The notes beneath the pieces are model-generated. The model saw only the letters and a program-made list of their open reading frames with translations, searched no databases and was not told the origin of the DNA. The translations under genes were made by a program, and so were the position numbers. From Bacteroidota bacterium (lineage in GTDB: Bacteria > Bacteroidota > Ignavibacteria > Kryptoniales > JAKASW01), in NCBI GenBank assembly GCA_023381615.1, contig JAMCQL010000024.1:3266-67265 (forward strand): a stretch of 64,000 nucleotides of DNA. The letters run 5' to 3'. Shown here piece after piece: positions 1-64,000 of the stretch (position 1 is its first letter; each line of letters starts with the position of its first letter).

Positions 1-424
<424 letters not shown>

Positions 425-442
425 CACAATTGAGGATGAAGA

Positions 443-625
443 ATGAGAGAAAAAATTATCGGCTTTTTTGAAGATGTCGTTAAAGAAATGAAGAAGGTTA
501 CCTGGCCTACGAAAGATGAGTTGAAGGATTCAACTGTTGTTGTGCTTGTTGCGACACTGATAATTGCCGTCTTCGTGTATGCCATAGATACGATCGTCAA
601 TCTGGCATTGAGAGCGATCTTATGA
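443..625 (+). CDS. secE: Preprotein translocase subunit SecE
   Basis: A 60-residue protein with a charged amphipathic N-terminus containing the SecE signature VKEMKKVTWPT (residues 13-23) and one membrane span near residues 31-55. SecE clamps the SecY channel in the inner membrane. The short single-span form is normal outside enterics. It lies 18 bp after tRNA-Trp and overlaps nusG by 4 bp (ATGA), so the two are probably translationally coupled. Confidence 0.95.
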   Translation: MREKIIGFFEDVVKEMKKVTWPTKDELKDSTVVVLVATLIIAVFVYAIDTIVNLALRAIL

Positions 626-1176
626 ACGAAACAAAGGCTACTACAAAAAAGTGGTACGTGGTCAGAACGTATTCAGGACAAGAAAGCAAGGCAGTGGCAT
701 ATCTCGAAAGCCAGCTCAAAGAATCCGACTTAAAGGAAAAGTTTGGTGAAGTAATCATTCCCACTGAGAAGGTGCCGACCATAAGCGAGAGCGGGAAGAG
801 GCGTGTAAAAACCCGCAACTTCATGCCTGGGTATGTGATGATTGAAGCTGAAATGGATGATCGTGTCAAAGCTTTCATTCTCAGTGTGCCTTCTATAATA
901 AGTTTTGTCGGACCGAAAGGCGATCCGAGTCCGCTTCGTCCTGACGAAATAGTTAGAATGAAGGGAAGAATAGATGAGCATGAGGAACGTCAGGTTATGG
1001 AGGTTCCCTTCAAAATAAATGACAAGGTGAAAGTAATCAGCGGCCCGTTCTCCACCTTCAAAGGAGAAGTCTCCGAGGTGAACGAAGACAGGATGAAGGT
1101 AAAAGTGACGGTTACAATTTTCGGCCGTCCGACTCCTGTGGAATTAAGTTTTACTGAAGTTGAATTAGAAAGATAA
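622..1176 (+). CDS. nusG: Transcription termination/antitermination factor NusG
   Basis: 184 residues. The N-terminal NGN domain starts at KWYVVRTYSGQE (about residue 10). The C-terminal KOW domain shows the VKVISGPFSTFKGEV signature (about residues 135-150). NusG binds the RNA polymerase clamp to suppress pausing, and its KOW domain contacts Rho or ribosomal protein S10. The start overlaps secE by 4 bp. The first ten residues form a short polar extension ahead of the domain. Confidence 0.96.
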   Translation: MNETKATTKKWYVVRTYSGQESKAVAYLESQLKESDLKEKFGEVIIPTEKVPTISESGKRRVKTRNFMPGYVMIEAEMDDRVKAFILSVPSIISFVGPKGDPSPLRPDEIVRMKGRIDEHEERQVMEVPFKINDKVKVISGPFSTFKGEVSEVNEDRMKVKVTVTIFGRPTPVELSFTEVELER

Positions 1177-1188
1177 ACTGGGTGAACA

Positions 1189-1614
1189 ATGGCTAAGAAA
1201 GTTGTTGGTTTTGTAAAATTACAGATTCCAGCAGGACAGGCAACTCCTGCACCGCCGGTAGGACCCGCGCTGGGCCAAAAAGGCGTGAACATCATGGAGT
1301 TCTGCAAGCAGTTCAATGCCCGCACGCAGGACAAGCAGGGACTCATCATTCCTGTGGTCATCACTGTCTTTTCAGACAAGTCGTTTACTTTTATAACGAA
1401 GACGCCTCCGGCTGCTGTGCTTCTTGTGAAGGAAGCAAAGATCGAGAAAGGTTCCGGAGAGCCAAACCGCATAAAAGTTGCGAAAGTGACTCGCGAGCAG
1501 GTGAAGAAAATTGCTGAGCTGAAAATGCCCGACCTCAACACGACGGATGTTGAATCGGCGATAAGTATGGTTGCAGGAACCGCCCGTAGTATGGGTATCG
1601 TAGTCGAAGGATAA
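1189..1614 (+). CDS. rplK: 50S ribosomal protein L11
   Basis: 141 residues, the usual L11 length. The N-terminal signature with [19 protein letters not shown] is near residues 11-29, and the C-terminal rRNA-binding domain ends with the conserved SMG motif. L11 forms the GTPase-associated stalk base with 23S rRNA helices 43/44. It lies 12 bp downstream of nusG and 20 bp upstream of rplA, in the standard nusG-rplK-rplA-rplJ-rplL order. Confidence 0.97.
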
Positions 1615-1634
1615 AAAAAGAAGAGTTTATAAAA

Positions 1635-2336
1635 ATGAAACAGAGCAAGCGATTTAAAGAAGCCGTAAGTCAGGTTGACAGAACAAAGGAATATACAGTT
1701 GAACAGGCTGTAGAGAAAATTAAGTCGACTGCCAAAGCGAAGTTTGATGAATCGATTGATATCGCAGTTCGTCTCGGCGTTGACCCCCGTCATGCCGATC
1801 AGGCAGTTCGCGGAACTGTTTCTCTTCCTAATGGAATTGGAAAAACCGTTCGCGTCCTTGTCTTGACTAAGCAGGCGCAGAAACAAGAGGAAGCCAAGAA
1901 GAGCGGCGCTGACCATGTCGGTTTTGATGATTACCTAAAGAAGATTCAAGAAGGTTGGTCGGAAATAGATGTAATCGTCGCAACTCCTGATGTCATGGCT
2001 GAAGTTGGAAGGCTTGGTAAGGTCCTCGGTCCAAAAGGTTTGATGCCGAACCCTAAGAGCGGTACGGTGACACTGGATGTAGTCAAGGCAGTCACGGAAA
2101 TCAAAGCCGGCAAGATTGAGTTCAGAGTCGACAAGGCGGGCAACCTCCACGCTATTGTCGGCAAAGCCTCTTTTGACAAAGAGAAACTTGTCGAAAATGT
2201 CAACTCGTTTTTGGCTGCCGTCAATCGTCTGAAGCCCGCGTCCTCGAAGGGACAGTACATTAAAACTGTCGCGATATCTTCGACGATGGGACCTTCAGTG
2301 AAGATCGACAAGTCGCTCGCTGCAAGCATACACTGA
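1635..2336 (+). CDS. rplA: 50S ribosomal protein L1
   Basis: 233 residues. Carries the L1 core motifs around [18 protein letters not shown] (residues 45-62) and [20 protein letters not shown] (about 125-144). L1 forms the mobile stalk at the ribosomal E site and in many bacteria represses its own operon by binding the rplK-rplA mRNA. No obvious mimic site is recognisable in the 20-bp gap before it. Ends 58 bp ahead of rplJ. Confidence 0.97.
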
Positions 2337-2394
2337 GTTTACGCACTAAATGCTTCTAAGCTTCAAGAAATAATTTCAAACACCTGAGGAAAAG

Positions 2395-2925
2395 ATGAAA
2401 AGGAATGAAAAGGAACAAGTTGTCGCGCAAGTTGCGGAACTGATGTCCAATTCGACTAGCCTTTTCTTCACTGACTTTACTGGAATGACAGTCGCTGAGA
2501 GCGATGAGCTCCGGCGCGAGTTCCAGAAAAACGGTGTGAAGTACCAGGTCGTCAAGAACACGTTGATTAAGAAAGCAATGCAGACATTCTCAACCGATGA
2601 AGCATCATACAAGTATTTCATCGGACAGACCGCAATTGCTTTCGGTGTTGATGACCCGGTTGCACCTGCAAAAGTTTTGAAGAAATTTTTCGACAAAACT
2701 CGAAAACCTGCTACTAAGGCTTTTGTCATTGAGAAGCAGGTATTTGATGGAAAGCGGCTCGCTGAATTTGCATCTATGCCGTCGAAACCTGAAATGATCG
2801 GCGCCATTCTCGGAAGTTTGCAGTCACCGATTGCGGGAATCGTCGGCTCTATCTCGGCTGTGATGCGCGACCTTGTGTCGGTGCTTGATGCTGTGGAGAA
2901 GAAGCTCCCGGCGCAGGCTTCGTAG
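2395..2925 (+). CDS. rplJ: 50S ribosomal protein L10
   Basis: 176 residues, normal for L10. The N-terminal part has FFTDFTGMTVAE and KYQVVKNTLIKKA (about residues 23-63). The C-terminal helix (about 145-172) is where L7/L12 dimers dock. The start ATG follows CTGAGGAAAAG. L10 anchors the L7/L12 stalk to L11 and 23S rRNA. The 58-bp gap before it is too short for me to recognise an L10 leader structure. Confidence 0.96.
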   Translation: MKRNEKEQVVAQVAELMSNSTSLFFTDFTGMTVAESDELRREFQKNGVKYQVVKNTLIKKAMQTFSTDEASYKYFIGQTAIAFGVDDPVAPAKVLKKFFDKTRKPATKAFVIEKQVFDGKRLAEFASMPSKPEMIGAILGSLQSPIAGIVGSISAVMRDLVSVLDAVEKKLPAQAS

Positions 2926-2960
2926 AATTTTAATTAGAATTTCAAAAGGAGAAATAAAAA

Positions 2961-3344
2961 ATGTCGGAAGTTGTCCAAGATCTAGTAGAGAAGATAAGTA
3001 AACTTACCCTTTTAGAAGCGTCGGAATTGAAGAAGGCGCTTGAGGAAAAGTTCGGCGTTACAGCAGCTGCACCGGTTGTCATGGCTGGAGCAGCGGCGGG
3101 CGCAGCGGCTGCAGCACCTGCAGCGGAAGAGAAGACTGAGTTCGATGTTCACCTTGTCAGCACAGGCGCCCAGAAAATCAACGTGATCAAGGTTGTCCGT
3201 GCGGCTACCGGACTCGGTCTGAAGGAAGCAAAAGACCTCGTCGATGGCGCTCCCAAAGTTGTTAAGGAAGCACTGTCCAAAGCAGATGCAGAGAAGCTGA
3301 AAAAGGAATTGGAAGAGGCTGGAGCAACTGTCGAGCTGAAGTAA
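2961..3344 (+). CDS. rplL: 50S ribosomal protein L7/L12
   Basis: 127 residues with three parts: an N-terminal dimerisation helix (1-32), an Ala-rich hinge (about 36-58), and the C-terminal factor-binding domain with [16 protein letters not shown] (about 85-100). The multicopy stalk protein recruits EF-Tu, EF-G and IF2. An AAAGGAG ribosome binding site precedes the ATG. A 13-bp palindrome follows at 3401. Confidence 0.97.
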
Positions 3345-3400
3345 CTGAACTTTAGCAGGCATTTGAACGTTTTAATAATAGTGAAAGAAGCCAATTCGGT

Positions 3401-3430
3401 AATCCGTCCCGGATGCTTTCGGGACGGATT
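3401..3430 (+). repeat. TCCCGA-family palindrome between rplL and rpoB
   Basis: AATCCGTCCC (3401-3410) pairs perfectly with GGGACGGATT (3421-3430). The inner GGATGCTTTC extends the stem by up to three more pairs. On the minus strand the core matches the hairpin inserted in the tRNA-Trp copies, apart from single changes. No T-run follows, so it is not a classical terminator. It may stabilise the rplL 3' end or set the rplL:rpoB ratio. Confidence 0.8.
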
Positions 3431-3502
3431 ATGTGTCTTTATGCGGTTCGTGTCTGCAATTCAATTCTCTCTTTGAAAATTATTTAAAGGAGTGTGATTA
3501 CG

Positions 3503-6500
3503 TTGAAGAGTCTCAATTCTAACGGGCAGGATTCAGTGCGTTTAAGCTTCGCTAAGATTCCTCAGAAGGTTGATTACCCTGATTTGCTATACGTCCAAAT
3601 GCAGTCGTTCAAGAAATTCCTGCAAGAAGACGTTGTGCCTAAGAGGCGGAAATCGACGGGACTGCAAGGAGTATTCCAGGTAAATTTCCCTGTGTACGAC
3701 AACAAGGAGCATTTCGCGCTCGGCTTCGTCGAATACAGCATAGAGAAGCCGCGTTACGGAGTGGATGAGTGTATTGAAAAAGGGTTGACATACTCCGTTA
3801 CTTTGAAAGCAAAACTGCGCCTTGCAAGCAAAGACCCTGATCCGGCAAAAGAAGGATTCATGGATGCAAAGGAGCAGGAAGTTTATCTCGGTTCGATCCC
3901 TTATATGACAGACCGCGCGACGTTCATCATCAATGGCGCCGAGCGAGTAGTCGTCAGCCAGCTCCATCGCTCGCCGGGCGTCTTCTTTGTGGAGACAGAG
4001 CATCCGAACGGCGCAAGGATTTGGAGCTCGCGTGTAATCCCGATGAGAGGCGCGTGGCTCGAATTCACGACCGACATAAATAACGTTCTCTGGGTTTACA
4101 TCGACCGCAAAAAGAAATTTTATGCAACGACGCTTCTTCGCGCTCTCGGTTACGAAAAGGATGAAGACATACTCGAACTCTTCGGACAAGTCGAAGAAGT
4201 CAGCGTCAGCAAGATTGATCTGAACGAGTATATTGGTAGAAGGCTCGTAAGCGATGTAGCTGACACTAAGACCGGCGAGATTATCATTGACACTGCTGAA
4301 GCATCGCTCGAAGAATTGAAACTTACCGAAGAGCACATCGCTCTCATAAAGAAAGCTAATGTTAAGAAGCTTCAATTCCTTAAAGCCACGCGCAAAGGAG
4401 ACGATCCTATTCTGTTCAACACAATTCGTGAGGACTCGACGATCTCCAGCGAAGGCGCCTTGAAGAAGATATACCAAGAGCTTCGTTCTGTCGAAGCGCA
4501 GGACACCGAGACAGCTCGCGGGCTTTTGGAAAAAATGTTCTTCAGCGAAAAGCGCTACGATCTCGGCAGCGTCGGACGTTATCGCATGAACGCGAAACTT
4601 TCGCTCGATATTCCGACGACCATTACTGTTCTCACGAAAGAAGACATTGTCGCGATAGTCGATTACATGCTTAAACTTCGCCGCGACGAGGGTCAGATCG
4701 ACGATATCGATCATCTGGGAAATCGGCGCGTGAAGACAGTCGGTGAACAATTAGAATCACAGTTCAACCTTGCGCTCACAAGAATGGTCCGCAACGTCAA
4801 AGAGCGCATGAATATTCACGATGAAGAGAATTTCACGCCGCAGGGTTTGGTCAACGCCCGCGTCATTACTACGGTTCTGAACTCGTTTTTTGGAACGAGC
4901 CAGCTTTCTCAGTTCATGGATCAGACGAACCCGCTGGCTGAGATGACGCATAAACGCAGAATGAGCGCTCTAGGACCGGGTGGTTTGACGAGAGAACGCG
5001 CGGGATTCGAAGTTCGCGACGTTCACTACACACACTACGGCCGGCTTTGCCCGATCGAGACTCCGGAAGGTCCGAACATCGGTTTGATTTCCTCACTCGC
5101 CATTCACGGAAGAGTGAACGATTTCGGATTTATCGAGACGCCGTATTTCAAGGTCGTCAACGGAGTTGAAACCGATGAGATAGTTTTCCTAAGCGCAGCT
5201 CAGGAAGACGAATATAGAATTGCTCAGGCGAACACGCCTGTTGATGAAAAAGGAAGAATCACTGTCGATCGCGTGCGCGCGAGATTCCACGGAGATTTCA
5301 TTTTGGAGAAGCCGTCGGAAATTCATTTTATGGACGTGGCTACAAACCAAATCGTCAGTCCGGCGGCGGCTTTGATACCATTTCTCGAACACGACGATGC
5401 GAACCGCGCTCTCATGGGTGCGAACATGCAGCGCCAGGCCGTGCCGCTGATCGATAACGAGGCTCCTGTGGTCGGCACAGGTCTCGAACGCAAAGTCGCA
5501 GTCGATTCACGAACTCTTGTCGCCGCCGAGCACGATGGCATTGTCCAGTACGCTGACGGCAGCAGGATCGTCGTGAAATATGACATTAACGAGAAATCCG
5601 ACGAGGTACTTGCAAGCTTCGAAGATTTGAGAACTGCCGAATACAAACTGCGCAAGTTCTTCAGGACCAATCAGGACACGACGGTAAATCAGAAACCGCT
5701 TGTCGAAGTTGGTCAGCGGTTTAAGAAAGGTGATGTACTTGCTGATGGTTGTTCGACAGAGAACGGCGAGCTCGCCCTCGGCAGAAATATTCTTGTCGCA
5801 TTCATGCCATGGCACGGTTACAATTTTGAAGACGCCGTAATCGTGAGCGAAGACCTTGTTGCACACGACGCATTTACTTCGCTTCACATTCAGTCTCTTG
5901 AGACGAGCGTCAGAGACACGAAGCGCGGCGAAGAGGAGCTCACACGCGATATTCCAAATGTCTCCGAGGAAATGACGAAGGATTTGGACGACTATGGGAT
6001 TATCAGAGTCGGCGCGGAAATTATCGAGAACGATATACTTGTCGGAAAAATTACGCCGAAGGGTGAGACCGATGTAACTCCGGAAGAAAAACTGCTTCGT
6101 GCAATATTCGGAGATAAGGCAGGCGATGTAAAAGATGCGTCTCTCAAGGCTCCTCCCGGAATGCGCGGCGTCGTCATCGACACGAAACTCTTCTCGAGGA
6201 AGAAAAAGGACGCGGAGTCCAAAAAAGAAGAGAAGAAAAGATTAGAAGAAATTGAAAAATGGCTCAAGACTGCGAAGAGCGAAGTCCAGGAAAAACTTAT
6301 AGATAAACTCACGGAAATTCTTGAGGACGAAACTTCTGTCGGCATTCGCACGAAAGATGGCGCGGTAGCAATTCGAAGTGGAACGGTTTTGAAGAGAGAA
6401 ACTTTCCAGAAGTTCGAAGGCTTGGAGAGACTGGACTTTACAGAGCCATGGGTCGATAGTCCGCGCAAGAATAGGCTTGTAGAACAAATTCACAGGAACT

Positions 6501-7345
6501 ATCACACAAGAATCCTCGACATTGAAGAAGAAGCACGCCGAGAGAGAAACAAAGCCATCACGGGCGATGAGCTTCCGCCCGGAATTGTTCAACTTGCAAA
6601 AGTCTATGTTGCTTCGAAGCGCAAACTTCAAGTTGGCGACAAGATGGCCGGACGCCACGGTAACAAAGGCGTTGTGTCGATAGTTGTTCCGAAAGAAGAT
6701 ATGCCGTTCCTTCCTGACGGTACCCCGGTCGAGATGGTTTTAAATCCGCTTGGTGTACCATCTCGTATGAATATCGGCCAGCTTTATGAAACTGCATTGG
6801 GCTGGGCTGCTAAGAAGTTAGGCGTGAAATACGCGTCGCCGATATTCGACGGTGCGACTTGGGAAGAAGTGCAAGGCGAACTCCGCAAAGCCGGACTTAG
6901 CGAAAGCTCGAAGACGGTTCTCCATGATGGTAAGAGCGGCGATAAGTTTGCGAACGAGGTTACGGTCGGCTACATGTACATGATGAAGCTCGATCACCTT
7001 GTCGAAGACAAGATCCACGCGCGTTCCACCGGACAGTATTCGTTGATAACACAGCAGCCGCTTGGTGGTAAGGCACAGTTTGGCGGACAGAGGTTCGGTG
7101 AAATGGAAGTCTGGGCACTTGAAGCGTACGGTGCCGGACATGTATTGCAGGAAATGCTCACAGTGAAAAGCGATGATGTGCCTGGTCGTTCCAAATTGTT
7201 CGAAGCGCTTGTCAAAGGTGAAAACACACCTGAGCCGGGAATTCCGGAAGCGTTTAGCGTTTTGGTTCGTGAACTGCAGGGACTTGGTCTCGAAGTGAAA
7301 GTAATGCACGATGTTGAATTTGCACGCAGCGATGACAGGAAATAA
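3503..7345 (+). CDS. rpoB: DNA-directed RNA polymerase subunit beta
   Basis: 1280 residues from TTG 3503, which sits 10 nt after AAAGGAG (3486-3492). A GTG at 3494 in the same frame is almost on top of that site and is less likely. Conserved segments include SQLSQFMDQTNPL with the downstream HKRR and SALGPGG (rifampicin pocket, residues look wild type), GYNFEDA, KMAGRHGNKG and the C-terminal GGQRFGEMEVWALEAYGA. It forms half of the catalytic cleft of RNA polymerase. Next is rpoC, 83 bp downstream. Confidence 0.97.
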   Translation: MKSLNSNGQDSVRLSFAKIPQKVDYPDLLYVQMQSFKKFLQEDVVPKRRKSTGLQGVFQVNFPVYDNKEHFALGFVEYSIEKPRYGVDECIEKGLTYSVTLKAKLRLASKDPDPAKEGFMDAKEQEVYLGSIPYMTDRATFIINGAERVVVSQLHRSPGVFFVETEHPNGARIWSSRVIPMRGAWLEFTTDINNVLWVYIDRKKKFYATTLLRALGYEKDEDILELFGQVEEVSVSKIDLNEYIGRRLVSDVADTKTGEIIIDTAEASLEELKLTEEHIALIKKANVKKLQFLKATRKGDDPILFNTIREDSTISSEGALKKIYQELRSVEAQDTETARGLLEKMFFSEKRYDLGSVGRYRMNAKLSLDIPTTITVLTKEDIVAIVDYMLKLRRDEGQIDDIDHLGNRRVKTVGEQLESQFNLALTRMVRNVKERMNIHDEENFTPQGLVNARVITTVLNSFFGTSQLSQFMDQTNPLAEMTHKRRMSALGPGGLTRERAGFEVRDVHYTHYGRLCPIETPEGPNIGLISSLAIHGRVNDFGFIETPYFKVVNGVETDEIVFLSAAQEDEYRIAQANTPVDEKGRITVDRVRARFHGDFILEKPSEIHFMDVATNQIVSPAAALIPFLEHDDANRALMGANMQRQAVPLIDNEAPVVGTGLERKVAVDSRTLVAAEHDGIVQYADGSRIVVKYDINEKSDEVLASFEDLRTAEYKLRKFFRTNQDTTVNQKPLVEVGQRFKKGDVLADGCSTENGELALGRNILVAFMPWHGYNFEDAVIVSEDLVAHDAFTSLHIQSLETSVRDTKRGEEELTRDIPNVSEEMTKDLDDYGIIRVGAEIIENDILVGKITPKGETDVTPEEKLLRAIFGDKAGDVKDASLKAPPGMRGVVIDTKLFSRKKKDAESKKEEKKRLEEIEKWLKTAKSEVQEKLIDKLTEILEDETSVGIRTKDGAVAIRSGTVLKRETFQKFEGLERLDFTEPWVDSPRKNRLVEQIHRNYHTRILDIEEEARRERNKAITGDELPPGIVQLAKVYVASKRKLQVGDKMAGRHGNKGVVSIVVPKEDMPFLPDGTPVEMVLNPLGVPSRMNIGQLYETALGWAAKKLGVKYASPIFDGATWEEVQGELRKAGLSESSKTVLHDGKSGDKFANEVTVGYMYMMKLDHLVEDKIHARSTGQYSLITQQPLGGKAQFGGQRFGEMEVWALEAYGAGHVLQEMLTVKSDDVPGRSKLFEALVKGENTPEPGIPEAFSVLVRELQGLGLEVKVMHDVEFARSDDRK

Positions 7346-7375
7346 AGATTTGATGATGAACGCTGCCATAAAAAT

Positions 7376-7412
7376 TGTCCGAAGGACTCCTTCGTCCAAA
7401 GGATCCTGCGGA
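7376..7412 (+). repeat. GGATCC-type palindrome upstream of the rpoC ribosome binding site
   Basis: Two short palindromes lie back to back: GAAGGACTCCTTC (7381-7393) and TCCAAAGGATCCTGCGGA (7395-7412). The GAGGAGGT ribosome binding site of rpoC begins at 7413. The arrangement recurs ahead of rpsJ, rplC, rpsC, rplP, rplO, infA and rpoA. Confidence 0.8.
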
Positions 7413-7428
7413 GAGGAGGTTTTTTTTG

Positions 7429-10400
7429 ATGCCTAATGTTGATTTTCGCCGCGATTTACAGCAGACTCGCAAGGTAGTTACAGCAATCCGTATTAGCCTT
7501 GCATCTCCCGATTCAATAATTGACCGTTCGCACGGCGAGGTTACAAAACCTGAAACGATTAATTACCGCTCCTATCGTCCTGAGAAAGACGGTCTTTTCT
7601 GTGAGAAAATATTCGGACCGGTTAGGGATTGGGAATGTCACTGTGGAAAGTATAAGAAAATTCGATACAAAGGAATTGTCTGCGATCGGTGCGGTGTCGA
7701 GGTTACGCAAAAGAGCGTGCGACGTGAGCGAATGGGACATATAACCCTTGCCACACCTGTTGTTCATATCTGGTACCTGCGTTCTTTGCCAAGTAAGATC
7801 GGCAATCTTCTCGGGATGTCCACAAAGGAACTTGAGAAGATAGTCTATTACGAATCTTATGTGGTCGTTCAGCCGGGAGCAGCAACGGAGTTAAAGGTAA
7901 AGAAGCTTCTTACTGAAGAAGAATATTATGAACTCCAGGAGAAGTTTCCTCATAACAACGAGCTTGACGATTCTGATGCAAGAAAGATAGTCATCAAGAT
8001 TGGCGGAGAAGCTATCAAGGAGATGCTCAGGAGGGTTGAGGTAGACACTCTTAGTGAAGAACTCCGCGCCTCTGCTCGGACCGAAAGGTCGGAACAGAAG
8101 AGGATCGATTTTCTCAAGCGTTTGAAAGTTGCGGAAGCATTTCGCACAAGAGACGGCGAAGAGTTCATCAATAAACCTGAGTGGATGGTTCTCGAAGTCA
8201 TCCCGGTCATTCCGCCGGAGCTTCGACCGCTTGTACCGCTCGAAGGCGGAAGATTTGCTACGAGCGACTTGAATGATCTTTATCGCCGCGTGATAATTAG
8301 AAATAACCGTTTGAAGAGACTGATCGACATCAAGGCTCCGGAAGTAATTTTGCGGAATGAAAAGCGAATGCTTCAAGAAGCGGTCGATGCGCTTTTGGAC
8401 AACAGCCGCCGTATAAGCGCCGTCAATTCTGACAGCCAACGTGCGCTGAAATCACTTTCGGACGTGTTGAAAGGGAAGCAGGGTCGATTCCGTCAGAACC
8501 TTCTTGGCAAACGCGTTGACTACAGCGGAAGGTCTGTCATTGTCGTCGGACCTGAATTGAAACTGCATCAGTGCGGCCTGCCGAAAGATATGGCGGTCGA
8601 ACTCTTCAAGCCTATGATAATTAGAAAGCTATTAGAAAGAGGCGAAGCGAAAACAGCGAAGACTGCCCGGAGACTGGTTGACCGCAAGGTGAAAGAAATT
8701 TGGGAAGTATTACCGTCGATCGTCGATGGACATCCGGTCATGCTGAACCGCGCGCCAACTTTGCACAGGCTAGGTATCCAAGCTTTCCAGCCGGTTCTTG
8801 TTGACGCAAAGGCAATAAAGCTTCACCCGCTTGTGTGTACCGCATTCAACGCCGACTTCGACGGTGACCAAATGGCTGTACACGTGCCGTTGTCGTATGA
8901 AGCACAGCTTGAAGCAAGGATATTGATGTTGTCCAGCCACAATCTTCTATCGCCGGCGCACGGGAAACCGGTAGTCCATCCTACACAGGATATGGTTCTC
9001 GGTTTATATTATTTGACGAAGATTAGAAAGGGCGCAGGAGAACCGGCAAAACATTACTCGTCGGTGGACGAAATCCGGCTTGCGATTGAGTTGGACAAGA
9101 TTCATTATCACGAGCCAATCAAGTTCAGAGTCCACGGCGAATTTATTGACACAACTCCGGGACGCGTGCTATTCAATGAGATAGTACCTGTTGAACTTGG
9201 CTTTATAAATGAGGTTCTCACAAAAAGCAAGCTTATCTCTATCATTGCCGAGTCTTACAAAAAGGCGGGACCCTTAAAGACCGCGATTTTCCTTGACGAT
9301 TTGAAGGATCTTGGATTTGAAAGCGCCACTGCCGCCGGACTTTCCATCAACGTCAACGACGTAATTATTCCGGAAGTCAAGAAGAAATTTATTGACATTT
9401 CTGATCGCGATGTCAAAGAGATCGAAGCAAGTTATGAAGGCGGCTTCATCACTGCAGGCGAAAGATATAATAAGATTATCGACGTTTGGCAGAGAGCTAC
9501 AAATCTTGTCAGCGACGCCGCTTACAAGACTCTGTCTGCTTCGAAAGAAGGTTTCAACTCGATCTGGATGATGCTTGACTCGGGTGCAAGAGGTTCTAAG
9601 GATCAGGTAAAGCAGCTTGCTGCGATGCGTGGTCTTATGGCGAAACCACAGAAGTCTCTTACCGGGCAGGTTGGAGATCTCATCGAGAATCCGATCATCG
9701 CAAATTTCCGTGAAGGACTTTCGATTCTCGAGTACTTCATCTCAACTCACGGCGCGCGTAAAGGACTTGCCGACACGGCTTTGAAAACCGCAGATGCCGG
9801 TTACCTTACACGCAGACTCGTTGACGTTTCTCAAGATGTCGTCATAGCCAGTAATGACTGCGGAACGATTCGTGGAATTTCTGTAAGCGCTATTAAAGAT
9901 GGCGAGCGCGTACAGGAAACATTGGTCGAACGTACTCTGGGCCGCGTGGCTCTCTATGATGTTGTCGATCCGCTGGCGAACGAAGTAATTGTCAAGGGCG
10001 GAGAAGAGATAACCGAGGACCTCGCTGAGAGAATTGCCAACACTGCAATCGACAGCGTTGACATTCGTTCGGTATTGACCTGCGAAGCGCCTCGCGGAGT
10101 CTGCGCAAAATGTTATGGACGAAATTTAGCGACGGGCAAGATGGTTGAGATCGGCGATGCGGTTGGAATCATCGCAGCACAGAGTATCGGCGAGCCCGGC
10201 ACTCAGCTTACGCTTCGTACATTCCACACCGGCGGTACAGCGAGTGTCGAGTCTCAGGAATCCAACGTCGTAGCGCCTATCGAAGGTAAACTTAAGTTTG
10301 AGAACATGCACCCGCTGGTTGACTATGTCAACCGCACGACGGGCAAGCCCGAAAAAGTTTTGCTGGGACGGCACGGCGTAATTCAAGTTCTCGACAAAGA

Positions 10401-11703
10401 CAATCGGGCTATAAAGAAAATGGATGTCCCGCAAGGCGCGCATCTCATGTTGGGTGAAGGTGCTTCTGTGAATAAAGGTAATCTTGTCTATCAGTGGGAT
10501 CCTTATAATACACTCATATTGACCGAGTTCGGAGGAAAAGTTCGTTGGGTGGATTTAAAGAAAGATGTAACCTACCGCGAGCAGACCGACGAGCAGACGG
10601 GACAAGTTGAGAAAGTTGTTATCGAGAGCGTTGATAAGAATGTGACTCCCTCTCTTGAAATCGTACACAGCGGCAAAGTAAAACGGACTTACAACCTGCC
10701 TGTAGGCGCACACATCGTTGTTGAAGACGATGAGGAAGTACAGTCGGGCGAAACACTCGCGAAGAAACCGAAAGAATTGTCGCGTGTTCGCGACGTTACA
10801 ACCGGTCTTCCCAGAGTACAAGAGCTGTTCGAGGCTCGCGTTCCGCAAGATCCTGCTACCGTCAGCGAAATCGATGGTAATGTCGGCTTCGGCGGTCAGT
10901 CAAGAGGAACGAAGGAAGTCATCATTACCAGCGCCGATGGTAAAGACAGAAAGACTTACAAGGTCTCACTGCGACAGCACATTTTAGTCCAGGAAAACGA
11001 TTTTGTTATAGCCGGCGAGCGTCTTACCGATGGTCCAATTGATCCTCACGACATTCTGAGAATCAAAGGCCCGGCAGACGTTCAGAAATATCTTCTCGAT
11101 GAAATCCAAGAAGTATATCGCCAGCAAAACGTGACGATCAACGACAAGCACATTGAAGTAATAGTGCGTCAGATGTTCCAGCGTGTGCGAGTCGTCGATC
11201 CCGGCGACACTCCGTTTCTTGAGGGTGACATCGTTGACGTTCATAGGATACGCGAAGAGAACGCGGCGATTAGCAAGAAGATCGTCGTGACTGTGAAAGG
11301 AGACTCAAAACACAGAGTTGGGCAGATTGTGGAACGCGCCCCGGTGATGGCGAAGAATCGCGATCTGAGAAGGGCCAAGAAGAAGATCATTGAATTCCGT
11401 GATGCCGTACCGGCAACCGCAGAAGACGTGCTGCTTGGCATAACTTCTGCGGCGCTTTCGACTGAAAGTTTCATCTCTGCTGCTTCTTTCCAGGAGACGA
11501 CTAAAGTCCTCACTGATGCTTCAATCGAAGGGAAGCTCGACAAGCTTATCGGATTGAAGGAAAATGTGATTATCGGACAACTCATCCCAGCCGGAACAGG
11601 TCTCAAGAAATTCCGCGATTTGATTTTGACGGAAGAAGAGATGCTGGAAAAGCCGGAAGAAGCTGAGGAAGAAGAAGTCTCTCGCCAGAAGGTAGCATCA
11701 TAA
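7429..11703 (+). CDS. rpoC: DNA-directed RNA polymerase subunit beta'
   Basis: 1424 residues from ATG 7429, placed 8 nt after GAGGAGGT; the open frame upstream runs through the palindromic repeat and is probably untranslated. Zn1 cysteines are C70, C72, C85 and C88. The catalytic NADFDGDQ places Mg-binding aspartates at 476, 478 and 480. The second zinc site is around [11 protein letters not shown]. The bridge-helix and trigger-loop regions are present. A strong terminator follows at 11725, closing the rpoBC transcript. Confidence 0.97.
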
Positions 11704-11724
11704 AGGTGGTTCGGCAGTTTTATG

Positions 11725-11752
11725 TGGGGAGAAAAAATTTCTCCCCATTTTT
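11725..11752 (+). terminator. Intrinsic terminator after rpoC
   Basis: TGGGGAGAAA (11725-11734) pairs perfectly with TTTCTCCCCA (11738-11747) around an AAA loop, followed by TTTTT (11748-11752). A 10-bp stem plus T-run 22 bp after the rpoC stop is a textbook Rho-independent terminator. Confidence 0.9.
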
Positions 11753-11765
11753 ATACCTGAATTTC

Positions 11766-11794
11766 TTGCTTGTTTAACTGATGTCTTTTATATT
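11766..11794 (+). promoter_or_regulatory. Sigma-70-like promoter for the rpsL/ribosomal operon
   Basis: TTGCTT (11766-11771) and TATATT (11789-11794) are separated by 17 nt, immediately after the rpoC terminator and about 40 nt before rpsL. It is the natural start for the rpsL-rpsG-fusA-tuf transcript. The elements are near-consensus but unproven. Confidence 0.5.
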
Positions 11795-11834
11795 TATTTC
11801 TCTATGATGAAGGTACGTATTTTGGAGGAAAACA

Positions 11835-12215
11835 TTGCCGACAATTAATCAACTGATAAGGCAGGGGAGAGAAAGACTCCTTCTGAAAGGAAAGTCCCCC
11901 GCGCTTCAGGGAAACCCGCAAAAACGAGGTGTATGCACTCGTGTTTACACCACCACGCCAAAAAAGCCGAATTCGGCTCTCCGTAAAGTTGCGCGCGTTA
12001 GGCTGACGAATGGAATTGAAGTCACGGCCTATATCCCGGGCGAGGGACATAATCTTCAGGAACACTCTATCGTTTTGATTAGAGGCGGTCGCGTGAAAGA
12101 CCTGCCCGGCGTGCGTTACCACATCATTAGAGGCACTCTTGATACTGCCGGCGTTACTGACAGAAAACAAGGCAGATCAAAGTACGGTGCCAAGAAGCCC
12201 AAAGCTTCAGCTTAA
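11835..12215 (+). CDS. rpsL: 30S ribosomal protein S12
   Basis: 126 residues starting at TTG 11835 after TGGAGGAAA; only this start gives the canonical N-terminus [11 protein letters not shown]. The decoding-centre loops [15 protein letters not shown] and [11 protein letters not shown] are intact, with lysines in the sensitive (wild-type) state at the streptomycin positions. First gene of the cluster, 21 bp ahead of rpsG. Confidence 0.97.
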
Positions 12216-12235
12216 AAAAACAAAAAGAGTTTAGT

Positions 12236-12703
12236 ATGAGGAAAAAGCGCTCTGACAGGCGTCAGGTGTTCCCTGACCCTAAATACAATGACGTGTTCGT
12301 TGCGAAGTTTGTAAACAACGTCATGGCTGCAGGTAAGAAGCATCGTGCGCGACGAGTTCTTTATGATGCTTTTGATATTATCGAGCAGCGTACAAAGCAG
12401 AATCCGCTGGATGTGTTCAGAAAGGCTTTGAACAATGTGCAGCCGATTATCGAAGTCCGTCCGAGAAGAGTCGGCGGTGCTACCTATCAGGTTCCGAGCG
12501 AAGTTCGTCCGGAGAGGAGTATTGCGCTTGGGATGAGGTGGCTTATCAGGTTTGCACGCGAGCGAAAAGATAAATCGATGTCGCTTAAGTTAGCTGCAGA
12601 AATTATTGCCGCTTCGAAGGGTGAAGGTAATGCCATTAAAAAGCGGGAAGACACACATAAGATGGCGGAAGCTAACAAGGCTTTTGCTCACTATAGATGG
12701 TAA
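12236..12703 (+). CDS. rpsG: 30S ribosomal protein S7
   Basis: 155 residues, typical length. Conserved S7 segments are the N-terminal RRKKR-like patch with [23 protein letters not shown] (about residues 76-90) and a C-terminal [20 protein letters not shown]-type helix. S7 nucleates assembly of the 30S head and lines the E site. ATG follows AAAGAG. It lies between rpsL and fusA as in most bacteria. Confidence 0.97.
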
Positions 12704-12731
12704 TTGAGATTGGAAGGTAATAGATAGATAT

Positions 12732-14831
12732 ATGCCGACGAGAGAGTATCCATTAGATCAAACGCGTAACATTGGTATTATGGCGCACATTGACGCCGGT
12801 AAGACAACTACGACTGAAAGAATTCTTTTCTATACAGGTAAAACCCACCGGCTTGGAGAAGTCCATGACGGTGCGGCAACAATGGATTTTATGGACCAGG
12901 AGAAAGAGCGCGGCATTACGATTACTTCAGCCGCGACGACATGTTTCTGGAGAGGCCACAACATTAATATCATTGATACGCCGGGACACGTCGACTTTAC
13001 TATAGAAGTTGAGCGTTCGCTGCGTGTACTCGACGGAGCGATTGCGCTTTTCTGCGCCGTTGGCGGAGTTGAACCGCAGTCAGAGACTGTCTGGCGGCAA
13101 GCCGATAAGTACGGTGTTCCCAGAATCGCCTTCGTAAATAAGATGGATCGTGTCGGCGCCGATTTCTTTAACGTGCTCCAGATGATGCGGGACAGGCTTG
13201 GTGCTAACCCGGTTCCTATTCAGCTTCCTATTGGCGAAGGAGACCTTTTCGCGGGCATCGTTGATCTTATCAAGATGAAAGCGGTGATGTATAACGAGTC
13301 AAACCTTGGAACGACTTGGGAAGAGTACGATATACCGCACGACCTTCAGAAGATTGCCCAGGAATATAGAACGAAGTTGCTCGAATCTGTCTCCGATGTG
13401 GATGACACGCTTCTCGCGAAGTATATCGAGGGCAAAGAAATTTCAGAGCGGGAAATTATTGCAACAATCAGAAAAGCGACTATTGAGTTAAAGATTGTTC
13501 CGGTTGCTTGTGGGACAGCTTTTAAAAACAAAGGCGTACAGCGTTTGTTGGATTGCGTCGTGGATTTCCTCCCATCCCCACTCGATGTTGGCGCAACGAA
13601 GGGACACGATTTGACTGGCGCTAATCAAGTTTCGCGGCAGCCTTCCGATACTGGAAAGTTTTCCGCATTGGCATTTAAGATTATGACCGATCCCTATGTC
13701 GGTAAGTTGACGTTCTTCAGAGTCTACAGCGGTATGATTTCCGGCGGTTCATACATATATAACTCCTCGACCGGAAGGAGAGAAAGAATTGGGCGCATTC
13801 TTAGAATGCACGCTAATCACCGCGAAGATATCGAAACCGCTTACACCGGCGATATCGTCGCAGCCGTCGGATTCAAGTATACAAAAACCGGCGACACGCT
13901 TTGCGACGAGTCTGCGCCGATCATTCTTGAGAAAATGGTATTCCCGGATCCGGTTATCTCGGTTGCGATCGAACCAAAGACAAAAGTCGATCAGGAAAAG
14001 CTCGTCGATTCTCTCCAAAAGTTGACGGAAGAGGACCCGACTTTCAGGATGCACACGAACGAGGAGACGGGCCAGACAATTATCAGCGGAATGGGGGAGC
14101 TTCATCTTGAAATTATAATCGACAGATTGAAGCGTGAGTTTAAAGTTGATGCGAATGTCGGCCGTCCGCAGGTTGCTTACAAGGAAACTATCAAGAAGAA
14201 AGTTGTTCAAGAAGGAAAGTTTATCAGGCAGTCCGGTGGACGCGGTCAGTATGGCCATGTGTGGGTGGAAATCGAACCCAACGAAAAAGGCAAAGGCTAC
14301 GAGTTTACAAACGCAATAGTCGGCGGTGTGGTTCCGAAGGAATATATCCCTGCAGTTTCGGAAGGTATTAAAGAAGCGCTTCACAGCGGTGTTCTCGCGG
14401 GTTACCCCGTTGTGGATATCAAAGTGAAGCTCTTTGATGGATCGTACCATGATGTAGATTCCAGTGAAATGGCTTTCAAAATAGCTGGAAGCATCGCTTT
14501 CAAGGAAGGTGCTAAGAAGGCAGATCCGGTTATACTCGAACCTATTATGGATGTCGAAGTCGTAACTCCGGAAGAATATCTTGGCGATGTCATGGGTGAT
14601 TTAAACTCTCGCCGCGGAAGAATCGAAGGAATTGGTTCAAGGAAAGATGCTCAGGTTGTAAAGGCGATGGTATCACTGTCCGAAATGTTTGGATACGCTA
14701 CGTCGCTTCGTTCGATGACACAGGGACGCGCAATTTTCACGATGCAGTTCTCGCATTATGATGAAGTGCCGCGAAGCATTGCGGAGCAAATTATTGAAAA
14801 AGTCCGTGGCAAGGAGTCTGTTGCCGCATGA
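12732..14831 (+). CDS. fusA: Elongation factor G
   Basis: 699 residues. G1 GHIDAGKT (about residues 18-25), switch [10 protein letters not shown] (about 81-88) and NKMD (about 136-139) are intact. Domains II-V follow, including the domain IV tip with [12 protein letters not shown]. It catalyses GTP-driven translocation. The histidine of switch II is present, as in an active translocase. 76 bp separate it from tuf. Confidence 0.97.
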
Positions 14832-14907
14832 CGAGAGACTTGTTTTCTCTCTGCCAGTTTATGTTGGGTTCAGTAAATAGTCTGAAAAAATTATAAGGAG
14901 AATTTAA

Positions 14908-16122
14908 ATGGCTAAAGAGAAATTTGATCGCAGTAAGCCGCACCTAAACGTTGGTACGATCGGGCACATCGACCACGGTAAGACGACGCTTACTTCTGCA
15001 ATTACGCTTACTCTTGCGAAAAAAGGTTTGGCTTCCGCAAGAAGTTTTGACAGTATCGACAATGCGCCTGAAGAGAAGGCGCGCGGTATAACCATCGCCA
15101 CAGCGCACGTTGAATATGCGACGGCGGCCAGGCACTACGCACACGTAGACTGCCCAGGGCACGCCGATTACATAAAGAATATGATCACGGGTGCTGCTCA
15201 GATGGATGGCGCTATTCTCGTCGTTGCCGCAAACGACGGTCCTATGCCCCAGACTCGCGAGCACATTCTACTTGCCCGTCAGGTCGGAGTGCCGAAAATC
15301 GTTGTCTTCATGAACAAGGTTGATATGGTTGACGATCCCGAGCTTCTTGATCTCGTGGAAGTCGAAGTTCGCGACCTTCTGAAGAAATATGATTTCCCCG
15401 GCGATGAGATCCCGGTGATTCGCGGCAGCGCTCTTAAGGCAATGGAAGCCGGAAACGATCCCAATGCTTCAGCCGATGATCCCCGTTTCAAATGTATATA
15501 TGAATTGATGGACGCGGTTGACAGCTATATCCCGCTTCCCGCGCGCAGCGTCGACAAGCCGTTCTTGATGCCGGTCGAAGACGTTTTCACGATCACCGGT
15601 CGCGGTACAGTGGGAACAGGGCGTGTCGAGCGCGGCAAAGTGAAAGTCGGCGAAGAAATCGAAGTCATCGGTCTTGGTCAGCACAAGAAAGCCGTGGTGA
15701 CCGGACTTGAAATGTTCAGAAAAGAACTCGACGAAGGATTGGCTGGAGATAATCTCGGTGCACTTCTTCGCGGCGTTGAAAAGACCGAACTCGAGCGCGG
15801 AATGGTTCTTGCGAAACCGGGTTCAATCACTCCGCACACAAAGTTTACTGCGCAGGTTTACGTCCTGAGCAAAGATGAAGGTGGACGACATACTCCGTTC
15901 TTTAAAGGTTATCGTCCGCAGTTCTATTTCCGTACGACCGACGTTACCGGCTCAGTCACTGAGTTTCCTGCCGGAACTGAAATGGTTATGCCCGGTGATA
16001 ACGTCGACAATTTGAGAATTGAACTCATCACTCCAATCGCTATGGAAGAAGGTCTTCGTTTCGCTATCCGCGAAGGCGGACATACCGTTGGAGCTGGTGT
16101 CGTTACAAAGATTATTGAATAA
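14908..16122 (+). CDS. tuf: Elongation factor Tu
   Basis: 404 residues, slightly longer than the usual 394-400. The difference is a small insertion near residue 185 ([15 protein letters not shown]) between the G-domain SALKA motif and [17 protein letters not shown] (19-26), DCPGHADY (about 80-87) and NKVD are intact, and [11 protein letters not shown] replaces the more common GITINTAHVEY. It delivers aminoacyl-tRNA to the ribosome. Good AAGGAG site upstream. Confidence 0.97.
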
Positions 16123-16150
16123 CTATAACTATGAACGCTGACAAAATAAT

Positions 16151-16183
16151 GTCCACAGGATCCTGTCCAAAGGATCCTTTGGA
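16151..16183 (+). repeat. Double GGATCC palindrome between tuf and rpsJ
   Basis: ACAGGATCCTGT (16155-16166) is followed directly by the perfect 18-bp palindrome TCCAAAGGATCCTTTGGA (16166-16183). It ends 8 nt before the GCGAGGT ribosome binding site of rpsJ. This is the cleanest copy of the GGATCC subtype in the window. Confidence 0.85.
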
Positions 16184-16202
16184 TGGAGAAGCGAGGTAAG
16201 CT

Positions 16203-16511
16203 GTGGCTGGTCAGACTATCAGGATAAAATTGAAATCCTATGATCATGCTCTGATTGATAAGTCGGCAGAGAAAATTGTTCGGACAATTAAATCCACAGG
16301 CGCTGTGGTTTCCGGTCCGATTCCGTTGCCGACAAAGAAAACAATTTACACCGTTCTTCGTTCGCCGCACGTCGACAAGCGAAGCAGGGAACAGTTCGAA
16401 CTCCGACAACACAAGCGCTTGATTTACATTTATAACGCTTCGTCGAAGTCCGTCGATTCTTTGACAAAGCTCGATTTGCCTGCGGGTGTCGACGTAGAGA
16501 TGAAAGTCTAA
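16203..16511 (+). CDS. rpsJ: 30S ribosomal protein S10
   Basis: 102 residues from GTG 16203, 5 nt after GCGAGGT. Contains the S10 motifs [10 protein letters not shown] and [11 protein letters not shown], and [13 protein letters not shown]. Besides its place in the 30S head, S10 is the NusE antitermination partner of NusB and NusG. First gene of the S10 part of the cluster. Confidence 0.97.
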
Positions 16512-16545
16512 TCAGCACAGTTTATGAAAATGTTTAATTTCCTTG

Positions 16546-16565
16546 TCCCGAAGGGATCCAAAGGA
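16546..16565 (+). repeat. TCCCGAAGGGATCC-type palindrome before rplC
   Basis: TCCCGAAGGGATCCAAAGGA (16546-16565) joins a TCCC...GGGA half-palindrome to a GGATCC core. It lies 20 nt before the rplC start codon. Confidence 0.75.
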
Positions 16566-16584
16566 GAAACCGGAGTTTGAGATA

Positions 16585-17211
16585 ATGAGTGGTCTGCTTG
16601 GCAAAAAACTCGGTATGACTAGCGTTTTCGATGAGAGAGGGAGTTCTATCTCCGTTACCGTAATCGAAGCTGGTCCCTGCCCAATTACTGGAATCAGGAC
16701 AAAGGAGCGGGACGGTTATGAAGCGCTTCAACTTGGCTTCGGAGAGAGCCCCGAACGTATCATTACTAAACCGATGAAAGGGCATTTTGCGAAAGCCGGT
16801 GTAAAACCGCCGCGAGTGCTCGGCGAGTTTGATGGATTTGAAATTGGCTCTTATAAGCTTGGCGATTTGATAAGCGTCGATAAGATATTCTCGGTTGGAG
16901 ATGAGGTTTCAGTAAGCGGCACGTCAAAGGGAAAAGGTTTTCAAGGCGTTGTTAAACGTCATCATTTTGGCGGCGGTGCGGTAACTCACGGCCAGAGCGA
17001 CAGAACTCGCGCGCCGGGTTCGGTCGGCAGTTCTTCTTATCCGTCAAGAACCTTCAAAGGGCTTAGGATGGCGGGAAGGATGGGAGGGAAGCGTTCCACT
17101 GTGAAGAATTTGAAAGTTGTTCGCTTGATTCCCGATTCAAATTTGATTTTGGTTGAAGGCTCAGTGCCCGGCCCGACAAATGGTTTCTTGGAAATTTGTC
17201 ACAAAAAATGA
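16585..17211 (+). CDS. rplC: 50S ribosomal protein L3
   Basis: 208 residues from ATG 16585, 9 nt after CGGAG. A frame open back to 16543 would only add repeat-encoded residues. N-terminus is LLGKKLGMTSVFDERG; KGKGFQGVVKRHHFGGG and the Gly-rich loop near RMAGRMGGKR mark the extension reaching the peptidyl-transferase centre. It is 32 bp upstream of rplD. Confidence 0.95.
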   Translation: MSGLLGKKLGMTSVFDERGSSISVTVIEAGPCPITGIRTKERDGYEALQLGFGESPERIITKPMKGHFAKAGVKPPRVLGEFDGFEIGSYKLGDLISVDKIFSVGDEVSVSGTSKGKGFQGVVKRHHFGGGAVTHGQSDRTRAPGSVGSSSYPSRTFKGLRMAGRMGGKRSTVKNLKVVRLIPDSNLILVEGSVPGPTNGFLEICHKK

Positions 17212-17243
17212 TCCCATTGGGAGAAGTGAAAGAGGCTGCCAAG

Positions 17244-17879
17244 ATGCAATTAGAAGTTTTGAGAATCGATGGAAGTAAAACAGGAGAGAAGGTCGAACTC
17301 TCACCTGCAATTTTTGAAATTGTCCCGAGCGATCAGGCAATTTATCAGACCGTAACCGCTTATCTGGCAAACGCGCGTCAGGGTACGCATAAGACCAAGA
17401 CTCGCGCTGAAGTCAGCGGCGGCGGCAAGAAACCCTGGAAGCAAAAGCACACGGGAAGAGCGCGAAGCGGATCGATCCGAAATCCCGTATGGGTCGGAGG
17501 CGGAACGATATTTGGGCCAACACCTCACGATTACGAAAAGAAAGTCAACGAGAAAGTTAAGACGCTCGCAAAGAAATCTGCGCTGACTTACAAGGCGAAA
17601 GACACCAACTTAGTTGTCGTCGAAGATTTCACACTGGATGAATTTAAGACAAAGCGCGTCGTTGAAATCCTGAACTCACTTGGGCTCAAAGGGAAGAAGG
17701 TTCTAATGCTTCTCCCGAAGAACGACAAGAATATTTTTATATCGAGCAGAAATTTGCCGAAAGTTTTCGTTAAAGATGCCGTCGGCGCTTCTACTTACGA
17801 ACTCCTGAACAACGATGTCATTTTGTTCCAGAAGAGTGCGTTAACTGCTTTACAAGATAAATTGGTCGGAGAAGCATGA
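17244..17879 (+). CDS. rplD: 50S ribosomal protein L4
   Basis: 211 residues from ATG 17244, 8 nt after AAAGAGG. An upstream TTG at 17196 would overlap rplC and add a non-homologous stretch. The exit-tunnel loop is recognisable at TRAEVSGGGKKPWKQKHTGR (about residues 48-67). L4 lines the peptide tunnel and in some bacteria represses the S10 operon. It overlaps rplW by 4 bp. Confidence 0.94.
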   Translation: MQLEVLRIDGSKTGEKVELSPAIFEIVPSDQAIYQTVTAYLANARQGTHKTKTRAEVSGGGKKPWKQKHTGRARSGSIRNPVWVGGGTIFGPTPHDYEKKVNEKVKTLAKKSALTYKAKDTNLVVVEDFTLDEFKTKRVVEILNSLGLKGKKVLMLLPKNDKNIFISSRNLPKVFVKDAVGASTYELLNNDVILFQKSALTALQDKLVGEA

Positions 17880-18169
17880 TGAGTGCGGTTTTAATTAGGC
17901 CTTTGCTGACGGAGAAGAATACCAAGCTGCAGGAAAAGCATCAGTACGCCTTCGAAGTTTCAAGGGATTCAAACAAGATTGAGATATCAAGAGAAATTGA
18001 AAAGCGCTTCAAAGTAAAAGTAAAAAGCGTTCGTACCGTAGTCGTCAAAGGAAAACTAATTGCTACGCTTACCAAACGAGGAAGATTTGAGGGAAGGCGT
18101 CCCGACAGGAAAAAGGCGATAGTGACTTTGAAGGAAGGTTTCACAATTGATTTGCTTGAGACCGCATAG
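17876..18169 (+). CDS. rplW: 50S ribosomal protein L23
   Basis: 97 residues. Shows VLIRPLLTEKNTKLQEKHQYAFEV at the N-terminus and the KVKSVRTVVVKGK strand. L23 lies at the tunnel exit and is the docking site for trigger factor and SRP. Two adjacent ATGs (17876 and 17879) are possible; the first gives the 4-bp ATGA overlap with rplD. 17 bp to rplB. Confidence 0.94.
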   Translation: MMSAVLIRPLLTEKNTKLQEKHQYAFEVSRDSNKIEISREIEKRFKVKVKSVRTVVVKGKLIATLTKRGRFEGRRPDRKKAIVTLKEGFTIDLLETA

Positions 18170-18186
18170 TTTGAAAGGATTTTGAA

Positions 18187-19014
18187 ATGGGTTTAAGAAA
18201 ACTAAAGCCGACGACGCCAGCGACTCGCTTTTACACGGTCTCGACATTTGAGGAAGTGACGAGGGCGAAGCCTGAAAAGGCGCTTGTTGTTCCTCTTAAG
18301 AGCAACGGCGGAAGGAACAACCAGGGACGAATAACTTCTCGTCACCGCGGCGGTGCGCATAAAAAGCTCTACCGCATCATCGACTTCAAGAGAGATAAGA
18401 CCGGAGTCGATGCGAAAGTTGCCGCAATCGAATATGATCCCAACCGCAATGCCCGCATCGCGCTGCTTCATTACGTTGACGGAGAAAAGCGGTATATCAT
18501 TGCTCCGGACGGTTTGAAAGTTGGTGATGTCGTTCAAACCGGCGAACAGGCTGAAATAAAAGTCGGTAACGCAATTCCACTGAAAAATATTCCTGTTGGA
18601 ACGACAATCCACAGCATTGAGATGAAACAGGGAAAGGGTGCGCAATTGGCTCGAAGCGCAGGGAATTCAGCTCAGATCGCGGCGAAAGAAGGAGATTATG
18701 CTACTCTCAAGCTTCCTTCCGGCGAGATGCGTATGGTAAGAGTGGAGTGTAAGGCAACAATAGGTGTTGTCGGCAACGCTGAATACGAGAACATCAGTTG
18801 GGGCAAGGCAGGAAGAATGCGTTGGTTCGGCGTAAGGCCTCAGTCCCGCGGTGTAGTCATGAACCCTGTCGATCATCCGCACGGCGGCGGTGAAGGAAAA
18901 TCTCCACAAGGTAATCCACATCCCGTATCGCCCTGGGGCTGGAAGACAAAGGGAATGAAAACTCGGAAAAAGAAAAAGCAGTCAAGCAAATATATAGTGA
19001 AACGCAAAAAATAA
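18187..19014 (+). CDS. rplB: 50S ribosomal protein L2
   Basis: 275 residues. The N-terminal KPTTPATRF, central [19 protein letters not shown] and the C-terminal [13 protein letters not shown] loop with its functional histidine are all present. L2 is needed for subunit association and peptidyl-transferase activity. AAAGGAT precedes the ATG. 13 bp to rpsS. Confidence 0.97.
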
Positions 19015-19027
19015 CGGTTGAGATAAT

Positions 19028-19315
19028 ATGGCGCGTTCGTTAAAAAAAGGTATTTTCGTTGATGCTAAGCTTCTCAAAAAAATTGAGGAGCTCAATAAGA
19101 AAAATCAAAAGAAGGTGATCAAAACCTGGGCTCGCGGTAGTATGATCGTTCCCGACTTTATTGGTCACACTTTTGCAGTTCACAACGGGAACAAATTTAT
19201 TCCGGTTTATATCATCGAAGCGATGGTCGGCCACAGGCTTGGTGAATTTGCTCCGACCCGCACATTCAGGACGCACCCCGGAACTAAGTCAGAAAAAACT
19301 GCAACGGCTGGATAA
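19028..19315 (+). CDS. rpsS: 30S ribosomal protein S19
   Basis: 95 residues with [20 protein letters not shown] at the N-terminus and [17 protein letters not shown] near the C-terminus, the normal S19 pattern. S19 contacts the A-site side of the 30S head with S13. 13 bp to rplV. Confidence 0.97.
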
Positions 19316-19328
19316 GGAGTTTAAGCAA

Positions 19329-19673
19329 ATGGAATCACGTGCAGTTGCCAGATATATCGGATCTTCGCCAAGGAAAATGAGGCTTGTTGTTGATCTCATT
19401 AGAGGCAAGAGCGTTGGACAGGCTCTCTCAATTCTACATTTCTCGCCGAAGCACGCATCGAAGGATGCGGAGAAGGCTGTTCGTTCGGCTGTAGCCAACA
19501 TCATGAACAGAGAAGATGTCGGCAAGGTTGATGAAGAGAGTTTATATGTTAAAGAAATTTTCGTCGATGGCGGACCTGTGGCAAAAAGAGTTATGCCTGC
19601 TCCGATGGGACGCGCATATCGAATTAGGAAAAGAAGCAACCACATAACAGTTGTTGTGGCAACCAGAGAATGA
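19329..19673 (+). CDS. rplV: 50S ribosomal protein L22
   Basis: 114 residues from ATG 19329 after AAGGAGT (19315-19321). The frame is open further upstream inside rpsS but that part is not L22. Motifs are RYIGSSPRKMRLVVDLIRGK (residues 9-28) and the tunnel hairpin around PAPMGRAYRIRKRSNHI. L22 lines the tunnel constriction with L4. A palindromic repeat follows at 19685. Confidence 0.95.
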   Translation: MESRAVARYIGSSPRKMRLVVDLIRGKSVGQALSILHFSPKHASKDAEKAVRSAVANIMNREDVGKVDEESLYVKEIFVDGGPVAKRVMPAPMGRAYRIRKRSNHITVVVATRE

Positions 19674-19684
19674 AACTAATCCAG

Positions 19685-19706
19685 AGGATCCCGACGTCGT
19701 CGGGAC
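19685..19706 (+). repeat. TCCCGAC palindrome between rplV and rpsC
   Basis: TCCCGACGTCGTCGGGA (19689-19705) is a near-perfect palindrome preceded by AGGA, so a GGATCC-like half joins it. The GGAGG ribosome binding site of rpsC begins 12 nt further on. Confidence 0.8.
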
Positions 19707-19727
19707 TGATTGATTTAGGAGGAACTT

Positions 19728-20369
19728 TTGGGACAAAAGACAAATCCTATCGGCTTTAGGCTCGGAATTACTCGCGATTGGGACTCGACATGGTTTGAAC
19801 GCAAGGGTTATTCGACTCTATTAAAAGAAGACGAGAAGGTGAGAAATTATCTACGAAGCCGTCTTAACAAAGCGGGCGTTTCGCGGTTGGCTATCGAGCG
19901 TAAGGGAAGCCAGATGACGGTATCGATTCACACGAGCCGTCCGGGAATCGTCATTGGTAAGAGCGGAAAAGATGTCAATCAACTTGAAGCTGAATTGAAA
20001 AAGTTGACCAGCAGAGAAGCCGTGAAGATTAAGACTTTCGAGATCAAACGTCCAGAACTTGATGCTTATTTAGTTGCAGAAAATATTGCCAATCAACTTG
20101 AAGGAAGAATCAATTTCCGCCGCGCGATGAAGAATGCCATAACATCGGCGATGCGAATGGGAGCCGAAGGCGTCCGCGTTATGTGCGCCGGAAGACTTGG
20201 CGGAGCGGAAATTGCCCGAACTGAACAGTACCGTGAAGGAAGAGTTCCTCTGCACACACTTCGTGCCGACATCGACTATGCCAGCGTTGCTGCGAGGACG
20301 ATTTATGGGTTGATTGGCGTAAAGGTTTGGATCTGCCGCGGTGAAGTCTACGGACCGCTGCCGAGATGA
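19728..20369 (+). CDS. rpsC: 30S ribosomal protein S3
   Basis: 213 residues from TTG 19728 after GGAGGAAC. This start gives the canonical [14 protein letters not shown]-terminus. The KH domain is at about residues 60-85 ([14 protein letters not shown]), and the C-terminal domain contains [13 protein letters not shown]3 forms part of the mRNA entry helicase site. 40 bp to rplP with a repeat between. Confidence 0.96.
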
Positions 20370-20380
20370 TTTTCCAGAAT

Positions 20381-20396
20381 GGATCCCTTAGGGACA
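20381..20396 (+). repeat. Short GGATCCC palindrome before rplP
   Basis: GGATCCCTTAGGGACA (20381-20396) contains TCCCTTAGGGA. The same TCCCTTAGGGAT module appears inside rpmD (25137-25149). It sits directly before the AAGGAGA ribosome binding site of rplP. Confidence 0.65.
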
Positions 20397-20409
20397 AGGA
20401 GACGCAAAA

Positions 20410-20829
20410 ATGTTAATGCCGAAAAGAGTAAAATACAGAAAGACTCAGCGCGGAAGAATGCGAGGTAAAGCTCAACGCGGCAGTACTATCGCATTTGGTG
20501 ATTTCGGATTGAAGGCACTTGAGCCGGGCTGGATCACTGCTCGACAAATCGAAGCGGCTCGTGTTGCACTAACAAGGGAAATGAAGCGCAATGGGAAAAT
20601 CTGGATCAGAATTTTCCCGGATAAACCGGTTACAAAGAAACCGGCTGAAACAAGAATGGGAAAAGGAAAAGGTATGCCGGAGTTTTGGGTTGCCGTCGTG
20701 AAGCCGGGAAGGGTCATGTTTGAAATCGGTGGTGTTACCACCGCTCTTGCGGAAGAAGCGCTGAGGCTTGCCGCTCATAAGCTTCCGATCAAAACAAAGT
20801 TTGTTGTAAGAATGGATTACGAGGGTTAA
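20410..20829 (+). CDS. rplP: 50S ribosomal protein L16
   Basis: 139 residues. [21 protein letters not shown] at the N-terminus and [18 protein letters not shown] in the middle are diagnostic. L16 organises the A-site tRNA acceptor region. ATG 20410 is 8 nt after AAGGAGA; an internal ATG two codons later is possible. It ends 4 bp before rpmC. Confidence 0.96.
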
Positions 20830-20833
20830 CAGA

Positions 20834-21079
20834 ATGATAAAGCCCCATGAAATCCGCGCAATGTCTGAAAAGGAAATTTTGCAGCGTATAAAGGATAATC
20901 TTGAAGCACTTGACAAGATGAACTTTCAGAAGGCAGTTGGCGGAGAGGTGAAGAACCCGGTGCAAGTCAGGTTCTTGAAAAAAGAGATTGCAAGAATGAG
21001 GACGATTCTTCGCGAGCGTGAGAACGAAGCTAAGAAAGACACCTCTGCAAGCAACTCAGAGAAGGTTGAGGTTGCCTGA
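20834..21079 (+). CDS. rpmC: 50S ribosomal protein L29
   Basis: 81 residues, slightly long for L29 (60-70). The conserved [14 protein letters not shown] helix and [19 protein letters not shown] are at residues 4-17 and 45-63. The last 15 or so residues are a polar tail. L29 sits near the tunnel exit beside L23. Stop and rpsQ start overlap by one base (TGATG). Confidence 0.93.
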
Positions 21080-21348
21080 TGGAAAGCTCAGTCAAAGAAA
21101 GAAGTTTGCGTAAAGTCAGGATCGGAAAAGTGGTCAGCAACAAAATGCAGAAGTCTATTGTCGTAAGTATCGAGAGGCTTGTGCCGCATCCGCTTTACAA
21201 AAAGTATTCAAAGAGAACTACGACGCTGATGGCGCACGATGAGAAAAACGAAGCTCGGATTGGTGACGTTGTGAAAATAATGGAGACCCGTCCGTTGGCT
21301 AAGAATAAACGCTGGCGCCTTGTAGAAATTGTCGAAAAAGCAAAGTAA
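21079..21348 (+). CDS. rpsQ: 30S ribosomal protein S17
   Basis: 89 residues. Shows [30 protein letters not shown] (in two runs) and [21 protein letters not shown], the OB-fold pattern of S17. It binds 16S rRNA helix 11 early in assembly. It begins on the rpmC stop codon, so translation is probably coupled. Confidence 0.96.
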
Positions 21349-21362
21349 CGGAGGTTTAGAAA

Positions 21363-21731
21363 TTGATTCAAGAGGAGACAAATCTCGTTGTTGCCGACAA
21401 TTCGGGCGCAAAGAAAGTCCGCTGTATCAGAGTACTCGGCGGGCATGACAGACGTTATGCCGGACTCGGGGATCTGATCGTTGTCGCGGTTAAGCAAGCT
21501 ATTCCGGGCGCCGAAGTTAAGAAAGGCGACGTGTCGAAAGCGGTCGTAGTGCGTACCAAGAAGGAGTACAAAAGGCCTGACGGTACTTTCATCAGGTTCG
21601 ATGAGAATGCGGCTGTTCTTTTGAACGCGCAAGGTGAGCCGCGCGGTACACGTATCTTCGGCCCGGTTGCGCGCGAACTTCGCGAAAAACAATTCATGAA
21701 AATAGTTTCATTGGCACCCGAAGTTCTTTAA
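21363..21731 (+). CDS. rplN: 50S ribosomal protein L14
   Basis: 122 residues from TTG 21363, 5-6 nt after GGAGGT. This gives the canonical start [29 protein letters not shown] is near the C-terminus. L14 forms the B8 inter-subunit bridge and binds the silencing factor RsfS in other bacteria. 14 bp to rplX. Confidence 0.96.
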
Positions 21732-21745
21732 GAGAGGTTTTTAGA

Positions 21746-22066
21746 ATGCACGTCCATAAGAATGATATGGTTTTGGTAATAGGCGGCAACTCGCGTGGGA
21801 AAACCGGAAAGGTTTTGCGCGTTATGCTGGACAAGCAAAAAGTGCTTGTCGAAGGCGTCAATGTCAGAAAGCGCCACACAAGGCCGACCGCGAAAATGCC
21901 GGCCGGCGGAATACTCGAACGCGAACTGCCGATTCATACTTCGAACGTTATGGTGATATGTCCGAAGTGCAATAATGCGAGCCGCCTCGGATATACGACT
22001 GTGGCAGGTGCGGCGGGACGCAGGCAGAAGATGAGAGTCTGTAAGAACTGTAACGAAATGTTTTAA
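21746..22066 (+). CDS. rplX: 50S ribosomal protein L24
   Basis: 106 residues. The N-terminal KOW motif lies at about residues 8-24 (VLVIGGNSRGKTGKV). The C-terminal part keeps a CPKC...CKNC zinc-ribbon-like set of cysteines seen in many bacterial L24 proteins. L24 starts 50S assembly. 12 bp to rplE. Confidence 0.95.
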   Translation: MHVHKNDMVLVIGGNSRGKTGKVLRVMLDKQKVLVEGVNVRKRHTRPTAKMPAGGILERELPIHTSNVMVICPKCNNASRLGYTTVAGAAGRRQKMRVCKNCNEMF

Positions 22067-22078
22067 TAGAGTCTAAAA

Positions 22079-22759
22079 ATGGCCAAAGAAAAAATTGAAA
22101 ATCCCGTGCCGCGAAGCGGATCGAGCGGGAAAGAAAAGAAACCAAAGACCGAAGCAAAGGAACAGAAAGTTGAGGAAGTCGTCGAGGAAAAAGTAACTCC
22201 TCGCCTGTCTGAACTCTACAAGAAAGAACTTGTTCCGTCTTTGATGAAGAGGTTCGGTTATAAAAGCATAATGCAGGTCCCGAGACTTGAAAAGATCTCG
22301 ATCAACTGCGGAGTGGGCGAAGCAACCCAGGACCCGAAGATACTCGAGACTGTTGTTCGTGAACTGACCATCATCTCAGGACAGAAACCTGCCATTACGC
22401 GTTCGAAGAAGGCGATCTCAAATTTCAAGCTGCGTGAGAATATCGCGATCGGATGCAAAGTGAATCTGAGGAAAGAGAGAATGTTTGAATTCCTGGATCG
22501 CTTTATAAGCCTGACGATGCCGCGCATCCGAGACTTTAGAGGAGTGCCTGATAAATCTTTCGATGGCCGCGGGAACTATACGCTCGGATTGAAAGAGCAG
22601 ATCATTTTTCCGGAGATCGACGTAGATAAAGTCGAAAGAATTTTTGGCATGGACATTACGTTTGTAACGACGGCCAAAACTGATGAAGAAGCTTATGAGT
22701 TGTTGAAAGGTTTCGGAATGCCTTTCAGAAAACGCGACCCCGACTTGTCGGGAGCTTAA
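22079..22759 (+). CDS. rplE: 50S ribosomal protein L5 with extended termini
   Basis: 226 residues against about 180 in the family. L5 homology runs from [20 protein letters not shown] to GMPFRKRD. The first 40 or so residues are a charged Lys/Glu-rich extension whose DNA starts with a CCGCGAAGCGG palindrome. The last residues PDLSGA are encoded by the dispersed palindrome at 22739-22752. L5 binds 5S rRNA and contacts the P-site tRNA. An internal start for the extension is not obvious. Confidence 0.93.
22739..22752 (+). repeat. TCCCGA-family palindrome in the 3' end of rplE
   Basis: CCCGACTTGTCGGG is a perfect 5-bp inverted repeat around CTTG. It ends 7 nt before the rplE stop codon. The same core with CCTTG or CAAGG loop is found at 25121 and 29628. 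Confidence 0.75.
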
Positions 22760-22781
22760 TTTTTTCAGAAGGAGTATTTGA

Positions 22782-22967
22782 GTGGCGCGAACAGCAATGA
22801 TTGTAAAGGCTCTGAGAGAGCCGAAGTATAAGGTAAGAAAACACAATCGCTGCACAATATGCGGTCGACCGAGAGCATATTACCGCAAATTCGGCGTATG
22901 CCGTATTTGTTTTAGAAAGTTAGCCTTGGACGGGTTAATACCCGGTATCAAGAAAGCAAGTTGGTAA
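22782..22967 (+). CDS. rpsN: 30S ribosomal protein S14, zinc-binding type
   Basis: 61 residues from GTG 22782 after AAGGAGTATTTGA. The short type has CTIC (24-27) and CRIC (40-43) forming a zinc ribbon, and [18 protein letters not shown]. It is the C+ form common in many phyla. S14 is in the 30S head near S3 and S10. It lies between rplE and rpsH as usual. Confidence 0.96.
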
Positions 22968-22989
22968 TTTAATTTAGGAGTGGAAGTCG

Positions 22990-23385
22990 ATGTCGATGAC
23001 TGACCCCATTGCTGATTTCCTCACGCGATTGAGAAATGCGGCAAATGCACGCCATAGAAGAGTGGATGTGCCGGCAAATAATTTGAAGAGAGCAATAACG
23101 AAAATCCTTTACGAGCAGCATTATATAGATAAGTATACTGAGCTCGAAGCAGCCTCTCAGGGGACGATAAGGATTTATCTCAAGTATTATAACGGTAAAC
23201 CAGTGCTCTCCGGTTTAAGACGCATCTCCGTTCCAGGCCGTCGGGTTTACGCCGGTGCAGATGAACTGCCCCGTGTTCTCAACGGACTCGGAGTTGCGAT
23301 CATCTCGACGAACAGAGGCGTTATGACGGACAAAGATGCTCGTCGCCTCAAGGTCGGCGGAGAAATAATCTGTTACATTTGGTAA
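22990..23385 (+). CDS. rpsH: 30S ribosomal protein S8
   Basis: 131 residues. Core motifs are [14 protein letters not shown] and the C-terminal [22 protein letters not shown]8 binds the central domain of 16S rRNA and in some bacteria represses the spc operon. ATG 22990 fits TAGGAG upstream; a second ATG two codons later would also work. Confidence 0.95.
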
Positions 23386-23402
23386 TAACAAGGAGTTTTT
23401 AA

Positions 23403-23948
23403 GTGTCACGAATTGGCAAAAAGCCCGTTGCGATTCCGAAAGGCGTAACGGTGCAGGTGTCCGAAGGCGTGGTGAAGGTCAAGGGACCGAAAGGAGAATT
23501 ATCGGCGGTTCTTCATCCGTCGATCTCCGTGGAGCCAGGCGCAGAAGAAGCTCTCGTAAAGGTTAGCGGCGAAGGAAAGTTTTACAATGCACTTCACGGC
23601 CTGTGGAGAGCGCTTCTGAATAACATGGTGAATGGCGTAACTAAAGGTTACGAGAAGAAGCTTGAAATAATCGGAGTCGGTTACCGCGCTGAGATGAAAG
23701 GTTCAAACATTCAATTGATACTCGGTTTTTCGCATCCGATTTTGTTCAGGCCGCCTCAGGGAGTCAAGATCGAGACTCCGTCGCCGACAAACATTGTAAT
23801 CTCCGGAATGGACAAACAGCTTGTCGGACAGATTGCTGCAAAACTGAGATCATTCCGTCCGCCAGAGCCGTACAAAGGCAAAGGCGTCAAATATGAAAAC
23901 GAATTTATTCGTCGCAAAGCCGGAAAAGCTGCGGCTGCAGGCAAGTAA
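23403..23948 (+). CDS. rplF: 50S ribosomal protein L6
   Basis: 181 residues from GTG 23403 after AAGGAG. Begins SRIGKKPVAIPKGV and ends with RRPPEPYKGKGVKYENEFIRRK-type sequence, both typical. L6 lies near the sarcin-ricin loop. 17-bp gap before and 19-bp gap after, in the standard rpsH-rplF-rplR order. Confidence 0.96.
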   Translation: MSRIGKKPVAIPKGVTVQVSEGVVKVKGPKGELSAVLHPSISVEPGAEEALVKVSGEGKFYNALHGLWRALLNNMVNGVTKGYEKKLEIIGVGYRAEMKGSNIQLILGFSHPILFRPPQGVKIETPSPTNIVISGMDKQLVGQIAAKLRSFRPPEPYKGKGVKYENEFIRRKAGKAAAAGK

Positions 23949-23967
23949 AAATTTGAGGTTTAATTAA

Positions 23968-24339
23968 ATGGGACGTCTTGAAACAAAGAAAACGCGCCGC
24001 GAAAGAGCAAAGCGTGGGCTGCGCAGGAGAATCAAAGGGACAGCAGAACGCCCGCGTCTGGTGATCTTCAGAAGTTTAAAGCATATCTATGGCGCAATTG
24101 TGGACGACAGCCAAGGGAAAACAATTTTGCAGGTGTCGAGCTTGAATAAAGAGATCGCAGAACAGTTGAAGTCTGTGAAAGGCAAAACGAGCGCAAGCAA
24201 AATTGTTGGCATCGCCCTTGCGAAGAAAGCTCTCGAGAGAAGTATACAGCAGGTTGTTTTCGACCGAGGTGGTCGTTTGTACCATGGTCGTCTGAAAGCA
24301 TTTGCGGACGGCGCGCGCGAAGGCGGCTTGAAATTTTAA
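23968..24339 (+). CDS. rplR: 50S ribosomal protein L18
   Basis: 123 residues. RLRR-type basic N-terminus, then GTAERPRLVIFRSLKHIYGAIVDD and C-terminal VFDRGGRLYHGRLKAFADGARE. L18 binds 5S rRNA together with L5. AGGTTTAATTAA precedes the ATG. 14 bp to rpsE. Confidence 0.96.
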   Translation: MGRLETKKTRRERAKRGLRRRIKGTAERPRLVIFRSLKHIYGAIVDDSQGKTILQVSSLNKEIAEQLKSVKGKTSASKIVGIALAKKALERSIQQVVFDRGGRLYHGRLKAFADGAREGGLKF

Positions 24340-24353
24340 AAGGGTATTGACAG

Positions 24354-24938
24354 ATGAAATTAAAAGACCTGAAGAACGCACAAAGAGTTAAGCCGGACCA
24401 AACCGAGCTGAAAGAGAAGGTGGTTCATATAAACCGAGTCGCAAAGGTCGTGAAAGGTGGACGGCGTTTCAGCTTCAATGCGATCATTGTCGTCGGCGAC
24501 GGCAAGGGCAGCGTCGGCATCGGTCTCGGCAAGGCGAAAGAAGTGAACGATGCGATAAGCAAAGGAGTTGACGAGGCGAAGAAAAATGTGGTACGTGTCG
24601 CGATCCTGCGGGGAACGATTCCGCATTCGGTCGTCGGAAAGTTCGGCGCGGCTAAGGTTTTGTTGAAACCCGCCTCTCCCGGTACCGGTGTTATCGCGGG
24701 CGGCGGCGTTCGCGCGGTTTTGGAATCGGCAGGCTTTCAAGACGTTCTTACGAAATCAATGGGATCGTCAAATCCCCACAATGTTGTTAAGGCAACAATG
24801 CGCGCACTCCTGAGCCTTTCGGATGCTCACATGATCTCGGAAAAGCGAGGAATGCACACTCGGGAACTGTTTAGTGTCGATAAAGAGGGACAGAGTGATT
24901 CCGTTTCCACAAAAGAATCTGAGCAGGTGGCGAAATGA
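24354..24938 (+). CDS. rpsE: 30S ribosomal protein S5
   Basis: 194 residues. The dsRBD-like part has [19 protein letters not shown] and [19 protein letters not shown]. The C-terminal part has [17 protein letters not shown] polar C-terminal tail of about 20 residues follows. S5 affects decoding accuracy and lines the mRNA entry site. Overlaps rpmD by 4 bp. Confidence 0.96.
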
Positions 24939-25165
24939 GCGGTGATAAAAAAATTAAAATAACTCAGATAAGAAGCACGATAGAAAGACCTGAGAGACAG
25001 AAACGCACTATCGAGGCGCTTGGTTTAGGCAGAATCAGAAAATCGGTTGTGAAGGTCGATACGCCTCAGATAAGAGGAATGATTGCGAAAGTTCAACATC
25101 TTGTTCGCGTTGAAGAGCTGTCCCGACAAGGTCGGGATCCCTTAGGGATAGGAGATTTTAGATGA
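24935..25165 (+). CDS. rpmD: 50S ribosomal protein L30 with repeat-encoded C-terminal tail
   Basis: 76 residues. The family ends near residue 60, and here the recognisable L30 sequence runs KIKITQIRS to VQHLVRVEE (about residue 61). The last 15 residues ([15 protein letters not shown]) are encoded by the palindromic repeat at 25121-25149 and its flank. The insertion appears to have removed the original stop and moved it into the rplO start. L30 itself is a small 5S-proximal protein. Confidence 0.93.
25121..25149 (+). repeat. Composite palindrome in the 3' end of rpmD
   Basis: TCCCGACAAGGTCGGGA (25121-25137) is followed by ATCCCTTAGGGAT (25137-25149), sharing one base. It ends just before the AGGAG ribosome binding site of rplO (25150-25154), so one copy serves as both a C-terminal coding extension and the spacer before the next gene. 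Confidence 0.85.
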
Positions 25166-25653
25166 ATATTCTTGGAAATTTGAAATACGCACCCGGTGCC
25201 AGAAAGAAAGTCAAGCGCATCGGGCGCGGAGTTGGTTCGGGACATGGAAAGACGGCAACGAAAGGTCACAAGGGACAGCGTTCTCGTTCCGGAGATCAGA
25301 TCAGGCCGTGGTTTGAAGGCGGTCAGATGCCGCTCAATCGCCGCATCCCGAAATTCGGTTTCAAAAGTCCTTTCCGTGTCGAATACCAAATAGTGAATGT
25401 TTCGACTCTCGGAAAATTAGCTGAGTCAGGGAAACTTGCCGATGGCGTAGTTACACCTGAAGTGCTGTACAAGATTGGGGCGGTTTCGAAAAAGTCTCTG
25501 CCCGTGAAAATTCTCGGTGATGGAACATTGTCCATGAAGTTAAACGTTTCCGCAAATGCTTTCAGTGCGTCAGCGCTGGAAAAAATTAGAGCAGCAGGCG
25601 GCACAGTCCAAAGGATCCCGGCCACTGTCGGGACAAAAACGCTAGAGTCATAA
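25162..25653 (+). CDS. rplO: 50S ribosomal protein L15 with repeat-encoded C-terminal end
   Basis: 163 residues. The Gly/Arg-rich N-terminal tail KRIGRGVGSGHGKTATKGHKGQ is conserved, as is FEGGQMPLNRRIPKFGF. The C-terminal globular part ends normally near IRAAGGTV. The remaining residues (QRIPATVGTKTLES) are encoded by the palindrome at 25606-25634. L15 is a late 50S assembly protein. Overlaps rpmD by 4 bp. Confidence 0.94.
   Translation: MNILGNLKYAPGARKKVKRIGRGVGSGHGKTATKGHKGQRSRSGDQIRPWFEGGQMPLNRRIPKFGFKSPFRVEYQIVNVSTLGKLAESGKLADGVVTPEVLYKIGAVSKKSLPVKILGDGTLSMKLNVSANAFSASALEKIRAAGGTVQRIPATVGTKTLES
25606..25634 (+). repeat. Composite GGATCCC palindrome in the 3' end of rplO
   Basis: GTCCAAAGGATCCC (25606-25619) joins GGCCACTGTCGGGAC (25620-25634); the outer GTCC and GGAC pair. 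It is in frame and read through to a stop 19 nt later. The recognisable part of L15 ends where the repeat begins. Confidence 0.75.
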
Positions 25654-25656
25654 ACA

Positions 25657-27000
25657 ATGTCGAGACTAACTGATAACTTAAGAAATATTTTCAAGGTAGA
25701 GGAACTGCGGAGACGCATTCTGTTTACCGCTGGCTTGCTAATCGTTGTGCGTGTCGGCGCTCATATCACGCTTCCGGGCGTTGACGCTTCGTTGCTGGCA
25801 GAAGTCACTCGTACGCAGGCACAGAACACTCTGTTCGGATTGTACGATTTATTTTCAGGCGGCGCTTTCCAGAACGCAGCTGTCTTCGCTGAAGGCATCA
25901 TGCCGTACATCAGCGCATCCATCGTTATTCAGTTGCTCGGCGCTGTCATACCCTACTTCCAGAAATTGCAGAAGGAAGGCGAGGAAGGGCAGAAGAAAAT
26001 CACGCAGCTTACACGTTACGGTACGGTATTAATCGCTGCTATGCAAGGGTGGGGAATCAGCGTCAATCTTCAAAGCATGACCACACCCGGTGGCTTTCCC
26101 GTTGTTCCCGACGTGGTTCGCGGATTGGGATTCACGATCTCGACCATTATCGTGTTGACTGCCGGAACGATTTTCATGATGTGGCTCGGCGAGCAGATAA
26201 CCGAGAAGGGAATCGGCAACGGAATTTCTTTGATAATCTTTATCGGCATTCTTGCGAGATTCCCGAACGCGGTTCTTGACGAGTACCAGCTTGTCAGTTC
26301 GGGAACAAGAAGTTTTATCTCCGAGCTTGTTGTGGTCGCCCTGATGGTTGCTATCATAGCGGCAGTCATTTTGGTAACTCAAGGCACTCGAAAGGTTCCT
26401 GTGCAATACGCCAAAAGAGTGGTTGGGAGGAAAGTCTATGGCGGTGTGACGCAGTATATTCCCATCCGAGTTAACACTGCCGGTGTTATGCCGATCATCT
26501 TCGCACAGTCAATCATGTTTGTCCCGCAGACGATTCTCACGTTCTTCCCAAATAACGAGTTTATGCAAAGCATATCGGGATATTTCTCGTTTACGTCTTT
26601 TACGTACTCGTTTATCGATGCGCTGCTAATCGTGTTCTTTACTTATTTCTATACTGCGATTGCCTTTAATCCGAAAGACGTTGCGGACAATATGAAGAAG
26701 CAAGGTGGTTTCGTGCCGGGTATTAGGCCGGGACAGCACACCGCTGATTTCATCGACAATATTTTGACAAAGATTACGCTTCCAGGCTCAATATTTCTGG
26801 CTATCATAGCAATTTTGCCGGCTTTCATGGTTCGGTTTGGAATAAGTTCGAGCTTTGCTTCATTCTTTGGAGGAACAAGTTTGTTGATCATAGTTGGAGT
26901 TGTTTTGGACACGCTCCAGCAAGTCGAATCTCAATTGGTGATGCGTCATTATGACGGCTTCATGAAAACAGGAAAACTGAAGAGTCGTCGCTATTCTTGA
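25657..27000 (+). CDS. secY: Preprotein translocase subunit SecY
   Basis: 447 residues with about ten hydrophobic spans. The signature GIMPYISASIVIQLLGAVIP follows the plug region (about residues 75-95). The cytosolic loop has QGTRKVPVQYAKR, and PGxxTADFIDNILTKITLPG is present in the later half. SecY is the protein-conducting channel; its partner SecE is at 443. It is 4 bp from rplO and 6 bp from map, with no adk between. Confidence 0.97.
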   Translation: MSRLTDNLRNIFKVEELRRRILFTAGLLIVVRVGAHITLPGVDASLLAEVTRTQAQNTLFGLYDLFSGGAFQNAAVFAEGIMPYISASIVIQLLGAVIPYFQKLQKEGEEGQKKITQLTRYGTVLIAAMQGWGISVNLQSMTTPGGFPVVPDVVRGLGFTISTIIVLTAGTIFMMWLGEQITEKGIGNGISLIIFIGILARFPNAVLDEYQLVSSGTRSFISELVVVALMVAIIAAVILVTQGTRKVPVQYAKRVVGRKVYGGVTQYIPIRVNTAGVMPIIFAQSIMFVPQTILTFFPNNEFMQSISGYFSFTSFTYSFIDALLIVFFTYFYTAIAFNPKDVADNMKKQGGFVPGIRPGQHTADFIDNILTKITLPGSIFLAIIAILPAFMVRFGISSSFASFFGGTSLLIIVGVVLDTLQQVESQLVMRHYDGFMKTGKLKSRRYS

Positions 27001-27006
27001 TGTCCT

Positions 27007-27792
27007 ATGATAACAGTGAAAACGCCTCGCGAGATAGAGTTGATGCGCGAGGTTGGAAGAGTGGTCGCAGGAATTTTGAATACCGTTGAAAAGTATGTAA
27101 AGCCTGGAGTTACCACTAAAGAGTTGGATCAAATTGCAGAAGATTTTGTCCTTTCACAAGGTGCAAAGCCCGCGTTCAAAGGTTACGGGTTTGACAAAAG
27201 GAATCTTTTTCCCGCGACGATCTGTTTGTCAATTGACGATCAAGTTGTCCACGGGATTCCTGGTTCGCGAAAACTTGAAGAAGGGCAGCTGCTTTCGGTT
27301 GATGTCGGTGCGATAAAGAATGGTTATTATGGAGATGCAGCGAAAACTTTTGCAGTAGGAAATGTTTCTGATGAAAAGAAAAAATTGATGGAAGTAACTG
27401 AAAAAGCTCTTTACATAGGTATTGAAAACGCAGTAGCAGGAAATCACGTTGAGGACATTTCCAATGTTGTCCAGGAATATGTCGAAGGAAACGGTTTTTC
27501 TGTGGTGCGCGATCTTGTCGGACACGGCATTGGAACGAAGCTTCACGAGGATCCGCCTGTTCCCAATTACGGGAAAAAAGGAAAGGGACCTTTGTTGAGA
27601 AATGGAATGACGATTGCGATCGAACCGATGGTAAACGCGGGATCATATAGAGTTTATACAGCAAGAGACGGCTGGACAGTTTATACGTCAGACGGCAAAC
27701 CGTCCGCTCATTTTGAGCACACAGTCGTCATAACAGATGAAAAACCGGAAATATTGACATTGTCCAATCCAAAGGATCCTTCGGATGGCTAA
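27007..27792 (+). CDS. map: Methionine aminopeptidase type I
   Basis: 261 residues. The dimetal site is recognisable as [17 protein letters not shown] (two Asp), [12 protein letters not shown] (His), IEPMV (Glu) and EHTVVITD (Glu). It removes N-terminal methionine from nascent proteins. Family homology ends at KPEILTL. The last residues NPKDPSDG are encoded by the repeat at 27767-27786, and the stop lies inside infA (8-bp overlap). Confidence 0.96.
27767..27786 (+). repeat. GGATCC palindrome spanning the map end and infA start
   Basis: ATCCAAAGGATCCTTCGGAT is a near-perfect 20-bp palindrome. The ATG of infA (27785-27787) lies on its last two bases and its AAAGGA core (27771-27776) is at ribosome binding site distance. 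The repeat therefore encodes the Map C-terminus and supplies the infA initiation region. Confidence 0.85.
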
Positions 27793-28003
27793 GCAAGGGC
27801 AGATTAAAGTCGACGGTACGATTACCGAAACTTTGCCTAATGCAACTTTTCGTGTCAAGCTCGACAACGGGCACGAAGTTTTTGCGCATATCTCAGGAAA
27901 AATGAGAATGAATTTCATCAAGATTCTTGTCGGAGATAAGGTAACGATCGAGCTTTCGCCGTATGACCTTAGCAAAGGCAGAATTGTTTATCGCTACAAG
28001 TGA
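27785..28003 (+). CDS. infA: Translation initiation factor IF-1
   Basis: 72 residues, standard. The S1-like OB fold shows [33 protein letters not shown] (in two runs), and it ends with [12 protein letters not shown]-1 binds the A site of the 30S subunit during initiation. The start codon overlaps the palindromic repeat and the map stop. 9 bp to rpmJ. Confidence 0.97.
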
Positions 28004-28012
28004 GGAAATAAA

Positions 28013-28129
28013 ATGAAAGTTAGAGCATCAGTCAGAAAGCTTTGTGACAACTGCAAGATCATTAAGCGCAAAGGTGTTGTCCGGGTGATCTGCAAGAAAA
28101 ATCCTAAACACAAGCAGCGCCAGGGTTAA
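28013..28129 (+). CDS. rpmJ: 50S ribosomal protein L36
   Basis: 38 residues from ATG 28013 to TAA 28127. It begins [17 protein letters not shown] and ends NPKHKQRQG. Cys11, Cys14, Cys27 and His32 form the zinc site of the C+ form. GAGGAAATAAA precedes the start. It lies between infA and rpsM as in most bacteria. Confidence 0.95.
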
Positions 28130-28144
28130 TAAAGGAGAAAAAAG

Positions 28145-28528
28145 TTGGCGAGAATTTCAGGAGTCGATTTACCGAAAAGCAAGCGAGCCGAATACGGCTT
28201 GACCTACATTTATGGAATTGGTCACGCCTCTGCTCTCGATATTCTGGACAAGGCTGGCATCGAACCCGGGAAACGGGTCGGCGACTTGACAGACGAGGAG
28301 GTTGCACGAATCCGTCAGGTCATCACGTCGGAATATAAAGTTGAAGGCGCGCTTCGAAGCGAGAACCAGATGAACATAAAGCGCCTGATGGATATCGGCA
28401 GTTATCGAGGCTTGAGGCACCGCAAAGGACTTCCTGTACGTGGACAGCGCACGAGAACCAATTCGCGCACACGTAAGGGGAAGAGGCGCACTGTCGCAGG
28501 TAAGAAAAAAGTTATGGCTAAGAAGTAA
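28145..28528 (+). CDS. rpsM: 30S ribosomal protein S13
   Basis: 127 residues from TTG 28145 after AAAGGAG. Begins [25 protein letters not shown], and the C-terminal half has [22 protein letters not shown] (in two runs). S13 contacts P-site tRNA and forms bridges to L5. 18 bp to rpsK. Confidence 0.96.
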
Positions 28529-28546
28529 AGTATAGGAGGTTTTGAT

Positions 28547-28933
28547 TTGTCAAAGACTGCAGGTAAGAAGCGGAAAAAGACGTCGGTTGATGCCCACGGC
28601 ATAGCGCATATCAAGGCGACTTTCAATAACACTGTCGTTGCGCTTACAGATATATATGGAAACGTTGTTTCGTGGTCATCGGCAGGAAAGATGGGATTCA
28701 AAGGTTCAAGAAAGAGCACACCGTTTGCTGCACAGGTTGCCGCGGAGGCGGCCGCGAAGGAAGCGGCAAATCTTGGAATGAAAAAAGTGGAAGTGCTGGT
28801 GAAGGGTCCCGGTTCCGGCCGCGAAGCCGCAATAAGATCGCTGCAGACCGGCGGTCTCGAAATTACGAGCATTCGGGACGTCACCCCGATTCCGCATAAC
28901 GGCTGCAGGCCTCCAAAGAGACGCAGAGTTTAA
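28547..28933 (+). CDS. rpsK: 30S ribosomal protein S11
   Basis: 128 residues from TTG 28547 after TAGGAGGT. The short KRKK N-terminus is followed by [19 protein letters not shown], and the C-terminus carries [26 protein letters not shown] (in two runs). S11 lies on the 30S platform near the E-site codon. 23 bp to rpsD. Confidence 0.96.
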
Positions 28934-28956
28934 TTAAAATTTTTTCGGAGCAGTAA

Positions 28957-29589
28957 ATGGGAAGATACATAGACGCGAGTTGCAGACTTTGTAGAAGAGA
29001 AAGACAAAAGCTTTTCTTAAAGGGAGTGAAGTGTTACACGGGAAAATGTCCGTTTGAAAAACGGAACTATGCCCCCGGCCAGCAGGGGCTTCGCAGGCGT
29101 GTGAAAGTCAGCGAATACGGAGTGCAGCTCCGCGAAAAGCAGAAGGTCAAAAGAATCTACGGTGTCATCGAAGAACAGTTTAGACTCTATTTTGAAATGG
29201 CTACGCACCAGAAAGGAAGAACAGGCGAGAACCTGCTGAAGCTTCTTGAGCGTAGACTCGACAATGTCCTGTACAGGCTCGGTTTCGCTCCGTCGAGAAA
29301 GTCGGCAAGACAGCTTGTGCTCCACGGACATTTCACGGTCAACGGCAAACGCGTTGACGTCGCTTCTTATCTCGTGAAATCCGGCGACGTTATCAAAGTT
29401 GCAGACCGTAGCAATCAGCTCGATATCATTCACTCTTCATTGAAGAGGATAAAAGATGGAATGCTGCCGTCTTATCTACAGCTTGATAAAGCACAATTGA
29501 CGGGAACATTCCTGCAAGTTCCGGAGCGTTCGGAAATACCGCTGCCGGATGTTAACGAACAACTCATCGTTGAATTGTACTCCAAATAA
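28957..29589 (+). CDS. rpsD: 30S ribosomal protein S4
   Basis: 210 residues. N-terminal cysteines C9, C12, C26 and C31 make this a zinc-binding (C+) S4. The S4 RNA-binding core is at about residues 98-160 (RRLDNVLYRLGFAPSRKSARQ). S4 nucleates 30S assembly and acts as an antiterminator on rRNA in E. coli. Followed by a composite repeat and rpoA. Confidence 0.96.
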   Translation: MGRYIDASCRLCRRERQKLFLKGVKCYTGKCPFEKRNYAPGQQGLRRRVKVSEYGVQLREKQKVKRIYGVIEEQFRLYFEMATHQKGRTGENLLKLLERRLDNVLYRLGFAPSRKSARQLVLHGHFTVNGKRVDVASYLVKSGDVIKVADRSNQLDIIHSSLKRIKDGMLPSYLQLDKAQLTGTFLQVPERSEIPLPDVNEQLIVELYSK

Positions 29590-29616
29590 TATCTGACGAC
29601 GGTGAAATTAAGCGTT

Positions 29617-29645
29617 TCCCGAAGGGATCCCGACCTTGTCGGGAC
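29617..29645 (+). repeat. Composite palindrome between rpsD and rpoA
   Basis: TCCCGAAGGGATCC (29617-29630) overlaps TCCCGACCTTGTCGGGA (29628-29644). It is the clearest composite of the two subtypes. It lies about 30 nt before the rpoA start and TGAGGTGAAA ribosome binding site. Confidence 0.85.
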
Positions 29646-29676
29646 GAGTAAAAAATTTAATTGAGGTGAAAATCTA

Positions 29677-30666
29677 ATGAGCGCTGTGAAATTGCAAATG
29701 CCAGAAACAATAGTTTTGGATCAGTCTAGTTACAGTAATACATTCGGACGTTTTATTGTCGAACCTTTGGAACGTGGTTACGCAACCACTTTGGGAAATT
29801 CATTCAGGAGAGTGCTCCTTTCGTCGATTCCCGGCTGGGCATTCACCCATTTCAGAATTCCGGGTGCCCTCCACGAATTTTCAACGATAAAGGGAATGTC
29901 GGAAGATCTCGTCGACTTTACGCTGAACTTGAAAGGCGTACGCATCAAGTTGATCGATAAGAAGCTGAACAAAATAAGTCTGAAGCTTAAAGGTCCAATG
30001 GAATTCACCGCCGAAGAAATTCAGCGGCAATATCCTCAGATCGAAGTTTTAACTCCAGAGCATCACATTTCGACATTAAGCGATTCAAAGGAAATTGAGG
30101 TCGAGCTTAGAATCAGCCGCGGAAAAGGCTACGAGCCTGCTGAAGATCATAAGTTGGTGGAAGCTCCCGAAGATTTGGTTTCAATCGACGCACTCTTCTC
30201 TCCGGTTAAGAATGTGAGATTTTTCGTTCAGCCGACCGGTGTTGGCGAGAAGACAACTCTCGAAAAATTGACGCTTGAGATTGAAACCGACGGTTCGATC
30301 ACGCCGGAAGATGCCGTAACGACAGCGGCAAAAATATTGCAAGACCATATTCAACTCTTCCTCAACCTTGGAATTCATCAGGAATCTTCCGAAGAAGGAT
30401 CGGCGCAGGAAGAAGAAGCGGCTCGCGTAAGGAAACTCTTGAAAATGTCAGTTGACGAACTTGAGCTTTCGGTGCGCGCGCATAATTGTCTGAAAGCTGC
30501 AAACATTCACACGATTTCCGAGCTTGTTAATAAGGATGAAGCGGAGCTTCTTAAGTTCAGGAATTTCGGTCGGAAGTCTCTTGCGGAACTTGCCGAAAAA
30601 ATCGGAAGTATGGGCTTGAATTTTGGAATGGACGTCAGCAAGTATCTAAAAGACGAGAACGAGTAA
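29677..30666 (+). CDS. rpoA: DNA-directed RNA polymerase subunit alpha
   Basis: 329 residues. The N-terminal dimerisation domain has FGRFIVEPLERGYATTLGNSFRRVLLSS (in two runs). A linker rich in Glu follows, and the C-terminal domain (from about residue 255) shows LELSVRAHNCLKAANIHTI and KFRNFGRKSLAELAEKI. It assembles RNA polymerase and contacts UP elements and activators. 16 bp to rplQ. Confidence 0.97.
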   Translation: MSAVKLQMPETIVLDQSSYSNTFGRFIVEPLERGYATTLGNSFRRVLLSSIPGWAFTHFRIPGALHEFSTIKGMSEDLVDFTLNLKGVRIKLIDKKLNKISLKLKGPMEFTAEEIQRQYPQIEVLTPEHHISTLSDSKEIEVELRISRGKGYEPAEDHKLVEAPEDLVSIDALFSPVKNVRFFVQPTGVGEKTTLEKLTLEIETDGSITPEDAVTTAAKILQDHIQLFLNLGIHQESSEEGSAQEEEAARVRKLLKMSVDELELSVRAHNCLKAANIHTISELVNKDEAELLKFRNFGRKSLAELAEKIGSMGLNFGMDVSKYLKDENE

Positions 30667-30682
30667 GCGGAGTTTATAAAAA

Positions 30683-31150
30683 ATGAGACATCTGAACAAG
30701 GGAAGAAAACTGAAAAGAACCGCCAGCCATCGTAAGGCATTGATGCAATCGCTGGCGACGAGTTTAATTCTATACAAACAAGTCAGAACAACGCTTGCGA
30801 AAGCAAAAGAGACGCGTATTTTCATTGAACCGTTGATCACGAAAGCGAAAAAGGATAGTGTGCCGGCTCGCCGGCACGTTGCGCGTTTCATAAAGGATAA
30901 AGAAGCCGTAAAAATTCTCTTCGGCGAAATCGCACTCAAAGCGCAGGACAGACCCGGCGGTTACACCCGTGTGATCAAGTTAGGTCAACGCCACGGTGAC
31001 GGTGGAGAAGTAGCCATCATCGAGTTAGTCGATTTCAATGCTGCAGACGAAGCCGAGAAGCGCCGCAAGCCTTCCAAAGAAAAGGAAGCTCCCGCTCAGC
31101 AGGAAAAATCGAAAGAAGAGAAAACAGAAGCGGCACCAGCTCAAGAATAG
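30683..31150 (+). CDS. rplQ: 50S ribosomal protein L17
   Basis: 155 residues. The conserved domain (1-115) starts MRHLNKGRKLKRTASHRKAL and contains GGYTRVIKLGQRHGDGGEVA. The last 40 residues are a Lys/Glu/Ala tail as in several FCB-group L17 proteins. L17 lies by the tunnel exit. Last gene of the ribosomal cluster; no strong terminator is visible in the following 170 bp. Confidence 0.95.
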   Translation: MRHLNKGRKLKRTASHRKALMQSLATSLILYKQVRTTLAKAKETRIFIEPLITKAKKDSVPARRHVARFIKDKEAVKILFGEIALKAQDRPGGYTRVIKLGQRHGDGGEVAIIELVDFNAADEAEKRRKPSKEKEAPAQQEKSKEEKTEAAPAQE

Positions 31151-31319
31151 GAATCCTGAGTCGTCCCCATTTATTGGTGGATAGGTCTATTTTGGGGGGA
31201 ATAATCTATTTTCAGCAATATCCTGTAATAAGCCATATCCTCATCGTCGACTCCATTGATGTTAAGCAGATTTTGTGTTAAATTTAATATGTAAAAAATT
31301 TTAATGGGGATGTGACCTT

Positions 31320-31916
31320 ATGAAGATTGAGGCAGCTAAATTTGTTACGAGTGCTGTAGACTATTCACAAGTACCTGATACTGATTTGCCGGAAGTCGCG
31401 TTCATTGGAAGGTCAAATGTCGGCAAATCTTCATTGATAAACAGACTCTGCAACAAGAAGAATCTTGCTCAGGCAAGCTCAACACCGGGGAAGACGCGCG
31501 CTCTAAATTTTTTCCTGATTAATGATGAATATTATTTTGTCGACCTTCCGGGCTATGGCTACGCTATCGCTCCGGAGCACATGAAGTCGAGTTGGGCGAA
31601 ACTTGTCGAAAACTATCTTCAGGAAAGAAAGCAGTTGAAACTTGTCATCCAAATTCTCGACGCGCGCCACGAGCCGATGGAGCTGGATAAGATCATGATC
31701 GGCTGGCTCGAGTTCTACAAGATTCCTTACGTAATTGCAATGACGAAAGCGGACAAGCTTTCCCAGAACAAGATGAACACTCACATGGCGCGCGCAAAAG
31801 CTCAACTGCCAAACCTGAAATACTGCCAGTGTTTTCTGCCGTTTTCGGCTGTCTCAGGCCAAGGAAGAGTCGAGCTTACCAAGCTCATTGAGGATTTTAC
31901 TCAACCCAAAGATTAA
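31320..31916 (+). CDS. engB: Ribosome biogenesis GTPase EngB/YsxC
   Basis: 198 residues. G1 GRSNVGKSSLI (about 30-40), G2-like STPGKTRALNFF, G3 DLPGYGYA, G4 TKADKL and G5 SAVSG are all present. EngB GTPases act late in 50S assembly. It has its own short upstream region (31151-31319) where I see no clear promoter. A perfect 14-bp inverted repeat follows at 31935. Confidence 0.95.
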   Translation: MKIEAAKFVTSAVDYSQVPDTDLPEVAFIGRSNVGKSSLINRLCNKKNLAQASSTPGKTRALNFFLINDEYYFVDLPGYGYAIAPEHMKSSWAKLVENYLQERKQLKLVIQILDARHEPMELDKIMIGWLEFYKIPYVIAMTKADKLSQNKMNTHMARAKAQLPNLKYCQCFLPFSAVSGQGRVELTKLIEDFTQPKD

Positions 31917-31934
31917 CCACCATATTTTTTTGAT

Positions 31935-31963
31935 GTGACCGTCACTTTTAAAGTGACGGTCAC
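31935..31963 (+). repeat. GTGACC inverted repeat between convergent engB and oxidase genes
   Basis: GTGACCGTCACTTT (31935-31948) and AAAGTGACGGTCAC (31950-31963) pair perfectly around one base. There is no T-run downstream on either strand, so termination is uncertain. A diverged relative follows the sensor kinase at 57028-57060, so this is a repeat family rather than one terminator. Confidence 0.8.
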
Positions 31964-32047
31964 GTTGCGTGGCTGAAAGTTTTTACAACAGGACTTTTCG
32001 GCCACGTCTCTAGACTTTTGCTGCCTGTCTCGCGAAGCGGGATCTCG

Positions 32048-33196
32048 CTACGCGACTGACTTTTCCACTGCGACGATTTTTGCGATCATCCATCCCACAA
32101 CCGCGAGCCCGATTACGAAAAGGAGCAGGAACAAAATCATCGGGCTCCACTGAATATTAACAGGCAATTCAGAGATATTCTTGAAACGGAATATCTCAAG
32201 ATTCTGTACCCATTGCCTGCTGACAGCGTTGAGCGTCACGACGACGAATTGCAGTATCGCCGCAAAAATGGTAACCTTTCTTTTCACGCCTTTTCGCTGA
32301 AGGAGCATCGCTATCCAGACTAATCCGGGTGAAACAGCCGTCAAACCGAAAATGATATACATGAATGAATTTTGACTAAGCTGGTCGAATGTCGACTTCT
32401 CCAGCGCTCCGAAAATGTACCAGCTTCCCATCACAGCAAACAAAACCATACCAAGTGTGTAAAATGCGAATGCGAATTTGCCCGCCCATGTCTTGTAGTC
32501 GCTGGTCGAAGACCCCGTAAGCGGGGAAGTATCTCTCTTCTTGAAGAAAGCCGCGTCGAAAGCAATGTAAACCGCCGTCGTTGTAATCGCAAGTCCGAAC
32601 ATCATAAGCCATCTGGGAATAAGCGTGGGATCGGCTGTGTTCAATCCCGTTCCCAATGCAGCTCCAGCCACATTGGTTTTGTTATAGATATGAATCCAGT
32701 CGTTTATGTTTGCCATGAGGCTGAAGTTGTTTGCGAAGAGAAAGCCGATGAAGATGAATGCAATCGAACTGATCCACGCCGAAGCCAAAGCCAGTTTCGT
32801 GTGTTTGTTGTTCTTTACGCTGAGCGAATAAACATAAACACCGTAGTAAGCGAAAATCAGGATCACGATGACGCTGAACCACGCATACGCCATCAAGATG
32901 CCGGCGGGATAGTAGAATTGATAATATCCGACTTGGGTGAAGAGCAAGGGAACGATTCCAAGATTCACTCCCATCGCAACGATTATCGGCATGCTTCGAG
33001 AAAGCCGGTGAGCGAGCTCCAACGAGTGGTTTCTGCCGAAGGTCGCGAAAATTGCGACGAGCAGCATTCCGGCGTACCAAATGTTCATGGGAATCATATG
33101 AAGTATGAATCCGAAAACTTTGAAAAATGTGATAAACCAGAACGGCGCCGGGTTACCCAATGGTGAAAACGGTCCAATTAGATCTTGAGGATTCAT
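32048..33196 (-). CDS. CydA-like membrane subunit (second subunit of a bd-type oxidase)
   Basis: 382 residues with about nine membrane spans and no cofactor motif such as CxxCH. The N-terminal third resembles CydA in layout rather than CydB: a histidine in ILHMIPMNIWYAG matches the position of the CydA YHFLFVPLTLG motif, and FLFANNFSLM matches the CydA LVANGWMQ helix end. The residue aligned with the heme b595 histidine is not His. It overlaps the upstream oxidase gene by 4 bp, so the two form one unit. Likely a CydA' type partner; the assignment is by eye. Confidence 0.6.
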   Translation of the reverse strand: MNPQDLIGPFSPLGNPAPFWFITFFKVFGFILHMIPMNIWYAGMLLVAIFATFGRNHSLELAHRLSRSMPIIVAMGVNLGIVPLLFTQVGYYQFYYPAGILMAYAWFSVIVILIFAYYGVYVYSLSVKNNKHTKLALASAWISSIAFIFIGFLFANNFSLMANINDWIHIYNKTNVAGAALGTGLNTADPTLIPRWLMMFGLAITTTAVYIAFDAAFFKKRDTSPLTGSSTSDYKTWAGKFAFAFYTLGMVLFAVMGSWYIFGALEKSTFDQLSQNSFMYIIFGLTAVSPGLVWIAMLLQRKGVKRKVTIFAAILQFVVVTLNAVSRQWVQNLEIFRFKNISELPVNIQWSPMILFLLLFVIGLAVVGWMIAKIVAVEKSVA

Positions 33197-34623
33197 TTTT
33201 CTGCCTCCCCTCTGCCAACTTTTTCTGCCAGAGTATTTTCTCTTGAATTAATATTGCTGAACTTCATCCCTTCTGGTACCGGTTCGGAGCGAGATTGCAG
33301 ATATTCCGTAAGCACAGTTGCTTCGGCTTCAGTTCCGCACCAAGGCGGCATAAAGAAATGCGCTTTATCGAGATGGGTAACAACGGTATGAATCATACCC
33401 TTACTCCATCCCCTCGTCAGCTCCGCGACGCCGGAAAATCCTCTTGTAGAATGACAGTCGTTACAGTGATATTGAAAAAGGACTTCGCCGACTTTTATCT
33501 GATCGCTCGCGGGAAGTTGCAGTAATTTGTTGCCGTCAATATTGCCATCTGTTCCGAAGACCTGCGGGTAGTGCGCTTTCATAAAGGCTTTTGTCCACGT
33601 ACCTCCGTTCAAGTAACCCGTAGCCTGCAGCTTGGGTATTTCGGAAATGAGCACATTGTTGCCGGTGACATAGTTGTAAACAATGTAAGGCTTGCGCACG
33701 CCTTCGCGTATGAATTCGCCCGTGCCGGTCGCGGCGATGCCGATGACGAAGTAGAGGATCGCAAAGCCGGGATTGAGCCATCCGGGGTTTCTATAAGGAC
33801 CGAAGTACAGCATGAAGAACACAACTGCTGACGCGGTGAAGATCAAAAGCGTCAAGATGTTCAAAGCGCTTGCGCCTGCAAGTGCCGCTTTTGCGCTCTC
33901 GGGAAGGTTCACGTACCACCATGCACCGCCAACAGTTACAAGCGCAGCGCCGGCCATTGCCCACTTCGATGTTCGATTTTCTACAAGGGCGCGAAGCTGT
34001 GCGTTATCCTTTAATTTGAAAGCAGCATGTAGATAGATGTACAGTGATGCTAAGAGAAGCGAGGCGCCTGAACGGGCAATGATCTGGGGAAACGTCTGAG
34101 GGTTGAAAAAAGCCACCCACATTCCCTTATCCGGTGTCCAGTTGCCGATGTCGAGCTGGAAGGCAGTTATCGCGGTAATAAGAACAAGACTGATGTATGC
34201 AGAAACCGCGTATATCCAGCCAATAGTCTTGTGGACTTTCGGGTCAAGTCTTCCCCAGTAATAGTGGAAGATGAAAGCCGCGACGATCTCGAGCACAAAG
34301 AATACATATTCCATTGCCCAGCCGAAAACGAAGATGTGTATCAAAGCTTCGGTTGCGAGCGGGGAAGACAGCGAAATTGTCCACCAGATTCCCACTCCTG
34401 TTATTGCGCCAAAGACGACAGTGAGAAGAATGAAAAATAATGTGTGAGATCTTAAGTAATCAAGAAGTGATTTGTTGTTGACTTTGTAAGCGTAAGAAAC
34501 TTCTCCGGCGAGAACGATGCCGCCCCCCACAGCATAGAGTGAGACGAAGACGTGAATTGTAGCGATCATCGCAATCAACATCGGAGAAGTGAGACTTGGA
34601 ACGTACCACCACGGATAGTGCAT
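33193..34623 (-). CDS. CydA-like cytochrome bd subunit I fused to cytochrome c
   Basis: 476 residues. The N-terminal IATIHVFVSLYAVGG has the histidine expected for heme b558. AMEYVFFVLE matches the paired glutamates of CydA, and EGVRKPYIVYNYV matches the GRQPW-AI segment. The long Q-loop of quinol-oxidising CydA is missing. The C-terminus (from about residue 385) is a cytochrome c domain with CNDCH and a later FFMPPW methionine. Predicted to pass electrons from the c heme to O2 or a related acceptor. AGGAGG precedes the ATG. Confidence 0.7.
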   Translation of the reverse strand: MHYPWWYVPSLTSPMLIAMIATIHVFVSLYAVGGGIVLAGEVSYAYKVNNKSLLDYLRSHTLFFILLTVVFGAITGVGIWWTISLSSPLATEALIHIFVFGWAMEYVFFVLEIVAAFIFHYYWGRLDPKVHKTIGWIYAVSAYISLVLITAITAFQLDIGNWTPDKGMWVAFFNPQTFPQIIARSGASLLLASLYIYLHAAFKLKDNAQLRALVENRTSKWAMAGAALVTVGGAWWYVNLPESAKAALAGASALNILTLLIFTASAVVFFMLYFGPYRNPGWLNPGFAILYFVIGIAATGTGEFIREGVRKPYIVYNYVTGNNVLISEIPKLQATGYLNGGTWTKAFMKAHYPQVFGTDGNIDGNKLLQLPASDQIKVGEVLFQYHCNDCHSTRGFSGVAELTRGWSKGMIHTVVTHLDKAHFFMPPWCGTEAEATVLTEYLQSRSEPVPEGMKFSNINSRENTLAEKVGRGEAEK

Positions 34624-34657
34624 TTAATCCTCCTGTACGATTTGGTTTTCGTATTTG

Positions 34658-34683
34658 TCCCGACGAAGGTCGGGATCCTTCGG
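34658..34683 (-). repeat. Composite palindrome upstream of the oxidase operon
   Basis: TCCCGACGAAGGTCGGGA (34658-34675) joins GGATCCTTCGG (34673-34683). It is about 35 nt upstream of the CydA-like start codon, between it and tRNA-Ser, again just ahead of a ribosome binding site (AGGAGG on the minus strand). Confidence 0.85.
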
Positions 34684-34707
34684 AAAAGCGAGGTGAGAAA
34701 AGGAAAG

Positions 34708-34797
34708 CGGAGGGTGAGGGACTCGAACCCCCAGTCCCGATTTTATCGGGACGCCGGTTTTCAAGACCGGTGCATTAGCCAATTCTGCCAACCCTCC
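34708..34797 (-). tRNA. tRNA-Ser (anticodon TGA)
   Basis: On the minus strand, GGAGGGT (34797-34791) pairs with ACCCTCC (34715-34709). The anticodon stem CCGGT/ACCGG encloses CTTGAAA. T-arm is GGGGG-TTCGAGT-CCCTC. The variable arm GTCCCGAT-AAA-ATCGGGAC has an 8-bp stem, long for tRNA-Ser and identical in core to the dispersed palindromes. CCA is not encoded. Confidence 0.95.
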
Positions 34798-35037
34798 AAC
34801 TTATCGTACTAATTTACGAATCTGTCGCCCAAGTTGCAAAAAACAGTTATTAGTCTGCTTCATAAACAACTTGAAGTTGTAGCTCAAGTAGACCCTCTTT
34901 TACATTTCCCCCTAATAGGTGAAAAAAGAAAGGGGGGTAAAGCCTTTGTCGCACCAAATGGGATATGTCCATTCATGGATTTATTTGATCTAATTTCTGA
35001 GACACGACACTATTAGGAAGACACCTTAACCGTCTTC
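34798..35037. other. Noncoding gap between tRNA-Ser and lipoprotein gene
   Basis: No gene is supported. The 60-codon frame at 34834-35016 has no ribosome binding site and no family resemblance. A CCCCC...GGGGGG inverted pair around 34905-34938 looks like a decayed palindrome similar to the one at 35801. Nothing else is recognisable. Confidence 0.5.
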
Positions 35038-35712
35038 TCATTTCATTATGCTCTTTGCTGTCTTCTGCTTTTTGTAAATGGCAAAATAAGACCCAAGCGG
35101 TAGTGGACGAGTAAACTCACCGGGTTTCAACCTTTTGAGTTCAATCTGAATCTCTTCAGGGAACTGGTGAATATCAACTTCTCCAAGATAGCCGCCTCGT
35201 GTTCTTGAATTGGATAGTGAGAATTGCATTGCGACTGAGTCAAACTCTTTCCCGGCTTGAAGAGCTGAGAAAACAGAGTCAGCTTCTGCGGCAGTTGAAC
35301 AGACGATTTCCCAAAGTCTCATCATAACAGGTGCGAGATAGATGACATGAGCAATCTGAGAGATCCTCAGTTGAACGGGTCTGCTGCCTAACATTGCAGG
35401 AGAATATTTCCATTGCAAAATGCTCTGTGCAGCCAGAGAGTCCCATTTTGCATCCCCGCTTGAATTTTCCAATTCAACTTGTTTCACCGACCCATCTTTA
35501 CCTATAAGTAAGTTCAACTTCAGATAGAAATTCTTTGAGTCCACGTTCGATGGCAGCGTCGGAAGCGAAGTTTTTGCGATAAGAGTCGGTGGAGTCAACC
35601 TTGGCTCCATCTTCATTGCGGATGAACAGTCTAAAAAAATGGTCGAGAAGAGTAATAACGAGAAAGGCATTAACCATTGGGTGATTTTCGAAGGTTTACA
35701 TTTTACTATCAT
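35038..35712 (-). CDS. Lipoprotein with TonB C-terminal domain fused to parvulin-type PPIase domain
   Basis: 224 residues from ATG 35712 (a TTG at 35745 is also open). A Lys-containing n-region and hydrophobic core end in the lipobox FLDC, so it is probably a lipoprotein. Residues of about 45-125 match the TonB C-terminal fold (LNLLIGKDGSVKQVELENSSG, then AAQSILQWKYSPAMLGSRPV). The rest matches a parvulin rotamase: ADSVFSALQAGKEFDSVAMQFS, GGYLGEV and LKPGEFTRPLPLG. I know no standard family with this order. It is a single gene flanked by repeats. Confidence 0.65.
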   Translation of the reverse strand: MIVKCKPSKITQWLMPFSLLLFSTIFLDCSSAMKMEPRLTPPTLIAKTSLPTLPSNVDSKNFYLKLNLLIGKDGSVKQVELENSSGDAKWDSLAAQSILQWKYSPAMLGSRPVQLRISQIAHVIYLAPVMMRLWEIVCSTAAEADSVFSALQAGKEFDSVAMQFSLSNSRTRGGYLGEVDIHQFPEEIQIELKRLKPGEFTRPLPLGSYFAIYKKQKTAKSIMK

Positions 35713-35800
35713 CTTAACTTTACGAAAAGATGGTGTTGAAGTCAAGCTGGTGGAAGGACGAGTTTACCCCAAATGCCATGAGATTTGAAAATTTGGTCTT

Positions 35801-35849
35801 AACCTCCCCTTAGTCCCCTCCTTGTCAAGGAGGGGATAAAGGGGTGGTT
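35801..35849. repeat. 49-bp imperfect palindrome (AACCTCCCC type)
   Basis: AACCTCCCC (35801-35809) opposes GGGGTGGTT (35841-35849) and CCCCTCCTTG (35815-35824) opposes CAAGGAGGGG (35826-35835). Two nested inverted repeats form a long stem in a 356-bp gene-free stretch (35713-36068). This type of element is probably dispersed in the genome. Confidence 0.75.
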
Positions 35850-36001
35850 GATTCGTGATGATCTTAGTAGGCTTATCTTACAACTTGAGTTAGATCCTAT
35901 GTCGATTTCCACGAGGTCCTGTCGATCGTAATCAAAATGGGTAAACTCGCTGGTGGAACCGCCGTGTTGGAGGAGAGAAAAAGGGTTGAAAAAGTGGAGA
36001 C

Positions 36002-36061
36002 TCGGAGCTATATTTTATATAGCTCCGACGCTTAGCCCGGAAATCCTGGGCTATTTTTTTT
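36002..36061 (+). terminator. Two hairpins in the rimP leader; second is terminator-like
   Basis: TCGGAGCTATA (36002-36012) pairs with TATAGCTCCGA (36018-36028). TAGCCCGG (36033-36040) pairs with CCTGGGCTA (36045-36053, one bulge), followed by eight T (36054-36061). The T-run ends 7 nt before the rimP ATG. The position suggests an attenuator that controls entry into rimP-nusA-infB, as NusA-linked autoregulation does in E. coli; this is inference. Confidence 0.65.
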
Positions 36062-36068
36062 AGAGGAC

Positions 36069-36545
36069 ATGGAAAAAAGCGAAAAAATAGAAAAATTGAA
36101 AGCATTGCTGATCCCGGCAATTGAGAATCATAGTGCATTTTTAGTTGACATCGCTCTCAAAGACGAGGGGAGAAAGCAATTAGTGGAAGTGTTCTGCGAA
36201 ACGGAAAAGGGAATCACGATCAACCAGTGTGCTGATATAAGCAGGGAGATCCTCCCGCTGATCGATTCATCAGAAGTTCTCGGCGATAATTTCCGGTTGG
36301 AGGTTTCTTCTCCGGGTGTCGGAGTTCCGCTCATAGATAGGCGGCAATACAAGAGCAATGTAGGAAGGCTTATGTCCGTAAAATATCGCGACGGTGCGGA
36401 GATCAAACAGGCCGAAGGCGATTTGACGGAATTGAATGAGGAAAAGATTGTTTTGTCCACAGGATCCTTCGGAAAAACAGAAGCGACTTCGATGGAACTT
36501 GGATTTGATTCGATAATTGAAGCAAGAGTAAAAATAAGATGGTGA
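36069..36545 (+). CDS. rimP: Ribosome maturation factor RimP
   Basis: 158 residues. The RimP N-domain has DEGRKQLVEVFCE and ISREILPLIDSSEVLGDNFRLEVSSPG (in two runs); the C-terminal SH3-like domain follows. AGAGGA is only one base from the ATG and next to the terminator T-run, an unusually tight arrangement. A GGATCC palindrome at 36456-36473 is read in frame as LSTGSFGK. RimP is needed for 30S maturation. 11 bp to nusA. Confidence 0.93.
   Translation: MEKSEKIEKLKALLIPAIENHSAFLVDIALKDEGRKQLVEVFCETEKGITINQCADISREILPLIDSSEVLGDNFRLEVSSPGVGVPLIDRRQYKSNVGRLMSVKYRDGAEIKQAEGDLTELNEEKIVLSTGSFGKTEATSMELGFDSIIEARVKIRW
36456..36473 (+). repeat. GGATCC palindrome inside rimP
   Basis: TCCACAGGATCCTTCGGA (36456-36473) is an imperfect palindrome in frame with rimP, in the C-terminal domain. 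Confidence 0.75.
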
Positions 36546-36556
36546 TAGGAGGATAA

Positions 36557-37867
36557 ATGCACGCTGAGAAAAGTGAAATTATATCTGCCGCAGCAGAAAT
36601 TGCTAAAGAAAAAGGTATAGATAAAGAAGTCGTTTCGCAAATTCTTGAAGAAGTCTTTTCCGGCATCGTGAAGAAAAAATATGGAGAGGACGTCGAGACG
36701 GACATCGTCACGAACGTTGACCGCGGCGACATAGAAATTTTTGTCATTAAGACCATCGTGGAACAGGTTGAGAATCCTGCAAAAGAAATTAGCCTCGAAA
36801 CGCTGAAACAGAAGGAGCCGGATAGCGAGTTTGAAGTAGGTGACCAGTATCCCGAGGAAATTCCCACCAAGGAACTCGGCAGGCGCCTTGTAGTTTTTGC
36901 AAGACAAACATTTTTGCAGCGTCTGCACGAATACGAGAAGAATGTAATCTACGACGAATACAATAAGATGATCGGTGAAATTGTTGTCGGAGAGATCTAT
37001 CAGGTGAAGCGCGATTTCATCCTCGTGAATCATAACCGTCGTGAGCTGTTTCTCCCGCGCGCCGAGCAGATTTCCAACGAGCACTACAGAAAGAATTCTA
37101 CAATTCGCGCGGTAGTTAAAGAAGTGCGAAAGGGATTATCCGGTCCGCAGGTGATCATATCCAGAGCCGATCCGATGTTTCTGAAAAAATTGTTTGAGAT
37201 GGAAATTCCTGAAATTTTCGACGCCGTTGTCGAGATAAGAGCGATAGCGCGCGATCCCGGCAAGAGAGCGAAAGTTGCAGTTCTCTCGACCGATTCGAGG
37301 GTTGATGCTGTCGGCGCATGTGTTGGGATGAAGGGAGTCAGAATTCATTCTATCGTCCGCGAGTTGAACAACGAAAATATAGACGTGCTTCTCTTTTCGG
37401 ATGAGCCGGCATTGTTTGTCGAGCGCTCGCTTACGCCGGCGAAAGTCACCCGTGTCAAAGTTGATCTCGAGAATCGGAAGGCCCAGGTTTGGGTCGATAC
37501 GAATCAAGAGTCGGTCGCAATCGGGAAAGAGGGGATCAACGTAAAGCTCGCTTCGCGGTTAACCGGCTTTGATATCGACCTTATGAGAGAGGGTGCGGTG
37601 CCTGAATCCAAAGGCGGCCCGGCGCGAGAGAAGCCGGAAGCAGAGATGTATGACATCGATTTGTCCGAATTTAAGGAAGAGCTTGGCGAGGAACTCCTGA
37701 CGAAATTCCTCGATGCTGGTTACCTGACCGCGAGAAACGTCCTTGAGGCAACCGAAGAAGAGATTAAGATGGATGTTGATGTTCCTGATGAAGAGATTGC
37801 AAAGATAAAAGAAATGATGCGCAAGGAACTTGAAGAGGAACCCGAAAACGAATCTCAGGACGAATAG
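36557..37867 (+). CDS. nusA: Transcription termination/antitermination protein NusA
   Basis: 436 residues. N-terminal RNA polymerase-binding domain (1-130), S1 domain (about 135-200), and KH1/KH2 around [19 protein letters not shown] and [17 protein letters not shown] single C-terminal helix-hairpin-helix-like region with a Glu-rich tail ends the protein. It modulates pausing and termination with NusG. TAGGAGGA precedes the ATG. Confidence 0.96.
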
Positions 37868-37893
37868 ATCCTAAAGAAAGGCTATTTTTCAGC

Positions 37894-40686
<2,793 letters not shown>

Positions 40687-40721
40687 ATTTGATGCTGTGG
40701 GAAGGAAGGAGAGATGTTGAA

Positions 40722-41090
40722 ATGTCTGTGAGAACTGAGAAAGTCGGACATCTCATAAAAGAAGAGATCAGCCTGCTTGTCGAGCGCGATTATCGCACTT
40801 CGGAGATGGGTTTCATGACGATCACTAAAGTGTCGATGTCTCCGGATCTGCGGCTTGCAAGAATTTATGTCAGCGTTTTTGGCGACGCTAAGACAAAAGA
40901 GAGAACGCTTTTTTTGTTGAACGAAGCCAAGAAAGATATCCGGCAATTTATCGGCAGTAAAGTAAGACTGAAATTCACGCCGGAGATCGCATTTTTCATT
41001 GACGATACAATGGACTACGTCGCTAATATAGAAGAATTACTGAAGAAGACTCATCAGAAAGATGCTGTGGACGAGAACGATGGTAAATGA
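40722..41090 (+). CDS. rbfA: Ribosome-binding factor A
   Basis: 122 residues from ATG 40722, about 10 nt after AAGGAG. An ATG at 40683 overlapping infB is open but would add 13 residues lacking in RbfA. The KH-like domain has RTEKVGHLIKEEI, MSPDLRLARIYVSVFG and LRFTPEIAFFIDDT-like sequence. It acts on the 5' end of 16S rRNA in 30S maturation. It overlaps truB by 11 bp. Confidence 0.93.
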   Translation: MSVRTEKVGHLIKEEISLLVERDYRTSEMGFMTITKVSMSPDLRLARIYVSVFGDAKTKERTLFLLNEAKKDIRQFIGSKVRLKFTPEIAFFIDDTMDYVANIEELLKKTHQKDAVDENDGK

Positions 41091-41742
41091 AATCGGCAGC
41101 ATAATGTCTGTTTACAAACCGAAAGGCATGACTTCTTTCGAAGTCGTGCGGGCAGTGCGTCACGAATTGAAGTTGAAGAAAGTCGGTCATGCCGGAACTC
41201 TCGATCCGTTGGCAGAAGGACTGCTGATCCTTCTTACCGGCAGTAAGACGAAATTGATGGACGATTTTTTGAAATTTGACAAAGAATATCTGGCGACACT
41301 GAAACTTGGCGTCATTTCAAAGAGTCACGATCTGGAAACAGAAGTTGTCGAGCAAAAGGCCGAAGTGAATTTCTCCGAGGAAAAAATCGCAGAGGTATTG
41401 AGAAAATTCACCGGTAAAATAGAGCAAGTGCCTCCGGATTATTCGGCAGCCTGGGTCGGCGGAAAACGCGCATATCATTTAGCAAGACGCGGAATCGAAT
41501 TCGAACTGAAGCCCAAAGTTGTTACGATAAGCGAAATGCAAATCGAAAGCTTTCTCCCGCCGCTTCTTAAACTGCGGATCGTTTGTTCCAGCGGTACTTA
41601 CGTTCGCAGTCTTGCCAGAGATATTGGGGAAGAACTCGGATGCGGTGCGGTTCTCACGGAACTTGTGCGAACCCGGATCGGTTCTTACAAAGCCGAGGAA
41701 GCTGTGAAGCTTGATGAACTAAAATTGAGATACGCCGCATGA
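41080..41742 (+). CDS. truB: tRNA pseudouridine(55) synthase TruB
   Basis: 220 residues from ATG 41080 (ATGs at 41062 and 41104 are alternatives). Catalytic Asp42 lies in GHAGTLDPLAEGLL. VPPDYSAAWVGGKRAYHLAR and SSGTYVRSLARDIG are conserved. It makes pseudouridine 55 in the T-loop of tRNAs. The PUA domain of long TruB proteins is absent, as in many bacteria. Overlaps ribF by 4 bp. Confidence 0.94.
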   Translation: MVNEIGSIMSVYKPKGMTSFEVVRAVRHELKLKKVGHAGTLDPLAEGLLILLTGSKTKLMDDFLKFDKEYLATLKLGVISKSHDLETEVVEQKAEVNFSEEKIAEVLRKFTGKIEQVPPDYSAAWVGGKRAYHLARRGIEFELKPKVVTISEMQIESFLPPLLKLRIVCSSGTYVRSLARDIGEELGCGAVLTELVRTRIGSYKAEEAVKLDELKLRYAA

Positions 41743-42680
41743 TCCGTTATTCGCTCGACGATATTACCTTCGACCCGCAATCTGTCGTAACCGTCGGTAC
41801 ATTCGATGGAATGCATGTTGCCCATCAGAAGGTGTTGGAGACTCTTGCCGAGAAAGCGGAAGCTATCGGGAGCCGGAGCGTTGTAATCACATTCAAGCCG
41901 CATCCGCAGGAAATACTTGGTAAGAAAAAGGTCGGGCTTTTGATGACCGAAGAAGATCGCGTGCAAATGATGAGCGACGCAGGCATCGATGAGATTTGTC
42001 TGCTGAAGTTTGACCGCGACTTTTCTCTTATTACCGCGGAAGATTTTCTCGTTAAACTTGTCTATGAGAAAATTGGCTTGCACGAATTAGTGCTTGGGTA
42101 TAATCACACTTTCGGTCGCGGTGCGCAGGGAACGGTGGAGTTCGCCCGCAAAGTTGGCGACAGAGTGGGATTCAAGGTTGATTTTGTAGAAGCTGTTTTG
42201 ATTGACGATAAAAAAGTCTCAAGTTCCAACATCAGAAAACTCTTGAAAGAAAATAATCTTGCGCTCGCAAACAAGATGCTGGGCAGACCATATTACGTGG
42301 AAGGTTTCGTAATCCGCGGGGATGGAAGAGGCAAGCTGCTCGGTTACCCGACTGCGAATCTAAAACTCGTCGATGAACGGCTGTTGATCCCTTCCTTCGG
42401 AGTTTACATAGCGGAAATAGCAACGGAAGGAAACAAGTTCGTTGGGCTTGCGAGCATCGGCGTGCGTCCAACGTTTCAGGACGGCGGAGTCACGACCTTG
42501 GAAGTTTGGATTTCCGATTTCGATAAAGATATCTACGGCAAGCGCATAAAAGTCTCATTTATTCGCAGACTGCGAGATGAATTGAAGTTTGATTCTGCCG
42601 ATCATCTTATTGCGCAGATGGATCAGGACAGAAAAGCGTTGAATGAGTTTTTGGTTAAAACAGTCAACAAACAAAAATAG
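41739..42680 (+). CDS. ribF: Bifunctional riboflavin kinase/FAD synthetase
   Basis: 313 residues. The N-terminal nucleotidyltransferase domain has [17 protein letters not shown] (residues 18-34) and [14 protein letters not shown]. The C-terminal kinase domain has [17 protein letters not shown] and [19 protein letters not shown]. It converts riboflavin to FMN and FAD. 11 bp to rpsO. Confidence 0.96.
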
Positions 42681-42691
42681 GAGTTTTAAGA

Positions 42692-42961
42692 ATGCCTTTA
42701 ACGAAAGAACAAAAGCAGGAAATTATTAAGAAGTACGGTAAAGCGGGAAACGATTCGGGAAGCGCCGAAGTCCAGATCGCCATTTTGACCGAGCGGATAA
42801 ACGAACTCTCCCCCCATTTTGAGAGTCACAAGAAAGACCACCATTCGCGCGCGGGTTTGCTGAAGATGGTCGGAAAGCGCCGTCGACTTTTGGGATATCT
42901 GCAATCGAGAAATGTCGAGCGTTACCGGAAAATTGTCGAGGAATTGCACCTCAGAAAGTAA
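42692..42961 (+). CDS. rpsO: 30S ribosomal protein S15
   Basis: 89 residues. Has [24 protein letters not shown] and [23 protein letters not shown] (each in two runs), ending in a [10 protein letters not shown] helix. S15 binds the central 16S junction. It precedes pnp by 17 bp, as in E. coli, where it regulates its own translation. Confidence 0.97.
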
Positions 42962-42978
42962 AACGAAAAGGATAAACG

Positions 42979-45150
42979 ATGGAAGGTTTTGTATTTAAAG
43001 AAATTGAAATTGGCGGCAGGAAGCTTTCGATAGAGACGGGTCGGTTTGCCAAACAGGCGAGCGGTGCCGTAATGGTTCGGTACGCCGACACACTCTTGCT
43101 CGCGACAGTAGTTGCGGCCGAGAAAATGATCGAAGGCACCGATTTTATTCCGCTTTCGGTTGAATACCGCGAGAAGACTGCTGCAGCCGGAAAATTTCCG
43201 GGCGGATTTATAAAGCGTGAAGGAAGACCGAACGAGAAAGAAGTCCTCTCTGCGCGTTTGATCGATAGGCCGATCCGACCTCTCTTTCCGAAGGGATGGC
43301 GGTATGAGACTCAGGTTGTGGCGACGGTTTTTTCCTTTGACGGTGAAAACGACAGCGACGTCCTCGGCGCGATCGGCGCTTCCACTGCGTTGATGATTTC
43401 AGATATACCGTTTGACGGACCGATTGCCGAAGTCAGAATCGGAAGAGCCGGCGGTCAGTATGTTGTGAACCCGTTGATATCCCAGCTCGAGAAGAGCGAT
43501 ATGGATTTGACGGTTGCCGGCACAGAGGACTCGATCGTTATGGTCGAGGGAGAGGCAAGAGAGATCTCGGAATCGGAGATGATCGGCGCTCTGGAATTCG
43601 CGCATAAGTATATCAAAGAAATCGTAGCACTGCAAAAGGAATTCGCCGCGCTTGTAGGCAGGACAAAACGCACGGTCAAGGTGGAAGAGGTTAACGAAGC
43701 GCTTGTTGCGGATGTAAAATCGCTTGCTTACAATCGCATACGCGAGTTAAACAGAATGGTTGTGAAAAAGGCAGAGCGAAGCGACCGCACAAAGGCGATC
43801 AAGGAAGATGTTTTACTCGCTCTCGCAGAAAAATACCCGGAGCAAGCGGAGAAGATTAGCGAAGTCCTTCACGATATCGAGCGCGAGGATATGCGCCAGA
43901 TGATCTTGAAAGAAGGGCGCAGGCTGGATGGAAGAGGGTACAAAGACGTTCGTCCGATTGCCTGCGAAGTCGGCCTTCTTCCGAGAACCCACGGTTCTGC
44001 GCTCTTCACAAGAGGTGAGACGCAAAGCTTAACTTCGGTCACTCTCGGAACGAAGTTAGATGAGCAGACCATCGACGGCCTGCTTCCGGAATCTTCGAAG
44101 CGATTCATGCTGCACTACAATTTCCCCGGCTACAGCGTCGGCGAAGTTGCACGAATGAGCGGGCCGGGACGAAGGGAAATCGGCCACGGAAATCTTGCCG
44201 AGCGAGCGCTGAAGAATCTCGTGCTCGGCGAAAAAGAATTTCCGTATACAGTCAGAATTGTATCGGATATACTTGAGTCCAACGGTTCGTCTTCTATGGC
44301 GACAGTCTGCGCCGGCTCATTGGCGCTGATGGATGCCGGCGTTCCGATAGCGAAGTCGGTCGCTGGAATTGCGATGGGACTCATCAAAGAAGGCGGCGAC
44401 GTAGCTGTCATTACCGATATCCTCGGCAATGAAGATCACCTTGGCGACATGGACTTCAAAGTCGCAGGAACACGCGACGGAATTACTGCTTTCCAGATGG
44501 ACATAAAAATACGCGGCATCTCCTTCGAGATCATGGCTCGCGCGCTTGCGCAGGCGAAGGAAGGAAGATATCACATCCTTGGTATAATGGAACAGACAAT
44601 TTCTGAACCTCGCAAAGAGCTTTCGCCCTTCGCACCAAGGATGACAACGATGAAGATACCTATTGACATGATTGGCGCCGTGATCGGACCCGGTGGAAAA
44701 GTCATTAAGAATATTGTTCAGCAAACCGGAGCCGAGGTCAATATCGAAGACGATGGTTCCGTCGTGATTGCGGCGGTCTCTTCAGAGTCGAGCGATAAGG
44801 CAAGAGAAATGATCGAGCGCCTTGTTGAATCGCCGGAGGTTGGAAAAGTCTATAAAGGAACCGTGAAGCGTCTTATGGATTTCGGTGCCTTTGTGGAATT
44901 CTTGCCCGGGAAAGAAGGGCTGCTTCATATTTCGCAGATCGACCACAAGCGCGTAAACAAGGTCGAAGATGTCTTCAAAGTCGGCGATGAAGTCGAAGTA
45001 AAGTTGATGGAAAAGGACGATATGGGAAGATACAACTTGAGCCGGAAGGTTTTGATTGAGAATCCCAATCCTCATCCCGACGAGTCGGGAGAGGAACGCG
45101 ACTCTCAACATCGGCACTCCGATCACTCCCGAAGAGGCCCGCGAAGATAG
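42979..45150 (+). CDS. pnp: Polyribonucleotide nucleotidyltransferase
   Basis: 723 residues. Two RNase PH domains (1-220 and 310-540) flank an alpha-helical linker. The catalytic half has FMLHYNFPGYSVGE and GDVAVITDILGNEDHLGDMD. The KH domain has GPGGKVIKNIVQQTGA, and an S1 domain has GKVYKGTVKRLMDFGAFVEF. The final 30 residues are a polar tail containing a repeat at 45075-45090 (HPDESGEE). It degrades RNA from the 3' end. Confidence 0.97.
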   Translation: MEGFVFKEIEIGGRKLSIETGRFAKQASGAVMVRYADTLLLATVVAAEKMIEGTDFIPLSVEYREKTAAAGKFPGGFIKREGRPNEKEVLSARLIDRPIRPLFPKGWRYETQVVATVFSFDGENDSDVLGAIGASTALMISDIPFDGPIAEVRIGRAGGQYVVNPLISQLEKSDMDLTVAGTEDSIVMVEGEAREISESEMIGALEFAHKYIKEIVALQKEFAALVGRTKRTVKVEEVNEALVADVKSLAYNRIRELNRMVVKKAERSDRTKAIKEDVLLALAEKYPEQAEKISEVLHDIEREDMRQMILKEGRRLDGRGYKDVRPIACEVGLLPRTHGSALFTRGETQSLTSVTLGTKLDEQTIDGLLPESSKRFMLHYNFPGYSVGEVARMSGPGRREIGHGNLAERALKNLVLGEKEFPYTVRIVSDILESNGSSSMATVCAGSLALMDAGVPIAKSVAGIAMGLIKEGGDVAVITDILGNEDHLGDMDFKVAGTRDGITAFQMDIKIRGISFEIMARALAQAKEGRYHILGIMEQTISEPRKELSPFAPRMTTMKIPIDMIGAVIGPGGKVIKNIVQQTGAEVNIEDDGSVVIAAVSSESSDKAREMIERLVESPEVGKVYKGTVKRLMDFGAFVEFLPGKEGLLHISQIDHKRVNKVEDVFKVGDEVEVKLMEKDDMGRYNLSRKVLIENPNPHPDESGEERDSQHRHSDHSRRGPRR
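45075..45090 (+). repeat. TCCCGACGAGTCGGGA palindrome in the pnp 3' end
   Basis: A perfect 7-bp inverted repeat around GA, in frame in the last 25 codons of pnp. Confidence 0.8.
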
Positions 45151-45212
45151 AAGGTCAAGACGCAAATTTTATTCGTTGTTTTTTCTGTTTTAGTTTTATA
45201 AGTTTTCTTCGA

Positions 45213-45297
45213 GCCGAAGTGGTGAAATTTGGTAGACACACTGTCTTGAGGGGGCAGGGCCCGAAAGGGCGTGCGGGTTCGAGTCCCGCCTTCGGCA
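45213..45297 (+). tRNA. tRNA-Leu (anticodon GAG)
   Basis: GCCGAAG (45213-45219) pairs with CTTCGGC (45290-45296), discriminator A. The anticodon stem CTGTC/GGCAG encloses TTGAGGG. Long variable arm with GCCCGAAAGGGC; T-arm GCGGG-TTCGAGT-CCCGC. CCA is not encoded; the next bases are CGA. A GIY-YIG gene starts 5 nt after the 3' end. Confidence 0.95.
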
Positions 45298-45301
45298 CGA
45301 A

Positions 45302-45595
45302 ATGTACTTTGTATATGTCCTCTTCAGTGATAAGCTCAACAAAAGATATGTTGGGTCAACATCAAACGTTGAGCGGAGGTTGCTTGAACACAACAATGGG
45401 CGATCAAAGTTTACAAAAGGCGGAGTCCCTTGGAAGCTTGTCCATTCAGAAGAGCTTGATACGATTTCCGAAGCAAGAAGAAGAGAACTGTATCTGAAGA
45501 GTGGCGCTGGGAGGAAATTTCTCGATGAACTCCTGAAGTCGATGTGCTCGGAAGCGTGCGGGTTCTGCGCCGGAGGCGCATCAGCCTCCGTCTGA
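45302..45595 (+). CDS. GIY-YIG domain endonuclease-like protein downstream of tRNA-Leu
   Basis: 97 residues. The GIY-YIG core is YVLFSDKLNKRYVGST (residues 5-20), with the Arg-Arg of VERRLLEHN and the Glu of EARRRELYLKSG. The start is 5 nt after tRNA-Leu with no ribosome binding site. The C-terminal 20 residues are translated from tRNA-derived and hairpin DNA, and the stop lies in the hairpin at 45566-45595. Role unknown; either a free-standing nuclease or a tRNA-associated mobile gene. Confidence 0.75.
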   Translation: MYFVYVLFSDKLNKRYVGSTSNVERRLLEHNNGRSKFTKGGVPWKLVHSEELDTISEARRRELYLKSGAGRKFLDELLKSMCSEACGFCAGGASASV

Positions 45596-45615
45596 GAGTC
45601 CCGCCTTCGGCACGA
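45554..45615 (+). pseudogene. Split 3' fragment of tRNA-Leu
   Basis: GCGTGCGGGTTC (45554-45565) repeats tRNA positions 45269-45280. GAGTCCCGCCTTCGGCACGA (45596-45615) repeats 45281-45300. The two halves join exactly at the T-loop, but a 30-nt hairpin insert separates them: TGCGCC-GGA-GGCGCA (45566-45580) and the competing GGAGGC...GCCTCC (45572-45589). Confidence 0.9.
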
Positions 45616-45662
45616 GAGTCGAGTCTTGTTGAGAATTGGTGCGGAGGGGTGACGAAAATCAT

Positions 45663-45691
45663 TTGACAAAGACGCGTTAGTTTCGTACACT
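45663..45691 (+). promoter_or_regulatory. Consensus sigma-70 promoter for pilin-like operon
   Basis: TTGACA (45663-45668), 17-nt spacer, TACACT (45686-45691), then a 28-nt leader with AAAGGAG before ATG 45720. Strong match to the housekeeping consensus. Confidence 0.75.
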
Positions 45692-45719
45692 ATGACGAAA
45701 GTGTCTTAAAGGAGAAAAA

Positions 45720-46220
45720 ATGGGAACGGGACAAACTCTGCTCACCATCGGAGCTATAATGCTTCTTAGCACTGTCATACTTACGGTCAATCGCAGTCTA
45801 AATACTAATAGTCAAGTGCTTCTCAACACGAATATTGGTCTTGAAGAGGTGTCGCTGGCGACATCTATTATCGAAGAGGCTCAAGGGAAAGCATTTGACG
45901 AGAATACATATCAAAATACCGTGAACTCCACCAGCCAACTAACTCCCCCAAGCGCTCTTGGACAAGAAAACAATAACCCAAATGATTTGAATGACTTTGA
46001 TGACTACAACGGGTTGAATAATCACGGGCTTGTTGATACGGTCAACGTCAGCACAAGAATCTACATAGATTCTACTAGAGTCTGCTATGTCGACCCCAGT
46101 AATCTCGAAGGCACATCAAGTGTTGCGACATGGCACAAAAGGTTGGACGTGTGGGTATGGAATAAGGATGTGCCAGACACCGTGAAGATGCACGCACTTT
46201 TCAGCTACTGGTATTTTTAA
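45720..46220 (+). CDS. Pilin-like membrane-anchored protein, function unknown
   Basis: 166 residues. One hydrophobic segment near the N-terminus (about 6-24) precedes a polar periplasmic part rich in Asn and Asp, with YFAF-like aromatic C-terminus YWYF. The layout resembles a pseudopilin, but no clear prepilin peptidase site (G before F/M-T-L-E) is present. First of three genes expressed from a strong promoter. I do not recognise a named family. Confidence 0.55.
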   Translation: MGTGQTLLTIGAIMLLSTVILTVNRSLNTNSQVLLNTNIGLEEVSLATSIIEEAQGKAFDENTYQNTVNSTSQLTPPSALGQENNNPNDLNDFDDYNGLNNHGLVDTVNVSTRIYIDSTRVCYVDPSNLEGTSSVATWHKRLDVWVWNKDVPDTVKMHALFSYWYF

Positions 46221-46232
46221 CGAGGAGTTGCT

Positions 46233-46841
46233 ATGGGAAGCAGTACTCTTATCGATATTGTCAGTTCAATGTTAATAAGCGGCCTGCTGCTGCTTGTCGC
46301 GATACGAATGGATGAGAAGTCCATCCGGAACACTTTCGATTCGCAGGCGAGCTTAACAGTGCAACAGAACTTGACATCACTTGTGGAGAGCCTTGAATAC
46401 GATTTTCGGAAGATTGGCTATTGCAGGAAACCTGAACGCTTGCCAAGTGCGGACGAACCTTTGTTCATCCAACAAGGTGACACCAGCTCTATTTCATTTC
46501 TTACTGATGTTGCGGATACCGGTAGTGTCGACACCGTAAAATATTGGCTTGGTAACACACCAATAGCTGGATGCCCAAATACCAAGGTTAGAATGCTTTA
46601 CCGTAAAGTCAACAGTGGTCCGGCTGTAGGTTCCAATCTTGGGATCACACAGTTCTATCTGAGATACATTAATACTTCAGGCGATACACTGCCACCGACA
46701 CCTTTTGTTGCCCCTTCCCAAGTTCAAGTAATTGAGATTACCATAAGGGTCGAGCCTACGGCCGCCTATGACACCGCGTACTCAAGCAATTACGCGATTT
46801 GGCGTCAGACAAGACTTGTTTCGAGAAACCTTCAAAGATAG
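46233..46841 (+). CDS. PilW/PulJ-like minor pseudopilin candidate
   Basis: 202 residues. N-terminal SSTLIDIVSSMLISGLLLLVAI membrane segment (in one span at about 4-25) followed by a soluble domain with a QNLTSLVESLEYDFRKIGY helix, the usual arrangement of PulJ/PilW-type minor pilins (long helix, then beta part). The peptidase motif is atypical. GAGGAG precedes the ATG, 12 bp after the preceding gene. Confidence 0.5.
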   Translation: MGSSTLIDIVSSMLISGLLLLVAIRMDEKSIRNTFDSQASLTVQQNLTSLVESLEYDFRKIGYCRKPERLPSADEPLFIQQGDTSSISFLTDVADTGSVDTVKYWLGNTPIAGCPNTKVRMLYRKVNSGPAVGSNLGITQFYLRYINTSGDTLPPTPFVAPSQVQVIEITIRVEPTAAYDTAYSSNYAIWRQTRLVSRNLQR

Positions 46842-46852
46842 GAGGCGCTCAA

Positions 46853-48154
46853 ATGGTTGGAAAAGGTACACTCTTAGTGATATTAGGTTTCAGTCTCATA
46901 TTCGGATTGGCGAGCCAATACTGGAATCGAATGAGTAATCAAGCCGTTGATAATTTCGTTCAATACTATGATCAGACGGCAGCTCATAATATTGCCGTCA
47001 GTGCGGCAAATATTGCTTTGAACTCCGTTTTTATGAATCCGACAAATAACTCTTCGCGGACGCTGCCTACTGGCTCCTTTTACAATGGATACATTCAGTC
47101 ATTGACTATCGATTCCATCGGACAGCAAGAACTGAGGATCACCGCAGTTGGGAGATACGAAGGCTTAATCACCACGGTTCAGGTCAAACTTGGTGCGCAG
47201 TCTTTCAGTGAATTCGCTTTGTATACTTCGACAATGTCTGGCGTTTACTGGGCATCTGGTGATACGGTCGGAACGCCTGGTGACACGGCAAGCGGGGCGG
47301 TTCACAGCGAAGACTCTCTAAATGTTATCGGGAGTCCGGTTTTTTATGGCAGGGTGACATCCAAAGGCGGATTGTATACTCCACGTGGTTATACAGCGAA
47401 CCCAATATTTTATGGTCAATACCAGAGGGGCGTCAGTATTCCAATGCCTACTACAAGTGTAGCTAACGTGCAGACTGCCGCCGGTTCAGGCGGGGCTGTG
47501 ATCAACAACCCAAACGTTGGATCACCATTTGAGGTTTATATGACATTTAGTGTAGACAACTCATCTGGCACTCCAGTTACTGAAGTTACTTATCATACGA
47601 CCACGCATCCAAGCGATACAACCGTTTCTTTGTCTTCGCTATCTACTAATGGCGTCATCATGGTCAACAATGGGAACCTGCATGTGCATGGAACAGTAAA
47701 TGGACAGGTGACCGTGGGAGCCACAACAAGCACAAGTGGGTATGGAAATGTCTATATAAATGGGAACGTGATGTGCAATACGGATCCGAGATCAAATCCA
47801 AATAGCACCGACGCAATTGGTATTGTGGCTCTGAATAACGTGACGGTTGAAAGCGACAACGCATATAAAGGAATCTCTCCATCCAATCCTCCAGTAAACC
47901 CCACTATTGAGGCTGCCATATTTGCACAGAACGGAAAGTTTTCAGGCTATTACAAGACGACGGATTCTTACAAGAATTTAGGTGCCATACACGTTTTTGG
48001 TTCTATTACAAATTATTCGGTAGGAGCTACTTCAGATGCAAGTATTACGTATGGATATAACGCAAATTATAAGTTTGACAAACGTTTTGCAAACATGCAT
48101 CCGCCATCTTATCCGATTACAGGAAAGTATCAAGTCCTGTCGTGGTATGAATAG
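46853..48154 (+). CDS. PilX-like/DUF4900-type surface protein candidate
   Basis: 433 residues from ATG 46853 after AGGAGG; the frame upstream is open but lies in the previous gene. One N-terminal membrane helix (about 3-22) is followed by a long Ser/Thr/Asn/Gly-rich region. The segment NGNLHVHGTVNGQVTVGA resembles bactofilin-like beta-helix turns. Likely exported or cell-surface, working with the two preceding pilin-like genes. The DUF4900 link is from memory and uncertain. Confidence 0.5.
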   Translation: MVGKGTLLVILGFSLIFGLASQYWNRMSNQAVDNFVQYYDQTAAHNIAVSAANIALNSVFMNPTNNSSRTLPTGSFYNGYIQSLTIDSIGQQELRITAVGRYEGLITTVQVKLGAQSFSEFALYTSTMSGVYWASGDTVGTPGDTASGAVHSEDSLNVIGSPVFYGRVTSKGGLYTPRGYTANPIFYGQYQRGVSIPMPTTSVANVQTAAGSGGAVINNPNVGSPFEVYMTFSVDNSSGTPVTEVTYHTTTHPSDTTVSLSSLSTNGVIMVNNGNLHVHGTVNGQVTVGATTSTSGYGNVYINGNVMCNTDPRSNPNSTDAIGIVALNNVTVESDNAYKGISPSNPPVNPTIEAAIFAQNGKFSGYYKTTDSYKNLGAIHVFGSITNYSVGATSDASITYGYNANYKFDKRFANMHPPSYPITGKYQVLSWYE

Positions 48155-48177
48155 GTACCCTCTAGTTCCTTTTCGTG

Positions 48178-48206
48178 TTGACAAAAACATGGCATTGAGT
48201 TAATAT
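48178..48206 (+). promoter_or_regulatory. Strong sigma-70 promoter for a small HTH gene
   Basis: TTGACA (48178-48183), 17-nt spacer, TAATAT (48201-48206), then AAAGGAG and ATG 48233. One of the best consensus promoters in the window, dedicated to a 66-codon gene. Confidence 0.75.
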
Positions 48207-48232
48207 ACTATTGCAAAAAAGGAGAATGTACC

Positions 48233-48433
48233 ATGGTAAGCGATGTGCAGAAGAGAATGAAAATTGTCGAGACCTACAAGAAGCTTGGAAGTCTCAGAGG
48301 CACTGCAGAGAAACTTGAAACGAACGTCAAGACAGTGAAGAAGTGGGTTGACAGGTTTTCGGAGCATGGCGAGAAGGGGCTTATTGACAAGAGATTCAAA
48401 ATGCCTGTGAAGCTGAAAGGCAGATCAAGATAA
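48233..48433 (+). CDS. Small helix-turn-helix protein
   Basis: 66 residues. Residues 8-45 form a homeodomain-like HTH (RMKIVETYKKLGSLRGTAEKL, then NVKTVKKWVDRF), the N-terminal type found in IS630/IS481-class transposases and in phage-like regulators. The reading frame ends at KLKGRSR with no catalytic DDE region downstream, so it is either a stand-alone regulator or a truncated transposase. It has its own strong promoter and AAAGGAGA site. Confidence 0.65.
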   Translation: MVSDVQKRMKIVETYKKLGSLRGTAEKLETNVKTVKKWVDRFSEHGEKGLIDKRFKMPVKLKGRSR

Positions 48434-48440
48434 CTCTGTC

Positions 48441-48496
48441 GCAGACGGGAGAACGGAGAACGGAGGACGGAAGACGGAAACAGAAGAACGGTTTCC
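48441..48496. repeat. Purine-rich short tandem repeat
   Basis: Successive variants of GACGGAGAACGGA occur from 48441 to 48496 in the gap between the HTH gene and yicC. This is low-complexity sequence with no coding support; the repeats are imperfect. Confidence 0.6.
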
Positions 48497-48533
48497 TGGC
48501 CGCTTCCTCCGGTCTCCGACATGAGTTGCTGAC

Positions 48534-49409
48534 ATGATTCAAAGCATGACCGGTTTTGGAAAAGGTGAAGCCACCATTGGGGGATACGCTGCATCGGCAG
48601 AGATCAGAAGCGTAAACAACCGTTACCTTGAGCTCAACGTGAAGCTTCCTCAGGCATTATCTACCCGCGAGATAGAAGTTCGCGAAATGGTCCGCCAGCG
48701 GATTGGCCGTGGCAAGGTCTCCATCGTAATCTCTTCGAGTAGTTCGCAGGAAGAAGATGAAATAGCAGTTGACGGCGACTCGGTTAAACGAGTCATTGCG
48801 CTGCTGAAGTCGCTGAAAAAATCGGCAAAGATTTCGTCGCCGATCAAGCTCGAACATTTATTGATCTTCAAAGATTTGTTTAAAGGCGCTTCAGGAGAGG
48901 CTACAAATGGCGAAGAGTGGGAGGCGGTGAAGTCTGCCATTGATGCGGCTCTGAATCAATTACAGGAAACGAGGACAGTCGAAGGATTGTCGCTAAAGAA
49001 AGATCTGAGTAAACGAATAGATAAATTGAACTCTGCCCTCAACAAGATAGAAGAGCTTTCCCGCTTGCATACCGAAGAAGAAAAAAACAAATTGAGGCAG
49101 AAGGTAAACGATGTTCTAAATGGGAAGGAAGTTGATCCTGCCAGAATTGAACTTGAGATCGTTTTACTCGCGGACAAATTGGATATTACCGAAGAAGTTG
49201 TGAGGTTTAGAACGCACAACAATTTCTTCATACGTTTGCTTGACGGCGATGATTCTAACGGAAGAAGACTCAATTTTCTCCTTCAAGAGATGAACAGGGA
49301 AGCGAATACGATGGGATCGAAAGCGTTCGATGCAGAGATGTCCCATCTTGTCGTTGAAATGAAAGAAGAGCTGGAAAAAATTCGGGAACAGGTACAAAAT
49401 TTGGAATGA
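48534..49409 (+). CDS. yicC: YicC family endoribonuclease
   Basis: 291 residues, the normal length. MTGFGKGEATIGGYAASAEIRSVNNRYLE (in two runs) at the N-terminus and LQEMNREANTMGSKAFDAEMSHLVVEMKEELEKIREQVQN-type C-terminus (DUF1732) are conserved. YicC proteins are RNases in E. coli. It precedes gmk, rpoZ and coaBC as in many bacteria. Confidence 0.95.
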   Translation: MIQSMTGFGKGEATIGGYAASAEIRSVNNRYLELNVKLPQALSTREIEVREMVRQRIGRGKVSIVISSSSSQEEDEIAVDGDSVKRVIALLKSLKKSAKISSPIKLEHLLIFKDLFKGASGEATNGEEWEAVKSAIDAALNQLQETRTVEGLSLKKDLSKRIDKLNSALNKIEELSRLHTEEEKNKLRQKVNDVLNGKEVDPARIELEIVLLADKLDITEEVVRFRTHNNFFIRLLDGDDSNGRRLNFLLQEMNREANTMGSKAFDAEMSHLVVEMKEELEKIREQVQNLE

Positions 49410-49451
49410 TAGAATGCTGGATTTATCGATTAGTGGGATAATCGTTCTTCC

Positions 49452-49524
49452 AAATGCCGTAGGCATGAAATGTTTGTAGTCAATGGGAAATCATAATCGA
49501 AACCCCGCAGGGGTGAAATATAAC
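49452..49524. repeat. Two copies of a hairpin plus TGAAAT repeat
   Basis: AAATGCCGTAGGCATGAAAT (49452-49471) is followed by GTTTGTAG. ACCCCGCAGGGGTGAAATAT (49500-49519) is a second copy with a different stem. Both have a short GC hairpin then TGAAAT. Relatives with TGATAT/TGACAT occur at 52175-52201 and 52225-52250. They lie in the 328-bp gene-free stretch 49410-49737. Confidence 0.7.
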
Positions 49525-49557
49525 CCGGATTTGTCATTAGAGCCTGCGAAAATAGAA

Positions 49558-49660
49558 ATAGCACACTGATGACGCGGATGACACGGATTTCCACAGATGA
49601 TATAAAATGGAATAAATCAATCCGTGAAAATCTGCGCGTTCCGTGTTATCCGTGTGCTAT
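49558..49660. repeat. 103-bp imperfect inverted repeat before gmk
   Basis: The left arm begins ATAGCACACTGATGACGCGG (49558-49577). The right arm, read on the minus strand, begins ATAGCACACGGATAACACGG (49660-49641). Both continue into CGGATT. This is the only other content of the gap before gmk, apart from the hairpin repeats at 49452. Confidence 0.75.
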
Positions 49661-49737
49661 CCCTTTCCTAATGACAATTCTGGGTATAATTTAGTTTGTT
49701 GTTGTGCCTAACAGTGATTTCGCATGATAATTCTGGA

Positions 49738-50346
49738 ATGAAGCGCCGCGGAATGCTCCTTGTAGTTTCCGCTCCAAGCGGCGCGGGGAAAACGACAATT
49801 GTAAAAGAAGTCCTCAGCCATTTTCCTTCTTTCAGATTCTCTGTTTCAGCAACCACGCGTCCAATGCGTACTGGTGAGACTGACGGAAAAGATTACTTCT
49901 TTTTGACTAAACCTGAATTTGAAAAAAGGATTGCCGCAGGTGATCTTGTCGAGTACGAAGAAATATACTCGAATTATTACGGGACGTTGAAGAGTGAAGT
50001 AGAGAAAGCGTTGTCGAACGGCGAGGACATCGTGTTTGATGTCGATGTCAAAGGCGGATTGTCCATCAAGGTCAAATTCCCAGAAGCGGTTTTGATATTT
50101 GTAAAGCCTCCTTCCCTGGAGATTCTTAAACAAAGGCTGGCAGGCCGAGGGAGCGAAAGCCCTGAACAGGTCGAAAAACGCATGGCGCGCGTGCCAATGG
50201 AACTTGAGAAAGGCGAACTTTATGACTATATTATTATCAATGATGAGCTTAAACGAGCAGTAAACGAGGTTTTTGACATCATCAACAGGAAATTATCCGA
50301 AAGATCCAATGGAAAGGAGTTTGAAGGTGGGACTAAAGCCAATTGA
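49738..50346 (+). CDS. gmk: Guanylate kinase
   Basis: 202 residues from ATG 49738. An upstream frame adds 14 unrelated residues. The P-loop is VVSAPSGAGKTTIV (residues 8-21). SATTRPMRTGETDGKDYFF (GMP-binding) and VLIFVKPPSLEIL are conserved, as is the lid around RGSESPEQVEKR. It phosphorylates GMP. It overlaps rpoZ by 20 bp. Confidence 0.94.
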   Translation: MKRRGMLLVVSAPSGAGKTTIVKEVLSHFPSFRFSVSATTRPMRTGETDGKDYFFLTKPEFEKRIAAGDLVEYEEIYSNYYGTLKSEVEKALSNGEDIVFDVDVKGGLSIKVKFPEAVLIFVKPPSLEILKQRLAGRGSESPEQVEKRMARVPMELEKGELYDYIIINDELKRAVNEVFDIINRKLSERSNGKEFEGGTKAN

Positions 50347-50623
50347 TGTGAAGCAGCTTGATGTGGTTACAGGAAATGCATATGAGGCAATCGTGGTTTC
50401 TTCGCGCAGAGCCAGACAGATCGGCGACGAGAGAAAGGTGGAATTTAACCAGCGTCTTGAAGGAATAAAACAGGTCCAGGAATCGTTAGAAGAGGATGAG
50501 AAGGTAAACCCTGAGCAGGTAGAGTTGAGTAAAGAGTTCGACAAGTTATTGAAGCCGACCGAAGAAGCGCTCGACGAGCTGCTGGACGGTAAAATCGTTT
50601 ATCGTTACAAATCCTCGCAATAA
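50327..50623 (+). CDS. rpoZ: DNA-directed RNA polymerase subunit omega
   Basis: 98 residues from GTG 50327, 7 nt after AAAGGAG and inside the gmk end. The omega core is NAYEAIVVSSRRARQI (about residues 16-31), the conserved helix that stabilises beta'. The C-terminal helix contains EALDELLDGKIVYRYK. gmk-rpoZ-coaBC is the usual order. Confidence 0.9.
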   Translation: MGLKPIDVKQLDVVTGNAYEAIVVSSRRARQIGDERKVEFNQRLEGIKQVQESLEEDEKVNPEQVELSKEFDKLLKPTEEALDELLDGKIVYRYKSSQ

Positions 50624-50624
50624 A

Positions 50625-50686
50625 GAGCTCATAGCTCATAGCGGCTTAGCTGATAGTCAATTGCTATGAGCCATGAGCTATCAGCT
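50625..50686. repeat. Inverted repeat before coaBC
   Basis: GAGCTCATAGCTCATAGC (50625-50642) opposes GCTATGAGCCATGAGCT (50663-50679), then TCAGCT. A 16-bp imperfect stem with short ATAGCTC direct repeats lies in the 69-bp gap between rpoZ and coaBC. Confidence 0.7.
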
Positions 50687-50692
50687 ATTTTC

Positions 50693-51925
50693 ATGTCATC
50701 TATTCAAGGAAAAAAAATAGTTCTTGGCGTTTGCGGGAGCATCGCCGCTTACAAGAGCGCGTTCCTGCTTCGCGAACTCCAGAGAAAAGGTGCGGAAGTC
50801 AGAGTCGTGATGACTCCGTCTGCCGCAAACTTCGTCGCTCCATTAACATTCTCTTCTCTTTCTCATAACCAAGTTTATATTGACATGTTCCCAGACCGGG
50901 GTCATGCCGCATCTGTTGGGACATGGCACATCGATTTAGGGTTGTGGGCTGACGCGATGTTGATTGCGCCAATCACAGCTTCCACGATTGCCAAAATCAC
51001 TTACGGGATCGCTGACAACTTCCTAACATCAATCGTACTTGCGCTTCGTGCGCCGCTTATAATTGCGCCTGCAATGGATGCCGACATGTACATCCATCCT
51101 GCGACTTCATCAAATATTTCGAAGTTGAAGGAACGCGGCATTGCTGTCGTTAAACCGGAGGAAGGAGATCTCGCCAGCGGACTGAGCGGGGTTGGGCGCT
51201 TGGCTGAAGCGGAGAACATCGTTAGCAAAGTTGAGCGCTTTCTTGAAAACCACGGTCATGATCTCGTTGGCAAAAAAATTCTTGTAACAGCCGGTCCGAC
51301 TCAGGAGCCGGTAGACGCGGTAAGATATATTTCCAACAGAAGTTCAGGTAAGATGGGATTTGCCGTTGCAGCCGCGGCGGCAAACCGTGGAGCTGATGTG
51401 AAATTGGTAACAGGGCAGGTCTCGCTGGAGACCCCACGCAATGTGACAAGAGAAGATGTATCGACAGCTGACGAGATGCTTGATGCTGTTAGTAGACACA
51501 TAGGATGGTGCGATGCGCTTGTGATGACCGCGGCTGTGGCTGACTATAAGGTTTTGAATCCGCCCGACAGAAAGATCAAGAAGAGCGAGTTCGGGGGTAA
51601 TATTGCAAAGATCGATCTCGTGGAGACGACTGATATTTTGCAGTCGATATCTTCGAAGAAGGGGAACCGGGTGTTTGTAGGATTTGCGCTTGAGACCGAT
51701 GACGTTCTGGAAAATGCAGCCAAGAAGTTGAAGAGCAAATCGCTCGACATGATAGCTGCGAACAATCCGCAGGAGGCGGGGGCGGGATTCGGTGTCGATA
51801 CAAACAAAGTGACTTTGTTGAAAGCCGATGGAAGCACAGAGGAGATGCCAGTCTTGCCGAAGTATGATGTTGCGATGCGGATACTTGACGAAGTCAAGAC
51901 TCTTCTGAAGGGTGGGAACACCTAA
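50693..51925 (+). CDS. coaBC: Bifunctional CoaBC (PPC decarboxylase / PPC synthetase)
   Basis: 410 residues from ATG 50693 (weak ribosome binding site; 50666 is an alternative). The flavoprotein CoaC half has VLGVCGSIAAYKS, the active His in GTWHIDLGLWAD and APAMDADMY (Asp where proteobacteria have Asn). The CoaB half starts near KKILVTAGPTQEPVDAVR and has SSGKMGFA and NPPDRKIKK. It makes 4'-phosphopantetheine from phosphopantothenate and cysteine. The cysteine of the proteobacterial CoaC flap is replaced by LASGLSG. Confidence 0.93.
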   Translation: MSSIQGKKIVLGVCGSIAAYKSAFLLRELQRKGAEVRVVMTPSAANFVAPLTFSSLSHNQVYIDMFPDRGHAASVGTWHIDLGLWADAMLIAPITASTIAKITYGIADNFLTSIVLALRAPLIIAPAMDADMYIHPATSSNISKLKERGIAVVKPEEGDLASGLSGVGRLAEAENIVSKVERFLENHGHDLVGKKILVTAGPTQEPVDAVRYISNRSSGKMGFAVAAAAANRGADVKLVTGQVSLETPRNVTREDVSTADEMLDAVSRHIGWCDALVMTAAVADYKVLNPPDRKIKKSEFGGNIAKIDLVETTDILQSISSKKGNRVFVGFALETDDVLENAAKKLKSKSLDMIAANNPQEAGAGFGVDTNKVTLLKADGSTEEMPVLPKYDVAMRILDEVKTLLKGGNT

Positions 51926-51929
51926 AATA

Positions 51930-52313
51930 CTAGTGTAGTGCGTCCGACATAGCTTTACTTATGAAGGGCTTTTATATCACCCTTTTCCCGCTCCATCATT
52001 ATGTATTTGTTTAATGATGCGGTCACCGCCTTGTCGCAGATACCGCGCCACGCGGTGCGGAATCCCGACGTATAGATGTTTTTGACGGGACTTGGCGGGG
52101 GCGCTCACAGGGTTGGGTTCATTATCAAATTCCGTATTCTATAATAATTGCACACGTTCGGTGTTTTTACTTTTAAGCCCGAAGGGCTGATATTATTGTA
52201 GAAAAAGGCATTTCCGAGGAATCTAGACCCGAGGGGTGACATGAATTTTGTCTCCTCTGGATTTTCAGGGGAACAAAACAATATGTAAAGAAACGTTAGA
52301 CGCACTACACTAG
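51930..52313. mobile_element. MITE-like element with 15-bp terminal inverted repeats
   Basis: CTAGTGTAGTGCGTC (51930-51944) is perfectly inverted at 52299-52313 (GACGCACTACACTAG). Similarity continues inward imperfectly (CTTTACTTAT versus CTTTACATAT). The outer four bases CTAG may be a target duplication. No transposase is encoded in the 384 bp. The interior holds palindromes and two TGANAT hairpin repeats (52175-52250). Confidence 0.65.
52175..52250. repeat. Two hairpin-plus-TGANAT repeats inside the MITE-like element
   Basis: AAGCCCGAAGGGCTGATATT (52175-52194) followed by ATTGTAG, and AGACCCGAGGGGTGACATGA (52225-52244) followed by ATTTTG. They match the two copies before gmk at 49452 and 49499. 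Confidence 0.65.
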
Positions 52314-52336
52314 CCGAAAAGTCCCATGAAAAGCTG

Positions 52337-52602
52337 TTACACAGAGTTCCACTGATGCCGCGAAGCGGCACCCCGCATACCCATATAAAATAATGATGCC
52401 TTGCATCATGGCGCATTCCTATTTGAATGAAAATGGAGCGCCCTTGAGCGGGGGAAGACACCGAGAGACACCGATGCCGCTTTTCGGCATCCCGCATTAT
52501 CCTTTTTTGATAATTATGAGCGGGAGAATAAGTCTTCTCTCTGTGGAACTCTCCCGAAGGGATCCCTTTGGGAAAAGATTTTCTCTGTGTCGCTCTGTGT
52601 AA
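52337..52602. repeat. Nested inverted-repeat mosaic (ACACAGAG type)
   Basis: TTACACAGAG (52337-52346) pairs with CTCTGTGTAA (52593-52602), and GAGTTCCAC (52344-52352) with GTGGAACTC (52543-52551). Inside is a direct near-repeat, GATGCCGCGAAGCGGCACCC (from 52354) and GATGCCGCTTTTCGGCATCC (from 52471), and a TCCCGAAGGGATCCC palindrome at 52552-52573. Confidence 0.7.
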
Positions 52603-52985
52603 TTTTTCTTCCTAAAGGTTCAGGTAAGTCCGATACAGATGTTCACGGTTCGTAACATTGGGTTCGGCGGGAGAATAAGTGCTGTACCGGGTCTTCCAGT
52701 GTGTGAGGGATGGACTAAGGTGGCACAGATGAGAGAATTAATTATTCCCTTCTATTCTTCTATCTGAACCATCTCAGTTTTTAGAGATGCCCTTAATTGA
52801 ATTAGTTTTCGCTTTGGGTATGTGACTCGAGACCGATGTAGATACATCACCCGACGAAATCCAATTCTTCTGAAAGCGAAAGAACTGTTCTTGATTCATT
52901 TACACTTCGCACATAATTTCGAGTGTCAACAAGCACAAGGAGGAGTGGGGATTTACTTACGATTTGAGTATTCTCCACACATCGA
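52603..52985. other. Gene-free stretch before the NtrC-type regulator
   Basis: No gene, RNA or clear promoter is recognisable. The frame 52822-53016 has no support. AAGGAGGAG at 52939-52947 is a good ribosome binding site but is 38 nt from the regulator start and has no open frame to match. The likely promoter of the regulator lies here. Confidence 0.4.
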
Positions 52986-54386
52986 ATGGAAGCCGCAAAA
53001 TATAGGATCATGGTGATCGACGACGACGAAGGTATCGTCTATGTGTTAAGCCAGTTGTTCAACAAAGACGGATACTCCGTTGCAACTGCGGGCGATGCTT
53101 TTTCCGGCATCGAGCAGCTTTCCAGAGAGAAGCCTTCTTTGGTTTTCATGGATATCAACATGCCGGGAATGAACGGCTTAGATACATTGAAGGAGTTGAA
53201 GAGTAAATATCCGTCTTTGCCAGTCATTATGATAACAGGGTACAGCACCGTTGAAAATGCGGTGCGAGCTATGCAGTTTGGCGCGTTCGATTATCTAACG
53301 AAGCCTCTTGATGTCCAACAAGTCAGGAGAGTAACTTCAGCGGCAATCGCGAGGCTGGAAGGGATTAAGCAAACAAACAATTCTGCCGACACATTTAAGG
53401 CTGAATTTACTGATAAGTATGAGCTCGTCGGGAAGAGTCCGCAGATGCAGGAGATTTACAAACTTATCGGGTCAATCTCGACCACGCCCAACCTTACTCC
53501 TGTACTCCTTTTGGGAGAGAGCGGTACCGGAAAAGAACTTGCAGCGAGAGCGATACACAACTATGGTCCGGAATCAAATGAACCTTTTGTTGCCGTGAAC
53601 TGCACCGCAGTGCCGGAAACGTTGCTTGAGTCCGAACTCTTCGGCTATGATAAGGGGGCATTCACCGGGGCAAACGAAAGAAAGTTGGGAAAGTTTGAAG
53701 TTGCTAATAATGGAACAATCTTCTTGGATGAAATTGCCGATCTTCCGTTTTTGCTTCAACAAAAACTTCTCAGGGTGCTTCAAGAGCGCGAATTCGAACG
53801 ACTCGGCGGAAACGAAGCGCTTCACGTCGGAGCAAGATTCATTGCTGCGACAAACAAAGACATTGCGGAAGAAGTGAGAAATGGAAATTTCCGAAAGGAC
53901 TTGTTTTACAGACTCAATGTCATGATGATCCATTTGCCGCCTTTGAGAGAAAGAGGAGAGGATATACCGATTCTTGCGAATTACTTCTTGAGTAAATATT
54001 CGCGGCGTTTAAGAAAAAACATAACCAGCTTTTCCGACGCAGCGCTTCAAAATCTTTCCCGATATCCCTACCCCGGTAACGTTCGCGAGCTGGAGAATAT
54101 TGTGGAGCGAGCGGTCATCTTGGCAAAAGGAGAAGTGATCGCACCCGATGTCCTGGGAGAAGTCGCGGACTTAGTTCCGACAACAAGCGCAACTTTTAGA
54201 ATGAGTAATTTTGCAGAAGCGCGCAAAAATGCCATTGATAATTTTGAAAAAGACTTTGTGCTTAAAACGCTCCGGGAAAATCGAGGCAGCATCGCTGCGG
54301 CAGCGCGAGCATCTGGGATGACACGTCAGAATTTTCAGAGGCTTGTCTCCAAACATAAAATCAAGGTTAACGATTTCAGAAAATAG
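52986..54386 (+). CDS. Sigma-54-dependent response regulator, NtrC family
   Basis: 466 residues. Receiver domain (1-125) with acidic DDD at 12-14, phospho-acceptor D56 in FMDINMPGMNG and the TKPLD lysine. AAA+ domain: Walker A GESGTGKE (177-184), GAFTGA for sigma-54 contact (about 224-229) and Walker B TIFLDEI. C-terminal Fis-type HTH (GSIAAAARASGMTRQNFQRL). It activates sigma-54 promoters when phosphorylated, probably by the kinase at 54500. A candidate target is at 57179. Confidence 0.93.
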   Translation: MEAAKYRIMVIDDDEGIVYVLSQLFNKDGYSVATAGDAFSGIEQLSREKPSLVFMDINMPGMNGLDTLKELKSKYPSLPVIMITGYSTVENAVRAMQFGAFDYLTKPLDVQQVRRVTSAAIARLEGIKQTNNSADTFKAEFTDKYELVGKSPQMQEIYKLIGSISTTPNLTPVLLLGESGTGKELAARAIHNYGPESNEPFVAVNCTAVPETLLESELFGYDKGAFTGANERKLGKFEVANNGTIFLDEIADLPFLLQQKLLRVLQEREFERLGGNEALHVGARFIAATNKDIAEEVRNGNFRKDLFYRLNVMMIHLPPLRERGEDIPILANYFLSKYSRRLRKNITSFSDAALQNLSRYPYPGNVRELENIVERAVILAKGEVIAPDVLGEVADLVPTTSATFRMSNFAEARKNAIDNFEKDFVLKTLRENRGSIAAAARASGMTRQNFQRLVSKHKIKVNDFRK

Positions 54387-54499
54387 CAGAAGCTGAACCG
54401 ACTGTTGACTTGTCTCCTCTCGCAAACCAAGCTGTATGCGGATGCGAGGCTAACAAGCCTTAGAAGACCGCAGCGCTTTGGAAACCATCAACAGATAAG

Positions 54500-57016
54500 A
54501 TGATAAATTTCAATAGACTTTTTCCCTGGCTTTCGATCAGGACAAAATTAATTGTCGCCTTTGCGGGTTTGTCTATTATTCCCATTGCTGCGGTAGGTGT
54601 TTTCGCCATCATATCCAACGTCGACAGCTTGATCCTGACTGCTAAGAAAGATTTGAACAATAATGTTCAAATCGTTCGGCAAAGAGCCGGAAATTTTTTG
54701 AGCGGCGTTGAGACAGACATGAGATTTTTGGAGAACTCATACCCCGTCGATCACCTTGCCGGCGAACTCACAAACCATAGGATCCCGAAGGGAAACAGTG
54801 AATTGGATCTTCTTGAGTCTGAGTTTCTCGACTTTGTCAAAACCAAGAAGATCTATTACAGGGTAAGGATTGTCAATGACGAAGGAGCAGAAGTCGTTCG
54901 TGTGGAATCAACTTCCGGAATTCCTGACTCAGACAACTTTAGCATAGTTCCCAAAGACGGACTGAGTCATGTGAAGGAATTCTTCTATTTTCTTATGGCC
55001 CAGCCCCTTAAGAATGGTCAAATTGCCTTTTCGCCAGTCGAGCTTATGAGAAGAGATGGTAAGAGGGTTGCTGTTATAAGTTTCGCCACGCCTTTGTACA
55101 GCAAGACTAAAATGGTGGGAATCTTAATAGCGGATGTTTTTGCGAAAGATTTATTTCAGGTCATGGAGCCGGAAGCGGGAACAAAATTTGGTCAGGAAAT
55201 CCTCCTTGTCAGCGGTGAGGGCCATTACCTTTATGACTCGAGACAGAAAAAGAATTGGGACAAGCTTTTTGTCTTGATGAGAGACAATATCAAGAAGGAG
55301 TATCCGAGCCGTATTTCCTCGGAGATGTTGTCTGGACGAACAGGTATAGTTGCATCGGGCATAGACAAAGTTGTTTCATACGCACCGCTCTTTCCGGAAG
55401 AAGCCGGTATGAAAGGACAGAAACTCGGTTCAAATCTCACGATACCGTTGTTTGTTATCGAAGCCATCCCGAAAGAAATTTTGATGAAGCCGGTTTATTC
55501 TTTTGCCTTTGCTTTTGCGGGTGCGATCGTCGGCTTTCTTGTCTTGTCGGTTACGCTTGGCTTATTTGCGACTGAGCAATTTACAAGACCGATCGCCGAG
55601 ATGAGGAAGGGAGCGGAGATAATTTCAGGCGGAAATTATGAGCACAGGCTTCGGATTGAAACTCGTGACGAAATAGAGAAACTTGCCGACCAGTTCAATG
55701 CGATGGCAGCCGCACTTTCAGCACGTGATAAAGAACTGCAGAACCACAAAGCCAGTCTTGAGAGAAGTGTAGCTCAGCGAACGAGAGAGCTATTCGAGGA
55801 AAAGTCAAAACTGCAGACGATACTTGACAATGTTCCAAGCGCTCTCCTTGTTCTTGACCGACAGCTGAAAATACAAACGGTCAGCGCGGCATTCGGGAAG
55901 GTAACAGGTTTTCAATCCGAAGAAGTGATCGGCAAAGATTGCCGCGATTTGTTTTGCGGTGCGGGTCTCTGTCATTCATGCATCAGCCAGAGCGTGATTC
56001 AATCCGGCAAAGCCGAGGGGCATCTCGACCAAGTTGTCAATGCAAACGGTACCGACAGATATCTTGAGCACTTGGCAGTGCCCATGGAAAAGGACGGTAA
56101 GGTAAGCGCGATACTGGAAATTGTTACGGATGTTACAAAGAGAAAAAGGCTTGAACAGCATTTGATCAAAACCGAAAAGTTGGCAGCTATGGGTGAGCTT
56201 ACGGCATTTATCGCGCATGAATTCAGAAATTCGCTTACTTCCATAAAGATGATACTTCAACTATTCAGCGAGTCGGAAGAGCTTGACCGTTCTAAGAAGG
56301 AGTCTTTGACGGTAGCGTTGAATTCTACATACAGGATGGAATCGACAGTAACAGAATTGTTGGGTTTTGCTCGACCGACACTTATGGATTTCAAAACGAC
56401 TTCGGTTAACGAAGTTGTCGACGAGAGTATCGCTTTTGTGCGCCTGCGAGCCAATAAAGCTAAGGTTGCCATAAGCAAAGGCCTCAGTTCATCGCTGCCT
56501 GTACTGTCTCTTGATGTCGTTCATTTGCGAGAAACCATGGTGAACATTCTTCTAAACGCTGTTCAAGCGATTGAAAATCGCAATTTCTCGTTTTCTTCCA
56601 AAACAAAGAACAGCCAAGGCGATTCAGTGATCACGGTTACGACCAAAAAGATAAGGCTCAGGAAAACGCTTCGGGATTATTTATATGTAGAGTTTGGTGA
56701 ATCTCTTGGAGAAAGCCCAGTCGATTTGTCCGAAGGATCCTGCGGACAGGAAATTGTTCTGGAAAAAGGAGCTGAGTGTATAGAGATAGAAATTGGGGAT
56801 ACTGGGCCAGGCATTGAGAAGACAAACCTTTCTCGGATATTCGATCCGTTTTTTACAACAAAGCCCAACGGCACCGGGCTAGGTCTTTCAATGGCGAAAC
56901 GCGTCGTTAATGGCCACGGGGGAATAATAACCGTGGACAGTAAACTTGGCATCGGCACTACATTCAGGATCATCATTCCTCTTACCCATGCCACGCTTGC
57001 AGCTGTCGTAACGTAA
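54500..57016 (+). CDS. Membrane sensor histidine kinase with Cache-like, HAMP and Cys-rich PAS domains
   Basis: 838 residues. A membrane span (about 14-36), extracytoplasmic Cache-like sensor (40-330), second span (335-358), HAMP and coiled coil (360-440). The PAS domain (about 450-550) carries C481, C486, C491 and C494 (C-x4-C-x4-C-x2-C). H573 in IAHEFRNSLTSIK is the phosphorylation site, and the HATPase has DTGPGI and GTGLGLSMAKR. Two palindromes are in frame (54779 and 56727), the second inside the ATPase domain. Partner of the NtrC-type regulator upstream. Confidence 0.88.
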   Translation: MINFNRLFPWLSIRTKLIVAFAGLSIIPIAAVGVFAIISNVDSLILTAKKDLNNNVQIVRQRAGNFLSGVETDMRFLENSYPVDHLAGELTNHRIPKGNSELDLLESEFLDFVKTKKIYYRVRIVNDEGAEVVRVESTSGIPDSDNFSIVPKDGLSHVKEFFYFLMAQPLKNGQIAFSPVELMRRDGKRVAVISFATPLYSKTKMVGILIADVFAKDLFQVMEPEAGTKFGQEILLVSGEGHYLYDSRQKKNWDKLFVLMRDNIKKEYPSRISSEMLSGRTGIVASGIDKVVSYAPLFPEEAGMKGQKLGSNLTIPLFVIEAIPKEILMKPVYSFAFAFAGAIVGFLVLSVTLGLFATEQFTRPIAEMRKGAEIISGGNYEHRLRIETRDEIEKLADQFNAMAAALSARDKELQNHKASLERSVAQRTRELFEEKSKLQTILDNVPSALLVLDRQLKIQTVSAAFGKVTGFQSEEVIGKDCRDLFCGAGLCHSCISQSVIQSGKAEGHLDQVVNANGTDRYLEHLAVPMEKDGKVSAILEIVTDVTKRKRLEQHLIKTEKLAAMGELTAFIAHEFRNSLTSIKMILQLFSESEELDRSKKESLTVALNSTYRMESTVTELLGFARPTLMDFKTTSVNEVVDESIAFVRLRANKAKVAISKGLSSSLPVLSLDVVHLRETMVNILLNAVQAIENRNFSFSSKTKNSQGDSVITVTTKKIRLRKTLRDYLYVEFGESLGESPVDLSEGSCGQEIVLEKGAECIEIEIGDTGPGIEKTNLSRIFDPFFTTKPNGTGLGLSMAKRVVNGHGGIITVDSKLGIGTTFRIIIPLTHATLAAVVT
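54779..54795 (+). repeat. Short GGATCCCGAAGGGA palindrome in the kinase sensor domain
   Basis: AGGATCCCGAAGGGAAA (54779-54795), read in frame as RIPKGN in the sensor domain. Confidence 0.6.
56727..56748 (+). repeat. TGTCCGAAGGATCC palindrome inside the kinase ATPase domain
   Basis: TGTCCGAAGG (56727-56736) and CCTGCGGACA (56739-56748) form a near-perfect 22-bp palindrome. It encodes LSEGSCGQ within an insertion between the N box and the DTGPGI motif. Confidence 0.85.
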
Positions 57017-57027
57017 AATAGACCTTT

Positions 57028-57060
57028 ACGTGACCATCACCTTTCAGGTGACAGTCACGT
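57028..57060. repeat. GTGACC inverted repeat after the kinase
   Basis: ACGTGACCATCACCT (57028-57042) opposes AGGTGACAGTCACGT (57046-57060) with two mismatches. It matches the engB-end repeat at 31935. No T-run follows. Confidence 0.75.
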
Positions 57061-57178
57061 CTGGTCCAAGTGACAGATTTGCTTTACGTCAAGCAAGCAA
57101 TGCTTGTCGGTGCTGGATAAGTCCTGATTAGAATCAGCCAAACTTTAAAAATCTGCCTGTTTATTCAGCCAGACTTGG

Positions 57179-57194
57179 CGGCACACTGTTTGCC
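57179..57194 (+). promoter_or_regulatory. Sigma-54 (RpoN) promoter
   Basis: CGGCACACTGTTTGCC contains GG (57180-57181), exactly 10 nt, then GC (57192-57193). It matches the consensus GGCACR-N4-TTGC at every fixed position. A start near 57205 would be 16 nt ahead of the receiver gene at 57221 and feed the electron-transfer genes downstream. The NtrC-type activator 3 kb upstream supports the call. Confidence 0.75.
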
Positions 57195-57220
57195 TCTTTC
57201 AGGTTGAATGTATTTCTATT

Positions 57221-57613
57221 ATGGCACATCGGCCTAAAGTTTTAGTTTTGGATGACGACAGAAACATCCTCCTCGCGTTTCAAGATTTCTTGAAGGAAGA
57301 GGGTTGTGCTATGGTGGCGGCTTCTGCTGCAAAGGAAGCGCTATCCAGAATGGAAAAAGAAAAATTTGATCTTCTTATAACAGATCTAAGACTCAACTTG
57401 GAATCAGGAGTGACCTTTCTTATCCACGCAAAAAGATTGCAACCGAGCACACCGCTCATCGTGATAACGGGTTATCCGGATACAGTAAGCGAAGCTGAGT
57501 TAAAGGCTTATGGGGCGGATTATCTGATGTTGAAGCCGCTGGAACTCAAAGAGCTACAGCGAATAGTTCGCGCCTGTTTACACGACAATCCATCCAAAGA
57601 GCTTAACAATTGA
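57221..57613 (+). CDS. Receiver-only response regulator
   Basis: 130 residues comprising a single receiver domain: VLVLDDDRN (acidic pair at 11-12), phospho-acceptor Asp in LLITDLRLNLESG (about 54) and the conserved Lys in LMLKPLELKE. No output domain. It could be a phosphate sink or intermediate for the kinase upstream. First gene after the sigma-54 promoter; the following porin starts 45 bp later. Confidence 0.88.
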   Translation: MAHRPKVLVLDDDRNILLAFQDFLKEEGCAMVAASAAKEALSRMEKEKFDLLITDLRLNLESGVTFLIHAKRLQPSTPLIVITGYPDTVSEAELKAYGADYLMLKPLELKELQRIVRACLHDNPSKELNN

Positions 57614-57658
57614 CATTCTCATGAACACTTACAAAAACAAAACATGCTGGAGGTAATC

Positions 57659-59026
57659 ATGGATCACACGGCAACCAAGAAAACGTTAGCCAGAAAAAGC
57701 GGACCAAAAATTTCGTTCGTCTTAGCTTTGATGGGGGCTATCGTGATTTTCTCGAGTTCAAAAGGGTATTCAATTCCGAGTTATGCGCGTCAGACGGGTT
57801 TGGCATGCAGCGCTTGTCACTACAATTTTCCCCAGCTTACCCCGTTTGGCAGACTTTTCAAACTAAACGGCTATACCATGGTAGGATCACCGACTTTGGT
57901 ATCTACACACGATGAAGAAAAAGATATGCAGATACTCAGCAGCTTTCCTTTGTCGGCGATGGTGATGACTTCATTCAGTCAGGTGACGAAGGCGACGCCC
58001 GGAGCAGATGCAAGTGCGACAATGTTCCCACAGCAGTTAAGCCTCTTCGTGTCCGGCGAGTTAACTCCAAAGTTAGGTTCTTATATTCAGCTCACCTACG
58101 ATCCGACTTCCGGGACAATCGGTATGGACATGGCTGAGTTTCGATATGCAAATCACACTATGCTCGGCTCGAAAGACTTGCTCTACGGATTAACACTGAA
58201 CAACAACCCAACGATGCAGGATGTTTGGAACACGACACCGGCATGGGGGTTCCCGTATGTATCCTCGTCTTCAGCACCCGGACCGAGCTGGACTCCAATC
58301 CTTGCCAATACCATGTCGGGCAATGTTGTGGGGCTTGGTGCTTATGCTCTGTATGACAACCTCGTCTATGCCGAGGTTAGCGCTTATCATTCTGCGATCC
58401 AAGGCTTGTCTTATCCGGCAGATTCGACATGGACGAACAACATAAAGGGAGTATCTCCTTATTGGCGTTTGGCATTGCAGGTCAATTCGGGAAGTCAATA
58501 CTTAGAGGTTGGAACATTCGGACTTGCATCGAATATGTTTCCTGCAGGAATCTCAGGACCGTACAACAAGTACACGGACATCGGAGTTGACGCCCAGTAT
58601 GAGAAATCGCTCGGCGGCGGCGAATTAGTTGCCCACGCGAGCTACATAACCGAGAAGCAGAATCTTGATGCGACATTTGCATCCGGCGGTTCGGCATCCA
58701 ACAGCTTAACACTCAACAGTTTGAAAGTTGACGCTAACTACAATTTCCCCTCAATGTTTGCTTTGGCTGTGGGATATTTCTCAACGACCGGCACCAGCGA
58801 CGCGATTTTCTACGCACCCGCTCCGGTTTCGGGGAGTGCAACAGGCTCACCGAGCAGCAGCGGCGTGACGGGGCAAATTTCATTTATTCCCTGGCTGAAC
58901 ACTCAGATCGCATTGCAGTATGTTGCCTACTCAAAGTTTAACGGCGGTTCGACAAACTACGATGGCTCCGGGAGAAACGCTTCGGACAACAATACACTTT
59001 ATTTAGTTACATGGTTAGCATTCTAA
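57659..59026 (+). CDS. Cyc2-like outer-membrane cytochrome-porin fusion
   Basis: 455 residues from ATG 57659 after CTGGAGGT. A signal peptide precedes YSIPSYARQTGLACSACHYN and FPQLTPFGRLFKLNGYTM, which match the heme-domain signature of Cyc2 (ARQTG, one CxxCH, FPxLTxFGRxFKLxGY). The rest alternates beta-strand-like segments and ends in Phe (YLVTWLAF), as an outer-membrane barrel does. Characterised Cyc2 proteins oxidise extracellular Fe(II). The family also has members of unproven role, so iron oxidation is inference. Confidence 0.75.
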   Translation: MDHTATKKTLARKSGPKISFVLALMGAIVIFSSSKGYSIPSYARQTGLACSACHYNFPQLTPFGRLFKLNGYTMVGSPTLVSTHDEEKDMQILSSFPLSAMVMTSFSQVTKATPGADASATMFPQQLSLFVSGELTPKLGSYIQLTYDPTSGTIGMDMAEFRYANHTMLGSKDLLYGLTLNNNPTMQDVWNTTPAWGFPYVSSSSAPGPSWTPILANTMSGNVVGLGAYALYDNLVYAEVSAYHSAIQGLSYPADSTWTNNIKGVSPYWRLALQVNSGSQYLEVGTFGLASNMFPAGISGPYNKYTDIGVDAQYEKSLGGGELVAHASYITEKQNLDATFASGGSASNSLTLNSLKVDANYNFPSMFALAVGYFSTTGTSDAIFYAPAPVSGSATGSPSSSGVTGQISFIPWLNTQIALQYVAYSKFNGGSTNYDGSGRNASDNNTLYLVTWLAF

Positions 59027-59040
59027 AAAGGAAGACTACG

Positions 59041-59508
59041 ATGAAAAAAACTATTCTCGCAGCGATTTCGCTCGCAGCAATTATTTTCTTCATGATGGGC
59101 TTCGAGAAAGTCGACAGCACTTCTTTGCCGAAGGGTGAGAAGACGGCATATTCTCAGAAAGAGAAAAAGTCCGCTGTTGACAATGGTATCGGCCCAATCA
59201 AAGAAGTGAAATTAGGACCGATAGATCAGAGCATGGTTGATAATGGCAATGCAATATTCTATTCAAAGTGCTACTTGTGCCATGACGTGGACCAGACAAA
59301 GTTGGCGCCGCCGCTTCGGGGTGTCGCGAAAAAGCTCTCTCCTGCCTTTATCATGAACTATCTGCTTAACACCGCTGAAATGCAGAAGAAAGATCCTATA
59401 ATAAAAGCACTGCTTAAGGAATACTCGAATGTTCCTAAGATGCCCGACCAGCAGCTCACAAAAGAGCAGGCGCGTGAGGTGCTTGAGTTCCTGAGAACTA
59501 TTGAATAG
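59041..59508 (+). CDS. Periplasmic monoheme c-type cytochrome
   Basis: 155 residues from ATG 59041. N-terminal signal or anchor (about 4-21), a Lys/Glu-rich linker, then a class I-type heme domain with CYLCH and a likely axial Met in VPKMPDQ. It could carry electrons between the Cyc2-like porin upstream and the pentaheme cytochrome downstream. 15 bp after the porin gene. Confidence 0.85.
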   Translation: MKKTILAAISLAAIIFFMMGFEKVDSTSLPKGEKTAYSQKEKKSAVDNGIGPIKEVKLGPIDQSMVDNGNAIFYSKCYLCHDVDQTKLAPPLRGVAKKLSPAFIMNYLLNTAEMQKKDPIIKALLKEYSNVPKMPDQQLTKEQAREVLEFLRTIE

Positions 59509-59587
59509 CTGAATATTAATCCGACGCTCCCGCTCTCTTTTGCCGAGCGGGGGCGCCACAAATTGTTTTCTCTGTGACAGACATGCC

Positions 59588-60097
59588 ATGAAAAAATTTC
59601 TCATATTAATTGTAACAGTGATTGGCTTCGCGGCTGGTATATATACGATGCGTGGCGCAATTGATAAACATTACGAGTTCACGCAGCCGATAGATTTCAG
59701 TCATTATGTGCACGCGTCGAAATATAAAATTCCGTGCATAGCTTGTCACCAACACGTCCTTTTCGGTGCGCGTGCAGGAATTCCAAACATAGAAATATGC
59801 GGTGCCTGCCACTCTACCCCAATGAAGAAGACACCTGGAGAAGAGCAGGTATTCGGGTATGTCAAGAGTCATAAACAAATACCGTGGTACTCGATCTACT
59901 ACGTACCGGACTATGTTTACTTCTCGCATCTGAGGCATGTAGTAATTGGAAAACTGGACTGCAAACTTTGTCATGGTGATATGGCGGCGTTTACTTCACC
60001 TCCGATCACGCAATTTCTCAAAATACGAATGAGTAACTGCATCGACTGCCATCAGAAAAGGCATGCCAGCACCGACTGCTGGCAATGCCACAGATAA
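59588..60097 (+). CDS. Pentaheme cytochrome c, ActA/QrcA-like
   Basis: 169 residues from ATG 59588. An N-terminal membrane anchor is followed by QPIDFSHYVHASKYKIPC and five CxxCH motifs (CIACH, CGACH, CKLCH, CIDCH, CWQCH). The QPI-FSH-HA start, AGIPNIEICGACH and VPDYVYFSHLRHV are the pattern of ActA of alternative complex III; QrcA has six hemes. It would accept or donate electrons at the periplasmic face of the complex encoded by the next three genes. Confidence 0.85.
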   Translation: MKKFLILIVTVIGFAAGIYTMRGAIDKHYEFTQPIDFSHYVHASKYKIPCIACHQHVLFGARAGIPNIEICGACHSTPMKKTPGEEQVFGYVKSHKQIPWYSIYYVPDYVYFSHLRHVVIGKLDCKLCHGDMAAFTSPPITQFLKIRMSNCIDCHQKRHASTDCWQCHR

Positions 60098-60149
60098 TGG
60101 TTTGACGATTTTGGAAACGCCAAGACTTGCGCAAATGGAGAAACTTTGA

Positions 60150-62339
60150 ATGCAAATAAATAGACGAGACTTTGTTAAACTTCTCGGTGGTTCACTAATC
60201 GGTTTCGCAGCAGGTGGAGTTGGTGAAGCTCTTCTTAAGATTCCTAATTCCGTTAAACCGATCTTGTATGCAGGACCTCGAGTCGAGACGTGGAAACTCA
60301 CAACTTGCACGAAATGCCCGGGCGGATGCGGACTGCGCATTCGTATGATTGATGACTTTCCGATACAGGCATTCGGAAACCCGTTGTCGCCGATCAACGA
60401 GGGCGGCGTTTGTCCGATAGGGCTGACCTCAATTGAAAGTTTATATCACCCCGATCGCCTCACATCTCCCATGAAAAAGGTGAACGGGGAATTCCAGAAG
60501 ATATCGTACTCGGAAGCTTACGGAATTTTGTCGCAGGGATTAAAGCAGAACATGGGCAGTGCGAAGGATGGCAAGGCGGCCTTCGTTGCACAGACTGAAT
60601 CAGATTTCATGGCGAATCTCATACGGGAATTCATGAGCGGTATGGGCTCGGACAAGGTTGAGATCGACAACTTCTCTGCCAATTCTGCGATGCCGTATAA
60701 TCGGATTACGGATGGTCGTCCTGACTTTATCAATTTTGGAACCTGCGATTTCATTTTGAATTTTGGTGCGCAGTTCACGGAGATTTCGGAGAGCCCGCTT
60801 TATTTCACGCGTGCTATAAACGAATTCAAAGCAAAGAAAAATGAGTTCATCACATTTTCTCCGAAACTTACCCCAAGCGCTTACAAAGCGAAGCGCTGGA
60901 TCCCGATTGCCCCAGAGTATTATGAGGACGCGGCACTGGGAATCTCCTACGTAATCTTGAAAGACGAAACCTACGACAAAGCTTTTGTCCAGAAGCAATT
61001 CAAAGATTTCGATGCATTTAAGGAATTGATTCTGCAAGACTACAGTCCCGCGGCGGTCGAGAGTAGAACGGGAGTGGCTGCGGAAGATATTGTAACAATC
61101 GCCAGAAAATTTTCCGGTGCATCGTCTCCCGTCGCTTATTTTGATGAGTCGATTCTCTATTCTTCAAACGGAATCAGAAACGCATTTGCCGTGATCGCTC
61201 TTAACGGACTCAAGGGATTTGCTGGTTACGGAAAATTGAAGGGGCAAGAACTTCCGGATTTCGAAAGTGGTAAAGAGACAGACAAGTCCAAACAAGCATG
61301 GAACAAAAACATGCTTCTCGGCGACAACGATGTCAAATTGCTAATGCTTTACAAAAACAACTTCCTGTTCAACTCGCCGAACTCAGAGGAGCTTCGCAAG
61401 GCATTAGCGGGCATACCGCTCGTCGTCAGCTTCTCACCATTCCTCGATGAAACAAGCGAACTTGCAAACCTGATAATTCCGGACCATGATGATCTGGAAA
61501 AACTTGATGCAATTGCACTGACAGTTACCGGTAGCCCCACGATAAGTACCCAGCAGCCGATTGTAAAGCCGTTTTACTCCACCGTTCACACCGGCGATGT
61601 TTTAGTCTCGCTTGTAGGCGATCTGAAATTATCCCCAAAGTGGGCTTACAAAAATTACGAGGATTATCTTCAGACATATCTGAAACCCGTTTACAATCAC
61701 GGCAAAGGAATGCTGATGAACCAGAAGAAGCCAACCGAACTTGAAAAGAGTCTGCATCAGGCGGGATGGCAGCTGGCTTCCTATTCGAGTTTCGATGAGT
61801 TTTGGGAACAAATGCTCAGGTACGGTGGGTGGTGGGATCCTTTTCCAAAGGTCTCCGAATACAAACCTACACTCACTCTCGATAAAAATAATTTGATTGC
61901 AGACGACAATTCCGGATCACAAAATGTGGAACCAAAGGGCGACTCTCTTCGCCTGAACATTTTTGTAAAGGACCTCGACTACAAGGGAGACATGGCACGG
62001 AATCCTGTCCTCACTGAACAGTTTGGTCTGGATTCGAATATTTACTATGACACTTGGGTTGAAATAAATTCCGCCACTGCAACTAAACTCTCTATCAGCG
62101 ACAGAAGCAAGGTGAGAATCAAAACAGCGAAGGGATCTTTTAAAGCTGTTGCCCTGCATAATCCGGCTGTAATGCTTACAAACATCGACGTTCCGTTCGG
62201 TTTAGGTCACACGGTTCAAGGAAAAACTTTCGGCATCAATCCGCTATCATATTCCGACAACGTGTTCGACGAAGCTACTGGAACGCCATCGTTTTCAGAA
62301 ACAATAGCCATGATTGAAAGAGCGGGCGATGGTATCTAG
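60150..62339 (+). CDS. Molybdopterin-oxidoreductase family subunit, ActB1/QrcB-like
   Basis: 729 residues. A Tat signal (NRRDFVKLLGG) indicates export in folded form. CTKCPGGCGLRI followed by VCPIG gives the C-x2-C-x3-C...C site of the N-terminal [4Fe-4S]. I could not identify a Cys, SeCys or Ser metal ligand with confidence, so it may lack Mo as ActB and QrcB do. The C-terminal pterin-binding-like domain is present (about 610-729). The domain usually fused to a ferredoxin in ActB is here a separate gene. Confidence 0.82.
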   Translation: MQINRRDFVKLLGGSLIGFAAGGVGEALLKIPNSVKPILYAGPRVETWKLTTCTKCPGGCGLRIRMIDDFPIQAFGNPLSPINEGGVCPIGLTSIESLYHPDRLTSPMKKVNGEFQKISYSEAYGILSQGLKQNMGSAKDGKAAFVAQTESDFMANLIREFMSGMGSDKVEIDNFSANSAMPYNRITDGRPDFINFGTCDFILNFGAQFTEISESPLYFTRAINEFKAKKNEFITFSPKLTPSAYKAKRWIPIAPEYYEDAALGISYVILKDETYDKAFVQKQFKDFDAFKELILQDYSPAAVESRTGVAAEDIVTIARKFSGASSPVAYFDESILYSSNGIRNAFAVIALNGLKGFAGYGKLKGQELPDFESGKETDKSKQAWNKNMLLGDNDVKLLMLYKNNFLFNSPNSEELRKALAGIPLVVSFSPFLDETSELANLIIPDHDDLEKLDAIALTVTGSPTISTQQPIVKPFYSTVHTGDVLVSLVGDLKLSPKWAYKNYEDYLQTYLKPVYNHGKGMLMNQKKPTELEKSLHQAGWQLASYSSFDEFWEQMLRYGGWWDPFPKVSEYKPTLTLDKNNLIADDNSGSQNVEPKGDSLRLNIFVKDLDYKGDMARNPVLTEQFGLDSNIYYDTWVEINSATATKLSISDRSKVRIKTAKGSFKAVALHNPAVMLTNIDVPFGLGHTVQGKTFGINPLSYSDNVFDEATGTPSFSETIAMIERAGDGI

Positions 62340-62405
62340 GACGCATAAAACAGAAGAGTGTCAAACATTGCGAGAACCAACCTCTTCCAATATAGAGGAG
62401 TAATT

Positions 62406-63092
62406 ATGGCAAAATATGGGATGGTAATAGATCTTAACAAATGCACCTCCTGTCAGGCGTGTGTTACAGCGTGCAAGCTTGAAAATAATGTCCAGATTGT
62501 TTCTCCTGATGACGCATCTGAGGGGAGGACAATGTTCTGGATGAAAATGTTGACGTTGAAATACGAAGGCGATTATCCAAACGTTAAGCCCAAAGCAATA
62601 CCGCGTAATTGCATGCAATGCGATGAGCCGCCGTGTATCAAGGTGTGTCCGGTCAGAGCCACTTACAAAACGGAAGTTGGAATCGTGGCGCAGATCTATC
62701 CGCAGTGTATCGGCTGCAGGTACTGCATGGCAAACTGTCCTTACACGGTAAAAGTTTTCAACTGGTACAAGACGGAACAGCCAAAAGAAGTCGAGAAATG
62801 TGACAATCCCGATGTCTCTGTTCGACCAAAGGGTGTCGTCGAAAAATGCACATTCTGTGTCCACCGCCTGCAAATCGCCGAAGAAAAGGCAAAGGCGGAA
62901 CACAGGAAACTCCAGGAAGGCGATTACGTTCCTGCGTGTGTTGAGGTATGTCCTGCTAAGGCAATCTACTTTGGTGACCTAGATGACACCAACAGCGATG
63001 TCTCGAAAGCTTCTCACGATTATCGCGCATTCGGATTGCTGGAGGAGTTGGGCACAATCCCCAAGGTTCGTTACCTGAATGCAATTGAATGA
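62406..63092 (+). CDS. Four-cluster ferredoxin-like iron-sulfur subunit, ActB2/QrcC-like
   Basis: 228 residues from ATG 62406 after GAGGAG. Four Cys sets are intact: CTSCQACVTAC, CMQCDEPPCIKVCP, CIGCRYCMANCP and CTFC with CVEVCP. All sixteen ligands are present, so four [4Fe-4S] clusters are predicted, whereas ActB of alternative complex III has one [3Fe-4S]. The end LLEELGTIPKVRYL is typical. No signal peptide; it is probably co-exported with the Tat subunit before it. Confidence 0.88.
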   Translation: MAKYGMVIDLNKCTSCQACVTACKLENNVQIVSPDDASEGRTMFWMKMLTLKYEGDYPNVKPKAIPRNCMQCDEPPCIKVCPVRATYKTEVGIVAQIYPQCIGCRYCMANCPYTVKVFNWYKTEQPKEVEKCDNPDVSVRPKGVVEKCTFCVHRLQIAEEKAKAEHRKLQEGDYVPACVEVCPAKAIYFGDLDDTNSDVSKASHDYRAFGLLEELGTIPKVRYLNAIE

Positions 63093-63167
63093 AGGGAAAA
63101 TGATGCATCCGCTAGACGTCCGACCTCAAAAGCTTATGCAACCGCATCATAAATAAGGAAACACTAT

Positions 63168-64000
63168 ATGGCTTATCAAAATCTTAATGATGAAGATGAG
63201 GTGCTGTTCAAGCCTATCTATGAAACAGGGAGGGGCTTCTACGTTCTGGTTGCAATCCTTGTCGCTATTTTTCTCTTTGGCTTAGGCTGTTACATACGGC
63301 AGTTGATTCTCGGTTTGGGCGTCACGGGGATGGACGAACCTGTCACGTGGGCGTTCTACATCGTCGACTTCGTTTTCTTTATCGGAATTTCCCACGCAGG
63401 TACTCTTATCTCTGCGATACTCAGACTTTCAAAAGCAGAATGGCGCCGTCCGATCACGAGGATGGCGGAAGTAATAACCGGGATCGTTCTAGCGATTGGC
63501 GGACTTCACCCCATCATCGACTTAGGAAGGCCCGACAGGATTCTTCATTTGTTCGAAAGGGGAAGATTGCAGTCGCCGCTGCTTTGGGATGTGACGAGCG
63601 TTACGGCATATTTCACTGCCTCGACTATCTATCTGTATTTGCCTCTCATCCCCGACATTGCACTATTGCGGGATCGCGGCGGAAAACTGCAGAACTTCTA
63701 TAAAATCCTTGCGTGGGGATACCAAGGGACGGCGAAACAGAAACACACTCTCGAAAGAGCAATCAGTATCTTGATGGTGATGGTAATACCCATAGCCATT
63801 TCGGTGCACACCATAATCGCATGGATATTCTCTATGACATTGCAGCCCGGATGGCACAGCACGATCTTTGGTCCGTATTTCGTTGTGGGTGCTATCTATT
63901 CGGGAATCGCGGCTCTGCTAATCGTGATGATCGTGTTCAGAAAGGCGTACCACTTCGAAGATTACTTGAAGGAAATCCATTTTCAATATTTGGGAACGCT
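63168..64000 (+). CDS. NrfD/ActC-like polytopic quinone-interacting subunit (partial)
   Basis: At least 277 residues, cut by the window end. TM helices include FYVLVAILVAIFLFGLG, WAFYIVDFVFFIGISHAGTL and ILMVMVIPIAISVHTIIAW. GLGVTGMDEPVTWAFYIVDF and SHAGTLISAILRLSKAEWRRP match ActC of alternative complex III closely. It would exchange electrons with menaquinone. AAGGAA precedes the ATG. Downstream genes (ActD, E, F or an oxidase) lie outside the window. Confidence 0.87.
   Translation, partial: MAYQNLNDEDEVLFKPIYETGRGFYVLVAILVAIFLFGLGCYIRQLILGLGVTGMDEPVTWAFYIVDFVFFIGISHAGTLISAILRLSKAEWRRPITRMAEVITGIVLAIGGLHPIIDLGRPDRILHLFERGRLQSPLLWDVTSVTAYFTASTIYLYLPLIPDIALLRDRGGKLQNFYKILAWGYQGTAKQKHTLERAISILMVMVIPIAISVHTIIAWIFSMTLQPGWHSTIFGPYFVVGAIYSGIAALLIVMIVFRKAYHFEDYLKEIHFQYLGT

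Follow-up and report, generated by a model that had tools for sequence, protein, structure and literature searches.

Cyc2 is an outer-membrane porin plugged by a heme through which some bacteria draw electrons from iron in solution, and it is widely used as a marker of iron oxidation. The locus described here raises the question of which inner-membrane enzyme links Cyc2 to the quinone pool. Until now, the answer rested on co-occurrence: Cyc2 and alternative complex III (ACIII) are known to occur together in the same genomes, the placement of ACIII in the Cyc2 pathway has been called "highly speculative" by the field's own authors (PMC4643136), and the bc1 complex has been suggested as a stand-in where ACIII is missing (PMC5566968). 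In the papers that we searched, we found neither a Cyc2-ACIII operon nor an enzyme swap next to Cyc2, and only one paper that joins Cyc2 with Qrc, incidentally. We analyzed a stretch of 64,000 nucleotides (hereafter, the window) from the genome of a member of an uncultured mine-type genus of Bacteroidota.

A Cyc2-like porin and an Act-type complex in one operon

Positions 57659-64000 of the window encode, in frame and all on the forward strand, a porin, a monoheme cytochrome c, and an ActA-B1-B2-C gene set, with gaps of 11, 79, 52, 66, and 75 bp from the porin through the NrfD gene. The Cyc2-like protein (57659-59026), a fused monoheme cytochrome and 16-strand porin of 455 aa, is followed by a periplasmic cytochrome c with one heme (59038-59508; PF00034, 9.7e-8) and an ActA/QrcA-type membrane-anchored pentaheme cytochrome of the c7 type with five CxxCH motifs (59588-60097; NF041781, 6.4e-28; 6btm_A, 2.2e-25). 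Next come an ActB1/QrcB-type molybdopterin-like subunit (60150-62339; NF041783, 7.1e-71, and alignments), an ActB2/QrcC-type ferredoxin (62406-63092; NF041782, 2.7e-81; 6f0k_B, 6.2e-58), and an ActC-type NrfD membrane subunit of 454 aa (PF03916), which starts at 63168, reaches the end of the window at 64000, and runs to 64532 on the contig (locus L003). This gene content and order bear out the preliminary description of an ACIII/Qrc-type complex linked to a Cyc2-like protein in an FCB-group genome, here of the Bacteroidota. Downstream, past the end of the window, lie a tetraheme cytochrome gene and then a cupredoxin-like gene; these two, the two-component regulators at 52986-57613, and a sigma-54-like promoter all fall outside the range first noted (57659-64000).

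The porin carries SIPSYARQTGLACSACHYNFPQLTPFGRLFKLNGY with a single CxxCH near its N terminus and PxL thereafter; CxxCH-x3-PxL is present in 81 of 81 relatives. The published Cyc2 motif upstream of the heme site, AXPXFAR[QK][TY] (PMC8406198), appears here as SIPSYARQT with two conservative substitutions (S at the A and Y at the F position), and its strict form is found in only 15 of the 81 relatives, while 77 have the relaxed form Px[FY][AS]R[QK][TY]. An AF2 model (pLDDT 88.2, pTM 0.84) has the 16 long strands anticipated for the barrel, and Foldseek matched it to OprP/OprO (2o4v, 4.5e-8; 4rjw, 5.0e-8) among other general porins; we found no solved Cyc2 structure. In a tree composed of Cyc2-like relatives rather than named reference Cyc2 proteins, the porin falls within the Cyc2-like sequences, not outside them. 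With Acidithiobacillus Cyc2 and Mariprofundus Cyc2PV-1 it shares the single N-terminal CxxCH preceded by P-x-[FY]-A-R-Q-T and followed by PxL, a length above the family threshold (at least 365 aa), the 16-strand porin with OprP/OprO-like fold, and an adjoining cytochrome c gene; the S and Y set it apart from the published motif. Model and place in the tree uphold its initial reading as a Cyc2-like cytochrome-porin.

Many organisms not known as iron oxidizers have Cyc2 homologues (PMC8406198, PMC5566968), which counts against the iron reading proposed below. Alternatively, this lineage might handle another soluble redox substrate or a metal (detoxification, Cu, As, or Mn), with the quinone link serving that function and not iron. 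Such a role would fit the absence of the strict motif, the function of divergent Cyc2 clusters having been called uncertain (PMC8406198), the cupredoxin-like gene of the operon, and type-B Cyc2 paralogues of the genus that adjoin a P-type ATPase gene, by its sequence of the copper-exporter type. However, the protein resembles characterized Cyc2 in its heme motif, its barrel, and its cytochrome partner, and the operon contains no resistance gene, so that we regard this alternative as quite improbable. A type-B Cyc2 query against plasmids returned weak, exclusively N-terminal matches.

The Act complex is a trimmed ACIII core distinct from Qrc

Best NCBIfam matches for the A, B, and C subunits are Qrc families, all with scores below the curated cutoffs, and the complex also shares the four-subunit A-B-C-D plan and separate B and C genes with Qrc (QrcABCD), the menaquinone reductase of sulfate reducers. 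However, its NrfD subunit matches ActC (6lod_C, 1.8e-72, 248 bits) and only weakly the QrcD model NF041784 (28-39 bits against a cutoff of 570), its A subunit is pentaheme in contrast to hexaheme QrcA, and the genomic context is different. We therefore rejected a plain Qrc on the NrfD subunit.

With ACIII (ActABCDEF), the operon shares homologues of ActA, ActB (two genes here), and ActC in canonical order, including the conserved ActC segments HAGTLISA and GMWxER. Unlike ACIII, it lacks ActD, ActE, and ActF: genes for these had been sought past 64000, but neither the operon nor the 12 kb after it contain any, and a full canonical ACIII was rejected for this reason. The original ACIII/Qrc-type label thus holds for the ActA, B1, B2, and C homologues and is refined with regard to NrfD (ActC-type, not QrcD) and the missing actD/E/F. 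Also unlike canonical ACIII, ActB is split into B1 and B2 within an operon shared with Cyc2. ActB2, a homologue of the C-terminal domain of ActB, has 16 ligand Cys plus one extra Cys and four predicted [4Fe-4S] clusters; all four Cys sets are complete, whereas canonical ActB misses one Cys. The Cys replacement of the [3Fe-4S] type is absent from B2, which reads CIGCRYC where the canonical ActB of the same cell has CVGTRYC. As departures from canonical complex III, the 16 Cys are hence real, while the split of B1 and B2, also put forward as unusual, was already known in iron oxidizers, e.g., Ferriphaselus (PMC4643136).

ActB1 has a Tat-like RRDFVK start and retains the CxxCxxxC...C cluster motif; alignments place neither Cys nor Sec at the usual Mo-ligand position. 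With this Cys lacking and NrfD being of the ActC and not the Psr/Ttr/Arr type, the complex has neither the Cys-ligated catalytic Mo subunit nor the membrane subunit of these reductases, and family and structure matches led us to reject a polysulfide, tetrathionate, or arsenate reductase for B1-B2-NrfD.

Elsewhere in the same genome, a separate cluster encodes canonical ActB-C-DE-F together with Cox, which makes the Act complex of the operon a second, dedicated one. Cyc2-linked ActCs stand apart from canonical ActC in a tree in which the long ActF branch prevents the claim of a single origin. In another family of the class, an ActC with 70% identity is encoded alongside multiheme cytochromes at a locus without Cyc2, so the Act complex is not exclusive to Cyc2.

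Two quinone modules alternate next to Cyc2

The Cyc2-Act layout is present in seven of 13 searched genomes of the same genus, counting that of the window and one in which it is split over contigs. Full gene order is conserved from the two-component genes through the two downstream redox genes, with ~50-87% identity in the other genomes of the genus, which argues against a chance association. For the possibility that the Cyc2 gene and the Act complex are functionally unconnected neighbors, we see nothing positive, although MAG contigs can be misjoined; identical order in independently assembled genomes from several species, shared promoter architecture, and recurrence in other phyla make it exceedingly improbable, and conservation in effect refutes it.

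In other clusters of the genus, the slot beside Cyc2 and the monoheme cytochrome c holds not ActA-B1-B2-C but Rieske and cytochrome b-c genes. The monoheme cytochrome adjoins Cyc2 in both types and is thus its constant partner in the genus, and the use of one slot by two non-homologous quinone:cytochrome c modules suggests that the function lies in the link to quinone. The linkage is to such modules and not to polysulfide or tetrathionate enzymes; linkage to the latter alone would have spoken against the first reading of the locus.

Act-type linkage to Cyc2 was also found in Nitrospirota (L093), Acidobacteriota (L122), and Gemmatimonadota (L100), and it requires several separate changes on the Cyc2 tree. 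Of the 39 loci with at least 6 kb of flank on both sides, 14 show a strong match to an Act or bc gene no more than 9 kb away; this strict count replaces a looser one (27 of 57 loci) that had taken in weak cytochrome matches. Genome-wide statements made here rest on targeted searches.

A predicted sigma-54 switch

Upstream of the operon, the window encodes an NtrC-family sigma-54 activator with response regulator, AAA+, and Fis-type HTH parts (52986-54386; PF00158, 2.9e-67; PF00072; PF25601), whose gene has an equal position in relatives, and a membrane histidine kinase with PF21623/dCache-like sensor, HAMP, and PAS (54500-57016; Pfam), likewise at a conserved position. These are followed by a palindromic element that is a candidate site for the NtrC protein (57091-57109; consensus TGNCAAGCNNNGCTTGNCA), a predicted -24/-12 promoter of the sigma-54 type (57179-57194; CGGCACACTGTTTGCC), and the first gene of the operon, a receiver-only response regulator (57221-57613; PF00072, 1.1e-19) that is 71-83% conserved among Act-type operons. 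The sigma-54-like site lies 87-91 bp after the palindrome in seven of seven Act-type operon heads, beside the NtrC/histidine kinase pair. It precedes the receiver gene by ~42 bp in the window and several relatives, with the same block in all. The palindrome deviates from the consensus by three mismatches in the window and by zero to two in six relatives, against mostly four to seven for the best background match within 250 bp. Since the sigma-54 pattern is not enriched window-wide, only its conserved position counts as evidence. We propose from these sites that the adjacent histidine kinase/NtrC pair may switch on the operon via the sigma-54 promoter; no paper joining Cyc2 with sigma 54 was among those searched.

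Electrons most likely flow inward

We propose that the operon encodes a dedicated and regulated trans-envelope conduit between an extracellular donor, plausibly Fe(II), and the quinone pool, with net flow most likely inward, and give this reading a probability of about 0.58. The Cyc2-like porin-cytochrome would trade electrons one at a time with a reductant or oxidant outside the cell, the soluble monoheme cytochrome c would carry them across the periplasm, and the four-subunit Act complex (A-B1-B2-C, i.e., the ACIII core without D, E, and F) would connect on the periplasmic side to the quinone pool. The tetraheme cytochrome and the cupredoxin-like protein probably link this branch to the housekeeping ACIII-cytochrome c oxidase. 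For electron uptake, with Fe(II) as the leading candidate, the Act complex would reduce quinone; the analogy here is PetI, the bc1 complex of Acidithiobacillus that is induced by Fe(II). Assembly of the complex, contacts between the partners, electron direction, and the donor are what we infer here.

The rus/petI system of Acidithiobacillus ferrooxidans similarly combines Cyc2 with a periplasmic cytochrome and a copper protein, and of the two complexes III in this organism, one is reserved for the iron pathway (PMC2754497), just as the genome of the window has a dedicated complex-III-type module beside another complex III. However, the bc1 complex of A. ferrooxidans (petI) is encoded in an operon separate from cyc2, whereas the ACIII core lies inside the Cyc2 operon of the window, which also differs by sigma-54/NtrC regulation and the absence of oxidase genes.

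Direction is not readable from sequence, and ACIII normally oxidizes quinol (PMC13059093). The operon might thus export electrons, with the Act complex oxidizing menaquinol and the monoheme cytochrome feeding the Cyc2-like porin, which under oxygen shortage would reduce Fe(III) or a different acceptor outside the cell. For anaerobic Acidithiobacillus, a role of Cyc2 as the terminal ferric reductase has been proposed (PMC8790237), the genus looks organotrophic with no RuBisCO in 13 genomes (targeted search), and one relative (L058) has, directly upstream, a cytochrome b along with cytochromes of 11 and 4 hemes such as occur in metal-reducing systems. We nevertheless consider export unlikely, given that the Cyc2-bc cluster adjoins an aerobic Cox operon in the two relatives inspected (G003 and G006), that quinol oxidation is already served by the housekeeping ACIII, and that a single-heme conduit is ill suited to minerals (argument in PMC8406198). 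The lack of RuBisCO also means that autotrophic iron oxidation via the Calvin cycle is not supported and, together with a search for ATP-citrate lyase (PF16114) that had no positive control, that a need for reverse electron flow in CO2 fixation is not established.

A more tentative reading is that one cell runs two ACIII-family complexes in opposite directions: the housekeeping ActBCDEF-oxidase would oxidize quinol, while the trimmed, four-cubane, sigma-54-controlled core devoted to Cyc2 would reduce quinone with electrons from outside. If true, this opposed pair would be the ACIII counterpart of PetI/PetII, and the Cyc2-dedicated core would be a cassette for which a bc complex can be exchanged at that locus. 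With Act and bc alternatives in the same slot within one genus, the question of the partner of Cyc2 becomes testable on a specific operon for which a switch is predicted, and the quinone-linked Cyc2 extends to apparently organotrophic Bacteroidota as well as to Acidobacteriota, Gemmatimonadota, and Nitrospirota.

Gene content and identity of the Cyc2-linked complex

Translation and family scans confirmed all genes from porin to NrfD subunit named in the preliminary description (window 57659 to beyond 64000; the window spans positions 3266-67265 of contig C39 in a 3.37-Mb, 94% complete assembly), which lie on a single strand with gaps of 11-79 bp. The NrfD gene is completed past the window end (454 aa, stopping at window coordinate 64532) and followed, after 410 bp (64533-64942), by the gene of a 385-aa tetraheme protein with four class-I cytochrome c sites. 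This gap, which is also present in relatives, though shorter, may be the site of a second promoter. A 26-bp overlap joins the tetraheme gene to that of a 236-aa cupredoxin-like protein with weak plastocyanin/azurin similarity, beyond which lie a B12 radical SAM protein and then unrelated genes. The actDEF genes that the preliminary description proposed to look for after position 64000 do not follow, as reading downstream of the NrfD gene on contig C39 revealed no actD, actE, or actF.

The porin carries a single CxxCH with PSYARQT ahead and PQL behind, i.e., the published Cyc2 motif AXPXFAR[QK][TY] (PMC8406198) with S in place of A and Y in place of F. Among 81 Cyc2-like ORFs of named genomes, the strict motif is present in only 15, a relaxed form in 77, and CxxCH-x3-PxL in all; given this rarity, we count the motif of the window porin as present in relaxed form only. 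Sequence comparison detects no solved relative. An AlphaFold2 model built from 59 aligned proteins (pLDDT 88.2, pTM 0.84) has 16 long strands, in line with the barrel envisaged in the preliminary description. In the PDB, its neighbours are porins with 16 strands, among them OprP and OprO, the fold homologues also given for Cyc2PV-1. In a tree of Cyc2-like relatives, the window porin nests within the Cyc2-like set. Full-length homologues (31-38% identity) are plasmid-borne in Caballeronia, Methylocystis, Acidithiobacillus ferrooxidans, Acidiphilium, and Ideonella, with a c-type cytochrome gene following in 4/4 inspected cases. The plasmid genes of A. ferrooxidans (L137, CP084173.1) and of the iron reducer Acidiphilium cryptum (NC_009469.1) match at the same identity over the same query span; the former slightly overlaps a transposase gene.

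Against solved structures, the NrfD subunit matches ActC (6lod_C, 1.8e-72; 6btm_C, 7.2e-71), the ferredoxin B2 matches the C-terminal part of ActB (6f0k_B, 6.2e-58), and the pentaheme protein matches ActA (6btm_A, 2.2e-25). NCBIfam names A, B1, and B2 as QrcA, QrcB, and QrcC, though with every score below cutoff; QrcD was rejected for NrfD, which scores poorly and matches ActC by structure. In the alignment, the molybdopterin-like B1 retains the CxxCxxxC...C cluster motif and lacks a Cys where the Mo ligand usually sits; ActB and QrcB have both been described as lacking a Mo cofactor (PMC6303296). B2 reads CIGCRYC where the canonical ActB of the same cell reads CVGTRYC, giving it 16 instead of 15 ligand Cys, a departure from canonical complex III already recognized in the preliminary description. 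The operon's ActC is 35% identical to the canonical ActC of the same cell and 51-56% identical to Cyc2-adjacent ActCs of Nitrospirota, Gemmatimonadota, and Acidobacteriota. The complex is best described as an alternative complex III (ACIII) core, A-B1-B2-C, without the D-E-F of canonical ACIII; it is laid out like the Qrc menaquinone reductase but differs from it in its ActC-type NrfD.

Contig C53 of the same genome encodes fused ActB, ActC, ActD/E, and ActF followed by SCO and cytochrome c oxidase genes, so that the Cyc2-linked complex is an additional one. A second, divergent Cyc2-like protein (AIPAFARKYGFTCTMCH) is encoded on contig C83 (L004:8962-10221, minus strand) directly beside a MauG-type diheme peroxidase, and a similar protein is found after the ACIII-Cox cluster of the relative G007 (locus L181).

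Conservation, predicted regulation, and exchange of the quinone enzyme

A search of 13 genomes of the genus, the window's among them, found the operon in 7 (once split over contigs), with proteins mostly 60-87% identical (52-64% for the cupredoxin-like one). Genes for an NtrC-type activator and a membrane histidine kinase lie upstream, as does that of a receiver-only regulator (57221-57613), which is preceded at ca. 42 bp by a CGGCAC-N5-TTGC block. This block, or a form with at most 3 mismatches to the full consensus, heads 7/7 of these operons and a second cluster of the relative G002. The exact core has a background of ca. 0.0016 per 250 b of strand, and at most 1 mismatch to a fuller consensus is found at 6/8 operon heads versus 0.8% of random 250-bp stretches. 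In 7/7 Act-type operons, the block is preceded at 87-91 bp by a palindrome, TGNCAAGCNNNGCTTGNCA, of which the window has a second copy, with one mismatch, within the Cyc2 gene (57801-57819). Together with the neighbouring NtrC-type gene, these elements, whose conservation was counted among related genomes, predict a coherent sigma-54 switch.

The second G002 cluster shares with these operons the regulators, the cytochrome, the cupredoxin-like gene, and Cyc2 (62%), and has a Rieske gene plus a cytochrome b-c fusion in the Act slot. Rieske/cytochrome b-c genes also adjoin Cyc2 (47-52%) and its cytochrome in four other genomes (G003, G006, G009, G012), and a different Cyc2 type in G004. In G003 and G006, which we inspected further, the Cyc2-bc genes adjoin a cytochrome oxidase operon inside a respiratory island; the matching island of the window's genome and of G007 contains canonical ACIII. 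The order acc genes, complex III, Cox, and nucleoside phosphorylase is common to loci L177 and L181 (canonical ACIII) and L179 and L180 (Rieske/cytochrome b-c with Cyc2).

A third Cyc2 type (491 aa, 86-97% identity across the genus) occurs at L041 and L049-L054 in G011, G006, G002, G009, G012, and G004, in several loci near a P-type ATPase gene of the copper-exporter type. Its three copies in G002, one beside integrase-like genes, suggest recent spread.

Linkage across phyla

Across 84,980 species genomes scanned, at least 566 related loci were identified; the top 80, which are those nearest to the window protein and not a random Cyc2 sample, belong to Bacteroidota, Gemmatimonadota, Acidobacteriota, Pseudomonadota, and Nitrospirota. 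With linkage strictly defined (100 bits, within 9 kb), 14/39 loci flanked by 6 kb or more on each side have Act or cytochrome b-c neighbours, as do 18/81 overall; chance linkage would be expected at an estimated few per cent, based on 3 NrfD loci and a few bc genes per 3-4 Mb genome. On the tree, Act linkage has to have changed several times separately, and bc linkage more often.

In another family of the class, G193 (L199, contig C24) combines the same A-B1-B2 genes with those of a 70%-identical ActC and a tetraheme homologue. They are neighboured by genes for Rieske, cytochrome b, and 11-, 6-, and 4-heme cytochromes; Cyc2 is absent at this locus. In G011, cytochrome b and 11- and 4-heme cytochromes lie immediately upstream of the Cyc2 operon (L058:2087-5195). 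Together with its tetraheme protein, the Act core thus appears to be a module serving other cytochromes as well. The cytochrome b and 11-/4-heme genes at both loci resemble an extracellular electron transfer cluster.

The association of Cyc2 with ACIII invoked in the preliminary description is borne out at genome level by earlier work, which called the role of ACIII speculative (PMC4643136, PMC5566968). For operonic linkage and the ACIII/bc swap, we found no report in the open-access literature searched.

Direction of electron flow

We infer that electrons would pass between the outside and quinone via Cyc2, the monoheme cytochrome, and ActA-B1-B2-C. Cyc2PV-1 oxidises Fe(II) (+208 mV; PMC8406198), and modules of the same kind oxidise quinol as ACIII and reduce menaquinone as Qrc (PMC13059093). 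In Acidithiobacillus, uphill flow from iron runs through a bc1 dedicated to it (PMC2754497). Export of electrons through Cyc2 is a less likely alternative: Cyc2 has been proposed as a ferric reductase in anaerobic Acidithiobacillus (PMC8790237), and RuBisCO was not found in the genomes of the genus that we searched, an absence which would fit export. We nevertheless favour electron uptake as the net direction, because canonical ACIII already covers quinol oxidation and because Cyc2 adjoins an oxidase in the two relatives inspected.
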